From an uncultured Pelagibacteraceae bacterium (lineage in GTDB: Bacteria > Pseudomonadota > Alphaproteobacteria > Pelagibacterales > Pelagibacteraceae), in NCBI GenBank assembly GCA_902542165.1, contig CACBTF010000001.1, positions 1 to 64,000 on the forward strand: a DNA stretch of 64,000 nucleotides. The letters run 5' to 3'. Of this stretch, positions 1 through 64,000 are shown piece by piece. Position 1 is the stretch's first letter; every line of letters starts with the position of its first letter. The position numbers and the translations under genes are program-made. The notes beneath the pieces were generated by a model, which saw only the letters and a program-made list of their open reading frames with translations, was not told the origin of the DNA and ran no database searches.

Positions 1-1
1 T

Positions 2-859
2 GTTGAAATAAGAAAATCTCAAGACAAATTCATAATTAAAGAAAATATTTTGCAACTTTACAAAAAAGAAGTTGTAATTAAAAATGTAATTAAAAATAAC
101 TTGTACAGCTCCGCAGTTGAGTCAGGTATTGAACCAAATATTATAGTTGAATTTGCTAGAGTTTTTGGTTTTGAAGTTGATTTTCAAAGAGATATAAGAA
201 AAGGAGATTGGTTTGAAATTTTGTATGAAAAATTTGTGGATGATAATAATAAAGTGAGGGACACTGGTAAAATTATTTACGCGTCGATGTATGTGAATGG
301 TGAAGAAATCAATCTCTATAATTTTAAATATAACAATGTTGAAGAATATTACGACATAAAGGGAAAAAGTATTACAAAGTCTTTGATGAAGACTCCAATT
401 AACGGAGCTCGGTTATCATCTTCATTCGGAATGAGAAAACATCCTATACTTGGATATAATAAAATGCATAGAGGAACTGATTTTGCTGCTCCAAGTGGAA
501 CTCCGATTATGGCTTCAGGTTCTGGTACAGTAACAAGAGCTAGATGGTGTGGAGGTGGAGGGAACTGCGTAAAAATTAAACACAATTCAACTTATGAAAC
601 TATTTATGCTCATATGAAAGCTTTTGCTAAAGGTATTAAAGAAGGAAGAAAAGTCAAACAAGGTCAGATTATTGGTTATGTTGGTTCTACAGGTTTATCA
701 ACTGGTCCTCATTTGCATTATGAAGTTATAGTCAATGGAAAAAAAGTAAACTCACAAAAATTAAAACTGCCATCTGGTAAGATACTTAAAGGTGAAGAAA
801 GAAAGCAGTTTGAGTTAGATAGAATTAAAATTGATTTAAAATTAGGAGAGCTTAGATAG
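2..859 (+). CDS. M23 family metallopeptidase (LytM-like), 5' truncated by window edge
   Basis: Frame is open from base 2, upstream of the track's TTG start at 50; motifs HRGTDFAAPSGTPI and GPHLHYEV typical of peptidase M23. Confidence 0.9.
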   Translation, partial: VEIRKSQDKFIIKENILQLYKKEVVIKNVIKNNLYSSAVESGIEPNIIVEFARVFGFEVDFQRDIRKGDWFEILYEKFVDDNNKVRDTGKIIYASMYVNGEEINLYNFKYNNVEEYYDIKGKSITKSLMKTPINGARLSSSFGMRKHPILGYNKMHRGTDFAAPSGTPIMASGSGTVTRARWCGGGGNCVKIKHNSTYETIYAHMKAFAKGIKEGRKVKQGQIIGYVGSTGLSTGPHLHYEVIVNGKKVNSQKLKLPSGKILKGEERKQFELDRIKIDLKLGELR

Positions 860-862
860 TAA

Positions 863-1246
863 TTAATTACCTGCTCGATGAGAGTCTGTTTTATCGGTTT
901 CCTCTTTTAAGTTTGATTTTTCATCTGAAGTAGTTTTTGTAGCTATATTTTCTCTTCTTTCGTTAAGTTCATTAAATCTTCTTAAATAATGATCTGCGTG
1001 CTGTAAATAATTTTGAGATAAGACAGGATCACCATTACTTTGTGCATCTTTTGCGAGCTGCTGGTACTTTTGCATTGCTTTTTCAACGTTATGAATATTA
1101 TTCATTGAGCCGTTTCTGCTAAAATTAATATTTCCATTATTACTTAAGTTAGAGCCATTGGAGCTTAAAGACACATTTCTACGTCTAAAGTTGTTCTTTT
1201 GAGGTCTAGATCTGTAATTTCTTCTTCTGGTGTTATTGTTGTTCAT
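863..1246 (-). CDS. DUF4167-type protein (basic N-terminus, 'NVEKAMQKYQQLAKDAQSNGDPVLSQNYLQHADHYLRR')
   Basis: ORF; YQQLAxDAQxxGDxVxxENYxQHADHYxR is characteristic of alphaproteobacterial DUF4167; adjacent to prmC/prfA. Confidence 0.85.
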   Translation of the reverse strand: MNNNNTRRRNYRSRPQKNNFRRRNVSLSSNGSNLSNNGNINFSRNGSMNNIHNVEKAMQKYQQLAKDAQSNGDPVLSQNYLQHADHYLRRFNELNERRENIATKTTSDEKSNLKEETDKTDSHRAGN

Positions 1247-2085
1247 TTATTTTTGATAGCAATTACGCATCTAATATTATCTTTATAATCTTTCAAATAA
1301 TCTTTAATTCTAAAATTATTTTCTTTTAGTTTTTTTGAAACTTTTTTAACTTGCTCATTTCCAATTTCTAAGGCGAGCAATCCATTTACTTTTAAAATAT
1401 GTTTGGATTTGTAGATAATTTTTTTGATAAGGTCAAGCCCATCATTTCCTCCATCTAGGGCCATTCTAGGTTCAAATTTTTTTATGTCGTCGCTTAAATT
1501 TTTTATCTTTCTTTTTTCAATATATGGTGGATTAGATACAATTAAATCGAACTTTTTGTTAAAAAAATTTTCAAAAGATACATTTAAAATTTTTGTACAA
1601 TCGGATAATTTATGTTTTTTTACATTCATTTTAGCTACAAAAGTTGCTTTTTTTGATCTATCTATGCCATATCCTTTGGATTGATTTAAATTGCTCAATA
1701 AACTAACTAAAATACACCCACATCCTGTCCCTATATCTAAAATAGATAATTTTTTTCCCGAATAAATTTTTAATAATTTATCTACTAGCAACTCTGTCTC
1801 TGGTCTGGGAATTAAAGTATCTTTATTAACAAAAAATTTTTTGCTCCAAAATTCTTTTTCTTCCAATATATATGCAATAGGTTCTTTTTTTGATCGTCTT
1901 GACAAATATTTTTTGAATATAAATTTATTTTTTTCATCAATTTTCTCATTCAAATTAATCAACATTTCTTCTCTAGTCTTATTAAGTATTTTAGATAACA
2001 GCAACTCTGAGTCTATTATATGGGTGGAAATATTTTTTTCTCTAAGTAAATTTGATCCGTTCTTCAAAGCTTGTAAAGAATTCAT
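1243..2085 (-). CDS. prmC: Peptide chain release factor N5-glutamine methyltransferase
   Basis: ORF with SAM-binding DIGTGCGC and NPPY motif (VSNPPYIE); overlaps prfA stop by 4 nt. Confidence 0.95.
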
Positions 2086-3158
2086 GAGTTTAAATCTTCA
2101 AGTTTTAGATTTTGTTCTTTAAGCCTAAGTTCCTGGTTCATCTCTTCATGAATTTCTCCGCTCAAAAAATCATCTAATTTGTGTAGTGTTAAATTTATTC
2201 TATGATCAGTAACTCTACCTTGAGGAAAATTATAGGTTCTTATTCTTTCTGATCTATCTCCTTTTCCAATTTGACTCCTTCGATTGTTTGATCGCTCTTC
2301 ATCTTTTTTTCTTTTTTCCGCTTCATACACTCTGGATCTAAGTATTTTTAAAGCCTTAGCTTTATTTTTATGTTGAGATTTTTCATCTTGTTGACTCACA
2401 ACTACTCCAGTTGGAATGTGTGTTATTCTTACTGCGCTATCTGTAGTATTTACAGATTGTCCACCAGGCCCCCCTGATCTAAAAACATCAATTCGTAAAT
2501 CAGATTCTTTAATTTCTACATCAACGTCTTCTGCCTCAGGTAAAACTGCTACTGTAGCTGCTGAGGTATGTACTCTGCCTTGTGTTTCTGTTTGAGGGAT
2601 TCTTTGAACTCGGTGAACTCCGGACTCATATTTAAGATAAGAATAAATATTATCTCCATTAACAGAAAATATAACTTCTTTATAACCGCCAGCCTCACTT
2701 TTTGATATATTTATAATTTCTAATTTCCATTTTTTTTTTGAGCATACTTTTTCATACATCTTAAACAAATCTGCACAAAAAAGTGAAGCTTCCAAACCAC
2801 CTGTGCCAGCTCTTATCTCTACAATAGCATTTTTATTATCATCTTGATCTTTTGGTAATAAATATACTTTCAAATCATTTTCGTTTTTTTCTTTTTTTTT
2901 AATAAGTTCATCCAGGTCTTTCTGAGCTAAATCGATTATTTCTTTATCATTTGATTTATCTTGCACTAAATTAAGCAAATCTTTTTTTTCATTTTCAAAA
3001 TTTACATATTCTCTAGCAATATTTATTATTTCTCCTAGACTTGAATATTCTTTTGATTTTTTAGCGAATAGTTTTGGTTCAATACTCCCTGTTGAAAGAT
3101 CTTTTTCTAGAGCATTATGTTTCTTTATAATTTCTTTAACTTTATCAATTGGGACCAT
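2082..3158 (-). CDS. prfA: Peptide chain release factor 1
   Basis: GGQ motif in [25 protein letters not shown]. Confidence 0.97.
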
Positions 3159-3167
3159 AAAAAAATG

Positions 3168-4253
3168 TTAATCTTTAGTTTTTTCTTCAACCAGTTTCAC
3201 AACTTTATCGATTATCTCCGAACTTGGAACTTTCGTGTGCGGAATACCAGATAGGTACAAAAGATTACTATCATTGCCTCCTCCTGTGAGACCTATTTCT
3301 GTATGAGCAGCTTCCCCAGGTCCATTTACTACACAACCTATTATAGATAAGTTGATGGGTTTTTTTATATGGGCTAATTTTTTTTCTAGTAATTTTACAG
3401 TTTCGATAACGGGAAAAGCTTGTCTAGCACAAGAAGGGCAAGATATAATGTTTACCCCTCTTGAACGAATACCTAAAGACTTAAGTATTTCATATCCAGC
3501 TTTTACTTCATCAACGGGATCTGAGGATAAAGAAACTCTAATAGTATCACCGATGCCTTCCATCAAAAGCTGGCCTAATCCTATTGAAGATTTTATACTT
3601 CCAGTAAATAAACCTCCTGCTTCTGTAACACCTAAGTGTAAGGGGTAGTTACAAATTTCAGATAATTTTTTATAAGCTTTAACTGTTAAAAATATATCAG
3701 AGGATTTTACGCTTATCTTAAAATTAAAGAAATCATTATCTTCTAAAAGTTTAATATTATATTGAGCACTTTCTACTAAAGCTTCCGGGCAAGGCTCTTT
3801 ATATTTTTCTAAAAGTTTTTTATCCAAAGAACCTGCGTTAACTCCGATTCTAATTGAGCAATCGTTATCTTTTGCTGCTTTTACGACTTCTAAAATCCTT
3901 TCGTTTGCTCCTATGTTTCCAGGGTTAATTCTTAAACAACTGGCTCCCATTTCTGCAGCTTCAATTGCTCTTTTGTGATGAAAGTGAATATCTGCTACAA
4001 CTGGAACTGTTACTTCTTTAGTAATAGTTTTCAGTGCTTTTGTCGATTCTTCATCTGGGCAAGAAACTCTTACAATGTCCACACCAGCTTCTTCTAAGGA
4101 ATGAATTTGCTTTATTGTATCTTTAATATCTGTAGTTAATGTATTGGTCATTGATTGAACGCTTATAAGAGAGTCTCCTCCAACACTCACGTTGCCTACT
4201 TTAATTTTTTTGGTAACTTTTCTATTTATCTTTCTATGTGGTCTTAGTTCCAT
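3168..4253 (-). CDS. ispG: 4-hydroxy-3-methylbut-2-en-1-yl diphosphate synthase
   Basis: ORF similarity; [10 protein letters not shown] and GCVVNGPGE motifs. Confidence 0.96.
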
Positions 4254-4254
4254 C

Positions 4255-5466
4255 TTAATCTAAATCGAAAATTGAGTGTAATTTTTTTATTGCTTTTAAA
4301 GTATTATCTTCGTCTATTATAACAGATAGTTTTATTTCAGATGTTGAAATAGCTAATATGTTAATACTTTCATCTGATAAAGCTCTAAACATTCTGTAAG
4401 TTACACCTGGCGTAGAAACCATTCCAGCACCTACTATTGAAATTTTAGCAACTTTATTATTTTGAATAATTTCTTTAAAATTGATTTTGCAATCACTTTT
4501 TAATATCTGTTTAGTTTTAGATACATCATCTCTTTTAACTGTAAAAGTAATATCAGTAGTTTTTTCATCTGAAGAAATATTTTGAATTACCATATCAACA
4601 TTAATTTGAGCTTTGCTCAAAGGTTCAAATATATTTGCTGCTATACCTGGTTTATCCTCAACTCCTATAACAGTAATTTTCGCATCATCTTTGGAATAGG
4701 CCACACCGGTAACACTCTTAGTATAGTCAATATTTTCTTGATTAAATATTTTTGTACCTTTCCTATCAGTGAAAGTTGACCTTACTTCTAGAGGAATTTC
4801 ATACATCATAGCTGTTTGAACAGCTGAAGGCTGCATGACTTTAGCTCCAAGCGATGATAGTTCGAGCATTTCATCATATGAAATTTTATCAATTTTTTTA
4901 GCAACTGGAATTTTATTTGGGTCAGTTGAATAAACCCCATCTACATCTGTGTAAATTTCACATGAGTCTGCGTTAAATATTTTTGCAACAGCTACAGCCG
5001 TAGCATCAGAGCCACCTCTCCCAATAGTAGTAACATCTCCAACTTTTGAAATACCTTGAAAGCCTGGAATTACTACAATGCCATTTTGATCTAAATATTT
5101 TTCGATTTTTTCAATGTGCATATTTATAATTCTAGCATTGGTATGATCGCCATCAGTAAGAATAGGTATCTGCCAGTTTAACCAAGACTTGGCTTTCATA
5201 TTCAATTCTATTAAAGCTCCGGTAAGAAGCGCACAAGTCACTTGTTCTCCGGAGGATAAAAGAACATCCAATTCTCTTTTATTAAAATCATGTGATATTT
5301 CTCTCGAGAGTTTTACAAGTTCATTGGTTTTACCCGACATTGCAGAAACAATCGCAATTATTTTACATCCGGTAGATTGCTCTTTTTTTATAATGTTAGC
5401 AACATGCTGGATTCTATCAATAGTCCCAACAGATGTTCCGCCAAACTTAAGTATTTTTTTAATCAT
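4255..5466 (-). CDS. lysC: Aspartate kinase
   Basis: N-terminal [20 protein letters not shown]-terminal ACT domains. Confidence 0.95.
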
Positions 5467-5520
5467 TTAAAGAATGTAATATAATAAATTAAGATATTAA
5501 TATTAAATAAAATCTAAAGA

Positions 5521-6249
5521 ATGACTACTACTATAAATAAAGAAGAAATTCAAAAGTTTTCAAAACTAGCTGAAGAATGGTGGGATGTTAATGGAAAATT
5601 TAAACCATTACATATGTTTAATCCTATTAGAATTAAATACATAACAGAAAATATTAAAAAATATTACAATATCAAAAATGAAAGGCCGGATTTTTTGACA
5701 GGAATCAATATATTGGATATTGGCTGTGGAGGAGGTCTTATAAGTGAACCAATGGCTCGATTAGGAGCAAAAGTAACTGGAATAGATGCTTCAGAAAAGA
5801 ACGTTAATGTTGCAAAATTACATTCAGAAAAAAGTGGATTATCTATAAAATATTTAAATTCATCACCAGAGAAATTAGATGAACACGAAAAATTCGACAT
5901 AATTTTAAATTTAGAAATAGTTGAACATATAGAAAATATAAATCTATATATAAAATCATGTAATAAATTACTTAAAAAAAATGGCTTAATGTTTACAGCT
6001 ACTTTAAACAGATCGTTTTCTTCTTTTTTAAAAGCTATAGTCGGGGCAGAATATATTTTACGATGGCTGCCTATAGGAACTCATGATTGGAATAAGTTTG
6101 TAAAACCTGAAGAACTAGAAAATTTTTTAAGTGAGGAAAAATTTTCTTCGTTAGATATCACTGGGTTAAATTTTAATCCATTTACAAAAAAATGGAAACA
6201 ATCCCGAGATCTATCTGTAAATTATATTATCTGTAGCCTTAAAAACTAG
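5521..6249 (+). CDS. ubiG: Bifunctional 2-polyprenyl-6-hydroxyphenol methylase / 3-demethylubiquinol O-methyltransferase
   Basis: LDIGCGGGLISEPMARLGA SAM motif, LNLEIVEHI, THDWNKFV. Confidence 0.95.
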   Translation: MTTTINKEEIQKFSKLAEEWWDVNGKFKPLHMFNPIRIKYITENIKKYYNIKNERPDFLTGINILDIGCGGGLISEPMARLGAKVTGIDASEKNVNVAKLHSEKSGLSIKYLNSSPEKLDEHEKFDIILNLEIVEHIENINLYIKSCNKLLKKNGLMFTATLNRSFSSFLKAIVGAEYILRWLPIGTHDWNKFVKPEELENFLSEEKFSSLDITGLNFNPFTKKWKQSRDLSVNYIICSLKN

Positions 6250-6671
6250 TTATCCTTGTTGACCCAAGGAATAGATATAAGATCTATACCCTCTTCAGAT
6301 AATTCCTTTTTCTCCTCAGAAGTAGCGGTTCCATAAATAGCTTTATTGCTTTTTTTATCATAATAAACTTCTCTAACCCTCTTGCTAAAATCTTTTCCCA
6401 CATAATCAAAATTATTTTCTATATATCTCCTTAAGTGTAGCAAAGCATTTTTTTTATCATTAAAATTTTTAATATTTATTTCTAGAAGTTCTTGCTTTTT
6501 ATTCATTGATCCTGAAATACTCGGTGCCATAATTGATTTTTCAATTTTTTTGGAGGAACAATAAATGCACTCTAATAAATTTTTATTACTTAATTTATCA
6601 AATTCATCTGAGCTAGAGAACCAACTTTCAAATTCATGGTTATTTTTACATTTTAAAATATATTTTATCAT
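6246..6671 (-). CDS. DUF1178 family protein
   Basis: MIKYILKCKNNHEFESWFSSSDEFDKL typical of DUF1178. Confidence 0.85.
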   Translation of the reverse strand: MIKYILKCKNNHEFESWFSSSDEFDKLSNKNLLECIYCSSKKIEKSIMAPSISGSMNKKQELLEINIKNFNDKKNALLHLRRYIENNFDYVGKDFSKRVREVYYDKKSNKAIYGTATSEEKKELSEEGIDLISIPWVNKDN

Positions 6672-7976
6672 TTAATTTCTATAATCGGAATTAATATCTA
6701 TATAATCGTGCGTGAAATCACAAGTATAGCACTTAAAAGCATCATTACCAAGTTTCAAATTCACTTCAATTTCTATTGATCCCCATTGCATATATTCTTT
6801 TAATTTTTTTTCATCATAAGTTTCAGAAATTTTACCATTTTCTGCAACAATAAAATTACCTATTTTAATTTTTAATTTTTTTTGATCAACTATCTCACCT
6901 GATTTTCCAATTCCCATTGCAATTCTTCCCCAATTCGGATCTTCGCCTGCTATGGCTGTTTTAACCAGAGGTGAATTAGCAATTGAAAAAGCAATGTTTT
7001 TTGCACTACCTAAAGATTTTGCATTAATAACATTTATGGTTAAAAATTTCTTAGCACCTTCTCCGTCAACTACAACTTGTTTAGCTAAATTTAAGCAAAG
7101 TTTTTTTAATGCTATTTCGAATTTTTGAACTGCTTTATCATTCAGTGAGATATTCTGACCAATTTTTATTGTTCTAGTTGAAAAAATGGTTACCATATCA
7201 TTGGTTGATTGATCGCTATCTACCGTAATAGCATTAAAAGAATTAGCTATAGCTCTTTTTAAAAGAGTCTTAAGTAAATTAGAATTAATGTCTGCATTAG
7301 TAAAAATAAAAGATAGCATTGTCGCTAGATTAGGTGCAATCATTCCTGAACCTTTTGCTATTCCACAAATTTTTATTAATTCATCGCCTAATATTATTTC
7401 TTCATAAGCAAGTTTTGGTTTTGTATCTGTAGTCATAATTGCAGATGCCATTTTAATCCAATACATTTTGTTATGTTCTGATCTTAATCTATCAACTAAA
7501 TCTGGAAGGCGATCTTTGATTTGTTCGGCTGGGAATTCCTCTCCTATCACTCCAGTAGAAGCAAAAATTAAATCTTTTACTTTTACTGTCTCACTCGTTC
7601 CTTTTTTATTTTTAGACTCTTTAATAGTTAGAACCCTCGATAAATTTTTTGCTAAAATATCTATTCCATCTTTTCCCTGTTTTCCTGTAAAAGTATTAGC
7701 GTTTTTTGTGTTAACTAATAGTCCTTTAATAATTTTCTTATGTGAGTTGTTATTCCACGGAATAAATTCAGAAGTAATACTGTTTGAAGTTGTTAGAGTC
7801 GCATAATTTGCACCCTTACTAAAATAAAATAATGCTAAGTCGTCCCTTCCATCTTTATACAAATCGGCCGAAATTGATGCCATCTCCAAGCCCTCAATTT
7901 GTTTAAGGCTTTGAAACTCACCCATTTTTGATAATTTTGTTTTATCGTTTAAGAAATTTTTAATATTTATTGTCAT
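6672..7976 (-). CDS. argJ: Bifunctional glutamate N-acetyltransferase / amino-acid acetyltransferase
   Basis: ORF; ATMLSF self-cleavage region and GEDPNWGRI. Confidence 0.96.
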   Translation of the reverse strand: MTINIKNFLNDKTKLSKMGEFQSLKQIEGLEMASISADLYKDGRDDLALFYFSKGANYATLTTSNSITSEFIPWNNNSHKKIIKGLLVNTKNANTFTGKQGKDGIDILAKNLSRVLTIKESKNKKGTSETVKVKDLIFASTGVIGEEFPAEQIKDRLPDLVDRLRSEHNKMYWIKMASAIMTTDTKPKLAYEEIILGDELIKICGIAKGSGMIAPNLATMLSFIFTNADINSNLLKTLLKRAIANSFNAITVDSDQSTNDMVTIFSTRTIKIGQNISLNDKAVQKFEIALKKLCLNLAKQVVVDGEGAKKFLTINVINAKSLGSAKNIAFSIANSPLVKTAIAGEDPNWGRIAMGIGKSGEIVDQKKLKIKIGNFIVAENGKISETYDEKKLKEYMQWGSIEIEVNLKLGNDAFKCYTCDFTHDYIDINSDYRN

Positions 7977-8020
7977 TATTGATGTTTAATTTTTACTAAT
8001 AATACATATATAGGTTTATA

Positions 8021-10585
8021 ATGAATTTATTTACAAGAACTTTTAGTAAAATATTTAAAAGCTCTAATCAACAAGAATTAGACAAAATCCAAAACCTAGT
8101 TGAGGCTATAAATAATAAAGAAAACGATGTTAAGACTCTTTCTGAGGCTGATTTCAAAGAAAAGACATTTAATTTTAAAAAAAATGCTCAAAATGGAACA
8201 CTAAATTTAAGCAAAATCATTCCAGAAAGTTTCGCACTAGTTCGCGAAGCTGCCAAAAGAACTCTAGGCGAACGACATTTCGATGTACAGCTAGCTGGTG
8301 GGTTAATTTTACATAGCGGTAAAATTGCGGAAATGAAAACTGGGGAGGGAAAAACTCTCGTTTCAACATTACCAGCATACTTGAATTCTTTAGAGGGAAA
8401 AGGTGTGCACGTTGTAACAGTAAATGATTATTTGGCTAAAAGGGACTCCGAGTGGATGGGTAAAGTTTTTGATTATCTTGGAGTATCTACTGGGTGCATC
8501 ACTAATGATTTAAATGACATTGAAAGAAAGAAAAATTACATAAGTGATATTATCTACGCTACCAATAATGAACTTGGATTTGATTATTTGAGAGATAATA
8601 TGAAATATGAACTTGAGGACATGGTTCAGCGTAATCATAACTATTGTATTGTTGATGAAGTAGATAGTATTTTAATTGATGAGTCTAGAACACCGCTTAT
8701 AATTTCTGGAAAACTTGAAGATAAAACAACTCTTTACAATACAACAAATGAATTTATAAAACATTTACAAAAAAATGATTACGAATTAGATGAAAAAAAT
8801 AGAAATGTAATTCTTACGGATCTAGGAACCGATAAAATTGAAAAACTTGCAACACAAAAAAGATTATTAAAAAATAATAATTTTTATGATCCAGCAAATT
8901 TAGATTTAGTTCACCATGTGAACCAAGCTTTAAAAGCCAATTTGCTCTTTAATAAAGATACCGATTACATAGTTAGAGACGGTAAAGTGCAAATTATTGA
9001 TGAGTTCACAGGAAGAGTACTAGACGGAAGGAGATTTTCTGATGGACTCCATCAAGCAATTGAGGCTAAAGAAAATGTAAAAGTTGAAGAAGAAAATCAA
9101 ACTTTGGCTTCTATCACTTATCAGAATTATTTTAGATTATATCGAAAACTATCAGGGATGACTGGTACAGCTATGACGGAAGCAGAGGAGTTTTTTGACA
9201 TATATAAATTACCTGTTGTTTCTATTCCTACAAATAAAAAAATGTTGCGAAAAGATTTTAACGATCAAATATATAGAACTGAGAAAGAAAAATATAATGC
9301 TATTACAAATAAAATAATAGAATGTAATAAAAGAGGTCAACCTGTGTTAGTTGGAACAACGAGTATTGAAAAATCAGAAAAAATCTCAACTTATTTAAAT
9401 AACAAAAAAATTACTCATAACGTTTTGAATGCTAAACAACATGAGAAAGAAGCAAATATTATAGCTGAGGCAGGAAAAATAAATGCAGTAACTATAGCTA
9501 CTAATATGGCAGGACGAGGAACTGATATTAAATTAGGTGGTAATAAAGATTTTATCGATGATGGAAAAAAAGAAAATGCGGAAAATATAAAAATAAATCA
9601 AGAAAAAGTTAAAAAATTGGGAGGATTATTTATAATTGGAACTGAAAGACACGAAAGTAGGAGAATAGATAATCAGTTAAGAGGTCGATCCGGTAGACAA
9701 GGCGATCCTGGAAGTACAATTTTTTTTATAAGCTTACAAGATGAATTAATGAGAATATTTGGAGGAGACTCAATTGATGGAATGCTTCAAAAACTTGGTT
9801 TAAAAGAAAATGAGTCTATTGATCATCCTTGGATCAATAAAGCTATGGAAAGAGCACAAAAAAAAGTTGAAAGTAGAAATTTTGATATTAGAAAAACATT
9901 AATTAAATTTGATGATGTGATGAATGACCAAAGGCAAGTCATATTCGCTCAAAGACTTAAGATTTTAAAGGAAAAAAATATAAGTAAAATTTTGGAAGAT
10001 TTTTTTGAAGAAATACTTGTCAGTCTAAATTTAGTAAGGGAAAATTTTCAAAAAACTGGGAATGAAAAAAATTATCTTGCGGAAATCAAAAATATAACTG
10101 GAAATATAGTCAGTGATGACAAAATACTAAAATTAGGAAAAATGAGAGAAACTGATTTCAAAAAAAATATTCATAGTTTATTCTCAGAAAAGAAGAGTTC
10201 AAGAATTAAAATTTTGGGTGAAAATCAGAATGACAGTCTTGAGAAGAAAATATTTTTACAAATTATTGATTTCTCATGGAGATCACATTTACAATACCTA
10301 GAACAATTAAGACAGGTTATCGGCTTAAGACAATACGGTCAAAAAGACCCTTTATCTGAATTTAAAAAAGAAGCATTTGTTTTATTTGAAGGTTTGTTAC
10401 TAAAGATAAAAAATGATTTAATAAAATTTCTTCTAAATCTTAACATCGTTGTTTCAAATGAAGAAAAAAATGTAAGTAAGCAAGAAGAAATAAAAGATAC
10501 TAAATCAGAAAAAAAAGTTGGTAGAAATGAAAAGTGTCCTTGTGGTTCCGGAAAAAAATTTAAACATTGCCACGGAAATGTTTAA
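8021..10585 (+). CDS. secA: Preprotein translocase ATPase SecA
   Basis: GEGKT, VDEVDSILIDESRTPLIISG, MAGRGTDIKLGG, C-terminal zinc motif CPCGSGKKFKHCHG. Confidence 0.98.
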   Translation: MNLFTRTFSKIFKSSNQQELDKIQNLVEAINNKENDVKTLSEADFKEKTFNFKKNAQNGTLNLSKIIPESFALVREAAKRTLGERHFDVQLAGGLILHSGKIAEMKTGEGKTLVSTLPAYLNSLEGKGVHVVTVNDYLAKRDSEWMGKVFDYLGVSTGCITNDLNDIERKKNYISDIIYATNNELGFDYLRDNMKYELEDMVQRNHNYCIVDEVDSILIDESRTPLIISGKLEDKTTLYNTTNEFIKHLQKNDYELDEKNRNVILTDLGTDKIEKLATQKRLLKNNNFYDPANLDLVHHVNQALKANLLFNKDTDYIVRDGKVQIIDEFTGRVLDGRRFSDGLHQAIEAKENVKVEEENQTLASITYQNYFRLYRKLSGMTGTAMTEAEEFFDIYKLPVVSIPTNKKMLRKDFNDQIYRTEKEKYNAITNKIIECNKRGQPVLVGTTSIEKSEKISTYLNNKKITHNVLNAKQHEKEANIIAEAGKINAVTIATNMAGRGTDIKLGGNKDFIDDGKKENAENIKINQEKVKKLGGLFIIGTERHESRRIDNQLRGRSGRQGDPGSTIFFISLQDELMRIFGGDSIDGMLQKLGLKENESIDHPWINKAMERAQKKVESRNFDIRKTLIKFDDVMNDQRQVIFAQRLKILKEKNISKILEDFFEEILVSLNLVRENFQKTGNEKNYLAEIKNITGNIVSDDKILKLGKMRETDFKKNIHSLFSEKKSSRIKILGENQNDSLEKKIFLQIIDFSWRSHLQYLEQLRQVIGLRQYGQKDPLSEFKKEAFVLFEGLLLKIKNDLIKFLLNLNIVVSNEEKNVSKQEEIKDTKSEKKVGRNEKCPCGSGKKFKHCHGNV

Positions 10586-10587
10586 AT

Positions 10588-11988
10588 TTAAATTTTTTTA
10601 AATGCATTTAAAGCTTTCGCCCTTGCCTCTTCATGCTTTACGATTGGATAAGGATAATCTCTTCCTAATCTAAACTTTTCATCATTAAATTCCCAAGGTT
10701 TGTGAATAAATTTTTTTGATAAATTTTTTAATTCAGGTACCCAATTTTTTACATACTCTCCTTCTTTATCAAATTTCTCTCCCTGTAGTATTGGATTAAA
10801 TATTCTGAAATAGGGAGCGGCGTCAGCACCACAGCCTGCGACCCATTGCCAACCAGCAACATTGTTAGCTGGACTATAATCTAATAAACAATTTTTAAAA
10901 TATTTTTCACCGTCTTTCCAATCTATTAGCAAATGCTTAACTAAAAATGATCCTACTATCATTCTGACTCTGTTGTGCATCCACCCAGTGGAGTAAAGTT
11001 CTCTCATTCCAGCATCTACTATTGGATAACCGGTTAAGCCTTTTTTCCATGCATTTAAAAATTCTGAATTTTTTTCCCATGGAAATTTATCAAATTTTTT
11101 TGAATAATTATCTTTTAACATATGTGGAAAGAAGTTAATTAATGAATGATTAAATTCTCGCCAACCTATCTCAGCTAGGAACTTTGATGTTCCAATGGTT
11201 CTTGATTTTTTTTTTATACATTCATTCCATATTGTCTCAACATGTAGTTGACCAAATTTAATAAATGGAGACAATTTAGATGTACCAACAATGTTTGGAA
11301 AGTTCCGAGCTTCAGAATAATTTGTAATTCTCTCTTTAATGAAAACTTGTAATTCTTTTAAAGCTCTTTGCTCATCGGGAAACCAAATTTTTTCAAAATT
11401 TTTAAACCAGTTTTTTTTTGGCAAAATTTTATCCGGCTCAATACAGTTATTAAAATATTTTATTTTCTTTTTACATTTTTTTATTTTTTTTTCTTTCGTT
11501 GGTATTTTTTCAACATAATATTTTTCTGCCGTTCTCCAAAAAGGTGTGAATACTTTGAAAGGAGTTCCATCACTTTTTTTAATTTCTTCAACATCATTAA
11601 GAACATTTCCTTTTAATCTTTTGTGATGAATATTTTTATTTTTAAAGTTTCTCAACAAATATTCATCGAATTTTAGATAATCAGGCTCGTATACTTTATT
11701 CCAATAAATTGAGAAGTCCTTTTTTTTTATAAGTTTATCAAAAAAAATTTTAAATGAATTAGTCTCAACTATTTCAAGGCTTATGTTTAAATCATTTAAT
11801 TTTTTTCGAAAGTTAAAAAGAGATTTGCTTAGCCACCATTTTTGTGCTTCCTGATCTTTGTAACTATCATTCTTATACAAATAAAAAACTACCACTTGAT
11901 CATGATTTGATGTAGCTTCAATTAATCCGTTATTTTTGGCAAATCTAAAATCATCTCTTAACCAAAAAAGTCCAATCTTTTTATCCAT
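10588..11988 (-). CDS. phrB: Deoxyribodipyrimidine photo-lyase / cryptochrome family
   Basis: GLFWLRDDFR start, GYPIVDAGMRELYSTGWMHNRVRMIVGSFL, FAD-binding C-terminus. Confidence 0.93.
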   Translation of the reverse strand: MDKKIGLFWLRDDFRFAKNNGLIEATSNHDQVVVFYLYKNDSYKDQEAQKWWLSKSLFNFRKKLNDLNISLEIVETNSFKIFFDKLIKKKDFSIYWNKVYEPDYLKFDEYLLRNFKNKNIHHKRLKGNVLNDVEEIKKSDGTPFKVFTPFWRTAEKYYVEKIPTKEKKIKKCKKKIKYFNNCIEPDKILPKKNWFKNFEKIWFPDEQRALKELQVFIKERITNYSEARNFPNIVGTSKLSPFIKFGQLHVETIWNECIKKKSRTIGTSKFLAEIGWREFNHSLINFFPHMLKDNYSKKFDKFPWEKNSEFLNAWKKGLTGYPIVDAGMRELYSTGWMHNRVRMIVGSFLVKHLLIDWKDGEKYFKNCLLDYSPANNVAGWQWVAGCGADAAPYFRIFNPILQGEKFDKEGEYVKNWVPELKNLSKKFIHKPWEFNDEKFRLGRDYPYPIVKHEEARAKALNAFKKI

Positions 11989-12041
11989 TGTGAAATAATT
12001 ATCAGAATAATATTTATTTTTCGATGTGTAAAACTTGTTGG

Positions 12042-12116
12042 TGGTGGCCTTGGTAAGAATCGCACTTACGACACATACCTTTTCAGGGTACTGCTCTACT
12101 ACTGAGCTACAAGGCC
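12042..12116 (-). tRNA. tRNA-Phe (anticodon GAA)
   Basis: Read on minus strand: GGCCTTGTAGCTCAGTAGTAGAGCA...CTGAAAA...GATTCTTACCAAGGCCACCA; 7-bp acceptor GGCCTTG/CAAGGCC, encoded CCA. Confidence 0.95.
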
Positions 12117-12331
12117 TAAAATCTAAAAGTAATTCTACCTTTAGTTAAATCATATGGCGTCATCTCAACCATTACATTGTCCCCAGCTAAAACTCTAATT
12201 CTATTTTTTCTTAACTTTCCAGCTGTATGAGCTAGAATTTCATGGTTGTTTTCTAGCTTAACTCTAAACATAGCGTTCGGTAGAAGTTCGGTGACTTTTC
12301 CTTTAAATTCTAGAGTTTCTTGTTTTGCCAA
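12116..12331 (-). CDS. infA: Translation initiation factor IF-1
   Basis: 71 aa [45 protein letters not shown]. Confidence 0.97.
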
Positions 12332-13630
12332 CTATTTTTCCTTTTTTAACCTTAATTCAACAGATTTAGCATGACCGTCTAAGTTTTCATGCTTGGCTAA
12401 ATTTATAACTGATGCGCCTAATCTTTCAATACCTGTTTTTGTTATTTTTATTAATGAGTATCGCTTTAAAAAATCATTTACAGATAAACCTGAAGAAAAT
12501 CTAGCAGATCCTGAGGTTGGTAAAACATGATTTGGTCCTGCTATATAATCTCCAATTGCTTCCGGAGAAAACTTACCTATAAAAATTGATCCGGCATTTT
12601 TTACACCCTTAATTATTTCTTGATTAAAATTTGTACACAGTTCTAAATGCTCAGGAGCAATCATATTAATTATTTCAATAATTTTTTTTTTACTGTCAGT
12701 AAAAATTGCTAAACCGAAATTTTTTAAACTTCTTGCAGCAATTTTCTTTTTTGGTAATTTCGATAATTGTTTTTTTAAAGACAAATTTACTAAATGAATT
12801 AAATTTTTATTATTTGTTACTAATATTGATTGAGCATTTTCATCGTGCTCTGCTTGAGCGATTAAATCTGCTGCAACAAAATCAGGGTTTGCTGACTTGT
12901 CCGCAACTATGCTTACTTCTGATGGCCCAGCCACCATATCAATTCCCACATCACCAAAAACTTCTTTTTTAGCACAAGCCACAAATGCATTTCCTGGTCC
13001 AACAATTTTATCTACTTTTTCAAATTTTTTAGTTCCATATGCTAATGCCGCAATAGTATGAGCACCACCAGTTTTATAAATTTTTTTTACTCCACATTTT
13101 TTCGCTGCATAAATAATTGCAGGATTAATATTAGAATCCAAAGATGGAGTAGTTAAATATATTTTTTTAACGCCAGCAACAATCGCTGGGATACAATTCA
13201 TCAAAACAGTGCTTGGGTAACTTGCAGTTCCTCCTGGCACATAGACTCCTACTTTTTCTAAAGGTACATATTTGTAAGTAAGTTGATTTTTGTATTTATC
13301 TTTAAAAGAAAAAGATTCATATTTTTGCTTAGAATGAAATTTTTTAATCCTACTATATGCTAAATCGATTGATTTTTTTGTATCATTGTTAATTTTATTT
13401 GAAATTTTATTTATTTCTTTTTTTGAGAATAAGATTTTGCTAGACTTTATTTTTACATTAGAAAATTTTTTTTCATAATTTAAAACAGCTTGGTCTCCAT
13501 TTTTTTTTACGTTTTTTATTATTCGACTTACTGTAGAAGTTTGATTTTTTTGAATAAACTTCCTCTTATCTAGAAAAAATCTAAGAGCTTTTATAGAATT
13601 TTCTTTATTAAATTTTAATACTTTTAACAT
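12332..13630 (-). CDS. hisD: Histidinol dehydrogenase
   Basis: VPGGTASYPSTVLMN, AGPSEVSIVAD, GPNHVLPTSGSARFSSGLSV. Confidence 0.97.
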   Translation of the reverse strand: MLKVLKFNKENSIKALRFFLDKRKFIQKNQTSTVSRIIKNVKKNGDQAVLNYEKKFSNVKIKSSKILFSKKEINKISNKINNDTKKSIDLAYSRIKKFHSKQKYESFSFKDKYKNQLTYKYVPLEKVGVYVPGGTASYPSTVLMNCIPAIVAGVKKIYLTTPSLDSNINPAIIYAAKKCGVKKIYKTGGAHTIAALAYGTKKFEKVDKIVGPGNAFVACAKKEVFGDVGIDMVAGPSEVSIVADKSANPDFVAADLIAQAEHDENAQSILVTNNKNLIHLVNLSLKKQLSKLPKKKIAARSLKNFGLAIFTDSKKKIIEIINMIAPEHLELCTNFNQEIIKGVKNAGSIFIGKFSPEAIGDYIAGPNHVLPTSGSARFSSGLSVNDFLKRYSLIKITKTGIERLGASVINLAKHENLDGHAKSVELRLKKEK

Positions 13631-14073
13631 TACGAAGTTTCATGTTTTGGTTTATTTTTTGTATCCCAGGCATCTCCTTGATCATCTAGTGTCACCTCTA
13701 TGGCTTCGGAAATAATCCTTATAATAGAATTTCCAGCAAAAATTATTTTCATTTCATAGTTTTTATCAGGAGTTATATTTGTTTCAATAGCTAGAAAATC
13801 TAAAAATTTGTCTTTTTCAAGCTGATTTATATTCTTCGAATCCACAGTCAAAACATTTTCAAATTTCAAAATAGATCTAATACGTTTATTTTTTCTAAAA
13901 ACTCCTTTTTCTACATCCTCCCACATAAAACGACTCAATTGCATAAGAAAAATTTTATTTTTTTTTAAACTAGCTATATCAGAAATACTTGCAATAGAAT
14001 CTTGTAAATGTGCAGATACTACTCTTAAATCTTCCTCAGTCTTAGCAATTAACTTTAAATTTTTCGGTTGCAT
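13630..14073 (-). CDS. DUF2948 family protein
   Basis: Track ORF extends to 14142, but the internal Met at 14073 (MQPKNLKLIAKTEEDLRVVSAHLQDS) clears murA and fits the family start. Confidence 0.85.
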   Translation of the reverse strand: MQPKNLKLIAKTEEDLRVVSAHLQDSIASISDIASLKKNKIFLMQLSRFMWEDVEKGVFRKNKRIRSILKFENVLTVDSKNINQLEKDKFLDFLAIETNITPDKNYEMKIIFAGNSIIRIISEAIEVTLDDQGDAWDTKNKPKHETS

Positions 14074-14074
14074 T

Positions 14075-15334
14075 TCAAATTCTTTGTATCTCAGCCTTGC
14101 AATTCTTAAGTTTTCTCTCCAAAGACTCGTAACCTCTATCAAGATGATAAATTCTATTTATAATTGTTCTGTTTTCCGCAATCAATCCTGCCAATACCAG
14201 GCTAACTGATGCTCTAAGATCAGTAGCCATAACTTCTGCCCCTGTTAGCTTTGTGGGTCCAGTAATAATCGCTGTTTTATTTTTAATTTCAATCTGGGCA
14301 CCCATTCTTCTTAATTCTGGCACATGCATAAATCTATTTTCAAATATATCCTCTTTTATTTTTGATTTACCTTTAACCTGGGTAAGCAGAACCATTAATT
14401 GGGCTTGCAAATCTGTGGGGAAACCTGGATACGGTTTTGTTGTTATACTTATTTTTTTTAGTTTCTCACGTTTTTTAACAATGATTGAATTTTTTTTTTG
14501 AATTATTTTAATTCCTATTTTTTTTAAAATATTTATTTCTCTTTGAATAATTTTTGGATCAATTTTATCAATCACTAAATTCTTTTTAGCAAGTAAAGTG
14601 CTTGCTATCATGTATGTACCGAGTTCTATTCTATCAAAAATCACTTTATGAAGGACACTTGAAGTTTTCTTTTTACTTTCAGAGATCGAAATTGACCTAC
14701 CTTTTACATGTATATTTGCACCTAATTTTTTAAGGAATTTAATTAAATCTATAATTTCAGGTTCAATTGCACAGTTTTTCAAAACAGTTTTGCCTTTAGC
14801 TTTAAAAGCTGCAAGTAAAGCATTTTCTGTTGCTCCTACAGAAATTGAGGGAAATCTTATATTCGCACCTTTAAGACCACTTCTAGCTTTAGCTATTATA
14901 TATCCATCTTTTATTTTTATTTTTGCACCAAATTTTTTTAAAGCAAATAAATGTAAATCTACTGGCCTTGTTCCTATAGCACACCCGCCCGGTAAAGAAA
15001 CTTTTGCTTTTTTATATTTTGTTAATAAAGAGCCTAGCACTAGTACACCAGCTCTCATTGTTTTTACGAGTTTGTATGGAGCTAATGTATTTATATTTTT
15101 ACTCTTATTATAAATTTCAATAACATTATTTTTTTTAATCAATTTTGTTTTTAAACCGATAAAATTTAATAAATCAACCATAGTAAAAATATCTTTAACA
15201 AGAGGTATATTTTTAATTATCGCATGTTCCGCAAGAATTGAGGCGGCTAAAATTGGTAGAGTTGCATTTTTAGAACCGGAGATAGAAATTTTACCACTTA
15301 ATTCTTTTTTCCCTTTTATTATCAGCTTTTGCAT
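14075..15334 (-). CDS. murA: UDP-N-acetylglucosamine 1-carboxyvinyltransferase
   Basis: ISGSKNATLPILAASILA, RPVDLHLFALKKFGA, DLRASVSLVLAGL. Confidence 0.97.
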   Translation of the reverse strand: MQKLIIKGKKELSGKISISGSKNATLPILAASILAEHAIIKNIPLVKDIFTMVDLLNFIGLKTKLIKKNNVIEIYNKSKNINTLAPYKLVKTMRAGVLVLGSLLTKYKKAKVSLPGGCAIGTRPVDLHLFALKKFGAKIKIKDGYIIAKARSGLKGANIRFPSISVGATENALLAAFKAKGKTVLKNCAIEPEIIDLIKFLKKLGANIHVKGRSISISESKKKTSSVLHKVIFDRIELGTYMIASTLLAKKNLVIDKIDPKIIQREINILKKIGIKIIQKKNSIIVKKREKLKKISITTKPYPGFPTDLQAQLMVLLTQVKGKSKIKEDIFENRFMHVPELRRMGAQIEIKNKTAIITGPTKLTGAEVMATDLRASVSLVLAGLIAENRTIINRIYHLDRGYESLERKLKNCKAEIQRI

Positions 15335-15342
15335 GAAAAAGA

Positions 15343-15897
15343 TTAAACTTTTGGAAGTGTTACGCCTTTTTGTTTCATGTATTTACCTTTTCTTTTGGCA
15401 TAAGTCACATTGGGCTTCTCATTACCCTTTAAAAAAATAAACTGGGCTACACCTTCATTAGCATATATCTTAGCTGGTAAAGGAGTTGTGTTTGAAAATT
15501 CTAAAGTAACATGTCCCTCCCAGCCTGGTTCCAAAGGCGTTACATTCACAATAATTCCGCATCTAGCATATGTTGATTTTCCAAGGCAAATCACAAGTAT
15601 ATCATCGGGAATTTTGAAATATTCTATTGTTCTGGCTAAAGCAAACGAGTTGGGAGGAATTATGCATTCCTTACCAATTTTGGTTACGAAACTCTCTTTT
15701 TTAAAAACCTTTGGATCTACTATACCAGAATTAACGTTAGTAAATATTTTAAATTCATTAGAGACTCTTGCGTCATATCCGTAGGAAGATAATCCGAAAG
15801 AAATTTTTCCTTTTCTTACTTGCTTATCTATAAAAGGCTTAATCATCCCATTTTGTTTAACAGTTTTTTTTATCCATTTATCCGAAAGAACAGTCAT
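15343..15897 (-). CDS. dcd: dCTP deaminase
   Basis: [48 protein letters not shown]. Confidence 0.96.
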
Positions 15898-16001
15898 TTT
15901 TTCTTTTTATTTGATTTGTTTTTTTTTCTTTTTTTAAGGTTTTTTTTTAAAGCAATCTCACGACTTTTCATAAGAAAATCTTTTTTATCAAAAGATTTCA
16001 T
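15894..16001 (-). CDS. Small Lys-rich protein (35 aa): [35 protein letters not shown]
   Basis: Translated by hand on minus strand; TGA stop overlaps dcd ATG as ATGA; below the ORF-track length cutoff. Confidence 0.45.
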
Positions 16002-16010
16002 TAAGAAAAA

Positions 16011-16205
16011 TTAGTTTTTATCTGGGTTAGTTAAGTCCTCTAGTGTGATAGGCTTATCAATATCATGCATCAATTTTTCCTCGGACTCTTTAGGATTGCT
16101 GACTGAACGCTTTGCTCTTCTTTGCTCTATTCTTGCTTTACGCTTGGCCTCTTTTTTCATAGCTTTATCACCTCGCGTAGATTTATAATCGTAGTGAATT
16201 CCCAT
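16011..16205 (-). CDS. Conserved-type small hypothetical protein (64 aa)
   Basis: ORF MGIHYDYKSTRGDKAMKKEAKRKARIEQRRAKR...; no overlap with neighbours, same orientation as dcd/murA block. Confidence 0.65.
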   Translation of the reverse strand: MGIHYDYKSTRGDKAMKKEAKRKARIEQRRAKRSVSNPKESEEKLMHDIDKPITLEDLTNPDKN

Positions 16206-16221
16206 ATTGAGCGTCCCTTCA

Positions 16222-16410
16222 TTAATTTTTGAATTTACTTCTTGAAGCTCTATTTTGCAAGCTTCTTGAGTAAACCTTTTGAATAATTATAAATAATATC
16301 GACAAAATTACGGCAACTATTACATCTTGTAGTGGAGTAGCGTTTGGAAAACCATAATTCCATAGTATTACTAAAATTAACCAGGCAAACCAATTTATTT
16401 TTTTACTCAT
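16222..16410 (-). CDS. Small two-TM membrane protein
   Basis: Start probably the internal Met at 16410 (MSKKINWFAWLILVILWNYGFP...) rather than 16431; two hydrophobic stretches. Confidence 0.6.
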   Translation of the reverse strand: MSKKINWFAWLILVILWNYGFPNATPLQDVIVAVILSILFIIIQKVYSRSLQNRASRSKFKN

Positions 16411-16960
16411 CAATCTTGCATCCTTGTTCATTGCAGTTTTTACCAGAATTAATATTATTAAAAAAATCTATAGCTCTGATTGCTGTCATCATATGATTTT
16501 TATAAATATTTAGATATCCGTTCAAACTTTCAGATAATCTTTTTGCCTCTTCCATCATTCCTAATCTAACTAAGTTTATAAGCATAATAGCATTACCATT
16601 GGGAATTGTATTGTCACCTATATCAATTGGTTTAAAAAAAATATCTTCATTATTTTTAGGGTTCTTCTGAAAAATTTTTTTGTCTTCTATAAAAAATTTA
16701 GATATTGCCTGATGTGTCAATTTTCTAGCTAAATCCTTATATTTAAAATTCATTGTTTTGTCTGATAAATCATTTAATGCATTTATTAAAAAGGCATAGT
16801 CTTCAATAAAAACTATGTCATTTGAATAACTGTGATGAATCTTGCCCTCAATATATTTTTTTTCAATTTTAAAGAAAAATTCTTCAGCTAATTGTAAGTA
16901 TCCTTTGTTAGGTAGAACTTCATTAGCAGCAATCAACGCACTTACCATAATACAATTCAA
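16403..16960 (-). CDS. C-terminal fragment of DUF255 / thioredoxin-fold (YyaL-like) protein, frameshifted from the upstream ORF
   Basis: Removing one A from an A8 run joins it to 17007..18137 as ...ILKKLFQIRLQRNKPFFDDKTQLDLNCIMVSALIAANEVL. Confidence 0.75.
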   Translation of the reverse strand: MNCIMVSALIAANEVLPNKGYLQLAEEFFFKIEKKYIEGKIHHSYSNDIVFIEDYAFLINALNDLSDKTMNFKYKDLARKLTHQAISKFFIEDKKIFQKNPKNNEDIFFKPIDIGDNTIPNGNAIMLINLVRLGMMEEAKRLSESLNGYLNIYKNHMMTAIRAIDFFNNINSGKNCNEQGCKIDE

Positions 16961-17006
16961 ATCTAATTGGGTTTTATCATCAAAAAAAGGTTTATTCCTT
17001 TGTAAT

Positions 17007-18137
17007 CTAATTTGAAAAAGTTTTTTTTAAAATCTCTTTAGTTGGTTTTTCTTTTTCAATTAAAATTATTTTATTTTCCCAGTTTCCCTCGGCCTTTATT
17101 TCAAAAAATTTGCTAATATTCTCCATATCTTTTATTTCGTTATAGGAGTAAACATAATATTTGCCCTCTTCTCCATCGCTATCTGCGTCAAAAGCAGATC
17201 CTAGAAAACCCTGTTCATTAAGAAAATTTTTTTTTAGAAACTCAATTGTTTGTTCTAATTTATCTTTAAAATAACTATCTGAATTTATTTTACAAAATTT
17301 GGAAAGTAGTAATATAAATTGGGCATTGTCATAAAGCATTTTCTCAAAATGAGGAATTATCCAGTCTTCATCTACCGTGTATCGAGCAATACCGCCTTCG
17401 ACATGATCATATATCCCTTTCGAACAAAGTTGCTTAATAATTAATTCTACTGGCTTAAGGTACTTTGTATCATTAGATGTGTTATAAAAATAAAGTAGAG
17501 TTTCAAATAAATTAAAAGTTGGAAATTTGGGTGCTCCTTTATATCCTCCCTTAACTGGGTCTAAATTACTTAAAGACATTTCTATTAAAGGTTTAAGATC
17601 TTGATTTAAAACAGAATTTTTTTTTAAATCTAAATTTTTAATTATTAAATCTTTTTGATTTATTATTTTTTCTCTTTGATCATTGTAAGCATCTGAAACC
17701 TTTTGAAGAACTTCTTTAAATGACGGTAATCCATGTTTTGCCTCTTTAGGAAAATAAGTGCCTCCCATAAATGGTACACCATTTTCATCTAAAAACATCG
17801 TCAAAGGCCATCCACCTCCAGTTTGATTAAACAATTGAAATGAACTTTGAAAAATAAAATCCAAATCAGGTCTTTCTTCCCTATCAACCTTTATATTTAC
17901 GAAAAGATTATTCATTAAATTTGCTGTTTCAGTATCTTCAAAACTTTCATGAGCCATGACGTGGCACCAATGACAGCTTGCGTATCCAATACTAAGTAAA
18001 ATAGGTTTTTTATTTTTTTTTGAAAACTCTAAAGTTTCTCTAGACCAAATTTGCCAATTCACCGGGTTGTCTTTATGTTGTTTAAGATAAGGACTTAAAT
18101 CATTAGACAAAACATTTTCATTAATTTTTATCATCAA
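17007..18137 (-). CDS. N-terminal part of DUF255 / thioredoxin domain-containing protein
   Basis: SIGYASCHWCHVMAHESFEDTETANLMN, DREERPDLD, GGWPLTMFLDENGVPFMGGTYFP. Confidence 0.9.
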   Translation of the reverse strand: MMIKINENVLSNDLSPYLKQHKDNPVNWQIWSRETLEFSKKNKKPILLSIGYASCHWCHVMAHESFEDTETANLMNNLFVNIKVDREERPDLDFIFQSSFQLFNQTGGGWPLTMFLDENGVPFMGGTYFPKEAKHGLPSFKEVLQKVSDAYNDQREKIINQKDLIIKNLDLKKNSVLNQDLKPLIEMSLSNLDPVKGGYKGAPKFPTFNLFETLLYFYNTSNDTKYLKPVELIIKQLCSKGIYDHVEGGIARYTVDEDWIIPHFEKMLYDNAQFILLLSKFCKINSDSYFKDKLEQTIEFLKKNFLNEQGFLGSAFDADSDGEEGKYYVYSYNEIKDMENISKFFEIKAEGNWENKIILIEKEKPTKEILKKTFSN

Positions 18138-18843
18138 AAAATTTTTTTTTCATTATTAAAGAAATGATCATAAGACAAGCAAACATAAGAATTGGTAAAT
18201 AAATCTTTGGAGTGAAAATAAAGTCTAGCATATTAAAATTGTCTGTTTGCTCCACATAAGAATTTAATCCAGCGCCTATCGTGTTAAAAATAAAAAAACC
18301 AGGTATAAATCCAAAAAAACTTGAGAGAAAATAATTCAACTTGCCCATACCAAATAAAATCGGTATTAAGTTTTGTAGTCCAAATGGAACTCCTAGGCCA
18401 CCAATAAATCTATATATAAAAAAATAGTAAAATTCGTTTTTTTTAAATAACATAATATATTTATCAATTTTTTGTTGTAGGATCTTTTTAACCAAATCCC
18501 TAAAAAAGAAATTTCCAATAGAATACAAAATCAATGCTCCAACTGAAATTGAAATTACAGAAATCAAAGTTCCAATCCATTGACCAAATAATATTCCAGA
18601 AATTATTAATAAAGGTGCACCAAAACCTAAAAGAGCAACCCAAAGAACTGAAAAAATAAAAAAGTAAATTAAATTTGTAATTATACTTTTACTTACAAAA
18701 TTGCTTAAATCTTTCTGAAGTTCTTTGTAATATAAAAAATCATTTAATTTACTTATTTCTATGTTTGTAAAAATAAAATATAAGAAAGCGATAAGTATAA
18801 TTAAGTAAGAAATGCCCAAAAATGTTTTTAAATTTTTACTCAT
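18121..18843 (-). CDS. VTT/DedA-type membrane protein (TVP38/TMEM64 family)
   Basis: Multi-TM ORF with GAPLLIISGILFGQWIGTLISVISISVGA and RFIGGLGVPFGLQNLIPILFGM. Confidence 0.8.
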   Translation of the reverse strand: MSKNLKTFLGISYLIILIAFLYFIFTNIEISKLNDFLYYKELQKDLSNFVSKSIITNLIYFFIFSVLWVALLGFGAPLLIISGILFGQWIGTLISVISISVGALILYSIGNFFFRDLVKKILQQKIDKYIMLFKKNEFYYFFIYRFIGGLGVPFGLQNLIPILFGMGKLNYFLSSFFGFIPGFFIFNTIGAGLNSYVEQTDNFNMLDFIFTPKIYLPILMFACLMIISLIMKKKFFDDKN

Positions 18844-18893
18844 AATTTACCTGTACAATAGACAACAATTAAAATATATACCTTTAAATATTT

Positions 18894-19028
18894 ATGAAAA
18901 GAACATATCAGCCTAGCAATTTAGTTAGAAAAAGAAGACATGGTTTTAGAGCAAGAATGGCTTCAAAAACTGGCAGGCAACTTATTGCTCGTAGACGAGC
19001 TAAAGGAAGAAAAACTCTTTCTACCTAA
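18894..19028 (+). CDS. rpmH: 50S ribosomal protein L34
   Basis: Translated by hand: [44 protein letters not shown]; absent from the track because it is 44 aa. Confidence 0.98.
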
Positions 19029-19034
19029 AAATAG

Positions 19035-19385
19035 ATGGTTAAGCTTGAAAGTTTAAAAAAAAGCAACCAATTCAGAAAAGCGCTTAAAGAAAAAAAAGTT
19101 CATACAGATTACTTTTCCATTTTTGCTGCTAAAAATTTTATTAAAGCCAAACACAAAGCTAATTTGCTTATTAGTTTTGTTATGAAAAAAAAAATTGGAA
19201 ATGCTGTCAAAAGAAACAGAATTAGAAGAAAATTAAAAGCAATTGTTCAAAAATTATTAAAAAAAAGAGGTGCAATTAATAAGGATTACACTTATATAGT
19301 TTTCGGAAAGTCTAATGCTTATGCTCAAAAACAAGATGTGCTTTTGCCATTAATGGAGAAAAGTTTTAGTAAATTTATAAAGTAA
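19035..19385 (+). CDS. rnpA: Ribonuclease P protein component
   Basis: Position after rpm[20 protein letters not shown]. Confidence 0.93.
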
Positions 19386-19386
19386 A

Positions 19387-19638
19387 ATGACAAAAATTTT
19401 AATCTTAATAATAAAATTTTATAAGTATTTTATATCTTCATTATTAGGAAGTAGATGTAGATTCTTACCTACCTGTTCTGAATATTTTATAGAAGCTTTG
19501 AAAATTCATGGTTTAAAAAAGGGGTTAATATTAGGATCAAAAAGAATTTTAAAGTGCCATCCTTTCAAAATAATTGGTGGCAATCATGGAATAGATTTTG
19601 TTCCAAAAATAAATCATAAGGATGTTAAAAATGGATAA
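19387..19638 (+). CDS. yidD: Membrane protein insertion efficiency factor YidD
   Basis: [33 protein letters not shown]. Confidence 0.95.
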
Positions 19639-21316
19639 CAGAAACGTTTTTGTAGCTATCGCTTTATCAATGTCTGTTTTACTTTTTTGGGGGGCTTTTT
19701 TTGAAACACCAAAAAAACCTATTAATCCAAATGACAATAAAAAAGTCGAAAAAAAATCTGAAACAGAGTCAATAGCTCCAACGATAAATCAGCCAACCAT
19801 TGTTAAAAATATTTCAAGGGAGGAGTCAATTAATAAAGATAAAAGAGTAAAAATTGAAAATAATAGTATTGTAGGTTCAATAAATTTGAAAGGTGCACAA
19901 ATCGACGATATTTCTTTTAAAAATCATAAACAAAAAGTTGAAGGAGATAAAAATATTGTTTTTCTTAATCCAGCAGAGACAGAAAATGGTTTTTATATTG
20001 AAACTGGTTGGACCAGTGTAGGAAATAAAATTAAAATACCTACAAAAGAGAGTGTTTGGTCAGTAAAAGGTAACAATATTTTAAGTGATAACGCTCCTGT
20101 ATTATTGCAATGGAATAACGGAGAAGGGATTGTCTTTGAAAAAAAAATAGAAATAGACAATAAATATTTATTTAAGATTACGCAGCAAGTCAGAAATAAT
20201 TCTAATTCTACAATTGATTTGTATCCATATGCTCAAATGACTAGGAATAAAATTCCTGATGATATACAAAATTTTTACATTCAGCATGAGGGATTTATCG
20301 GAGTATTTGATGATGAGCTTAAAGAAGACGATTACGACGATATTAAAGAAAAGAAAATTATTAGAGAGTCGAATGAAGGATGGTTGGGTATTACTGACAA
20401 ATATTGGATGACAGCTTTTGTTCCTGAAAAAGGAAAAAATTTTAAATCAACTTTTCTTTATGACAATGGCTATAAGGCCAATTATATTATTAATGAACCA
20501 ACTACAATTAACAAGTCATCTACAGGAATTAATCAATTAAGATTATTTGTTTCAGCAAAAGAAGTTGAAACAATAGATGGATATGCTGCTGATCAAAATA
20601 TAAATAAATTTGATTTAGTGATAGACTGGGGTTGGTTTTACTTTTTTACAAAACCATTATTTTTTGTAATAGATTATCTGTTTAAAATTTCAGGAAATTT
20701 TGGTTATGCTATAGTTTTACTTACAATAGCAATAAGATTAATTTTTTACCCTTTAGCAAACTTTTCATTTAAATCCATGGCAAAAATGAAGGCAGTTCAA
20801 CCTGAGATGATGAGACTTAAAGAGCTTCATAAAGACGATAAAGTAAAATTACAACAAGAAATGATGGCTTTGTATAGAAAAGAAAAAATTAATCCTGCTT
20901 CAGGTTGCTTGCCAGTCTTGATACAAATACCGTTCTTTTTCGCAATATATAAAATGTTGTTTATTTCCTTAGAAATGAGACATCAGCCTTTTTTTGGTTG
21001 GATAAAAGACCTTTCAGCTGCTGACCCAACTACAATTTTCAATTTGTTTGGACTAATACCATGGGATCCACCAAGTTTTATGATGATTGGTATATGGCCA
21101 ATTTTAATGGGTGCTTCTATGTGGGTTCAACAAAAATTAAATCCTGCTCCCGCAGATCCAATTCAAGCTAAAATTTTTGCATTCTTTCCATTATTTTTAA
21201 CAATTATTTTAGCATCATTCCCTTCGGGTTTAGTTGTTTATTGGACAGTAAATAATATTTTAACAATAGCTCAACAGTATGTAATCGTTAAACAAACTAC
21301 TGTAAAAACAAATTAA
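19631..21316 (+). CDS. yidC: Membrane protein insertase YidC
   Basis: [24 protein letters not shown] start (Met at 19631), C-terminal 60KD_IMP region. Confidence 0.96.
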
Positions 21317-22186
21317 ATGTCTCAAAACATTTCTCTTGAAGAAATCAAAAAGTTTTGGCCAAAAGATGCTCCAAAAATTATTAATGTTCAAAAATATGTT
21401 TCTAAATATAAGAACGAGAAAATTGTAATTAAATATGGAGGTAATGTCTTAATTGATAGAAATGTATTCAATAACTTTATTTTAGACATTAATATTTTAA
21501 ATAAGTTGGGTCTATCAATTATTATTGTTCATGGTGGAGGACCTAGAATTAAGAGAGAGTTAGATAAAAAAAAAATTGAGTCAAAATTTATTGATGGGTT
21601 ACGAGTAACTGATAAAAATATTATTAATGTGGTTGAGGAGGTCCTAATTGATTTTAATAATGATATAGTCTCAAATTTAAAAAAACTAGGGACGAATGCA
21701 GTATCTTTTCATACAAAAGAAAATAACATTATTGAAGTTAAGCCTGAAAGAGAGGAGCTGGGATTTGTGGGAATACCAAATAAAATTAATTCTCAATTAA
21801 TTAATGAAGCAATAAATAAAAACGAAATTCCAATAATTGCACCTCTTGGTATGGGAGAAAATCAACAAACATATAATATAAATGGAGATACAGCGGCTAG
21901 TGCTATAGCCAAAAAACTTAAATCCAGAAGGCTATTATTAATGACTAATGTTGAAGGTGTTTATGATGATAAAAAAAATCTAATTACAGAGATTAAACCT
22001 TTTGATTTAGAAAACCTTATTAAATGGAAAGTTGTTCAAGGAGGTATGATACCAAAAATTCAAAATTGTGTTGATGCAGTAGAGAACGGAGTTAGGGGTG
22101 TTGTTATTCTTGATGGAAGGAAACCACATTCAATACTACATGAAATTTTTTCTGATCAAGGTTCTGGGACTTTAATAAGGGAATGA
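21317..22186 (+). CDS. argB: Acetylglutamate kinase
   Basis: VIKYGGNVL, VHGGGPRIKREL, NINGDTAASAIA. Confidence 0.96.
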   Translation: MSQNISLEEIKKFWPKDAPKIINVQKYVSKYKNEKIVIKYGGNVLIDRNVFNNFILDINILNKLGLSIIIVHGGGPRIKRELDKKKIESKFIDGLRVTDKNIINVVEEVLIDFNNDIVSNLKKLGTNAVSFHTKENNIIEVKPEREELGFVGIPNKINSQLINEAINKNEIPIIAPLGMGENQQTYNINGDTAASAIAKKLKSRRLLLMTNVEGVYDDKKNLITEIKPFDLENLIKWKVVQGGMIPKIQNCVDAVENGVRGVVILDGRKPHSILHEIFSDQGSGTLIRE

Positions 22187-22848
22187 AAGATTTATCAAAA
22201 ATAAAATTTTGGTTATTTGATTTAGATAACACTCTGTACGATGGTGCAACCAAAGTTTTTGACCAAGTGGATAAAAAAATGTCAAAATTTATATCTGAAA
22301 AATTAAATGTTAGTTTAGAAGAAGCTAGGAAAATTCAAAAAAATTATTTCCAAGAATATAACACTACATTAAACGGAATGATTAAAAATCATAAAATTGA
22401 TGCAGACGAATTTTTAGAATTTGTACATGATGTTGATCTTAGTTTTTTAAATAAAAATAAGTCTTTAGAAGAAGAAATAAAAAAACTTAACGGAAAAAAA
22501 ATAATTTTCACTAATGGATCTAGAGCTCACGCATTAAATGTTACAAAAAGAATTGGAATTGATAAGCTTTTTGATGGAATTTTCGATATTCGAGATTGTG
22601 AGTTTATTCCAAAGCCTTCTAAAGAACCTTATAAAAAATTACTAGAAAATTACAAAATTGAGCCACAATACTGTATATTCTTTGAAGATATAGCAAGAAA
22701 TTTAAAGCCGGCTTATGAATTGGGAATGAAAACTGTTTGGATAAAAAATGAAGAACCTTGGGCAGCAAAATACTCTGATGAAAACTTTATTAATTATAAA
22801 ACAGACAACCTGGCAAAATTTTTAAAGGAGATAAATGAACTTAGATAA
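22183..22848 (+). CDS. HAD-superfamily pyrimidine 5'-nucleotidase-like hydrolase
   Basis: [44 protein letters not shown]. Confidence 0.9.
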
Positions 22849-23662
22849 ATTAGAAAAAACTATTAATGAAAGTTTTGAAAATAAAGAAAAAGTCGGTCCT
22901 AAATCAGATAAAAAGGTTATTAAAGCGATTGATGAAACAATAAAATTAGTAGACTCAGGTAAAATTAGAGTTGCAAATAAGATTAATGGTGCTTGGGTTG
23001 TTAATCAATGGATTAAAAAAGCAATCCTTTTAAGCTTCAGAGTTAATAAAATGGTAATGTCAAAAGGTCCTTACACCACTTGGTACGATAAAGTTCCAGG
23101 TAAAACAGTTAAATGGCAAGAGAAAGATTGGAAAAAAGCTGGATATCGACATGTGCCAAATGGAGTTGTAAGAAGAGGATCTTATATTGCGAAAAACGTC
23201 GTGCTAATGCCTTCATTTGTTAATTTAGGAGCATATGTTGACGAAGGCACAATGATTGACACTTGGGCTTCTGTAGGATCTTGTGCTCAAGTTGGAAAAA
23301 ATTGTCATATTTCAGGTGGCGCTGGAATTGGTGGTGTGCTTGAACCTCTTCAAGCCGGACCAGTTATTATTGAGGACAATTGTTTTGTTGGTGCTAGATC
23401 CGAAATTGCCGAAGGTGTTTTAGTAGAAGAAGGCGCAGTTATTTCAATGGGGGTATATATCGGAGCTTCAACCAAAATTGTAGATAGATCAACTGGTAAA
23501 ATTACGTTTGGAAAAGTGCCAGCCTATTCTGTCGTGGTACCAGGGAGTCTACCTAATAAATCTAATCCAGATGGACCTTCTTTGTATTGTGCTGTAATTG
23601 TCAAAAAAGTTGACTCAAAAACAAGAAGTAAAACATCCATTAACGATCTATTAAGAGATTAA
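22835..23662 (+). CDS. dapD: 2,3,4,5-tetrahydropyridine-2,6-dicarboxylate N-succinyltransferase
   Basis: Left-handed beta-helix repeats, [32 protein letters not shown]. Confidence 0.97.
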
Positions 23663-23668
23663 TATAAA

Positions 23669-24823
23669 ATGAATGAACTCAAATTAGCAAAAGAGCTTAT
23701 AAAATTTCCAAGTGTTACTCCAAAAGATGCAGGCGCTATTGAATATGTGGCAAAGCAATTAAAAAAACTAGGTTTTGATTGTAAGATTTTAGAATTTAAA
23801 GATAAAAATAAAATAAGTAAGCCAATTAAAAATATTTATGCAAGGCTAGGTAAAAAAAATCCTAATTTATGTTATGCTGGTCATACAGATGTTGTGCCAC
23901 CAGGAAATTTGAAAGATTGGACCGTTAACCCATTTAGACCGTTAATTAAAAATAATCATTTAATTGGTAGAGGTGCTAATGACATGAAAAGCTCCATAGC
24001 TTGTTTTATTTCAGCTGTAGAAAAATTCTTAAAGAAAAGAAAAAAATTTAACGGTTCTATAAGTTTTTTAATCACAGGGGATGAGGAAGCCTTAGCAATT
24101 AATGGAACAAAAAAAGTAGTAGACTATTTAAAAAAGAGAAAAGAGAAAATTGATTTTTGTATAGTAGGTGAGCCTACAAACCCAACTAAACTTGGAGAGA
24201 TGATAAAAATAGGAAGACGAGGCAGTATATCGGGGATGATAACCATTTCTGGATCACAAGGTCATGTAGCTTATCCTCACCTTTCTAATAATCCTATTAA
24301 TACATTAGTAAAAATATGCAAAAAACTCAATGAACATAAACTGGATAAAGGTAACAAAAATTTTCAGCCTTCAAATTTAGAAATTACATCTATAAATGTT
24401 GACAACAAAGCTACTAACGTCATTCCTGCAAGTGCCAGAGCTCAGTTCAATGTAAGGTTTAATAATCTTCATACCTCAAGCAGTTTAAAGAAAAAAATTA
24501 ATTCAATAGTAAAAAATTTGAGTAAAAAAAATAAATGTAAGTTTAAAATAGATTTTCATGTAAGCGGTGAGTCTTTTATTACGAAACCAAATAAAACTAT
24601 TCATATGGCTAAAAATATAATTAAAAAGATTACAAGAGTGAACCCTGTATTCTCAACAACAGGTGGCACTTCAGATGCGAGATTTATTAAAAAAATTTCA
24701 CCTTGTCTAGAATTTGGTTTAGTTAATAAAACGATGCATAAAGTTGACGAATGCGTTTCATTAAAAGATTTAAAAAATTTAAGAAAAATATATCAAAATA
24801 TCCTTGAGGATTATTTTAAGTGA
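23669..24823 (+). CDS. dapE: Succinyl-diaminopimelate desuccinylase
   Basis: CYAGHTDVVPPG, GDEEALAINGTKKV, TTGGTSDARF. Confidence 0.96.
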   Translation: MNELKLAKELIKFPSVTPKDAGAIEYVAKQLKKLGFDCKILEFKDKNKISKPIKNIYARLGKKNPNLCYAGHTDVVPPGNLKDWTVNPFRPLIKNNHLIGRGANDMKSSIACFISAVEKFLKKRKKFNGSISFLITGDEEALAINGTKKVVDYLKKRKEKIDFCIVGEPTNPTKLGEMIKIGRRGSISGMITISGSQGHVAYPHLSNNPINTLVKICKKLNEHKLDKGNKNFQPSNLEITSINVDNKATNVIPASARAQFNVRFNNLHTSSSLKKKINSIVKNLSKKNKCKFKIDFHVSGESFITKPNKTIHMAKNIIKKITRVNPVFSTTGGTSDARFIKKISPCLEFGLVNKTMHKVDECVSLKDLKNLRKIYQNILEDYFK

Positions 24824-25278
24824 AGCTTTACAAAGTTAGAAAATCTAAAATAGATAATCTAGGTCTATATGCAGCTAAAGATATCAAAAGAGGCTCAAGA
24901 GTAATTGAATATAAAGGTAAGATCATCACGAGAAAGCAGGCTGAGGAAAACCCAAAATACGATAATGGTAAAGCTATTTATCTTTTTAATATAAATAAAA
25001 GATATGATCTTGATGGAGATTTTAAATTTAATACAGCCAGATTAATTAATCATTCTTGCAATCCAAACTGTGAAGTAACTGGGACTGGTCTTAAGGTTTG
25101 GGTGCATGCAATTAAAGATATTAAAAAAGGTGAGGAATTTTCTTATGACTACGGTTTCAGTTTTGATGAAGATTTTAGAGATTATCCTTGTAGATGTGGC
25201 TCAAAAGATTGCTGTGGATATATAGTTAGAGAAGGATCAAGGTGGAGAATAAAAAAAAACAAAATTAAAAAAAAATGA
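24820..25278 (+). CDS. SET domain-containing protein-lysine methyltransferase-like protein
   Basis: NHSCNPNCEV, FSYDYGFSF, post-SET-like CRCGSKDCCGYI; GTG start overlapping dapE TGA. Confidence 0.92.
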   Translation: MKLYKVRKSKIDNLGLYAAKDIKRGSRVIEYKGKIITRKQAEENPKYDNGKAIYLFNINKRYDLDGDFKFNTARLINHSCNPNCEVTGTGLKVWVHAIKDIKKGEEFSYDYGFSFDEDFRDYPCRCGSKDCCGYIVREGSRWRIKKNKIKKK

Positions 25279-26408
25279 AAAAAATTCTTTTTGTTTCAAC
25301 AAGAAATCCGTATTCAAATAGATATTCTGGAGATGTGATTGGGTCAAAAAAAATTGTAAATATTCTTAAAAAAAAAAATTTATTAGATGTGGTGTCATTG
25401 GATGATAGAGAAAATTTTTCTCAAAAAGATATTTTTATTTTTAAAAAGCCATTTTTTTTATACAAAATTTTTTATGTTTTAAAATCATTATTTTTCTTTC
25501 AACCAATGCAGTTCGGTCTTTTTTACTCTAGTAAAATGGAGGAATTTGTTAATGAAAATGCCATTAATTATGATTTAATTTTTTTTTATCACATTCGGTC
25601 AAGTCAATACCTGCCTAAAAATTATTATGGAAAAAAAATTATCGAGATGGGTGATCTTTATTCTAAAAATTACAATCAAACTTTTAAAGCTTTGAATATA
25701 TTTAATCCTCTAAAATATATTTATTTTTTGGAAAGTCTTCTTATTAAAAAATTAGAAATAAAAATTTTTAATGATTTCGATAAAATAATTTTATTTTCAA
25801 AAAAAGAAATTAAAAAAATTGATAAATTATACAAAAAAAAAATTTGCCAAATCAATATTTCAATTGATAAGATAAATAAAAAATATCTATTTTCAAAAAA
25901 AAATAGTAAAATATTATTTATTGGTAATCTTAAATATTTGCCAAATATCCTGGCAGTTAAAAATTTTACCAAAAATATTCTTGCAAAATTAAAAAAAAAT
26001 GTCCCAAATATAAAATTTGAAGTAATTGGAGAAATTTATAATTTTGATAAAATTTTATTATCGATGAACAAGGACGTAAAATGCTGGGGAAAGCAAAAAA
26101 ATTTAGATAAATTCATCAAAGGTTCTTTTTGTGGATTAGCTAATTTAGAAATAGCAACCGGCGTTCAAGGTAAAATATTATCCTATATGTCTTATGGATT
26201 GCCAGTAATTTGCTCAAAAAAAACTGCAAGTAATTTTGATAATAATGTTATCAGCTATAGAAATGATAAAGACTTAATTGATAAGATTAAAAAATTAAAA
26301 GATGATAAAAAATTTAGTAATTATATTTCAAAAAAATCTTTAAAATATGTTAATAAATTCATTTGGAAAAAAGTAAGCAAGGAATATATCAAAATCATTA
26401 ATAATTAG
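25275..26408 (+). CDS. Glycosyltransferase (group 1 / GT4-like)
   Basis: KILFIGNLKYLPNILAVKNF, GVQGKILSYMSYGLPVICSKKT. Confidence 0.82.
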   Translation: MKKILFVSTRNPYSNRYSGDVIGSKKIVNILKKKNLLDVVSLDDRENFSQKDIFIFKKPFFLYKIFYVLKSLFFFQPMQFGLFYSSKMEEFVNENAINYDLIFFYHIRSSQYLPKNYYGKKIIEMGDLYSKNYNQTFKALNIFNPLKYIYFLESLLIKKLEIKIFNDFDKIILFSKKEIKKIDKLYKKKICQINISIDKINKKYLFSKKNSKILFIGNLKYLPNILAVKNFTKNILAKLKKNVPNIKFEVIGEIYNFDKILLSMNKDVKCWGKQKNLDKFIKGSFCGLANLEIATGVQGKILSYMSYGLPVICSKKTASNFDNNVISYRNDKDLIDKIKKLKDDKKFSNYISKKSLKYVNKFIWKKVSKEYIKIINN

Positions 26409-27145
26409 TAAAAAACTTTTTCTAAGTACAATCCCTCCGGTGGGGCTGGTGGAGCACAAAGCAATCTTTTTTTGGATCTAATTACAGATTTTATTTTTTT
26501 TGGTTTCCATTTTCTTTCTCCAACATATTTTAAACACCCAACCATTGATCTAACTTGTTTTTGAAGAAATGATTTTGACTCAAAAGAAATTGTTATCTTA
26601 TCTTTCTTTTTTTTTATCATCGCTTTTGTAATAGTTTTAATAGGACTTTTAGCAGTACATGACGACGCTCTCATAGATGCAAAATTATGTTTACCCAAAA
26701 AAAATTTAATACCTTTTTTCATCTTTTCAAAATCAAGTCTGTTTTTTACCAACCAAGATCTATTTTCATATAAAGGTGAAATAGTAGAACGATTGAATAT
26801 TATATACTTATAAATCTTTTTTTTAACACTATGACGAGCATGAAAATTTATATGTTTTTTTTTTATTTTTAAAATTGAAATTGATTTAGCCTTTAAAAAA
26901 AAATTTACAGTATTTAAAAATTTATATTTATCTTTAATTTCACGAGAACATAAAAAATTTGCACTTTGGCCTTTAGCGTGAACGCCTGCGTCAGTACGGC
27001 CAGAACCATTTATTTTTATCCTTTTTTTAAGTGCTTTTGATAATGCTTTTTGAACTGTGGATTGAACAGAAATCCCGTTTTTTTGTATTTGCCACCCTAC
27101 AAAATTGGTACCCAGATATTCAATAATAATTTGATAATTGAACAT
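26405..27145 (-). CDS. truA: tRNA pseudouridine(38-40) synthase
   Basis: YLGTNFVGWQIQ, GSGRTDAGVHAKGQSANF. Confidence 0.96.
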   Translation of the reverse strand: MFNYQIIIEYLGTNFVGWQIQKNGISVQSTVQKALSKALKKRIKINGSGRTDAGVHAKGQSANFLCSREIKDKYKFLNTVNFFLKAKSISILKIKKKHINFHARHSVKKKIYKYIIFNRSTISPLYENRSWLVKNRLDFEKMKKGIKFFLGKHNFASMRASSCTAKSPIKTITKAMIKKKKDKITISFESKSFLQKQVRSMVGCLKYVGERKWKPKKIKSVIRSKKRLLCAPPAPPEGLYLEKVFY

Positions 27146-28068
27146 TAGCTAAGCATCTCACCTTTTTCAATTTTGTATCCTGCTAAAAAACTTTTAGCAT
27201 CAAGTGCTGTTTTTCCTTCTTTTTGAATTAAGTTAATTTTAATAGCTTTATCATTACAACCAATCACGAGATCGTTTGATAATACCTCTCCTATCTCTCC
27301 TTGATTATCAGACAATTCTGCTTCGATAATTTTAATTCTTATACCATTATGTTTAAACCAAGCCCCAGGATATGGGCTTAGACCATTTATCTTTGCAATA
27401 AGTTTTTGAGCATTTTCATTCCAATCAATCTCTGACTCTTTTTTACTTATTTTTTTTGCATAGGTAACAAATTTATCCTGTTGATCAGTAAATTTTACAA
27501 TATTTTTTTCAAATAAGGATATCGACTCAACTGCTAATTCTGCTCCAATTTTGGAAAGTCTTTTACTTAAAGATAAATAATTGTCCTTTGGGTTAATATT
27601 CGTGCTTTTTTGTACGACATACGGACCGGCATCAAGTTTTGGAATAATTTTCATTATGGAAATTCCTGTTTCCTTATCCATTTCCATGATGGATCTTTGA
27701 ATTGGTGCCGCCCCCCTCCATCTTGGAAGAAGTGAGGCATGTATATTTAAAAATATTAAATTTTTGATATTTAAAAATTTTTCCGGAATTATTTGCCCGT
27801 AAGCAACCACTATTACAAATTTTACATCAGCACTTTTTAAAAATTCATAATCTAATTCATTATTTAAATTTTCCGGAAATCTTACAGGAATTTTTAATTT
27901 CTCTGCCTCTATATGTATTGGAGATTTTATTATTTTTTGTCCCCTAGATTTTTTCTTTGGGGGTTGAGTATATACTGATTTAATTTTGTGTTTTAAATTT
28001 AATAATTGTAATGTTGGTATGGAAAATTCTGGTGTTCCCATGAAAATTATTGAGGCCATTTTGTTCAA
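27145..28068 (-). CDS. fmt: Methionyl-tRNA formyltransferase
   Basis: FMGTPEFSIPTL, NIHASLLPRWRGAAPIQRSI. Confidence 0.97.
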   Translation of the reverse strand: MNKMASIIFMGTPEFSIPTLQLLNLKHKIKSVYTQPPKKKSRGQKIIKSPIHIEAEKLKIPVRFPENLNNELDYEFLKSADVKFVIVVAYGQIIPEKFLNIKNLIFLNIHASLLPRWRGAAPIQRSIMEMDKETGISIMKIIPKLDAGPYVVQKSTNINPKDNYLSLSKRLSKIGAELAVESISLFEKNIVKFTDQQDKFVTYAKKISKKESEIDWNENAQKLIAKINGLSPYPGAWFKHNGIRIKIIEAELSDNQGEIGEVLSNDLVIGCNDKAIKINLIQKEGKTALDAKSFLAGYKIEKGEMLS

Positions 28069-28589
28069 AGTACAACTTTATCAAGTTCCTTTTTTTGTTT
28101 TGTTAATTTTTTTATAATCATATCTCTCTTTAATTTTGATAAATAATCAATAAATAATATTCCGTTCAAGTGGTCTATCTCGTGTTGTATGCATGTAGAT
28201 AGAAGTCCGGTAGCTTTAATCTCTTTTTTTTTACCAAAGTAATCTATATACTTTACTTGACATTCTGCTGGTCTTTCAATTTCTGCGAAGTAGCCTGGTA
28301 ACGACAGACAACCTTCTTCATAAGTAGAAGTGTTTTTAGATTTTGATATTATTTCTGGATTAATCAAAAAAAATGGATTTTTTTTTTCTTTGTCTTTCGA
28401 TATATCAATTACGATTATACGTTTTAAAATGCCTACTTGTACCGCAGCCAAACCTATTCCTGGAGCTGAATACATAGTTTCTAGCATATCGTCTAGCAAA
28501 CCTCTTAATTCATCATCAACTTTTTCTAAAATTTCACTTTTTTTTCTTAAAATAGGGTCTGGCTCAATAACGATTTTTCTTTGGGACAT
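28065..28589 (-). CDS. def: Peptide deformylase
   Basis: GIGLAAVQVG, EEGCLSLPG, QHEIDHLNG. Confidence 0.97.
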   Translation of the reverse strand: MSQRKIVIEPDPILRKKSEILEKVDDELRGLLDDMLETMYSAPGIGLAAVQVGILKRIIVIDISKDKEKKNPFFLINPEIISKSKNTSTYEEGCLSLPGYFAEIERPAECQVKYIDYFGKKKEIKATGLLSTCIQHEIDHLNGILFIDYLSKLKRDMIIKKLTKQKKELDKVVL

Positions 28590-28606
28590 TTCTAATTATA
28601 TTTGAA

Positions 28607-30340
28607 TTAAGTCCTTAATGGTAGAGCAGAATTTAAAACTTTGTTTCTTATAGTGATTAAGTTCATTTTATTTAAAAGATTAGTTACAAAATATATTGTT
28701 TCTGGATCAAGTTGATATGGCTCATCTTCGCCAATTATCTCAACTATTTTAAGTGCTAGAAATGCCTTTTGGTCATTTTCGATTAATTGAAGTAAGTTTT
28801 TTGGTACATCAAATTTTCTCGAAAGTTCATTATATTCAAAATTTGCGGGTAACGAAAAACCATCTTTTATTAATGCATCCGCTAAGGCTAGGTCTTTAGC
28901 AGAAATAAAATATTTTTTATTTTTAATTATTTTTTTGAAAATTTTGTCAATATCTTTTTGAACCTTCTTTTTATTTTCATCCTCAAGAAAATATTTCATT
29001 ATTTTTGATTGGTGCAAAATTTTGTCATTATATTTGACTTTTCCTAAAACAATATCTTCATCTGAAACAATTTTGGCCTTAGCGGTCTCTTTATATTTTT
29101 CTGGTAAATTTTCGACACCAATTTCTTCAATTTTATCACTTAAAAATTTTGAATAAATGTTTATTAATTTTGATTTTTGAAATAAATCTTCAAGTAAAAA
29201 TAGATATTCTATTTTTGTTTCATTTGCCTCAGATAACAAATATTTTTGGTATATAAGAGCTCTTGAGTGGCTTTCATCCAAAGTTTTTAAATTATTTTTT
29301 GCATTTACTAGCATATTTAAATTAAAAGGAATTTGTTTGTAAATTTCAAAAATTTTATTTTTATCTAATTGATCATTGCTGGCTGCTGTTTCTAACTCTT
29401 TCAGCTTTTCTTTGTCAGAGGCATCCTCTAATTTTATTAAATTAGCTGCATTTAAATATTTCCAAATTTCAGGTTTAGTTTTATTGTTTGGCTCATACTT
29501 AAAATTAGAAATAGAAATACTTGAAAGATAAAAATTTAATAAGTTTTTTTCATTTATTTTTTCACTAGTTTTGTCCGTTACACCTAAAAGGAAATTAATT
29601 TTATCGTCATAAAATTTACTAGATTGTTTTTGCTCCCTGAGTAAGTCCAATAAAAGCTGTGCTTCTGGTTTTTTATCATTAAATATAAGGCAATAAATTT
29701 TGAATTTTTCTAAGTATGCATCCTTAATTTTGGCATCAATAAAACTAATTTTTTCACATCCCTCTTTAATGTCTGCGCGCGCGATGTTTTTGTCTACTAA
29801 ATACTGAACAACTTTACTTTTTCCTTCAAATTGATCATTTTGTTTCAAAAAACTCTCTAGTAAGTCATCACGTTCATTTTCTATTAGCCAATTAATTTTT
29901 AATTTAACAAATTCTTTTTCACTCATATCATTTGGTGGATAAGAAAAAGAAAATAAAATCATTTCTAAAATTTCATTTGAGGATTTTGAAAGATTTATTT
30001 TACTAAGTCTTTTCAAGCTAGATCTTAAATCTTCAGCTTTTGTTGTTGACCACATATTTAAATTTAAATCAAAATTAGCTGGCTCATAAATACCATAAAC
30101 TTTTTGATCATTGAGATTTAAGGAGCCGCCTTCTTCAATTTTGATTTTTTCAATTGTTTGTACAGTTTGAGAAGAGTTAGTATTTAAACTCTCATTTGAA
30201 TCTTGTTTTTTTTGATTTTGAATATTCTTGACAGGTTCTTTTTTATTATTCCAAATATCTATTTTTTCCTCAGTTATAGATGAGGTTGAGATCAAAATAA
30301 TTAATAAGCCTAATAAAAAACTAAAGCTTTTTAATTTCAT
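28607..30340 (-). CDS. Exported hypothetical protein (577 aa, signal-peptide-like N-terminus, alpha-helical)
   Basis: Long ORF; MKLKSFSFLLGLLIILISTSSITEE; no domain I can name. Confidence 0.85.
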   Translation of the reverse strand: MKLKSFSFLLGLLIILISTSSITEEKIDIWNNKKEPVKNIQNQKKQDSNESLNTNSSQTVQTIEKIKIEEGGSLNLNDQKVYGIYEPANFDLNLNMWSTTKAEDLRSSLKRLSKINLSKSSNEILEMILFSFSYPPNDMSEKEFVKLKINWLIENERDDLLESFLKQNDQFEGKSKVVQYLVDKNIARADIKEGCEKISFIDAKIKDAYLEKFKIYCLIFNDKKPEAQLLLDLLREQKQSSKFYDDKINFLLGVTDKTSEKINEKNLLNFYLSSISISNFKYEPNNKTKPEIWKYLNAANLIKLEDASDKEKLKELETAASNDQLDKNKIFEIYKQIPFNLNMLVNAKNNLKTLDESHSRALIYQKYLLSEANETKIEYLFLLEDLFQKSKLINIYSKFLSDKIEEIGVENLPEKYKETAKAKIVSDEDIVLGKVKYNDKILHQSKIMKYFLEDENKKKVQKDIDKIFKKIIKNKKYFISAKDLALADALIKDGFSLPANFEYNELSRKFDVPKNLLQLIENDQKAFLALKIVEIIGEDEPYQLDPETIYFVTNLLNKMNLITIRNKVLNSALPLRT

Positions 30341-30500
30341 TTGTAACGTCTATTTGATATTTATTTTCTGGACTAGGAAAGCTTACTTTTTCTATTAAAA
30401 AGATTACAAAAATTAAAACGACAACTGCTAATATTAATTTAATTAAAATTTTTAATATCGAGCTTCCAAAACTTGGCTGTCTATTGTATTTAAGTTGCAT
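30321..30500 (-). CDS. Small single-TM protein (59 aa): MQLKYNRQPSFGSSILKILIKLILAVVVLIFVIFLIEKVSFPSPENKYQIDVTNEIKKL
   Basis: Translated by hand; below ORF-track cutoff; TAG stop lies inside the start region of the 577-aa gene (20-nt overlap). Confidence 0.75.
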   Translation of the reverse strand: MQLKYNRQPSFGSSILKILIKLILAVVVLIFVIFLIEKVSFPSPENKYQIDVTNEIKKL

Positions 30501-30572
30501 ACTTTGTGAATTGATTTAAACTTAATAAATAAGACATATTTATGAAAAATCAAAATCAAAAAGGATACCAAA

Positions 30573-31088
30573 TTGGGTAAAAATCTAACTTTGACAGGGA
30601 TGATGGGTGTGGGAAAATCAACTATAGGTAAAATTCTAGCTAAAAAGCTCAATTATAACTTTATCGATGTTGATAAACTTATTGAGGCCAAAGAGGGCGC
30701 CTCAATTAATTTAATATTTAAAAATAAAAGTGAGAATTACTTTAGAAAGATTGAAAGAGAAACAACTTTATTAGAACTAAAAAAAAATAATTCTGTCATA
30801 TCTTTAGGTGGTGGAGCATTTATAAACAATACTATTAGAAAAAAGACAAAAAAATTATCTACTAGTTTTTGGTTAGATGTACCCATTGAAGAGTTAATTA
30901 AAAGATTAAAAAAAAACAAACAAAGACCCCTTTTATTTAAAACAAATGCTCATGAAACAATAAAAAGAATTTATTTTGAAAGAAAAAAAATTTATAATGA
31001 GGCAGATCATAGAATAAAATGCAACTCACTTAGATCTGATGAAATAGTTAATATTATATTAAGTTTGTATGAGAAATCAGGAGATTAA
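30573..31088 (+). CDS. aroK: Shikimate kinase
   Basis: LTGMMGVGKSTIGKILAKKL, SLGGGAF; TTG start preceded by AAAAAGGA. Confidence 0.95.
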   Translation: MGKNLTLTGMMGVGKSTIGKILAKKLNYNFIDVDKLIEAKEGASINLIFKNKSENYFRKIERETTLLELKKNNSVISLGGGAFINNTIRKKTKKLSTSFWLDVPIEELIKRLKKNKQRPLLFKTNAHETIKRIYFERKKIYNEADHRIKCNSLRSDEIVNIILSLYEKSGD

Positions 31089-32181
31089 ATTTAAAGGTAA
31101 AAATCATAATTATTCAGTAATGATAGGAAAAAATATCCTTGGTATTTTGCCTAAGAAAGTCAAAATATTATGTCCTAAAACGAAAAATGTAGCTTTAATA
31201 ATAGACAAAAATATACCTGTTAAATTTAAAAAAGAGCTCAAAAAAAAATTAAAAAATTATACTCTTTTATTTCTATCTTTTGAGGCAAGTGAAAAAAATA
31301 AGTCTATAAATAAAGTAAATTATTTTTTGAATGTACTACTATCTAAAAATTTTACTAGGTCGGATTTAATAATTGGAGTAGGTGGCGGAATTACTGGAGA
31401 TGTTGCAGGTTTTGTTGCTAGCATTTTCAAAAGAGGTATAAATTTTATAAATATCCCAACTACTTTGCTTGCCCAAGTAGACGCTGCGATCGGTGGAAAA
31501 ACAGGAGTAAATTCAAATTTTGGAAAAAATCTTATTGGTTCTTTTTATCAACCAAGATTAGTTATTAGTGACACTTTATTTATTAATTCACTATCAAGAA
31601 GAGAAATTATTTGTGGCTATGCTGAAATTTTAAAACATTCAATTATTAAAGATAAAAAATTTTTTATTTGGTTGGAAAAAAATTCTCATTTAGTCCTTGC
31701 AAGGGATCCAAAAAAATTAACTTATGCAATAAAAAGAAGTTGTGAAATTAAAAATTATTTTGTAACTCAGGATTTAAATGAAAAAGGTTTAAGAATGATT
31801 TTAAATTTTGGGCATACTTTTGCCCACGCTATTGAAATTAACAATAATTATTCGAAAAAAATTACCCATGGAGAAGCAGTTTTGTCAGGTATAATTTTAG
31901 CTACTAATCTTTCTGTTATAAGAAAAATCTGCTCAATTAAAATTTTACGTCGTATTAAAAATATTTATATAGAAAATAATTTGGACTACACTTATAAAAA
32001 GTATACAAATCAAAATTCTATAAAAAAACTAATTCCTTTTTTAAAAAATGATAAAAAAAATAACGATGATAAAGTAAATTTCATACTTCTTAAAAATATA
32101 GGCAAAACAGCTTTACCTAATAAAAGTAAAATATCTGTAAGGAACATAAAAAAATTAACTAAAGCTATTTCTCAATACTAA
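31069..32181 (+). CDS. aroB: 3-dehydroquinate synthase
   Basis: GVGGGITGDVAGFVASIFKRGI, AQVDAAIGGKTGVN, NFGHTFAHAIE. Confidence 0.97.
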   Translation: MRNQEIKFKGKNHNYSVMIGKNILGILPKKVKILCPKTKNVALIIDKNIPVKFKKELKKKLKNYTLLFLSFEASEKNKSINKVNYFLNVLLSKNFTRSDLIIGVGGGITGDVAGFVASIFKRGINFINIPTTLLAQVDAAIGGKTGVNSNFGKNLIGSFYQPRLVISDTLFINSLSRREIICGYAEILKHSIIKDKKFFIWLEKNSHLVLARDPKKLTYAIKRSCEIKNYFVTQDLNEKGLRMILNFGHTFAHAIEINNNYSKKITHGEAVLSGIILATNLSVIRKICSIKILRRIKNIYIENNLDYTYKKYTNQNSIKKLIPFLKNDKKNNDDKVNFILLKNIGKTALPNKSKISVRNIKKLTKAISQY

Positions 32182-32422
32182 TTTCTAACGCGTGTATCTT
32201 TGTTTTAAGATCTTCGCTTAGAATTTTCATAATAATTTTTTGAGCAGCAAGCCTTGATAACGAGCTTAAATATAAAGATTTGATCTTAAGATGTATATGA
32301 AATTTTTCTTTTGAATAAAATTTATGCCCTACATGTTTGTGTGAATTATCAACAATTTCTATGTTCTCAGATTTAATCTCTTTATTTAATTTTGCTCTAA
32401 TTTCATCAAAATAATTTTTCAT
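32165..32422 (-). CDS. BolA family protein
   Basis: SHKHVGHKF...HIHLKIKSLYLSSLSRLAAQKIIMKIL. Confidence 0.9.
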   Translation of the reverse strand: MKNYFDEIRAKLNKEIKSENIEIVDNSHKHVGHKFYSKEKFHIHLKIKSLYLSSLSRLAAQKIIMKILSEDLKTKIHALEISIEK

Positions 32423-32452
32423 TAATTTAATTTTACTATATAGAATTGTTTA

Positions 32453-32968
32453 ATGAAAATTATTTGTGATTGGGAAAATTGTAATGAAACTGGATCTTAT
32501 AAAGCCCCAGTAGAAAAAGATAATAGTAAAAAATATAGGTTGCTATGTTTAAATCATATTAAAATTTTTAATAAAAATTGGAATTATTTTGAAAACATGA
32601 ATGATCAGGAAATAGAATTTTTTATTAAGTCTGATTTAACTTGGCATAAGTCGACAAAAACTTTTGGGTCATCAGATAACTTTTTTAATATACTATGGAA
32701 TAACGCTTTAGATGATAAATTAAATATCTTTAAAAGCTCAAACTTTAGAGATTTTAAAAAAACAAAAGTGTCACAGCAAGATAAAGATGCTCTACAAGTA
32801 ATGGATTTAAATGAAGAGGTAAAATGGGATCAAATTCAATCAAAATTCAAAGAACTTGTAAAAAAGTATCATCCTGATAAAAACCAAGGTAATAAAAAAT
32901 TTGAGGATAAATTAAAAAAAATTACATTGGCTTATAGCCAACTTAAAAAAACTTTAGGAAAAAAATGA
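32453..32968 (+). CDS. J-domain (DnaJ-like) protein
   Basis: C-terminal [29 protein letters not shown]. Confidence 0.92.
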
Positions 32969-33942
32969 GTTCAGAACAACTTTTACAAAAAACAGATATC
33001 AAACTGTCTGTAAAACAAACTTTTGGTTTTGAGAGTGATATGAAGGTTGGAGCTTTCTCAAAAAAAAATGAATATGTTCCAAAGATAGATCCAGACTATA
33101 AATTTGATAAAGATACTACTTTAGCAATTTTAGCTGGTTTCTCTTTCAACAAAAGAGTTTTAATACAAGGATATCACGGTACAGGTAAATCTACTCACAT
33201 AGAACAAGTGGCTGCGAGACTTAACTGGCCATGTGTTAGAGTTAATTTAGACAGTCACATAAGTAGAATAGATTTAATAGGGAAAGATGCGATTGTTTTG
33301 AAAGATGGAAAACAAATTACTGAATTCAAAGAAGGTATTTTACCTTGGTCAATTCAAAATCCAGTGGCATTAGTTTTCGATGAATATGATGCTGGAAGGC
33401 CTGACGTAATGTTCGTTATTCAAAGAGTTTTAGAAAGTGAAGGAAATTTTACATTATTAGATAAAAACAAAGTTTTACAACAACACGATCTCTTTAGAAT
33501 TTTTGCCACTACAAACACTGTCGGGCTAGGTGATACAACTGGTTTGTATCATGGCACTCAACAAATTAACCAGGGCCAGATGGATAGATGGAATATTGTT
33601 TCAACATTGAATTATTTACCATTTGAAAAAGAATTAGAAATAGTTTTAGCAAAAAACAAAGATTTTAATAATAAAGATGGAAAAGAACTTCTTTCTAATA
33701 TGGTCAAGGTTGCAGATCTAACAAGAAAGGGTTTTATTAACGGTGATATCTCTACCGTTATGAGTCCGCGTACAGTTTTACATTGGGCTGAAAATACAAG
33801 TATATTTAAAGATCAGGGTTATGCTTTTAGAATTACATTTTTAAATAAATGTGATGAATTAGAAAAAAAAATAATTTCTGAATACTACCAAAGATGTTTT
33901 GGTGAGGATCTGCCAGAGTCATCTATTAATATCACTCTATAA
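32965..33942 (+). CDS. cobS: CobS-like AAA+ ATPase (MoxR-type)
   Basis: Walker [42 protein letters not shown]; Walker [11 protein letters not shown]. Confidence 0.93.
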
Positions 33943-33943
33943 A

Positions 33944-35743
33944 GTGGAATCTAAAAAAGAAAAAATAGCTGATTTTAAAGCTGCAATTAGTTCTACAGTT
34001 AGATCACTATCTAACTCAGAAAAAATTGAAGTTTCTTTTGGAAATGATAGATCTAAATCTGGAAGAAATTCAATTAGTCTACCGGAACTGAGCGCTATTA
34101 ATAAAAAATTTAATTTTAATCAGATAAGAGCTATGGCAGATTCAAAATCTTTACGACATAGATTTTCTAATCCTAAAACATTTAAACAATATGAGCCAGA
34201 TGGAAATATATCTAAGCAGTTATATAGAATTTCAGAAAAAATTAGATGTGAAAAAATCGGAACTAACTATTTTAAAGGAGTAAAAAATAATATTGAAACT
34301 TTTTATCAAGAGAGGGTATCTGGCTTAGATCTTAAAAGTAGTGAGGATAAAATTGTTGAGTCCTTTGAAAATTATTTAAGAACAAAATTTCTTGATTTTG
34401 AAAACAACAGTCAAATAGATAAAAAACTTAAATCGTATAAAAAAGATTTGAATGAAAAATTTAAAGATAAGATAGGTCAATTAAATGATCTCACCTTGGA
34501 TCAAAAGAAATTTAACTCCCTTATTTCTGAACTTATTGCAGATATGAATCTTGATGAAAATCTAGATGAAGAAGAAAAGAAAGATGAAGAAAAAAATAAT
34601 GGTGATAAGCAAAATAAACCTGATAATCAGGAAAAACAGGCAAAAGAAAAAGAGGATAAGCAAGAGGAGATGTCTATAGACTCTGGTATACCTGATCTTG
34701 AAAATGAAGCCAAAGAGTCAGATCAAGCTGAGGAAGAAGTTGAAATAGAAAACAGTTCTCAACCTGATTTAAGAAAAAAAGGAAAGAGTGCTTTAGGTGA
34801 TGTAAATTATAAAACCTACACTAGTGAATTTGATGAAATTATTAAAGCAGAAGAATTAGAAAATACTAAAGAACTTTCAAGACTAAGAAAAAATTTAGAC
34901 CAGCAATTATTGCAGCTTAAAAATTTCATCTCTAAACTTGCTAATAAATTACAGAGAAAACTTTTAGCTAAACAAAATAGGTCTTGGAATTTTGATCTCG
35001 AAGAGGGTTTATTAGATACTTCAAAATTACCAAGAATAATTATGGATCCATTTAATTCTTTATCTTTTAAAAAAGAAAAAGATATAGAGTTTAAAGATAC
35101 TTTAGTAACAATTTTAATTGATAACTCGGGCTCAATGAGAGGTAAACCTATATCAGTAGCAGCAATCTGTGCTGACATACTTTCAAGGACATTAGAAAGA
35201 TGCGCGGTCAAAGTTGAAATACTTGGCTTTACTACAAAACATTGGAAAGGAGGATCTTCTAGAGAAAAATGGATGAAAAATGATAAACCAACTTTACCAG
35301 GAAGATTGAATGATCTCAGACACATTATCTATAAATCAGCGGACACGCCTTGGAGACAGGCTAAAAATAATATGGGTCTAATGCTTAAAGAGGGATTATT
35401 AAAAGAAAATATTGATGGTGAAGCACTCAAGTGGGCTTACTACAAAATGAGTAGAAGAAAGGAAGAAAGAAAAATTCTTATGGTTATCTCAGATGGAGCT
35501 CCGGTAGATGACTCTACTTTATCAACGAATACAAGTGACTATCTAGAATCTAATCTAAAAAAAACAGTCAAATGGATTGAGAATAAAACAAACATTGAAT
35601 TATTAGCTATTGGTATTGGTCATGATGTTAAAAGATACTATAATCAAGCTGTAAAAATAACAGATGTTCAAGATTTAGGTGATGTAATGATTAACCAGCT
35701 AACTGACCTATTTGTCGAAAAGAATAAAAAAACAATTCATTAA
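33944..35743 (+). CDS. cobT: CobT-like VWA-domain protein
   Basis: GTG at 33944 just after the cobS stop preferred over the track start 33899; [15 protein letters not shown]; acidic linker. Confidence 0.92.
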
Positions 35744-36315
35744 TTCTTTATTTTCGAAACTGAACTCTCTGAAAAATCTTTTATTTTGTTTATTAATAAT
35801 CTAAATGGAATTAACATTGCCAACGCTATAAATAGCTTAACTGCTAAATCTCCAAAAGCTAGAATCACCCAAGGTATTCCTGTTGCGTAAAATGCAATCG
35901 AAAAAAATAGAAACGTATCAGTTACAGATCCAATTATTGATGATGTGAGAGGAGCTAGATACCATATTTTTTTTCTTAAAAAGTCGAAAATTTGAACATC
36001 TAAGTTTTGAGCTATAAAAAATGCAACTCCGGAACCAATAGCAATTCTTATAGAAATAATGTCTGAGAAATTAGTCGATACAAATAATGTTAAAAGCACT
36101 CCAATTGTAAATCCCACGTAAACAATTTTTCTTGCTACTAATTTTCCATAGGCACGGTTCGCTAAATCTGTAATTAAAAAAGTGATTGGGTAGCTAAAAG
36201 CACCGTAAGTTAAAATTTCATTTAATCCAAAATATTGAATTGGAAATTGAACTAAATAATTTGAAATAACTACAACCAAACCCATTAGAATAGAGAGTTT
36301 GTAAAATAAATTCAT
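35740..36315 (-). CDS. VUT family (DUF165/YhhQ-like) queuosine precursor transporter
   Basis: Multi-[36 protein letters not shown]. Confidence 0.87.
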
Positions 36316-36322
36316 TTTAGAA

Positions 36323-36601
36323 TTAAGATTTTGCTGAAATAGAAGATTTAATTTTTTTTACTTTTTTTGATAATTTAGTTTTTTTCGCAGATATTAAAAA
36401 TTTATCAAGACCACCTTTGAAATCTACAGTTCTTAATGCAGCGTTGGTCACATTTAATTTAATATCTTTTTTTAAAATATCACTTCTAAAAGTAACTTTT
36501 TTTAAATTGGGAAAAAATCTTCTTTTAGTTTTGTTTTTTGCATGACTAACGTTGTGACCTTTTAAAGGTGATATTCCTGTTAATTCGCATCTTTTAGACA
36601 T
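36323..36601 (-). CDS. rpmB: 50S ribosomal protein L28
   Basis: MSKRCELTGISPLKGHNVSHAKNKTKRRFFPNL. Confidence 0.97.
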   Translation of the reverse strand: MSKRCELTGISPLKGHNVSHAKNKTKRRFFPNLKKVTFRSDILKKDIKLNVTNAALRTVDFKGGLDKFLISAKKTKLSKKVKKIKSSISAKS

Positions 36602-36617
36602 AACTTTTTCCTGGTGT

Positions 36618-36646
36618 TATATAATTCTTGTATACATTAGGGTCAA
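36618..36646 (-). promoter_or_regulatory. Putative sigma70 promoter of rpmB: TTGACC-17 nt-TATATA
   Basis: Minus-strand TTGACC CTAATGTATACAAGAAT TATATA in the 41-nt pyrD-rpmB gap; -35 overlaps pyrD stop codon. Confidence 0.55.
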
Positions 36647-37689
36647 GCGTTAATTCCAACTGCTTCGCTAATGTTTTTAAGATTTTCTTTTTTTAAAATT
36701 GATATTAAGTCTTTTTTAATCTCTTTGACGACACCTGGCCCTTTATAAACCATACCTGTATATAATTGTACCGCATTAGCACCTGCTGTTATTTTTTCAA
36801 AAGCACTTTCTCCAGAATCTACTCCCCCAACTCCTATAATGTTAATCTTCCCCTTGGTTTCTTTATAAAATTTTTTAATTAAATTAGTTGAAATATCTTT
36901 AAGAGGTTGTCCTGATAATCCACCAGTTTCATGTTTTTTAATATCAGAAAGATTATCACGATAACTGTCTGTTGTGTTAGAAATTATTATACCTTGTATT
37001 TTATGACTACTCACTAATTCAACTATTTTACTTATTTCGTTATCATGAATATCTGGTGATATTTTTATAGCTATGGGACAATTGATTTTTTTTTCTTTTA
37101 TAATCTTATTTATTCCAGATAAAAGTTTTCTCATTTGTCCCTGATCATGAAAATCTCTTAAACCTTCGGTGTTCGGTGAGGAGATGTTAATTGTTATATA
37201 TCCAGCATACATTCCTAGTCTTGAAAGGCAAATATAATAATCATCTTCTTTATTTTTTGTTTCTTTATTTGGTCCAATGTTAATTCCTAAAAACCCATCA
37301 GGGTAATTATTTGATATTCTCTTCGATACAGTTTCTGATCCATGATTATTGAAGCCAAGACGATTGATAAGTGCCTGATCTTTCTCTAATCTAAATATTC
37401 TTGGTTTTGGATTTCCCAATTGCTGTTTTGGAGTGACGGTGCCTACCTCGATAAAACCAAAGCCAAATTTAAAAAGAGAATTATAAACTTCAGCACTTTT
37501 ATCAAAACCTGCAGCTAAACCTATTGGATTTGAAATCGTTTTACCTAAAAGATTTGTCTCAAGCATTTCCTCACTTTCAACATTAAAAAAGCTTTTTGGA
37601 AAAATATTTGCCTTTAGTGATTTTATAGCTAAATCGTGTGCTACCTCAGGATCTAACGAAAATATATAAGGTCTTAAAATTGAAAACAT
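36643..37689 (-). CDS. pyrD: Dihydroorotate dehydrogenase (quinone)
   Basis: NPIGLAAGFDKSAEV, FGFIEVGTVTP, ISSPNTEGLRDF, GVGGVDSGE. Confidence 0.97.
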   Translation of the reverse strand: MFSILRPYIFSLDPEVAHDLAIKSLKANIFPKSFFNVESEEMLETNLLGKTISNPIGLAAGFDKSAEVYNSLFKFGFGFIEVGTVTPKQQLGNPKPRIFRLEKDQALINRLGFNNHGSETVSKRISNNYPDGFLGINIGPNKETKNKEDDYYICLSRLGMYAGYITINISSPNTEGLRDFHDQGQMRKLLSGINKIIKEKKINCPIAIKISPDIHDNEISKIVELVSSHKIQGIIISNTTDSYRDNLSDIKKHETGGLSGQPLKDISTNLIKKFYKETKGKINIIGVGGVDSGESAFEKITAGANAVQLYTGMVYKGPGVVKEIKKDLISILKKENLKNISEAVGINA

Positions 37690-39257
37690 TAATTAGTATT
37701 TATTTTATCTTTCATTAACTCAATTGTCTCTTTCAATCCGAAGAAGCTGACAAAATAACCCATCCTAGGGCCATTTTCTTCTCCAAATACAACTTCATAA
37801 ATTAATTTAAACCAATCTCTCAAATTTTGTTCGTATCCATTTTCTTTCCCTGTAGCATAAACAATAGTTTGTATTTCCTCAGGCTTTAAGTTTTGATTTA
37901 TTTCAGATAATTTTTTAACAAGATTATCTAAAGCTCTCTTTTCACTTGATGAAGGCTTTTTAAATCTTTTATTTGGTTCAACTTTATCTTTAAAATAATT
38001 TATAGCACACTCTGTTAAACCATCTAAAATAGGATAATCTTTAGGTTTTATTTCTTGATGAAATCTATTTATAAATTTCCATAAAATTTTTTTATTATCT
38101 GCGTTACTAGACCCAACTAAATTCAATAACATTGAAAAAGGCATTACAATTTTCTCAGTTGGTGGTTTTCCATTGTGTATGTGCCAAACTGGATTTAAAA
38201 TTTTATCTTTTTCATTTTGGGATGGAAATTTTTCGATGCTCGTTAAATACTCATCAACTGTTTTAGGTACAACTTCTGTATAAAGTTTTTTAGCTCTTTT
38301 TGGATTTGGATACATATAAAGTGACAAGCTCTCTGGTGATGCGTATCTGAGCCACTGATCTATAGAAATTCCATTTCCTTTAGATTTAGAGATTTTTTCT
38401 CCTTTTTCGTCTAAAAAAAGTTCATACGCAAAACCATTCGGAGGATTTTTTCCAAGTGTTTTACAAATTTTATTAGATAAAATAGCACTCTCTGTTAAAT
38501 CTTTTCCATACATTTCAAAATCAACATCGAAAGTGAACCATCTCATTGCCCAATCTACTTTCCACTGAAGTTTAGATTTTCCATCTAAAATGCTTGTTTC
38601 AATTTTTTCACCACTGTTGTTGAAGACTGCCTTTCCAGTTTTCTTGTCTATTTCTAATAATGGTATTTCCAACACTTTTCCGGTTTTAGGACAAATTGGT
38701 AAAAATGGACAGTATGTTTTTCTTCTTTCTTCTCGCAGAGTTGGAAGAATAATATTCATTACGTCCTCATATTTTTCTGCAACTCTTAAAAGTGATTTAT
38801 TGAAAACACCATTTTTATAATTTTCTGTCGAGCTTTTAAAGATAAATTTAAAATTAAACCTATTTAAAAATTCTTTAAGCATCTCGTTATTATGCTCACC
38901 AAAGCTATTATACTTTTTAAAAGGATCAGGAATATTTGTTAATGGTTTCCCTAAATTTTCTTTCAAAACTTGAGCGTTAATAATATTATCAGGAACTTTT
39001 CTTAATCCATCCATATCATCAGAGAATGTAATCAATTCATTATTAATTTTTTCTATGTGATTTAAAGCATTTATCATCATAGTAGTCCTTGCGACTTCAC
39101 CGAAAGTCCCTATATGTGGTAATCCACTTGGCCCATAACCAGTCTGAAAAGTTATTTTACCTTTTTTTTTTATAATGTCTTTTCTGTCTTTTAAAAGCTT
39201 TCTGATTTCAACAAATGGCCAAGATGAAGTAGATTGAATTATGTTATTATCCAGCAT
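37689..39257 (-). CDS. lysS: Class I lysyl-tRNA synthetase
   Basis: YGPSGLPHIGTFGEVARTTMM (HIGH) and EKISKSKGNG (KMSKS-like) of the class I LysRS. Confidence 0.95.
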   Translation of the reverse strand: MLDNNIIQSTSSWPFVEIRKLLKDRKDIIKKKGKITFQTGYGPSGLPHIGTFGEVARTTMMINALNHIEKINNELITFSDDMDGLRKVPDNIINAQVLKENLGKPLTNIPDPFKKYNSFGEHNNEMLKEFLNRFNFKFIFKSSTENYKNGVFNKSLLRVAEKYEDVMNIILPTLREERRKTYCPFLPICPKTGKVLEIPLLEIDKKTGKAVFNNSGEKIETSILDGKSKLQWKVDWAMRWFTFDVDFEMYGKDLTESAILSNKICKTLGKNPPNGFAYELFLDEKGEKISKSKGNGISIDQWLRYASPESLSLYMYPNPKRAKKLYTEVVPKTVDEYLTSIEKFPSQNEKDKILNPVWHIHNGKPPTEKIVMPFSMLLNLVGSSNADNKKILWKFINRFHQEIKPKDYPILDGLTECAINYFKDKVEPNKRFKKPSSSEKRALDNLVKKLSEINQNLKPEEIQTIVYATGKENGYEQNLRDWFKLIYEVVFGEENGPRMGYFVSFFGLKETIELMKDKINTN

Positions 39258-39349
39258 AGTAATGGTTTATTAAATTTTATATGCAAAATACAGATATAAT
39301 TACGTCATATTAAGTTGAATTTTAAAACTATTTAAATAATCTTATTTTA

Positions 39350-40798
39350 ATGGCTAACAACAAAACAGTTTTTTTCCTAATCGGCATATTACTTATAGTG
39401 TTAGGGCTTTCGATGCTAGCGCCTTATACAATGCAAGTTATATATGAAGAAAATAGCCACAGCTTTATATCATCCTCTTTCGTAACAATATTTATTGGGA
39501 TTTTATGTATATTAGCTAATCTAGAAAAAGATTTAAAATTAAATCTTAGACAAACCTTTTTATTCTCAACTCTTGCTTGGGTCACAGTCGCAATTTTTGG
39601 AAGCTTGCCATTTATATTATCCAGCCAAGAATTTTCGTTCAGTGACGCTTTTTTTGAAAGTATGTCAGGTATAACAACTACAGGTGCAACTGTAATATCG
39701 GATTTAGATAATAGTCCCAAAAGTATTCTATTATGGAGAGCTATCATGCAATGGTTGGGTGGGATAGGTATAGTTGTGATGGCAATTACAATTTTACCGC
39801 TATTAAAGGTTGGTGGAATGCAGCTTTTCAAAATGGAAGGTCCAGATAGCACTGAAAAAATTTTACCAAGAACTGTTGAAGTGGCAGCTATTATAATTTC
39901 AACCTATATAATTCTTACCATTTTTTGTGGTTTTTTTTATTGGATATTTGGAATGACAATTTTTGATAGTGTTTGTCATGCAATGACAACCATAGCAACT
40001 GGTGGCTTTTCGACTCATAATGATTCAATTGGTTTTTTCAAAAATTCAAATATAGAAATAGTTGCAAGTGTTTTCATTATTTTAGGTAGTATACCTTTTA
40101 TCTCTTATTTAAAATTTTCTCAGGGAAATAAAAAAATATTTTTTCAAGATGTACAAATTAAAGGTTTAATATATCTTTTAGCTTTCTCAATTTTAATTAT
40201 GTTTCTTTACTTATTATTCATAAATTATGAAAGCAATCTATTTGAAAAAATAAGAATTTCCTCATTCAATGTAATTTCTATCTTATCAGGCACGGGTTAT
40301 GTCACAGATGATTTTGGACTATGGGGAAAATTTTCTTTAATTTTCTTCTTGTTTTTAATGTTTATCGGCGGATGTGCTGGCTCTACCGCATGTGGTATTA
40401 AAATTTTTAGATTACAAATGCTTTTAATTTTTCTAAAGAACCAGGTAAAAAAATTGATTTACCCAAACAGTGTGATCTTGACTAAATATAATAATCAAAA
40501 AATTTCAGATGATTTTATAAGATCTGTAATAATCTTTATTTTTTCATTTTTGTTTATTTTTTTAATTATTGCTATGCTTCTTTCAATTAGCGGATTAGAT
40601 TTTGTAACATCAATTTCGGGAGCTGCAAGTTCTATTTCTAATGTAGGACCAGGATTAGGTGAAATTATTGGACCTGATGGAAATTATAAAAGTTTACCTA
40701 ATTTATCAAAATGGATTTTAGCGACTGGTATGTTGCTTGGTAGATTAGAATTATTTGCTGTCCTAGTGCTTTTCTTTCCATCTTTTTGGAGAAATTAA
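39350..40798 (+). CDS. trkH: Trk-type potassium uptake protein TrkH
   Basis: SGITTTGATVI, AMTTIATGGFSTHNDSIG, GGCAGSTACGIKIFR. Confidence 0.93.
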   Translation: MANNKTVFFLIGILLIVLGLSMLAPYTMQVIYEENSHSFISSSFVTIFIGILCILANLEKDLKLNLRQTFLFSTLAWVTVAIFGSLPFILSSQEFSFSDAFFESMSGITTTGATVISDLDNSPKSILLWRAIMQWLGGIGIVVMAITILPLLKVGGMQLFKMEGPDSTEKILPRTVEVAAIIISTYIILTIFCGFFYWIFGMTIFDSVCHAMTTIATGGFSTHNDSIGFFKNSNIEIVASVFIILGSIPFISYLKFSQGNKKIFFQDVQIKGLIYLLAFSILIMFLYLLFINYESNLFEKIRISSFNVISILSGTGYVTDDFGLWGKFSLIFFLFLMFIGGCAGSTACGIKIFRLQMLLIFLKNQVKKLIYPNSVILTKYNNQKISDDFIRSVIIFIFSFLFIFLIIAMLLSISGLDFVTSISGAASSISNVGPGLGEIIGPDGNYKSLPNLSKWILATGMLLGRLELFAVLVLFFPSFWRN

Positions 40799-40801
40799 GT
40801 T

Positions 40802-42175
40802 ATGAAAATATATAAAAAACAATCACTCGCTGAAACTTTCTCTGTTTATTTTGATATTAGAATGTTTAAAATATTACTTCTTGGTGCAATAAGTGGTTTT
40901 CCTTGGGTCATTATTGGAAGCAGTTTAAGTCTATGGTTAAAAGAAGACGGTTTAAGCAGAAGCACTATAGGCTGGGCTGGGTTGATTTTTGCAGTTTATG
41001 CTTTCAATTATTTATGGGCTCCAATTATAGATAGAGTAAAAATTCCTTGGTTGACAAATAAAATTGGTCATAGGCGTGGCTGGATTGTTTTAATGCAAAC
41101 TATCATATTAATTAGTTTAATTTTTTGGAGTTTGATTGAGCCGTCTACAAATTTAGCATTAGTAATAAGTGTTGGGCTTATAATTGCTATTGCTTCAGCG
41201 ACACAAGATATAACCGTCGATGCATTAAGAATTGAACAAATTGGAGAGAACGAGGGAAAATCTATGCAGGCTGGTGCAGCGATGGCAGTGGTAGGTTGGT
41301 GGACTGGGTATAAGTTAGGCGGTGTAGTGGCCCTTACCTCAGCAGAATTCTTTCAAAATTTTGGTTTTGAAAATTATTGGCAAATAACTTTTCTAGTTCT
41401 AGGAGCTTTAATTATAGCCTGTAACATTGGTTTAATGTTTGTAAACGAGGCTTTGCAAACAGATAGAAGCGACACTCAAAAAAGAACAGATAAAATGATT
41501 GAAGATAAATTAGGTACTTCAAACTTTTTAACAAAAACTATTGCATGGATTACCGGGACAGTTGCAGGTCCAATAATTAGCTTTTTTAAAAAAAATGGTT
41601 TTAATATTGCTTTAGCAATATTAGCTTTTATTTTTCTTTTTAAAATCGGGGAGGCTTTTCTTGGTAGAATGTCAGTAATTTTTTATAAGGAAATTGGTTT
41701 TACAAAGACAGATATAGCATTGTATTCCAAAGGTCTTGGGTGGTTAACCACTGTAATTTTTACACTGCTAGGTGGTTTGTTTGCTATTAGATCTGGTGTG
41801 GTAAAAGCTATGTTTATTTCAGGAATACTGATGGCCTCAACAAATTTACTTTTTTCTTTATTGGCATGGTCAGGGAAATCAGAATTATTGTTTGCTATTG
41901 CAGTAATATTTGATGATATGGCAGCAGCCTTTGCCACGGTTGCGTTTGTAGCTTTTATTTCGATGCTAGTAGATAGAACTTACACTGCAACACAATATGC
42001 TTTATTAGCTTCGATCGGAACAGCAGGACGAACAACTTTAGCGGCATCCTCTGGGGCTTTAGTTGATTGGTTAAATGGAGACTGGGGTATATTTTTTATT
42101 ATCACTGCAATAATGGTAATTCCATCTCTTATATTTCTTTACATGATAAGACATAAACTTAATTTAAATGATTAA
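40802..42175 (+). CDS. MFS transporter, AmpG-like
   Basis: 12-TM-like ORF; SATQDITVDALRIEQI, DDMAAAFATVAFVAFISML. Confidence 0.85.
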   Translation: MKIYKKQSLAETFSVYFDIRMFKILLLGAISGFPWVIIGSSLSLWLKEDGLSRSTIGWAGLIFAVYAFNYLWAPIIDRVKIPWLTNKIGHRRGWIVLMQTIILISLIFWSLIEPSTNLALVISVGLIIAIASATQDITVDALRIEQIGENEGKSMQAGAAMAVVGWWTGYKLGGVVALTSAEFFQNFGFENYWQITFLVLGALIIACNIGLMFVNEALQTDRSDTQKRTDKMIEDKLGTSNFLTKTIAWITGTVAGPIISFFKKNGFNIALAILAFIFLFKIGEAFLGRMSVIFYKEIGFTKTDIALYSKGLGWLTTVIFTLLGGLFAIRSGVVKAMFISGILMASTNLLFSLLAWSGKSELLFAIAVIFDDMAAAFATVAFVAFISMLVDRTYTATQYALLASIGTAGRTTLAASSGALVDWLNGDWGIFFIITAIMVIPSLIFLYMIRHKLNLND

Positions 42176-42905
42176 ATATTTTACAAATAATTTTTCAGTA
42201 ATAAATCTTTATAAGAAACCTTCGTCAGAATCTGAAATAGTTACACAAATGATTTATGGTGAAAGCTTTTCTATAACTAAGAAATCAAAAAAATGGCTTA
42301 AGATAAAAATTAAAGAAGATAATTATAAAGGTTATATATTAAATAAAAAATATTCTACTTTTTTAAAACCAACCCATAAAGTAAATTTATTAAAGGCGAA
42401 AATTTATAAATTTCCAAATAAAATTAAAAAAGGAGAAATCACCTTTGGCTCTAAAATTAGAGTAATTGACCAAGATTCAAAATCATTTAAATTTGCTGGA
42501 GGATGGATAAGCAAACAAGATGTAAAGCCGATTTTGTTTAAAGAAAAAAACCCTTTTAGAAAAATTACATATTTTAAAAATATAAGATATAAGTGGGGCG
42601 GTAAATCTTTTAAAGGAATTGATTGCTCGGCACTTGTACAAATTTTTTTGAATTTTAATAATAAATTTTGCCCGAGAGATGCTAAAGATCAGGTTAAATA
42701 TTTCAAAAAAAATGTAAAATTAAAAAACATAAAAAAAAATGATATGATTTATTGGAGAGGCCATGTTGCTGTAGCATTATCAAATAAAAAATTAATTCAT
42801 GCTTATGGACCAATGAAGAAAACTGTTATAATGGGTATCAATCAAACAATTAAAAGAATTAAAAGTACTGCCAGACTTAATATAATTGGAATTAAAAGGC
42901 TTTAA
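42168..42905 (+). CDS. SH3-like plus NlpC/P60 (C40) peptidase family protein
   Basis: YKWGGKSFKGIDCSALVQ, RDAKDQ, HVAVALSNKKLIHAYG. Confidence 0.9.
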   Translation: MIKYFTNNFSVINLYKKPSSESEIVTQMIYGESFSITKKSKKWLKIKIKEDNYKGYILNKKYSTFLKPTHKVNLLKAKIYKFPNKIKKGEITFGSKIRVIDQDSKSFKFAGGWISKQDVKPILFKEKNPFRKITYFKNIRYKWGGKSFKGIDCSALVQIFLNFNNKFCPRDAKDQVKYFKKNVKLKNIKKNDMIYWRGHVAVALSNKKLIHAYGPMKKTVIMGINQTIKRIKSTARLNIIGIKRL

Positions 42906-42910
42906 AAGCA

Positions 42911-42944
42911 AAGGCAGCTTCAGTCTCCCTCCACTGCCCCTGAA
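42911..42944. other. GC-rich intergenic island with two interlocking complementary arm pairs (possible structured RNA or terminator)
   Basis: 42911-42942 is 20/32 G+C; GGCAG(42913-42917)/CTGCC(42934-42938) and TTCAG(42919-42923)/CTGAA(42940-42944). Confidence 0.4.
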
Positions 42945-43020
42945 AAAAATTTATCCGATTCATGAAATTAATAGAAGACTCTTTTAAGTTGTATGTGGAT
43001 ATGGTTATAAATATTAAAAT

Positions 43021-43908
43021 TCACCTATAAAATAAGGCTAATGAAGCTGATAACCCTACTCCAAAACCGCATATAACAAATTTCTTTTCTCTTTTAAATC
43101 TTATCATATTTTGCTTAAGCAGTAGTGGAATTGAAGAAGAAACAAGATTACCATAATTAGAAAAATTAACTGGAAAAAAAATTTTTTTATTAATTCTATT
43201 TTTTATTTGACTCATCACAACTTTACCAGCCTGATGTGAAAAAATACAATTTACATTTTTACTCAATTTTTTAATTTCTGGAATTACATCTTTTAGAGCA
43301 AATGAAACGACTGCTGGTCCATTCATATTTATTTCATCTTTAATCAAGCTAAGATCTTTTTCTGTGTTGAATGAATTTTTAAAAATTTTTTTTTTTAATT
43401 TAAAACCTTTTTTTTTGTAACTTATTAAAGTAGCTGCCGCACCATCGCTAAATAAACATCTTGTAGCTTTATTATTTTTACTTATAAATTTAGAATAGGT
43501 ATCAGAAGTAACTAGTAAAATTTTAGATTTTTTGTCATTTTTAACTAAGCCATAACTTATTATTAGAGCATCAACAAACCCTGTACATCCTAGGTTTAAG
43601 TTTAAACAATGAGCTTGTGAGAGAGCAAGTTTGCTGGATAAAAAATTTGAAATACCAGGAAATCTTAAATTTTGGGTATTTGTAACACTTATTATATGTG
43701 TAATATTTTTAAGCTTATTTTTCTTAAATTTTTTACATGCTTTTATTGCTAAACTTTCAGCGGTCTCGTTATATTTAGCAATAGTTCTACTTTTAATTCC
43801 TGTAAGATTATAAATAGTCCCTTTTTTTAAATTAAATTTATTTTCTATAATGTCATTTTTTTCAGTAACGGACCCTAGTGCAACGTGTATTTCATCAATT
43901 TCAATCAT
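43021..43908 (-). CDS. 3-oxoacyl-ACP synthase III (FabH-like) family protein
   Basis: Cys in LNLGCTGFVDAL, HQA in FSHQAGKVVM, Asn in SNYGNLVSSSIPLLL; C-terminus CGFGVGLSASLALFYR. Confidence 0.92.
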   Translation of the reverse strand: MIEIDEIHVALGSVTEKNDIIENKFNLKKGTIYNLTGIKSRTIAKYNETAESLAIKACKKFKKNKLKNITHIISVTNTQNLRFPGISNFLSSKLALSQAHCLNLNLGCTGFVDALIISYGLVKNDKKSKILLVTSDTYSKFISKNNKATRCLFSDGAAATLISYKKKGFKLKKKIFKNSFNTEKDLSLIKDEINMNGPAVVSFALKDVIPEIKKLSKNVNCIFSHQAGKVVMSQIKNRINKKIFFPVNFSNYGNLVSSSIPLLLKQNMIRFKREKKFVICGFGVGLSASLALFYR

Positions 43909-44537
43909 TATAATATTTTAATATTTTTTTTATTAATTTTTTTATTATTTAAAATATTTGATATCTTTTTTATTACATTTTTTATAGAATTATATTTTTT
44001 TTTAGTATTGGTTAATTTTTTAACCCTAATACCCATTTCATTTTTTATCAAGCCAAGCGAGATACTATTAATTCTTACTTTTCGTTTTCTTTGCTCGTTA
44101 CTAAGAATTTTAGCAGAAAAACTTAAAGCGTTCTTTGAAATACTATAATTAGCATTACCGATTAAATCTTCAAAACCTGCAATTGATGAAATGAAATATA
44201 TAGCTCCATTTTTTTTTAATAGTTTTTTCTTAATTACAAAAGATGAGATTTCCATTGGAATTAAGAAATTTATTTTGAAATCTTTTAAGAAATTCTTGCT
44301 ATTGAATGTGCTTAAAAATGAATAAGAAAAATATCCATTGAATATAACTACATTATCATATTTTTGAGTAATTTTTTTTTGTAATTTATTTAAAGATGAA
44401 ACGTTATAATTATCTATTTTAAAAACTTTATTATAAACATTATTATTTTTTTTTAAAGACACCGAGTCAGTATTTTTAAATTTTTTAGCAAGTTGTAAAG
44501 CTATATTACTTGAACCACCAAAGAAAAGATTGTTCAT
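43908..44537 (-). CDS. SDR family oxidoreductase (ketoreductase-like)
   Basis: N-terminal GGSSNIA, YxxxK in NYSISKNALSF, ISSIAGFE. Confidence 0.88.
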   Translation of the reverse strand: MNNLFFGGSSNIALQLAKKFKNTDSVSLKKNNNVYNKVFKIDNYNVSSLNKLQKKITQKYDNVVIFNGYFSYSFLSTFNSKNFLKDFKINFLIPMEISSFVIKKKLLKKNGAIYFISSIAGFEDLIGNANYSISKNALSFSAKILSNEQRKRKVRINSISLGLIKNEMGIRVKKLTNTKKKYNSIKNVIKKISNILNNKKINKKNIKIL

Positions 44538-44758
44538 TTTTTTTTGATTGTTTTTTCTATTAATTCATCAATGTCTTTAAAATAAACTATTTTTTTTAAT
44601 TTTTTTAAATCAAGGGATTTGGAAAACTTTTCATCTAAAATACCTATTAAATTTATCACGGTCATAGAGTCCCAATTAAAGTTTTCAACTTTTTCCTCTG
44701 GTTTAATTTTTTTTTTTTCTAAGCCGAATGATTTAGAAATTATATTCAAATGTTTCAT
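44534..44758 (-). CDS. Acyl carrier protein
   Basis: 74 aa; phosphopantetheine site NWDSMTVINLIGILDEKF. Confidence 0.88.
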   Translation of the reverse strand: MKHLNIISKSFGLEKKKIKPEEKVENFNWDSMTVINLIGILDEKFSKSLDLKKLKKIVYFKDIDELIEKTIKKK

Positions 44759-44837
44759 TTATAATTAGTTATTAAAGATGGTTATACATTGATATTAAAA
44801 AAACAACAATCTTCTATATTTATAAATAGCATGATAT

Positions 44838-45632
44838 CTAGAGTGATAATTCAGAATTAAAAGGTAAGATAAAATTTTCAGTTTTATGATTTTTAATTAG
44901 CCATACGTTGGTATTTCTAGTTGCATTATTTTTAGAAAAAAAATTAATTTTAATAACACGATATTTAATTGCTAATTTAAGTAATTTAAACAGATTAACT
45001 TTATTATTATTAGCCAAATAAATATTTAAAATATTAAAACTTAATCTAAATTTTTTATGAGTGTTAACTGAAAAAAAACCAGTGTCTTCAGTATTTTGAT
45101 AATCTAAATTTTGCACATCCTTTAATGGTAGAATTTTACTCGTCCTGAGGTATGTCTTTTTAAATAAAGGCAAAATACTGAAAAAAGGAAATTTATTACA
45201 AACACCAATCTCATGCCTGTCTACTTCCATTTGAATAAAATTTAGTGACTTAAAAATCTTACAAGCAGCAGCACTAGGAGTATAATCTGTAATTATTTTG
45301 TCATCGAGAGCTTCGACTAAATCCTTTGCAAAAGTAATAGCTTCAATGCCTCTATGACTTTGTAATGCAAACCAAGATGAAAGATTAATCACATCCTTTC
45401 CTTCGAGAAAGCTTCGACCTTGGTAAAATAATAATACTGCAATAACAATTTTTCCATTCTCCTTGTATATTGCACCATATGGAGTTTTTTGCTCTTTACT
45501 ATTTAATCTCTCTAATATTCTGTTGCTTTTTTCATCATTCCATGAAAATCCTTTTTGAAGAAATTTGATTGCTTCCACTAGTAATTTTGATTGTGTTATT
45601 AAATTAAAGCCATCATTTATTTTTTTTTCCAT
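44838..45632 (-). CDS. GNAT-like acyltransferase
   Basis: Acetyltransferase-like pattern NLSSWFALQSHRGIEAITFAKDLVEAL...TPSAAACKIFKSLNF; fold inferred by eye. Confidence 0.6.
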   Translation of the reverse strand: MEKKINDGFNLITQSKLLVEAIKFLQKGFSWNDEKSNRILERLNSKEQKTPYGAIYKENGKIVIAVLLFYQGRSFLEGKDVINLSSWFALQSHRGIEAITFAKDLVEALDDKIITDYTPSAAACKIFKSLNFIQMEVDRHEIGVCNKFPFFSILPLFKKTYLRTSKILPLKDVQNLDYQNTEDTGFFSVNTHKKFRLSFNILNIYLANNNKVNLFKLLKLAIKYRVIKINFFSKNNATRNTNVWLIKNHKTENFILPFNSELSL

Positions 45633-45725
45633 ATAGGGACCTAATTTTAATTAAGCATAAAACTTACGCTTTGAAATAATTTAATTTAAGTTAATATAAT
45701 TTTAAATATTTTTTTATAAAAAGAT

Positions 45726-46511
45726 ATGAATAATTTTCTTAAAAATTTTATCAATAGTAATACAGGAATGTTAATTAGAATAGATGATATAGCTGAAAAC
45801 ATGAACTGGGAATTAATGGAAAAATGTGAAGTATTATTTGATAAATACAATATTAAACCTGTGCTAGGTGTAATACCTAATAATCAAGACAAAGAGCTAA
45901 TGAATTATGAGAGAAAAGAAAATTTTTGGGACATTGTTCGAAATTGGAACAAAAAAGGATGGGAAATATCTATGCACGGAAATAATCATGTTTATGACAA
46001 AAAAACTTATAAAAAAGATTTTTTCAAATATGGAGGAAGTTCTGAATTTTTTGGTCATGATTATGATACCCAGAAAAATAAAATTGATGATGGTCTTAAA
46101 AAGTTTAATAATGAGAATTTGAAGATAAGGTCTTTTTTTGCACCTAATCATACTTATGATTTAAATACTTTTGAAGCATTAAAAAACTCTGGTATTAAAA
46201 ATATTTTAGATGGCTACGGTATATTGCCTTATAAAAAAAATGGACTTAATTTTATTCCTCAATTATTTTATAGAATAATTTTTTTACCTTTTGGAATTCA
46301 GTCTACACAAATCCATTTAAACTACTGGAAATATGAGGATTACAAAAAGTTTGAAGATTTTATAATTCAAAATCATGACAAAGTAATTTCTTTTGATCAA
46401 GCGCTTAAAAAATTAAATAATAATCTTATTTATTTATCTTTAAATTTTTTAATTAAAGTTTGTCTTCAAACTTTAAGGCTTAAAAAAAAATTAGTTAAAC
46501 AATACTTCTAA
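45726..46511 (+). CDS. DUF2334 / polysaccharide-deacetylase-like protein
   Basis: MLIRIDDIAENMNWELMEKCEVLFDKYNIKPVLGVIPNN, WEISMHGNNHVY, SFFAPNHTYD. Confidence 0.83.
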   Translation: MNNFLKNFINSNTGMLIRIDDIAENMNWELMEKCEVLFDKYNIKPVLGVIPNNQDKELMNYERKENFWDIVRNWNKKGWEISMHGNNHVYDKKTYKKDFFKYGGSSEFFGHDYDTQKNKIDDGLKKFNNENLKIRSFFAPNHTYDLNTFEALKNSGIKNILDGYGILPYKKNGLNFIPQLFYRIIFLPFGIQSTQIHLNYWKYEDYKKFEDFIIQNHDKVISFDQALKKLNNNLIYLSLNFLIKVCLQTLRLKKKLVKQYF

Positions 46512-46564
46512 TAATCAAACTACTAACGACTCGTTATGTACTCGTTTATAAGCAATTATTAGCA

Positions 46565-46590
46565 ATATTGTGTGCAATATGAGTCTTTTT
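46565..46590 (+). terminator. Possible intrinsic terminator after the deacetylase gene
   Basis: ATATTG-TGTG-CAATAT perfect hairpin then gagtcTTTTTT; weak because stem is AT-rich. Confidence 0.35.
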
Positions 46591-46595
46591 TGAAA

Positions 46596-46685
46596 TGGCG
46601 GAGAGAGAGGGATTCGAACCCTCGAAACAGTTTCCCGTTTACACGCTTTCCAAGCGTGCGCCTTCAACCACTCGGCCACCTCTCC
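46596..46685 (-). tRNA. tRNA-Ser (anticodon GGA)
   Basis: Minus strand GGAGAGGTGGCCGAGTGGTTGAAGGCGCACGCTTGGAAAGCGTG...GGTTCGAATCCCTCTCTCTCCGCCA; long variable arm, encoded CCA. Confidence 0.96.
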
Positions 46686-47707
46686 TAATTAAAATCATCT
46701 ATATGTTTGATGAATTTATCTATGAACTCTTTATTTGTTGGCAACTTATTTTTCTTCATGTCTTTTTGAATTTTTTTATAATTTTTTTTAATATTATTTA
46801 AAGTCCCTAGAAAACTTAAAAAATTTCTTTTTGTAACAAAAATCCCTTTTTTGTCTCCTATCACATGTTTAATTTCATCAAAAATAACTACTGGCCTTCT
46901 TCTAGCCAAGGCTTCTAGTAAAACCATTGGATGACCTTCCGTAAATGAAGGTAAAACGAAGATATTATGATCATCATAATTTTTTATTAATTTAGTTTTG
47001 TTACTTTGTGTGGGAAGAACTTTAATGTTACTTTGATTTATTTTATTTGAAATTCCCTTTTCTGCGCCAATAATTGTCAAAGAGATATCTCGTTTATTTC
47101 TAATCAACTCTGTCAGAGCAAAAATTCCTTTTTCAACTCTTACTCTTCCAACATACAAAAGTTTAAAATTTCTTATTTCTATATTTTTGGGTTGTCTTAA
47201 CCAAACAGAATCTAATTGAGATGGGTTTATAAGTTTTCCCTTTTTTCCATGAAGAATGTAATCCCTGCAGCTTATTAAATTTGAAATCGCTCCGGTAATA
47301 CTAAACATAAAATGATAAATTAAAGATCCAATTCTTCCAAGAATTGCTTTGTATTCACCATAACCATCACTTCTCAAATAAACTATCGGTTTTTGCCCTA
47401 GAATTTTTAAGAATATAGAAATTAAGAAAGTATAAGGAGAAATAGAAATTATCAAAAATTTAGAGTCCAAATTTTTTGAAGCACTTTTTACCTCTGATAA
47501 ATAAGAAAATATGTTACTAAATACCTTTATTCTTTTTAACTTTATTTCATGAGATCTCTTTTTAATTGATATTCTGCCTAGTAAATTTACCTCAAATTTT
47601 TTATTTAAGCCTTCTGGTGTCGATTTTAAATCTAGGTTATCACAATAAAATTTATTGTCTTCTAGAGAAATACTTTCATTTGAGAAAATAAATAATTTTT
47701 TTTTCAT
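46685..47707 (-). CDS. Glycosyltransferase family 4-like protein
   Basis: [46 protein letters not shown]. Confidence 0.9.
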
Positions 47708-49515
47708 TATGCGTCTTTATTTATTTTTAATACTCCAATGAAAGCCTCTTGTGGAATCTCAACTTTACCAAACTGTTTTGATCTTGCTTTACCTCTTTTT
47801 TGTTTTTCTAGAAGTTTTCTTTTTCGATCAGTAGCTCCGCCACCATGTATTTTTGTCAAAACATCCTTTTTGAATCCTTTTATAGACTCTCTAGCTACAA
47901 TTTTTCCTCCAATAGCTGCTTGAACTGGAATCATAAAGTTGTGTCTTGGTATTAAATCTTTTAATTTTTCACAAACTTGTCTGCCTGTAGATTGTGCAAA
48001 ATCTTTATGGATTATCATAGCTAATGCATCTACGGGTTCTGAGTTTACAAGAATACCAAGTTTAACTAGATCCCCTTCTCTGTAACCAGAAATTTCATAG
48101 TCGAAACTTGCATAACCACTTGAGATAGATTTTAACTTATCATTAAAATCAAATACCACCTCATTAAGTGGCAAGTCATAAGATAAAACTGCTCTTTTTC
48201 CGGAGTAGCTTAAATTTGTTTGAATTCCTCTTTTGTCCTGACAAATTTTTATAATTGATCCCAAATATTCGTCTGGAGTAATAATTGTAGACTTAATCCA
48301 GGGTTCCTCTATTTTTTCAATTTGAGATGGGTCAGGCATGTTTGATGGATTTTGTAAATCTAAAACTTCGCCTTTAGTTTTGTGAACTTTATATATTACT
48401 CCTGGAGTTGTTGTTATAAGATTAACATCAAACTCCCTCTCAAGTCTTTCTGTAATAATTTCAAGATGTAGCAACCCTAAAAATCCACACCTAAAACCTA
48501 ATCCTAAAGCGCTGGAAGACTCAGGCTCATAAGAGAAACTTGCATCATTTAATTTTAATTTTGCCAAACCGTCTTTCAGTTTTTGATATTCAGAACTATC
48601 GACTGGGAAGAGTCCGCAAAATACAACGGGTTTACTTGGTTTAAAGCCTGGAAGTGGTTTATCTATAGGAGCGCTAGCATCACAAATAGTGTCTCCAACT
48701 TTTGTCTCAGATAGAGATTTAATTCCTGTAATAATGAATCCAATCTCGCCAGAACTTAATTCTTCTATATCGTTTGGTTTAGGAGTAAATACTCCAACTT
48801 TTTCAACTACATATTCTTGATCATTAGACATTAATTTTACTTTTATATCTTTTTTTAATTTCCCATTGATGACTCTGACCAGAATTACGACACCGAGATA
48901 GCTGTCATACCAACTATCCACTAATAAACATTTTAATTTTTCTTCAATAACCCCGCTTGGAGCAGGTAATTTTTTAATAATTGCTTCTAGTATTTCATCT
49001 ATTCCTTCTCCAGTTTTTCCAGAACAAGAAATAGCATTCGTTGTCTCAATTCCAACAACGTCCTCAATTTCAGTTTTTGTTTTTTCGATATCTGAAGCAG
49101 GTAAATCTATTTTATTTAAAATCGGTATTACCTCATGATTAATTTCTAAAGCTTGATAAACATTTGCTAAAGTTTGTGCCTCTACTCCTTGAGTGCTATC
49201 AACAATTAAAAGAGACCCTTCACATGCAGATAAAGATCTACTTACTTCATAGCCAAAATCTACATGACCAGGTGTATCGATAATATTCAATATATAATCT
49301 TTACCATCTTTTGCTTTATAGTTGAGTTTTACAGTTTGCGCTTTAATCGTAATTCCTCTCTCTCTCTCAATATCCATTGAGTCGAGGACTTGTTGTTTCA
49401 TTTCACGATCAGTAAGACCACCACATTTATGTATAATCCGATCTGCTATAGTTGATTTACCATGATCAATATGCGCAATTATAGAAAAATTACGTATTCT
49501 TTTTATGTCTGACAT
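47707..49515 (-). CDS. lepA: Elongation factor 4
   Basis: [38 protein letters not shown]-terminal [22 protein letters not shown]. Confidence 0.98.
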
Positions 49516-51917
49516 TAGGACCTGATTGTGGCGCCAGTTTTTTTACTTACTGCATCGATAATTTTTTTACTAATATCTTCTAAATCATTCTCCGATAAAG
49601 TTTTATCGATAGCCTGCAAAGTAACATTAATTGCAACTGACTTTTTATCTTTTGGAATATTTTCTCCCTCATATACATCAAAAGTTGACACACTTTGAAT
49701 TAAATTCTCATCTACTTCTCTAATAATTTTCTCTAGAGCGCCAATTTTAAAAATTTTATCTATCACGAAAGCAAAATCTCTTTCTGATTTTTGATAATCT
49801 GAGGCTTGAAAGCTTTTTTTGCTTTGTCTCAATTTTTTGTTTGGTTCAGGGATATTTTTTAAAAATATTTCAAATCCAAAGATATTTTTATCTTTACAAT
49901 CTAAGTCCTTAATAATTGCAGGATGTATTTCTCCAAAATAAGCAAGGTGAGGTCCTTTTTCCGATTTTAATGTTATCGATCCTGATCTACCTGGATGATA
50001 ACTGTACTTTGTATTATCACTTACAAAAAGATTTTTTTCTTCTATTCCAAGTTCGATCAAAGTTTTTATAGCATCACTTTTAATATCAAAGACATCTAAG
50101 TTTCTTTCCTTGTCTAGCCAGCTTTTTCTATTTATTTTCCCAGATTTTAAACCACCAACAACAATCTGTTGTTCACCTGGATTTTTTCCAAAGAATGTTG
50201 GGCCAATTTCAAATAAAGATAAGTCTTCGTATCCTCTATCTTGATTTTTTTTAAGGTAAATAGCTAAATTAGAAAAAATTGAACGTCTTAGAACATCAAG
50301 ATCAGACGAAATTGGATTGTATATTGGAATTTCTTTTTCACCTTTAGAAAACTGTTTATCAATCTTTGAGTCTGTGAAAGACCACGTAACTATTTCCATA
50401 TAACCTTTTGATGCCAAGGATCTCTGTGACAAATGGAAAAGTTTTTGCTTAAAGTTGAGAGTATCTTGTGTTCTGTTTTTTCTTGGTTCGATTAATTTTA
50501 TATTGTTGAAACCTTTGATCCGAATGAGCTCCTCAATCAAATCCTCATCCAAACTCACATCTGGCCTCCAGCTTGGTACTTCTACTTTAAAAGCTTTTTT
50601 ATTTTTTTTACATTTAAAACCTAAAGAGGATAGAATTTTATCAATTTCATTAGCGGTGATTGAAATGCCAATTAGTTTTTCAAATTTTTCTACTTGAAAG
50701 TTAATTATCTTATTTTTTTGGTTCATCTTTCCAGTAATTTGAAACTTACTAGCCTCTCCTCCACAAATTTTTAAAATTAGTTCAGTTGCAAGCTCCAATC
50801 CCTCTTGAATAGAATTGGGATCAATTCCTCTTTCAAATCTGTACTTAGCATCTGTATTTATATTAAGCACCCTAGCTGTTTTTCTTATTGAAGATGAGCT
50901 GAAATAAGCAGCTTCTAAAAGTATATTTTTCGTATCTAATTCGGTAGAGGTAGATGTTCCTCCAATAATTCCTCCTAACCCTAGAACGCCAGATTTATCA
51001 GTGATGACACACATGTCTTTTTTTAATTTATATTTTTTATTATCTAATGCCTCGAGCATCTCACCTTCTTTGGCATTTCTAACTATAATTTCTTTGTTAA
51101 TTTTATCTGCATCATAAGCATGCAATGGTCTATTAAGGTCAAACATCACATAATTTGTTATATCAACTACAGCAGAGATAGGTTTTAGACCTAGTGCGAT
51201 TAATTTATTTTTAAGCCATTCAGGGCTCTCTTTATTAGTAATGTTTTTTATGTAACAGCTTCCAAAGATATCGCATCCTTGATTCTTTTCTTTTGTAATT
51301 GATGTTTTAATTTGGTGTTTTGTATTCTGTTTAATTTTCTTTCTATTGATAGGTATTAATTTTCCAACTCCTGCAGATGAAAGATCTCTTGCAATCCCTC
51401 TAACACCTAAACAATCAGCACGATTAGGGGTTATAGAAATATCGATAGCTTTTTGTGAGCTACTTTTAAAATAGCTTTTTCCTATCTCTTTCTCTTTATT
51501 TTTAAGTTCGATAATCCCTTCACTTTCCTCAGATAAATTAAGTTCACTTTCCGAGCAAAGCATCCCTTTCGATTCAACCCCTCTTATTTTAGCTACCTTT
51601 AATTCAAAATTAGTTTTAGGTATTATAGCCCCAGGAGGTGCATAGATCGTGATTAGACCTTCTCTGGCATTTGGAGCTCCACATACAACTTTAAAAATCT
51701 CTTCCCCGCCGATAGTAACGTCACAAACTTTTAACTTATCAGCATTAGGATGTTTTTCTGCTTTTAAAACTTTCGCAATTTTAAACTTGCTCATCTCTCC
51801 AGAGTTTTCTTTTACACTCTCGACTTCAAGTCCAATATTTGTTAGACGATCAATAATATCCCTTTCGTTAGCAGATGTTTTAAGATGCTCTTTTAACCAA
51901 GGGATTGTAATAATCAT
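49515..51917 (-). CDS. pheT: Phenylalanyl-tRNA synthetase beta subunit
   Basis: Length, tRNA-binding domain, order pheS-pheT. Confidence 0.97.
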
Positions 51918-52981
51918 TTGCTAAGCCCTCTGTAGTTTGTTGGAACATCCAATGGGTCAAATCCAAAATGACTTAGCCATCTATAATCAGCTTCAAAGAA
52001 AGATCTTAGATCATTAATTCCATATTTTAACATTGCTAGACGGTCAATTCCCATTCCGAAAGCAAATCCTTGATATTTTTTTGTATCTATTTTTACATTT
52101 TTTAAAACGTTAGGGTGAACCATTCCACATCCTAAAATTTCTAACCATTTATCTCCTTCGCCAATAACCATTTTTCCTTTTTCAATTTTGTATCCTATAT
52201 CAACTTCCGCTGATGGTTCGGTAAAAGGAAAATGACTTGGTCTAAATCTCATTTTTACATTTTTAACTTCAAAAAACTCTTTTATAAAATAATCTAGGCA
52301 ACCTTTAAGGTGTCCCATTGTGATGCCTTTATCTATATGTAAGCCTTCAAGCTGATGAAACATTGGAGCATGTGTCTGATCACTATCACATCTGTAGGTT
52401 CTTCCTGGTACAATAATTTTAAATGGTGGTTTACTTGATAACATAGTTCTAATTTGAACCGGTGACGTATGTGTTCTTAATAACAATTTTTTATCTTCTT
52501 CCAAATAAAAAGTGTCGTGCATATCTCTAGCAGGATGTTCCTCTGGTGTATTCAAGGCTGTAAAATTATTATATTCTGACTCAACGTCGGGTCCTTCAGC
52601 AACTGAAAATCCTATTTCTGAAAAGATAGATGATATTTCATCTATTACTTGAGACACAGGGTGAATTTTTCCATTTCGATCAGGTCTAATTGGAAGAGTT
52701 ACATCAACTTTTTCATTTTTAAGTTTATCGTTTATTTCACTAGTTTCGATCTCAATATTTTTTTGCTCTAATTGGAACGTAAGATCATCTTTTATCTTAT
52801 TTAAATTTGATGCAAACTCTTTTCTTTTCTCAGGCTCTAAAGATCCTAGAGATTTGAACTGTTGGGTGATTTGACCGTTTTTTCCGAAAAATTCTGTCTT
52901 TATATTTTGAAGATCTTCTTTTGTTTTAACAGAGTCAATCTTTGCATTAAATACTGAAGTTATTTTATCTAAATCACTCAT
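51914..52981 (-). CDS. pheS: Phenylalanyl-tRNA synthetase alpha subunit
   Basis: [37 protein letters not shown]. Confidence 0.98.
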
Positions 52982-53029
52982 TGGGTAATTGATTTTTTAT
53001 ATTAAGTTGAGATTAAATCAAAGACCCTT

Positions 53030-53386
53030 TTAAGCTAGGGAGGATTGAACTTTTTTTACTACTATTCTAAAAACTTCGGGATTATTATAAGCAAGCTCTG
53101 CTAGAACTTTTCTATCTAACTTAATTTTTGATTTAGCCAAACCATTTATAAACTTCGCATAAGTAAGACCTTCCGCTCTTACACCAGCATTAATTCTTTG
53201 AATCCATAAAGATCTGAATTCTCTTTTTTTTGCTTTTCTATCTCGGTAAGCGTATTGCATCGCTTTTTCCATCGCTTGACGAGCAATTCTGATTGTATTT
53301 TTCCTTCTGCCTCTTTGGCCTTTTACTGATTTTAAAACTTTATTATGTTTCGCTCTACTAATTACTCCACGTTTTGTTCTAGCCAT
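53030..53386 (-). CDS. rplT: 50S ribosomal protein L20
   Basis: [30 protein letters not shown]. Confidence 0.98.
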
Positions 53387-53387
53387 A

Positions 53388-53594
53388 TTATCCTCTTAAG
53401 TTATACGGCATATACGATTTAACAATCTTCGTGTCTTGTTTTGTCATAATTGTAGTGCCTCTTTGTTTTCTAATCTGAGAATTTGTTCGTTTTATCATAC
53501 CGTGTCTTTTACCAGCTTGAGGCATTTTTATTTTTCCTGAAGCAGTAAATCTAAATCTTTTTTTTGCAGAGCTTTTTGTTTTAAGTTTTGGCAT
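53388..53594 (-). CDS. rpmI: 50S ribosomal protein L35
   Basis: [33 protein letters not shown]. Confidence 0.98.
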
Positions 53595-53616
53595 AAAATA
53601 TTTGGTTTTATATAGG

Positions 53617-53648
53617 CAATAATAAATCTTTACAAGATGCTATTATTG
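53617..53648 (-). promoter_or_regulatory. Imperfect 13-bp hairpin in the rpmI leader / infC-rpmI intergenic region
   Basis: Minus strand CAATAATA-GC-ATCTT-GTA-AAGAT-T-TATTATTG. Confidence 0.5.
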
Positions 53649-53653
53649 GTGAA

Positions 53654-54199
53654 TTACAGAGGTTGAATTATCATTACCATCTGTCTGCCTTCAAATTTTG
53701 GCTTGCTTTCAACTTTGGCTACATCTTTAGTTTCCTCAATGATCTTATTCATCAAATCTTTGCCAAGATCTGTATGTTGCATCTCTCTTCCCTTAAATTT
53801 CACTGTAAATTTTACTTTATTGCCTTTTAAAATAAATTTTTTAGCATTCTTAATTTTAAAATTATAGTCATGGGTCTCTGTTCCAGGTCTTAATTTTATT
53901 TCTTTAAGTGAAACAGTTTTTTGTTTTTTCTTGGCTTGATTAGCCTTCTTTTGTAAATCATATTTATACTTGCCCATATCCATAATTTTACATACAGGTG
54001 GGTTTGCATTAGGTGAAATTTCGATTAAGTCCAATCCTTCTTGCTTTGCTAATTCAATAGCTTTATTGAGAGGCATTGCGCCGAGATTACCTCCATCACT
54101 TCCTATAACCTGAACATCTAAGGCTCTTATTCTCTCATTGGCCTTAGGGCCTTGAGGTTTGCTTCTTCTTTGAAAATAATTAGGTTTAAAGTTTGACAC
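53654..54199 (-). CDS. infC: Translation initiation factor IF-3
   Basis: ANERIRALDVQVIGSDGGNLG; GTG start adjacent to thrS stop; order thrS-infC-rpmI-rplT. Confidence 0.96.
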   Translation of the reverse strand: MSNFKPNYFQRRSKPQGPKANERIRALDVQVIGSDGGNLGAMPLNKAIELAKQEGLDLIEISPNANPPVCKIMDMGKYKYDLQKKANQAKKKQKTVSLKEIKLRPGTETHDYNFKIKNAKKFILKGNKVKFTVKFKGREMQHTDLGKDLMNKIIEETKDVAKVESKPKFEGRQMVMIIQPL

Positions 54200-56119
54200 T
54201 TAATTAAGAGGCAACTTATTTGAGGAAAGCATATTCTTTATTAATTCATCTCTTTTCATAATTTCTTGTTTGTCTGAACCTAATTTTCTAACTGTCACTG
54301 TATTATCCGCAACTTCTTTTTTTCCGCAAACTATAATAAATGGTATCTTTGCCAAAGAATGTTCTCTTACTTTATAATTTATTTTTTCATTTCTTAAATC
54401 CATTTCACATTTTATACCTTCTTTAAACAAATCTTCAAATAACTTTTTTACATATTCATTGTTCTCTTCAGCTATAGGACACACAACAGCTTGTGCCGGG
54501 GATAGCCAAAAAGGTAATTTGCCAGCATAATTTTCAATTAAGATTCCTATAAATCTTTCTAAAGAACCGAATAGTGCTCGATGTAACATTACTGGAACTT
54601 TTTTATTACCATCTTTTGCTACATAAGAGGCACCTAATCTATTTGGTAAATTTAAATCTACTTGAAGAGTTCCACATTGCCAATCTCTCCCAATCGCATC
54701 TCTTAAAACAAATTCAATTTTAGGTCCATAAAAAGCTCCTTCTCCTTTATTGATTGTATATTCAAGTTTAGATTGCTTAATCGCGGATAAAAGTGCCGCT
54801 TCGGATTTGTCCCACACACTATCATCACCAACTCTTTTTTCGGGCCTATCAGAATACTTTAAAATTACATTTTCAAATCCTAAATCTTTATAAATTTCTA
54901 AAATTAAATTTGTAACAGATAATGACTCCTGAGTTATCTGGTCTTCTGTACAAAAAATATGTGCATCATCTTGTGTAAATGCTCTCACTCTTAACAAACC
55001 GTGTAATGCTCCAGAAGGTTCGTATCTATGAACTTTACCAAACTCAGACAACTTAAGAGGTAAGTCTCTATAACTTTTTAAACCTTGGTTAAATATCTGA
55101 ACACAGCCAGGACAATTCATTGGTTTAACAGCAAATGTTTTTTCATCAGGCGTTTCAGAAGTAAACATGTGTTCTCCAAATTTATCCCAATGTCCAGATT
55201 TTTCCCAAAGAGATTTATCTAAAAGTTCAGGTGTATTAATTTCCTTGTATCCAGCAAGTCTTTGTTTTGCTCGCATATACTCGACTAATCTTTGAAATAG
55301 CAACCAGCCTTTCTCATGCCAAAAAACAGCTCCAGGGCTTTCTTCTCTAAAATGAAAAAGATCCATTTCTTTTCCAAGTTTTCTGTGATCTCTCTTTTCA
55401 GCTTCTTCTAAACGGTGTAAATATTCATCAAGTTCTTTTTTAGAGCTCCAACAAGTTCCATAAATTCTTTGAAGCATTTCATTATTCGAGTCACCCCTCC
55501 AATAAGCTCCAGAAACTTTCGTTAACTTGAAAGCTTTTCCAATTTTACCTGATGAAGCTAAATGTGGACCTCTACACAAATCGTGCCAAGTATCTCCATG
55601 ATGGTAGACAGATAATTCCTCATTTTGAGGTATGCTCTCTATAATTTCTGCTTTGTAGTTTTCTCCAATTTTTTTAAAATGTTTTATAGCGTCATTTCTT
55701 TTCCAAACTTCTCTTCTTGTTTTCACATCCCTGTCAATTATTTCAGACATTTTTTTTTCAATTTTTTTCAAATCCTCTTCAGTGAAAGGTTCTTTTCTGG
55801 CAAAGTCGTAATAAAAACCATTTTCAATAACAGGTCCAATAGTAACTTGTGTGCCTGGAAATAATTCTTGGACAGCCATTGCCATTATATGAGCAGCATC
55901 ATGTCTTATAACTTCTAAACCTTCTTTATCTTTTGGTGTTATGATTCTTACTTTAGCATCTCGAGTAATTTGATAACTTAAATCTTTTAAATCACCGTTG
56001 ACCTCCATTATTAAAGCAACTTTTTCTAATGACTTGCTAATTTTTTTTGTTAGATCAAAACCAGTGATTGATTTTTCAAAATCTATCTTTTTTCCATCTA
56101 ATAATTGAATTTGGGGCAT
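54200..56119 (-). CDS. thrS: Threonyl-tRNA synthetase
   Basis: TGS, HDAAHIMAMAVQELFPG, MNCPGCVQIF, DDAHIFC. Confidence 0.98.
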   Translation of the reverse strand: MPQIQLLDGKKIDFEKSITGFDLTKKISKSLEKVALIMEVNGDLKDLSYQITRDAKVRIITPKDKEGLEVIRHDAAHIMAMAVQELFPGTQVTIGPVIENGFYYDFARKEPFTEEDLKKIEKKMSEIIDRDVKTRREVWKRNDAIKHFKKIGENYKAEIIESIPQNEELSVYHHGDTWHDLCRGPHLASSGKIGKAFKLTKVSGAYWRGDSNNEMLQRIYGTCWSSKKELDEYLHRLEEAEKRDHRKLGKEMDLFHFREESPGAVFWHEKGWLLFQRLVEYMRAKQRLAGYKEINTPELLDKSLWEKSGHWDKFGEHMFTSETPDEKTFAVKPMNCPGCVQIFNQGLKSYRDLPLKLSEFGKVHRYEPSGALHGLLRVRAFTQDDAHIFCTEDQITQESLSVTNLILEIYKDLGFENVILKYSDRPEKRVGDDSVWDKSEAALLSAIKQSKLEYTINKGEGAFYGPKIEFVLRDAIGRDWQCGTLQVDLNLPNRLGASYVAKDGNKKVPVMLHRALFGSLERFIGILIENYAGKLPFWLSPAQAVVCPIAEENNEYVKKLFEDLFKEGIKCEMDLRNEKINYKVREHSLAKIPFIIVCGKKEVADNTVTVRKLGSDKQEIMKRDELIKNMLSSNKLPLN

Positions 56120-57297
56120 TAATTTTTAATTAATCTTTTATATTCTTTTAAATTAGTTTGGCACATTATTTCAACATCAAATTTTTTAGTTATATTTTTT
56201 CTACCCTCATTTCCAATAGATTTTAATTCATCTGGTGATAATTGAATAACAGTATTTAAGCTTTTGGCAAGTTCTCTTGGATCATCATGCTTATACAAAA
56301 AGCCAGTCTTTTTATTAACTACTGTTTCTTTAGATCCTCCAATATTACTTGCAATGATTGGTTTTCCCATGGATTGGGCTTCAACGGAAACCCTACCAAA
56401 TGCCTCTGGTTCTATCGACGCAGATACAACGACATCAGCTAATGAATATGCCAATGGCATCTCTTTGCAATGCTGAATAAATTTTATTTTTTTGTTCAAA
56501 CTATATCTCTGAACAAGGTTATTTAATTTTTTAAAATAAACCTTTCTGCCTTGATCTGAACCAAGTATTATAGCTTGAAAATTTGTTATATTGTAATCTT
56601 CAATAAGTATATTTAGAGACTCTATAAATTTTTCCTGTCCTTTCCAATAAGTTAACCTTCCTGGTAAAAGAATAGTAAATTTATTTGAAACAAGACCCCA
56701 TTCTTGTTTAAGTTTTTCTTGTTTAAGAATTGATATATTTTTAGGATTAAAATAATCAATGTTAATACCTCTGAAAATTACTCTAAGTTTTTTTTCTTTA
56801 CTTAAATATTCAGAATAATTTTCATTAATGTGACCGAAAATAAAATTTGATCCAGCAATAGTTAATTTTGCTCTAAGCATTATACTATTATAAAATTTTT
56901 TAATACTGCTTTTAAAGTTATAAGTTCCATGAAATGTTGTTACAAAAACTCTTCTTGTTAAAAGTGATGCAAAATAGCACGACCAAGCTGGTGCCCTGCT
57001 CCTTGCATGTACAATATTAATTTTAAAAAAAATAATATATAAACTTAATGCTAAAGTATTAAAAATCATTAAAAGTGGATTTTTAGAATGAACGGGTAAT
57101 CTTAATATTTTAACTTTATCTTTTTTTACAAATTTTAATAATTCACCACCTGAGGTGGCCACGAAAGACCCACATTCATTCTCTGGAAGGAAATGAGCAA
57201 TATCATAACAACCAGTTTCTGCTCCGCCATAACCAAGCTTAGGAATAACCTGGAGAACATTTAATTTAGTACTCATGTTATTTGTTATATAATACAA
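56119..57297 (-). CDS. Glycosyltransferase family 4 protein
   Basis: LQVIPKLGYGGAETGCYDIA, LPGRLTYWKGQEKFIESL, SIEPEAFGRVSVEAQSMGKPIIAS; start may lie downstream at MSTKLNVLQ. Confidence 0.92.
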   Translation of the reverse strand: MYYITNNMSTKLNVLQVIPKLGYGGAETGCYDIAHFLPENECGSFVATSGGELLKFVKKDKVKILRLPVHSKNPLLMIFNTLALSLYIIFFKINIVHARSRAPAWSCYFASLLTRRVFVTTFHGTYNFKSSIKKFYNSIMLRAKLTIAGSNFIFGHINENYSEYLSKEKKLRVIFRGINIDYFNPKNISILKQEKLKQEWGLVSNKFTILLPGRLTYWKGQEKFIESLNILIEDYNITNFQAIILGSDQGRKVYFKKLNNLVQRYSLNKKIKFIQHCKEMPLAYSLADVVVSASIEPEAFGRVSVEAQSMGKPIIASNIGGSKETVVNKKTGFLYKHDDPRELAKSLNTVIQLSPDELKSIGNEGRKNITKKFDVEIMCQTNLKEYKRLIKN

Positions 57298-57312
57298 CTA
57301 AAACAATCTTAT

Positions 57313-58068
57313 ATGAAAAAATTCAAATATTTAAAATTATCAAAGACAAAAAAACTTAGATTTATTGATAATTACTTTAAAAAAAAACTTTATATTGTTT
57401 TTTTACCTGGTTTCATGTCCGATATTGAAGGAAAAAAACCTCAATACCTTTTAAAATTTGCTAAGAAGAAAAAACTTGGTTTTTTAAGTTTAGAATACTC
57501 TGGACATGGAAAATCTTCAGGAAATTTTACTAAAGGAAATATAAGTATTTGGTCCAATGATACCAAAAGAGTAATTAAAAAAATTGTAAAAAAAAATAAC
57601 TTTATTTTAGTAGGATCAAGTATGGGTGCTTGGATAGCCCTCAATCAATTTAGATATTTTAAATCTCTCATAAAAGGCTTTATAGGAATTGGCTCGGCTC
57701 CAGAATTTTTAACAAGACTTATGTGGAATAAATTTCCTAAAAAAAAAAAGAGGGAATTGCTTAAAACAGGAAAAATTTTAATCAAAAATGGAGGTTATGA
57801 ATATCCAATTACTTTGCAGCTTATTAAAGATGGAAGAAAAAACAGAGTTTTAAATAGAAAAGTAGACTCTAAAATAGATGTAACGATGTTTCATGGTCAA
57901 AAAGATGAAGTTGTCCCAGTTGGTTTCTCTAGATTAGTATTAAAAGTTTTCAGTAAAGCTAAAAAGAAAGTTGTAATAATAAAAAATGGCGATCACAGTT
58001 TATCTAGTCAAAGGCCCTTAAGGAAAATAATTAAAGAATTACAAGCTATTATTAAAAATATAATTTAA
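57313..58068 (+). CDS. Alpha/beta hydrolase
   Basis: FLPGFMSDIEGKKPQYL, LEYSGHGKSSG, LVGSSMGAWIAL nucleophile elbow, NGDHSLSS. Confidence 0.9.
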   Translation: MKKFKYLKLSKTKKLRFIDNYFKKKLYIVFLPGFMSDIEGKKPQYLLKFAKKKKLGFLSLEYSGHGKSSGNFTKGNISIWSNDTKRVIKKIVKKNNFILVGSSMGAWIALNQFRYFKSLIKGFIGIGSAPEFLTRLMWNKFPKKKKRELLKTGKILIKNGGYEYPITLQLIKDGRKNRVLNRKVDSKIDVTMFHGQKDEVVPVGFSRLVLKVFSKAKKKVVIIKNGDHSLSSQRPLRKIIKELQAIIKNII

Positions 58069-58917
58069 CCCTTCCTCATAAGTAGGATATTTTAAATCAT
58101 ATTTAAAAAAAGCTTTCATTTTTTTATTATCTACTTTTTTTGAGTCTTTATAAAAGTTTTGTAACATTTCGCTTTCAAGTTCCTCAAGTTTTACTGAATT
58201 AGGTTTCTCTAGTTTTAGTAATTTTGCTCCGTAGGCTGCTACCTCAATTTGTGAGGCAGGTTTATCATCACAAATATTATAAATTTCATTATTTTTAAAA
58301 TTATCAAGAGACTTAAATAAAACGTTAGCTATATCATCAACATGAATTCTTGAAAAAAAGTGATTTTTTTTATCTACAATTTGAACTTTACCAGTTTTTA
58401 ACCTTTTCAAAATATTAAACTCATTTGAATATATGCCGGCTAATCTAAAAATTTGTATAGGATAATTCTTTTTATTCGATAAACTTTTCCAGTTTTTTTC
58501 TGCTTCCAATCTATTTAGCCCATTTTCTGACGTAGGTTGAGTAGCGCTATCTTCGTTAACCCAATCACCTTTATGATCTCCATAAACACTAGTAGCTGAT
58601 AAATATGTAATCCATTTACAATTTATGATTTCTTTTAGATTTGTATCAAGGTAATTTGCTACAATATCTTTGCCATTAATAGGTGGAATAGAAACTAAAA
58701 TATAATCTGCTTCCTCTATTTTTTTTTTAATAGAGTTATCATACTTGTCGTCAGTAAATTGATATGAATTTATTTTAATATGATTAAACTCTATCTGATG
58801 AGTTTCCTGTCTAGAGGTAACACTTAAATCAAAGTCCTTTTTTTCATTAATTAACTTATTAATGAAACTTTCTGCGACTTGGCCAAAACCAAAGCAAAAG
58901 ATCTTAGATTTGCTCAT
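58039..58917 (-). CDS. NAD-dependent epimerase/dehydratase-like (extended SDR, YeeZ-like) protein
   Basis: SKIFCFGFGQVAESFINKL, YLSATSVYGDHKGDWVNEDS, IFRLAGIY. Confidence 0.85.
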   Translation of the reverse strand: MSKSKIFCFGFGQVAESFINKLINEKKDFDLSVTSRQETHQIEFNHIKINSYQFTDDKYDNSIKKKIEEADYILVSIPPINGKDIVANYLDTNLKEIINCKWITYLSATSVYGDHKGDWVNEDSATQPTSENGLNRLEAEKNWKSLSNKKNYPIQIFRLAGIYSNEFNILKRLKTGKVQIVDKKNHFFSRIHVDDIANVLFKSLDNFKNNEIYNICDDKPASQIEVAAYGAKLLKLEKPNSVKLEELESEMLQNFYKDSKKVDNKKMKAFFKYDLKYPTYEEGLNYIFNNSL

Positions 58918-61900
58918 TAACTTGCTTTCTTGGTATGTGGTCTTAAACTAATAGGATTGTCTAATTTATCAAGCATTTCTATCGGGCAAATTTGTTTAAA
59001 TTGCTTAAGTTCGTTATCAAAGTCATTTAATATTTTCTGAGCAATTTTTGAATTTGTTTCTTTAACAAAAATATTTAAACTTTCTTTCAAAAAGTTCTTC
59101 CAATAATCTGTTTCAACTTCTTGCCAAACTATTGAGGTTGGATTAACAAAATTTTCAAATGTATTATTATTATCATAAACAAATGCCATTCCACCCGTCA
59201 TTCCTGCTCCAAAATTGTCACCAACTTCTCCTAGTATTATAGCTGTTCCGCCTGTCATATACTCACATCCATGGGCTCCACATCCTTCGACGATTGAAAA
59301 GCTTCCAGAGTTTCTAACTGCGAATCTTTCTCCCGCTTGGCCAGATGCAAATAGTTTTCCTGAAGTTGCTCCATATAGAACGGTGTTTCCTATTATTGTA
59401 TTTTCATTTGAAACTAATGAACTTTTTGGAGATGGATAAACAACGATAGTCCCACCAGATAATCCTTTACCAACATAATCATTGCAGTCTCCTTCGACAA
59501 TAAGTTTAATTCCTTTAGTTAAGAAAGCGCCAAGAGATTGTCCCGCAGAACCCTCTAATTTGATATTAACAGTATTTTCCTCTAATTTATTGTTACCAAA
59601 TTTTTTATAAATATGATGAGACAATCTTGTTCCTACTGATCTTGAAGTGTTTTCTATCTCGTAATTAAATTTATTTTCTGAGTCTGTTTTAATCTTATCT
59701 TTTATCTCAGACCAAATCTTCTCATCAAGAGTATCTGGTACTTCATTTATATGTTTGTCTTTACAATATCTTAAATTTTCTCCTGGATCTGCTTGAACTA
59801 ATAGTGGATTTAAATCTAAATCGTCTAAGTTAGATGCTCCTTTATTAATCTGTGTTAATAAATCTGTTCTTCCGATTATTTCATTAATTGACTTAAATCC
59901 AAGAGAGGCAAGAATTTCTCTTACTTCAGTTGCTGCAAATTTAAATAAATTTACAACTTTTTCTGGAGTGCCAGTAAATTTTTCCCTTAAAGCTTCATCT
60001 TGACTACAAACTCCAACTGGACATGTATTTGAATGACATTGTCGTACCATTATGCATCCCATAGCAACTAAAGATGATGTTCCCATTCCATATTCTTCTG
60101 CACCCATCATTGCAGCCATTACAATATCTCGGCCAGTTTTTAATCCTCCGTCTGTTCTTAAAGTTACATTATGTCTTAAATTGTTAAGAGTAAGGATTTG
60201 ATTAGCCTCTGTTAAACCCATCTCCCAAGGAATCCCTGCGTATTTAATACTAGTTTGAGGACTTGCTCCAGTTCCTCCTGAGTGACCTGAAATTAAAATA
60301 ATATCTGCTTTAGCTTTCGCGACTCCTGCTGCTATTGTTCCGATACCAGTTGATGCAACTAATTTTACTCCAACTCTAGCTCCTGGATTGATCTGTTTTA
60401 AATCATAAATAAGTTGTGCTAAATCCTCTATTGAATAAATATCATGATGCGGTGGCGGTGATATCAAAGTAACACCCGGTGTTGAGTGTCTTAACTTTGC
60501 TATTTCTTCTGTTACTTTAAAACCTGGCAGCTGTCCTCCTTCACCCGGTTTAGCTCCTTGAGCAATTTTTATCTCTATTTCATTAGCATTATTTAAATAA
60601 TCTACGGTTACTCCAAATCTTGCAGAGGCAATTTGTTTTACCCTTGAGTTAGCGCTATCTCCGTTAGGAAGTGTATTAAACCTTTTAGCGTCCTCACCGC
60701 CTTCTCCACTACAAGAGGCGCCTTTAATTCTGTTCATTCCTACAGCTAAAGTTTCGTGAGCCTCTTTTGATAATGCTCCATGAGACATGCTTCCACTACC
60801 AAATCTTTTCAAAATCTCCTCGATTGGCTCTACCTCATTAATACTGATTGGTTTTCTCTGATTTTTAAATTCTAATAAGTCTCTTATATTAATTGGAGGC
60901 AAATTATGAATTCCAGTTGAATACTTTTTATATAATTCGTATGAACCGCTACCAACAGCAGTTTGTAATAAATGAATTAGTTTTCCTTGATATTGATGAT
61001 CTTCTCCACTTTTTCTATATCTATATAAACCGCCTATAGGTAAAGTATATACATTTTTTGCATTAAATTTTTCATGAAGTTCTTTAATCTTTTTCTCAAT
61101 TCCGATTATACCTATTCCTGAAATTCTTGAAGACATACCAGGAAAGTAATCTGAAACAATTGCTCTACTTAAACCTACTGCTTCAAAATTACATCCACCT
61201 CTGTATGAACTTATTACTGATATTCCCATCTTTGACATAATTTTTAAAAGTCCGGCATCAATCGATTTTTTATATTTACTAACACATGTTTGAAAATCCG
61301 ATTTACCAAATAGTTTTTTTTCAAATCTTTGGTGGATGCTATCTATTGCTAAATATGGATTTACTGTTGTAGCGCCAACTCCTATTAAAATTGCAAAGGA
61401 ATGTGTGTCCATTGCATCAGAACATTCAACATTCAAAGAACAGTAACCTCGTAAACCATGTTTTACTAGGTGAGAGTGAACCGCTCCTACAGTTAATATA
61501 CTTGGAATACTAGCTTTTTGAGCTGTAATATTTTTATCAGATAATACTAAACAAGTACTTCCTTCTCTAACAGCTGTTTCTGCTTCTTCTCTAATTAATT
61601 CTATTCTATCTTTGAGAGATCCATCAATGTCAAAAGTGCAGTCAATTACTTTTACTTTTTTTGAAAAAAATTTTTTAAATTTCTTTAGTTGTGAGTTAGT
61701 TAGTATTGGGCTGTCTAAAACGTAAATATTTTCTTCGGTTAAATTATCAAAATCTAAAATATTGCCTAGATTTCCAAATCTTGTTTTTAAACTCATCACT
61801 TTATTTTCTCTGAGAGAATCTATTGGTGGATTGGTCACTTGACTGAAATTTTGTCTAAAATAATGTGAGACGGGTCTAAAATGACTTGATAAAACTGCTA

Positions 61901-63413
61901 CTGGTGTGTCGTCACCCATTGAGCCTGATGCTTCTTTACCCTCCTCGGCCATAGGATGGAGTATCAGCTCCAAATCCTCTATGCTTAGTCCTGACAAGTA
62001 CTGTCTTTTTCTTAAGTCCTCACTTAAAAAGTTTGGCTTTTCATCTTCAGATGAAATTTTTTTTTCTAAATCAATAATTTGTTTACTATATTTTTTATAA
62101 TCTTTAGCTAAAAGATCTTTTATTTCTTTATCTTTAAATAATTTTCCTTTTTTTAAATCGATTGCGATTATTTGACCGGGACCAAGTTTTCCTTTCTCAA
62201 TGATATTTTCCTCTGGAATTTTTATCATTCCAGTTTCTGATCCTACAAAAAATAAATCATCAGAGGTAATTGAATATCTAAGAGGCCTTAATCCATTTCT
62301 ATCAGATGAAGCCAATACCCACTTAGCATCAGTTGCACAAATTGCAGCTGGGCCATCCCATGGTTCTATCGTACTATTTAGAAAATTAAATAAGTCTTGG
62401 TGATTTTTTGGAACTGTTTTGCTTCTCTTTGACCAGGAGTCTGGAATCATCATCAATTTAATTAATGGGGCTAATTTCCCTGAATGAGTTAAAAGTTCAA
62501 AAACATTATCAAGCGCGCCCGAGTCAGAGGAGCTTCTTATAACTGGCTTTAAATTTTTAACATTTTTAAAAAGTGGGCTAGACATGTCTTGTTCATGAAT
62601 TTTCATCCAGTTAATATTTCCTTTTACTGTATTAATCTCACCATTGTGTGCTAATGTTCTAAAAGGTTGTGCTAAATCCCAACTAGGAAAAGTATTTGTT
62701 GAATATCTTTGGTGAAAAATTGCAAATCTTGAGGTCAATTTTTCATCATTAAGATCTGGATAGAACTCCGATAACATTTCAGCTAAAAACATACCTTTAT
62801 AAACAATAGATCTTGAACTGAAAGAACAGATGTAAAAATCTTTTATTTGTTTATCTCGTGCGTCTTTTTCAATTTTTTTTCTTGTTTCGAATAAATCTCT
62901 CTCGAGATCATTGGTTCGCAGTGTCTCATTTTTTTTAAACATTACTTGAGCAATTTCTGGGCGATTTTGCTCAGCTGTTTTGCCTAAAACGCTAGGATTG
63001 ATTGGAACTTGTCTCCAGCCATAGATATAATAATTTTCTGCTAATAAAGCAGACTCAATTATTTCTCTACACTTTTCTTGTTCAGAATAATCTGTTCTTG
63101 GAAGAAAAACCATTCCAACACAAATTCTTTTGTTTTCATCAAGAGTATGTCCAGTTGACGAAATTTTTTCTTTAAAGAAATCGGGAGCAATTTCGATTTG
63201 AATTCCTGCTCCATCACCGGATTTTCCATCCGCATCCACAGCGCCTCTGTGCCATATAGCTTTTAACGCTTCGATACCGTACTCAACTATTTTTCTAGAT
63301 TTTTTTCCATTTGTAGATGCAATTAAGCCCACACCGCATGCATCGTGTTCCATCTCTGAAGAGTAATTAAAACTTTTTTCTAAAATTTTTCTATTTTCTT
63401 TATAATTTTTCAT
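58917..63413 (-). CDS. gltB: Glutamate synthase large subunit
   Basis: Class II GATase N-terminus (HDACGVGLIA), GHSGGTGASPQTSIKYAGIPWEMGL, GXGXG repeats at C-terminus. Confidence 0.98.
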   Translation of the reverse strand: MKNYKENRKILEKSFNYSSEMEHDACGVGLIASTNGKKSRKIVEYGIEALKAIWHRGAVDADGKSGDGAGIQIEIAPDFFKEKISSTGHTLDENKRICVGMVFLPRTDYSEQEKCREIIESALLAENYYIYGWRQVPINPSVLGKTAEQNRPEIAQVMFKKNETLRTNDLERDLFETRKKIEKDARDKQIKDFYICSFSSRSIVYKGMFLAEMLSEFYPDLNDEKLTSRFAIFHQRYSTNTFPSWDLAQPFRTLAHNGEINTVKGNINWMKIHEQDMSSPLFKNVKNLKPVIRSSSDSGALDNVFELLTHSGKLAPLIKLMMIPDSWSKRSKTVPKNHQDLFNFLNSTIEPWDGPAAICATDAKWVLASSDRNGLRPLRYSITSDDLFFVGSETGMIKIPEENIIEKGKLGPGQIIAIDLKKGKLFKDKEIKDLLAKDYKKYSKQIIDLEKKISSEDEKPNFLSEDLRKRQYLSGLSIEDLELILHPMAEEGKEASGSMGDDTPVAVLSSHFRPVSHYFRQNFSQVTNPPIDSLRENKVMSLKTRFGNLGNILDFDNLTEENIYVLDSPILTNSQLKKFKKFFSKKVKVIDCTFDIDGSLKDRIELIREEAETAVREGSTCLVLSDKNITAQKASIPSILTVGAVHSHLVKHGLRGYCSLNVECSDAMDTHSFAILIGVGATTVNPYLAIDSIHQRFEKKLFGKSDFQTCVSKYKKSIDAGLLKIMSKMGISVISSYRGGCNFEAVGLSRAIVSDYFPGMSSRISGIGIIGIEKKIKELHEKFNAKNVYTLPIGGLYRYRKSGEDHQYQGKLIHLLQTAVGSGSYELYKKYSTGIHNLPPINIRDLLEFKNQRKPISINEVEPIEEILKRFGSGSMSHGALSKEAHETLAVGMNRIKGASCSGEGGEDAKRFNTLPNGDSANSRVKQIASARFGVTVDYLNNANEIEIKIAQGAKPGEGGQLPGFKVTEEIAKLRHSTPGVTLISPPPHHDIYSIEDLAQLIYDLKQINPGARVGVKLVASTGIGTIAAGVAKAKADIILISGHSGGTGASPQTSIKYAGIPWEMGLTEANQILTLNNLRHNVTLRTDGGLKTGRDIVMAAMMGAEEYGMGTSSLVAMGCIMVRQCHSNTCPVGVCSQDEALREKFTGTPEKVVNLFKFAATEVREILASLGFKSINEIIGRTDLLTQINKGASNLDDLDLNPLLVQADPGENLRYCKDKHINEVPDTLDEKIWSEIKDKIKTDSENKFNYEIENTSRSVGTRLSHHIYKKFGNNKLEENTVNIKLEGSAGQSLGAFLTKGIKLIVEGDCNDYVGKGLSGGTIVVYPSPKSSLVSNENTIIGNTVLYGATSGKLFASGQAGERFAVRNSGSFSIVEGCGAHGCEYMTGGTAIILGEVGDNFGAGMTGGMAFVYDNNNTFENFVNPTSIVWQEVETDYWKNFLKESLNIFVKETNSKIAQKILNDFDNELKQFKQICPIEMLDKLDNPISLRPHTKKAS

Positions 63414-63418
63414 TAAAA

Positions 63419-64000
63419 TTATGCTGCTACTACTGATTTGTTTTTATTTGCTTTCAATTGTAAATATTTTTCAATTTGAACAGCTGCATCTCTACCGTCT
63501 CTGATTGCCCAAACTACTAGTGATGCTCCTCTAACAATATCTCCTGCTGCAAATACTCCGTCTAAATTAGTTTGCATTGATTTCAAATCAATTTTTAAAG
63601 TCCCCCATTGTGAAACAACTAATTCTTTAGCGTTAAATAACTTTGGTAGGTTTTCAGGATCAAATCCTAAAGATTTGATTACAAGATCTGCCTGGATATT
63701 ATATTCAGACCCCTTTTCAATTTCTGGTCTTCTCCTCCCTGATGAGTCAGGTTCACCTAACTTCATTTTATTAACTTCCACTGCTTCGACTTTCTTTGTT
63801 CCGATGAAACTTTTTGGACTTGTTAACCAAACAAATTCTACCCCTTCTTCAATCGCATTTCCTACTTCTCTTGCAGATCCTGGCATATTTTCTCGATCGC
63901 GCCTATATAAGCATTTAACTGATTTTGCTTTTTGTCTTACTGATGTTCTTACACAGTCCATTGCTGTGTCGCCTCCACCAATGACAACAACATTTTTTCC
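63419..64000 (-). CDS. gltD: Glutamate synthase small subunit, 5' part outside window
   Basis: Frame remains open to the window end (KNVVVIGGGDTAMDCVRTSVRQ); FAAGDIVRGASLVVWAIRDGRDAA; order gltD-gltB. Confidence 0.95.
   Translation of the reverse strand, partial: GKNVVVIGGGDTAMDCVRTSVRQKAKSVKCLYRRDRENMPGSAREVGNAIEEGVEFVWLTSPKSFIGTKKVEAVEVNKMKLGEPDSSGRRRPEIEKGSEYNIQADLVIKSLGFDPENLPKLFNAKELVVSQWGTLKIDLKSMQTNLDGVFAAGDIVRGASLVVWAIRDGRDAAVQIEKYLQLKANKNKSVVAA

Follow-up and report, generated by a model that had tools for sequence, protein, structure and literature searches.

The 64,000-nucleotide stretch of DNA analysed here (the window), which belongs to the Pelagibacterales (SAR11), carries a five-gene insertion beside a tRNA-Ser gene. 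We consider it fairly probable that this insertion is a horizontally exchanged cassette changing the N-acyl group of an amino sugar by deacetylation, synthesis of a short 3-hydroxyacyl-ACP, and re-N-acylation. Few clades of the ocean are as abundant as SAR11. To our knowledge, the strain-to-strain variation of its cell surface and the bearing of that variation on phage contact are largely unexplained at the enzyme level.

We infer the substrate, the acyl chain, the order of the steps, and the surface location as follows. The DUF2334 enzyme would take the N-acetyl group off a GlcNAc-type residue, probably one that is lipid-linked or belongs to a cytoplasmic glycan intermediate. The KAS III would join a short acyl-CoA to malonyl-ACP on the dedicated ACP, and reduction by the SDR would yield a 3-hydroxyacyl-ACP, most likely 3-hydroxybutyryl. 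The divergent GNAT could then put the 3-hydroxyacyl group onto the freed amine, and the altered sugar would end up in a glycolipid, in LPS, or in some other surface glycan. The cassette points to a definite series of reactions and to a handful of proteins that are open to in vitro testing.

The insertion at tRNA-Ser

The features of the locus are as follows (coordinates, strand, assignment).

42168..42905 (+), NlpC/P60 protein (Pfam NLPC_P60, 1.5e-13); left flank, outside the cassette
43003..46592 (no strand), inserted cassette, ~3.59 kb, missing at the equivalent position in close relatives (blastn and gene order)
43021-43908 (-), KAS III (FabH-like, 295 aa; Pfam ACP_syn_III 1.5e-15, ACP_syn_III_C 1.8e-10); proposed 3-ketoacyl-ACP condensing enzyme
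43908-44537 (-), SDR ketoreductase (209 aa; adh_short 3e-14); proposed 3-ketoacyl-ACP reductase
44534-44758 (-), acyl carrier protein (74 aa); DSM site at Ser31, its D-S-M aligning with the sites of homologous ACPs
44838-45632 (-), likely divergent GNAT-type acyltransferase (264 aa; profile ranking and Foldseek); 79 bp beyond the ACP gene
45726-46511 (+), DUF2334 sugar N-deacetylase (261 aa; Pfam DUF2334 1.3e-39, 136.4 bits, cut-off 26)
46596-46685 (-), tRNA-Ser (GGA; ARAGORN); anchor outside the module, with the right border of the insertion at its 3' end
46685-47707 (-), GT4 glycosyltransferase (Glycos_transf_1, 1e-16); near-core flank, outside the cassette

The KAS III, SDR, ACP, GNAT-like, and DUF2334 genes described in an earlier note on this DNA are all open reading frames at the places and on the strands it gave, with their known catalytic residues intact, and a single insertion bounded by the empty sites of relatives holds all five. 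When five empty sites of close relatives were aligned with the window by blastn, the left arm stopped at 43002 and the right arm started at 46589-46593. Thus, the 3.59 kb from 43003 to 46592 are an insertion at the tRNA-Ser 3' end. The synteny of the NlpC/P60 gene is kept at the empty site. With an empty site in close relatives and a tRNA gene at its border, the cassette has the makings of a tRNA-borne genomic islet. It encodes no integrase, the five ORFs filling it being all assigned to other families, and no attachment-site repeat was seen on reading both insertion junctions. Two points count against the proposed role: promoter matches were at chance level, and no sugar-nucleotide gene within the cassette names the acceptor.

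The GT4 gene past the tRNA, which the earlier note had mentioned along with the cluster, was set aside. It is near-core, occurring in 132 of the 169 genomes of the genus and in 13 of the 14 near-complete ones, including those with the empty site. For this reason, we also dropped it as a partner glycosyltransferase of the GpgS-like kind.

The deacetylase and its likely acyltransferase neighbour

The DUF2334 protein carries the residues of a DD + HxxxH metal site, Asp20-Asp21, His84, and His88, which are invariant in an alignment of eight sequences. Its match to Polysacc_deac_1 stays below the cut-off (21.5 vs 23.1 bits). We found no plasmid relative, no credible match among solved structures, and, in the literature searched, no mention of DUF2334 together with deacetylase. 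The deacetylase gene is present in 65 of the 169 genomes of the genus and, in the window, is separated from the divergently oriented 264-aa ORF by a gap of 93 bp.

The deacetylase is linked to a GNAT gene within the genus. The two lie at most 3 kb apart in 42 of the 43 genomes having both (Fisher p 1.5e-22; p 1.7e-16 without the genomes that seeded the profile), and such pairs sit at four or more chromosomal positions. The 264-aa protein of the window is likely a GNAT as well, as suggested by profile ranking and Foldseek. Against the profile of deacetylase-linked GNATs, it ranked next after a 363-aa protein of L056 (391-493 proteins ranked). The Foldseek matches listed for its model, which has a pLDDT of just 41, were GNAT-type with a best E of 7.9e-5; single-sequence AlphaFold was uninformative (pLDDT 38). 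A point against the proposed N-acyl exchange, along with the low pLDDT, is that by sequence it belongs to neither of the two common deacetylase-linked GNAT families: phmmer matched it to neither, and hhalign gave an E of 1.3e-4 with the nearer one. By phmmer, it also matched nothing credible in the PDB, and it had no match in Pfam or NCBIfam, including any GNAT HMM. A search of 397 genomes of the order recovered the protein itself alone, and no relatives were found in plasmids and phages by tblastn or in scans of genome contigs and viral contigs. The label "GNAT-like" in the earlier note thus gains support from ranking and fold search, though not by an HMM match, and the model behind the fold search is of low confidence. 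The cassette offers a likely role for DUF2334 genes and for the orphan GNATs beside them.

The acceptor might also be a membrane lipid, a variant of the proposed N-acyl exchange that we regard as somewhat unlikely. Here, the DUF2334 enzyme would deacetylate a GlcNAc phospholipid or glycolipid and the GNAT would cap the amine, tuning membrane charge. Within NCBIfam, the deacetylase indeed comes closest to NF053788, a GlcNAc-PG deacetylase (E 1.2e-7), the adjacent GT4 has a weak match to the model of the GlcNAc-PG synthase (5e-4), and GpgD, a COG3233 protein, is predicted to be cytoplasmic (PMC12713373). However, both matches are far under their cut-offs (31.5 vs 280 bits and 18.9 vs 480 bits, respectively), the GT4 is near-core whereas the deacetylase is found in a minority of the genomes, and some deacetylase loci have a GT2 in place of the GT4.

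The acyl-ACP genes and their exchange

The KAS III and SDR genes overlap by 1 bp and the SDR and ACP genes by 4 bp. Across seven aligned sequences, the KAS III triad Cys108/His225/Asn254 does not vary, nor do Asn90/Ser118/Tyr131/Lys135 of the SDR across six. The ACP alone scores weakly, below the cut-off in both Pfam (PP-binding, E 0.031) and NCBIfam (ACP, 1.5e-5); its counterpart in the homologous KAS III-SDR-ACP set of L078 clears the Pfam cut-off with 30.9 bits. No relative of the KAS III was found in a scan of viral contigs, and tblastn against phages and plasmids gave distant KAS III alone, with 21-31% identity among the matches listed.

A KAS III is present in 7 of the 169 genomes. All seven have the deacetylase (p 0.001), and six carry both in the same cassette. 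Five other KAS III genomes contain a run of deacetylase, KAS III, methyltransferase, ACP, and GNAT genes, found at more than one position. Together with the deacetylase-GNAT linkage, this co-occurrence speaks against the scattering of the genes among relatives that the earlier note had named as a check on its proposal.

The window KAS III is 46-47% identical to the KAS III of the close trio homologues in L077 and L078, which have no deacetylase alongside, and only 37-38% identical to deacetylase-linked KAS III. Given this closer similarity to deacetylase-free trios, the cassette could consist of two adjoining modules. Two independent modules at an insertion hot spot, with the trio feeding 3-hydroxyacyl-ACP to an acyltransferase elsewhere and the deacetylase-GNAT pair using an ordinary CoA or ACP thioester, are in our view unlikely. 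The idea is in keeping with L077 and L078, the latter having an AAC(3)-like acyltransferase, and with deacetylase-GNAT pairs that exist without acyl-making genes (L057-L059). Yet KAS III and deacetylase share a single block in six of seven genomes, and the ACP and GNAT genes of the window are codirectional and closely spaced. An acyltransferase gene accompanies the trio, namely the divergent GNAT beside the ACP here and AAC(3)-like genes in homologous loci.

The earlier note had allowed that KAS III and ACP might be a housekeeping copy, which turned out not to be the case. The window KAS III reaches 107 bits against TIGR00747 (cut-off 292), none of the 169 genomes of the genus has a FabH that clears the family cut-off, and 162 of them, including all 14 near-complete relatives, are without any KAS III. 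The enzyme is therefore not needed for fatty acid synthesis, and we rejected its identity as housekeeping FabH. A laterally acquired fatty-acid initiation set is already disfavoured and highly improbable: the three proteins are fatty-acid-type enzymes and the genus has no FabH above cut-off, but nearly all relatives live without a KAS III, and trio homologues adjoin NeuB, acyltransferases, and sugar genes.

Other deacetylase-GNAT cassettes carry different acyl genes. The one in L056 encodes an FkbH-like protein, a small ACP-like protein, and a methyltransferase, and the one in L146 an acyl ligase and an acyl-CoA dehydrogenase. Furthermore, the same tRNA-Ser spot in another genome (G035) holds an FkbH-like/ACP-like/methyltransferase/MBOAT acyltransferase set. 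Since related strains carry other swap-in versions, the cassette may serve to vary the cell surface. More tentatively, we can picture a modular surface-variation system of SAR11, in which a constant deacetylase-GNAT core would erase and rewrite the N-acyl group. Interchangeable sets (KAS III/SDR/ACP, KAS III/methyltransferase/ACP, FkbH-like/ACP-like/methyltransferase, or acyl ligase/acyl-CoA dehydrogenase) would choose the group, and the cassettes would be swapped at a few fixed sites, plausibly under phage selection.

The earlier proposal of deacetylation, acyl synthesis, and transfer by the GNAT thus gains from the linkage, the non-housekeeping KAS III, and the likely GNAT. The GT4 does not belong to the module, and a surface glycan is its presumed target. 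The view of the module as unusual in a streamlined genome agrees with the strain-variable insertion but not with the trio, a known kind of module that also occurs in the SAR11 relatives L078 and L079 with AAC(3)-like N-acyltransferases in place of the deacetylase and GNAT.

Comparison with known systems

The KAS III-SDR-ACP trio has its precedent in vioS-vioR-acp of Pseudomonas syringae, which was assigned to 3-hydroxybutyryl synthesis for viosamine; a vioR mutant lost the modified viosamine (PMC3927599). The likeness to this viosamine island, vioS-vioR-acp(-vioB), is one of gene set, as both encode a KAS III, an SDR, and a small ACP together (PMC3927599). The window has a KAS III with Cys-His-Asn, an SDR with Ser-Tyr-Lys, and a small ACP with its Ser in contiguous genes. 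The vio genes lie in a strain-variable glycosylation island (PMC3927599), and the window trio in a strain-variable insertion. The two differ in that the vio amine comes from the aminotransferase VioA and is acylated by VioB (PMC3927599), whereas in the cassette the deacetylase would free the amine for acylation by the GNAT.

The rhizobial Nod factor genes nodB-nodA-nodE/nodF follow the logic proposed here for the cassette: GlcNAc is N-deacetylated and then N-acylated, and a KAS and an ACP of the pathway's own supply the acyl-ACP (PMC5080398). The cassette has DUF2334 for NodB and KAS III with SDR (short chains) for NodE, and lacks a chitin synthase. There was no Pfam NodA match, and with Polysacc_deac_1 also under its cut-off, the cassette is not a Nod factor (NodA/NodB) system.

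In gpgS-gpgD of Pseudomonas aeruginosa, which serves GlcN-PG synthesis, a characterised COG3233 deacetylase adjoins a GT4 and acts on a lipid-linked GlcNAc substrate (PMC12713373). GpgD, annotated as a COG3233 predicted deacetylase, strips the acetyl group from GlcNAc-PG (PMC12713373). The DUF2334 protein resembles GpgD, but its NF053788 score does not make it a GlcNAc-PG deacetylase of the GpgD type. GpgD leaves a free amine, and GNAT or acyl-ACP genes are not described there (PMC12713373).

The hypervariable regions and LPS cassettes of SAR11 beside structural RNA genes are likewise exchangeable surface-gene cassettes (PMC2217521). HVR2 lies between rRNA genes (PMC2217521), whereas the islet of the window is small, 3.6 kb, and sits at tRNA-Ser. 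One exchangeable block would here combine deacetylation and re-acylation with the synthesis of acyl-ACP dedicated to sugars, each a known theme.

The insertion at tRNA-Ser

The open reading frames of the window, a tRNA scan and family searches recovered all five genes that the earlier note had claimed:

43021-43908, minus strand, KAS III
43908-44537, minus strand, SDR
44534-44758, minus strand, ACP
44838-45632, minus strand, 264-aa protein
45726-46511, plus strand, DUF2334 deacetylase

The KAS III, SDR and ACP genes each overlap the next. A gap of 79 bp separates the ACP gene from the upstream, codirectional gene for the 264-aa protein, and another of 93 bp separates the latter from the divergent DUF2334 gene. 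Catalytic positions, including the residues previously said to be retained, are conserved in alignments with homologues. GC content across SDR and ACP, about 19-20%, is the minimum of the 40-50 kb stretch, and promoter-like matches did not exceed the count expected by chance.

Five relatives' loci (L128, L129, L130, L133 and L134), whose GT4 is 90-96% identical to that of the window, have the gene order GT4, tRNA-Ser, NlpC with a GT4-NlpC spacing below 200 bp. Because alignment of these empty sites to the window bounds the insertion by 43002 and 46589-46593, the right border being the 3' end of tRNA-Ser, the five genes form one block at the insertion site. The same spot holds deacetylase-KAS III-methyltransferase-ACP-GNAT in L047, deacetylase-methyltransferase-GNAT in L053, and a deacetylase, a 363-aa GNAT-like protein, an ACP-like protein, a methyltransferase and an FkbH-like protein in L056. 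The insertion at tRNA-Ser and its varied contents fit the proposal that structural RNA genes aid SAR11 in swapping surface-gene cassettes (PMC2217521). The spot is also occupied by FkbH-like, ACP-like, methyltransferase and MBOAT O-acyltransferase genes in genome G035 (L136 6420-8012). Throughout, "FkbH-like" is our interpretation of a protein of 552 aa whose centre is HAD-type, and not the outcome of a family match. Several relatives (L132 1282-3018, L138, L142) carry a 576-579-aa protein there, and the single member searched had no Pfam match.

The 264-aa protein and the deacetylase-GNAT linkage

Searches of Pfam, NCBIfam and PDB sequences with the 264-aa protein gave no credible match, and close relatives were absent among 397 genomes of the order. 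A profile of A1, a family of ~295-aa proteins from deacetylase cassettes, was compared by hhalign with the proteins of the collected loci, 391 at first and 493 later. It ranked its own family first, followed by the 363-aa protein of the L056 cassette, the window's 264-aa protein and members of a 341-aa GNAT family, which likewise adjoins the deacetylase and matches Pfam GNAT at 1.3e-8 (L053). The joint alignment of the 264-aa protein with these linked proteins was full-length with a common C-terminal motif, and the AlphaFold model built from it (pLDDT 41, low) follows the GNAT strand-helix order in its first half. The Foldseek matches listed for this model were GNAT-type proteins, with tandem-GNAT and FemX-like entries among them. 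The earlier label "GNAT-like" gains from the profile ranking and the Foldseek matches, although not from Pfam, NCBIfam or the model's confidence; the protein is likely a GNAT.

Among 169 genomes of the genus, DUF2334 occurs in 65, A1 in 16 and A2, a second deacetylase-linked GNAT family, in 28; most of the genomes surveyed come from single cells or metagenomes and are incomplete. The deacetylase is also present in 43 of the 44 genomes with A1 or A2, the lone exception being a fragment at a contig edge, and the two lie less than 3 kb apart in 42 of the 43 genomes having both, bearing out for this pair the co-occurrence envisaged earlier. The window's own GNAT falls outside A1 and A2 and was left out of these counts. 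Fisher p was 1.5e-22 over the 169 genomes and 1.7e-16 (29/30) without the 14 profile-seed genomes, values whose magnitude is unreliable since the tests ignore shared ancestry. The pair sits at several different chromosomal positions (the tRNA-Ser spot, next to a gene of 688-690 aa read here as pnp, by transaldolase/pntB and by a PTA-type gene), which argues that the linkage exceeds common descent. Some deacetylases have a GT2 neighbour in place of the GNAT (L029, L052), and a few have neither (e.g. L020, L026). In named genomes, the loci matching the related-GNAT profile were all from Pelagibacterales (SAR11), several being contigs of the window's genus.

KAS III and the acyl-making genes

TIGR00747 gave zero matches above cut-off in the 169 genomes, whereas control genomes do give FabH matches with it. 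With this profile and a protein query, any KAS III was found in 7/169 genomes and in 0/14 near-complete ones. The possibility that the KAS III/ACP set is the sole housekeeping copy, raised in the earlier note, therefore fell, as 162 of the 169 genomes have no KAS III. The window's own assembly is incomplete (638,519 bases, completeness 59.55 in the whole-genome search) and could have missed a second copy, but since the clade does without one, the cassette KAS III does not serve fatty-acid housekeeping. Fatty-acid initiation in this genus may be FabH-independent.

Each of the seven genomes with a KAS III also has the deacetylase (p 0.001), and six carry the two in a common block; in G112, KAS III and an A1 GNAT lie on a separate contig. 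Other genera of SAR11 have KAS III-SDR-ACP, in some cases together with a methyltransferase, near NeuB, PhyH, DUF4910 and ABC transporter genes, surroundings that look like surface-sugar clusters, and AAC(3)-like Antibiotic_NAT proteins adjoin it several times. L077 and L078 share the window's gene order, with KAS III 46-47% identical to the window's. DUF4910/DUF2172 M28-peptidase-like proteins recur nearby (L077 2671-3963, L078 11241-12536), and a 2836-aa ORF (L078 2-8512) adjoins the KAS III-SDR-ACP-Antibiotic_NAT cluster. In some deacetylase-GNAT cassettes, at L146 3951-8661 and also in L147 and L153, these genes are replaced by an AMP-binding acyl ligase and acyl-CoA dehydrogenase, a further acyl-making set next to the same two genes.

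Comparison with known systems

A KAS III, an ACP and a ketoreductase yield 3-hydroxyacyl-ACP, which the KAS III, SDR and ACP of the cassette would supply. The DUF2334 protein would first deacetylate an amino sugar, and the acyl group would then be transferred from the ACP, erasing and rewriting the substituent. This proposed reading combines three precedents, and its acceptor, acyl chain and cellular location are inferences. With COG3233 equated to DUF2334, the best characterised relative of the cassette deacetylase is GpgD. GpgD, annotated as COG3233, converts GlcNAc-PG to GlcN-PG (PMC12713373). NodB followed by NodA offers the precedent for deacetylation and then acyl transfer from ACP (PMC5080398, where the descriptions of NodE and NodF are swapped relative to the usual ones), although the cassette is not Nod by family, since neither the NodA nor the NodB profile passes. 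The viosamine island of P. syringae has exactly the same KAS III, ACP and ketoreductase set, assigned there to the 3-hydroxybutyryl group of modified viosamine, which a vioR mutant lacks (PMC3927599).
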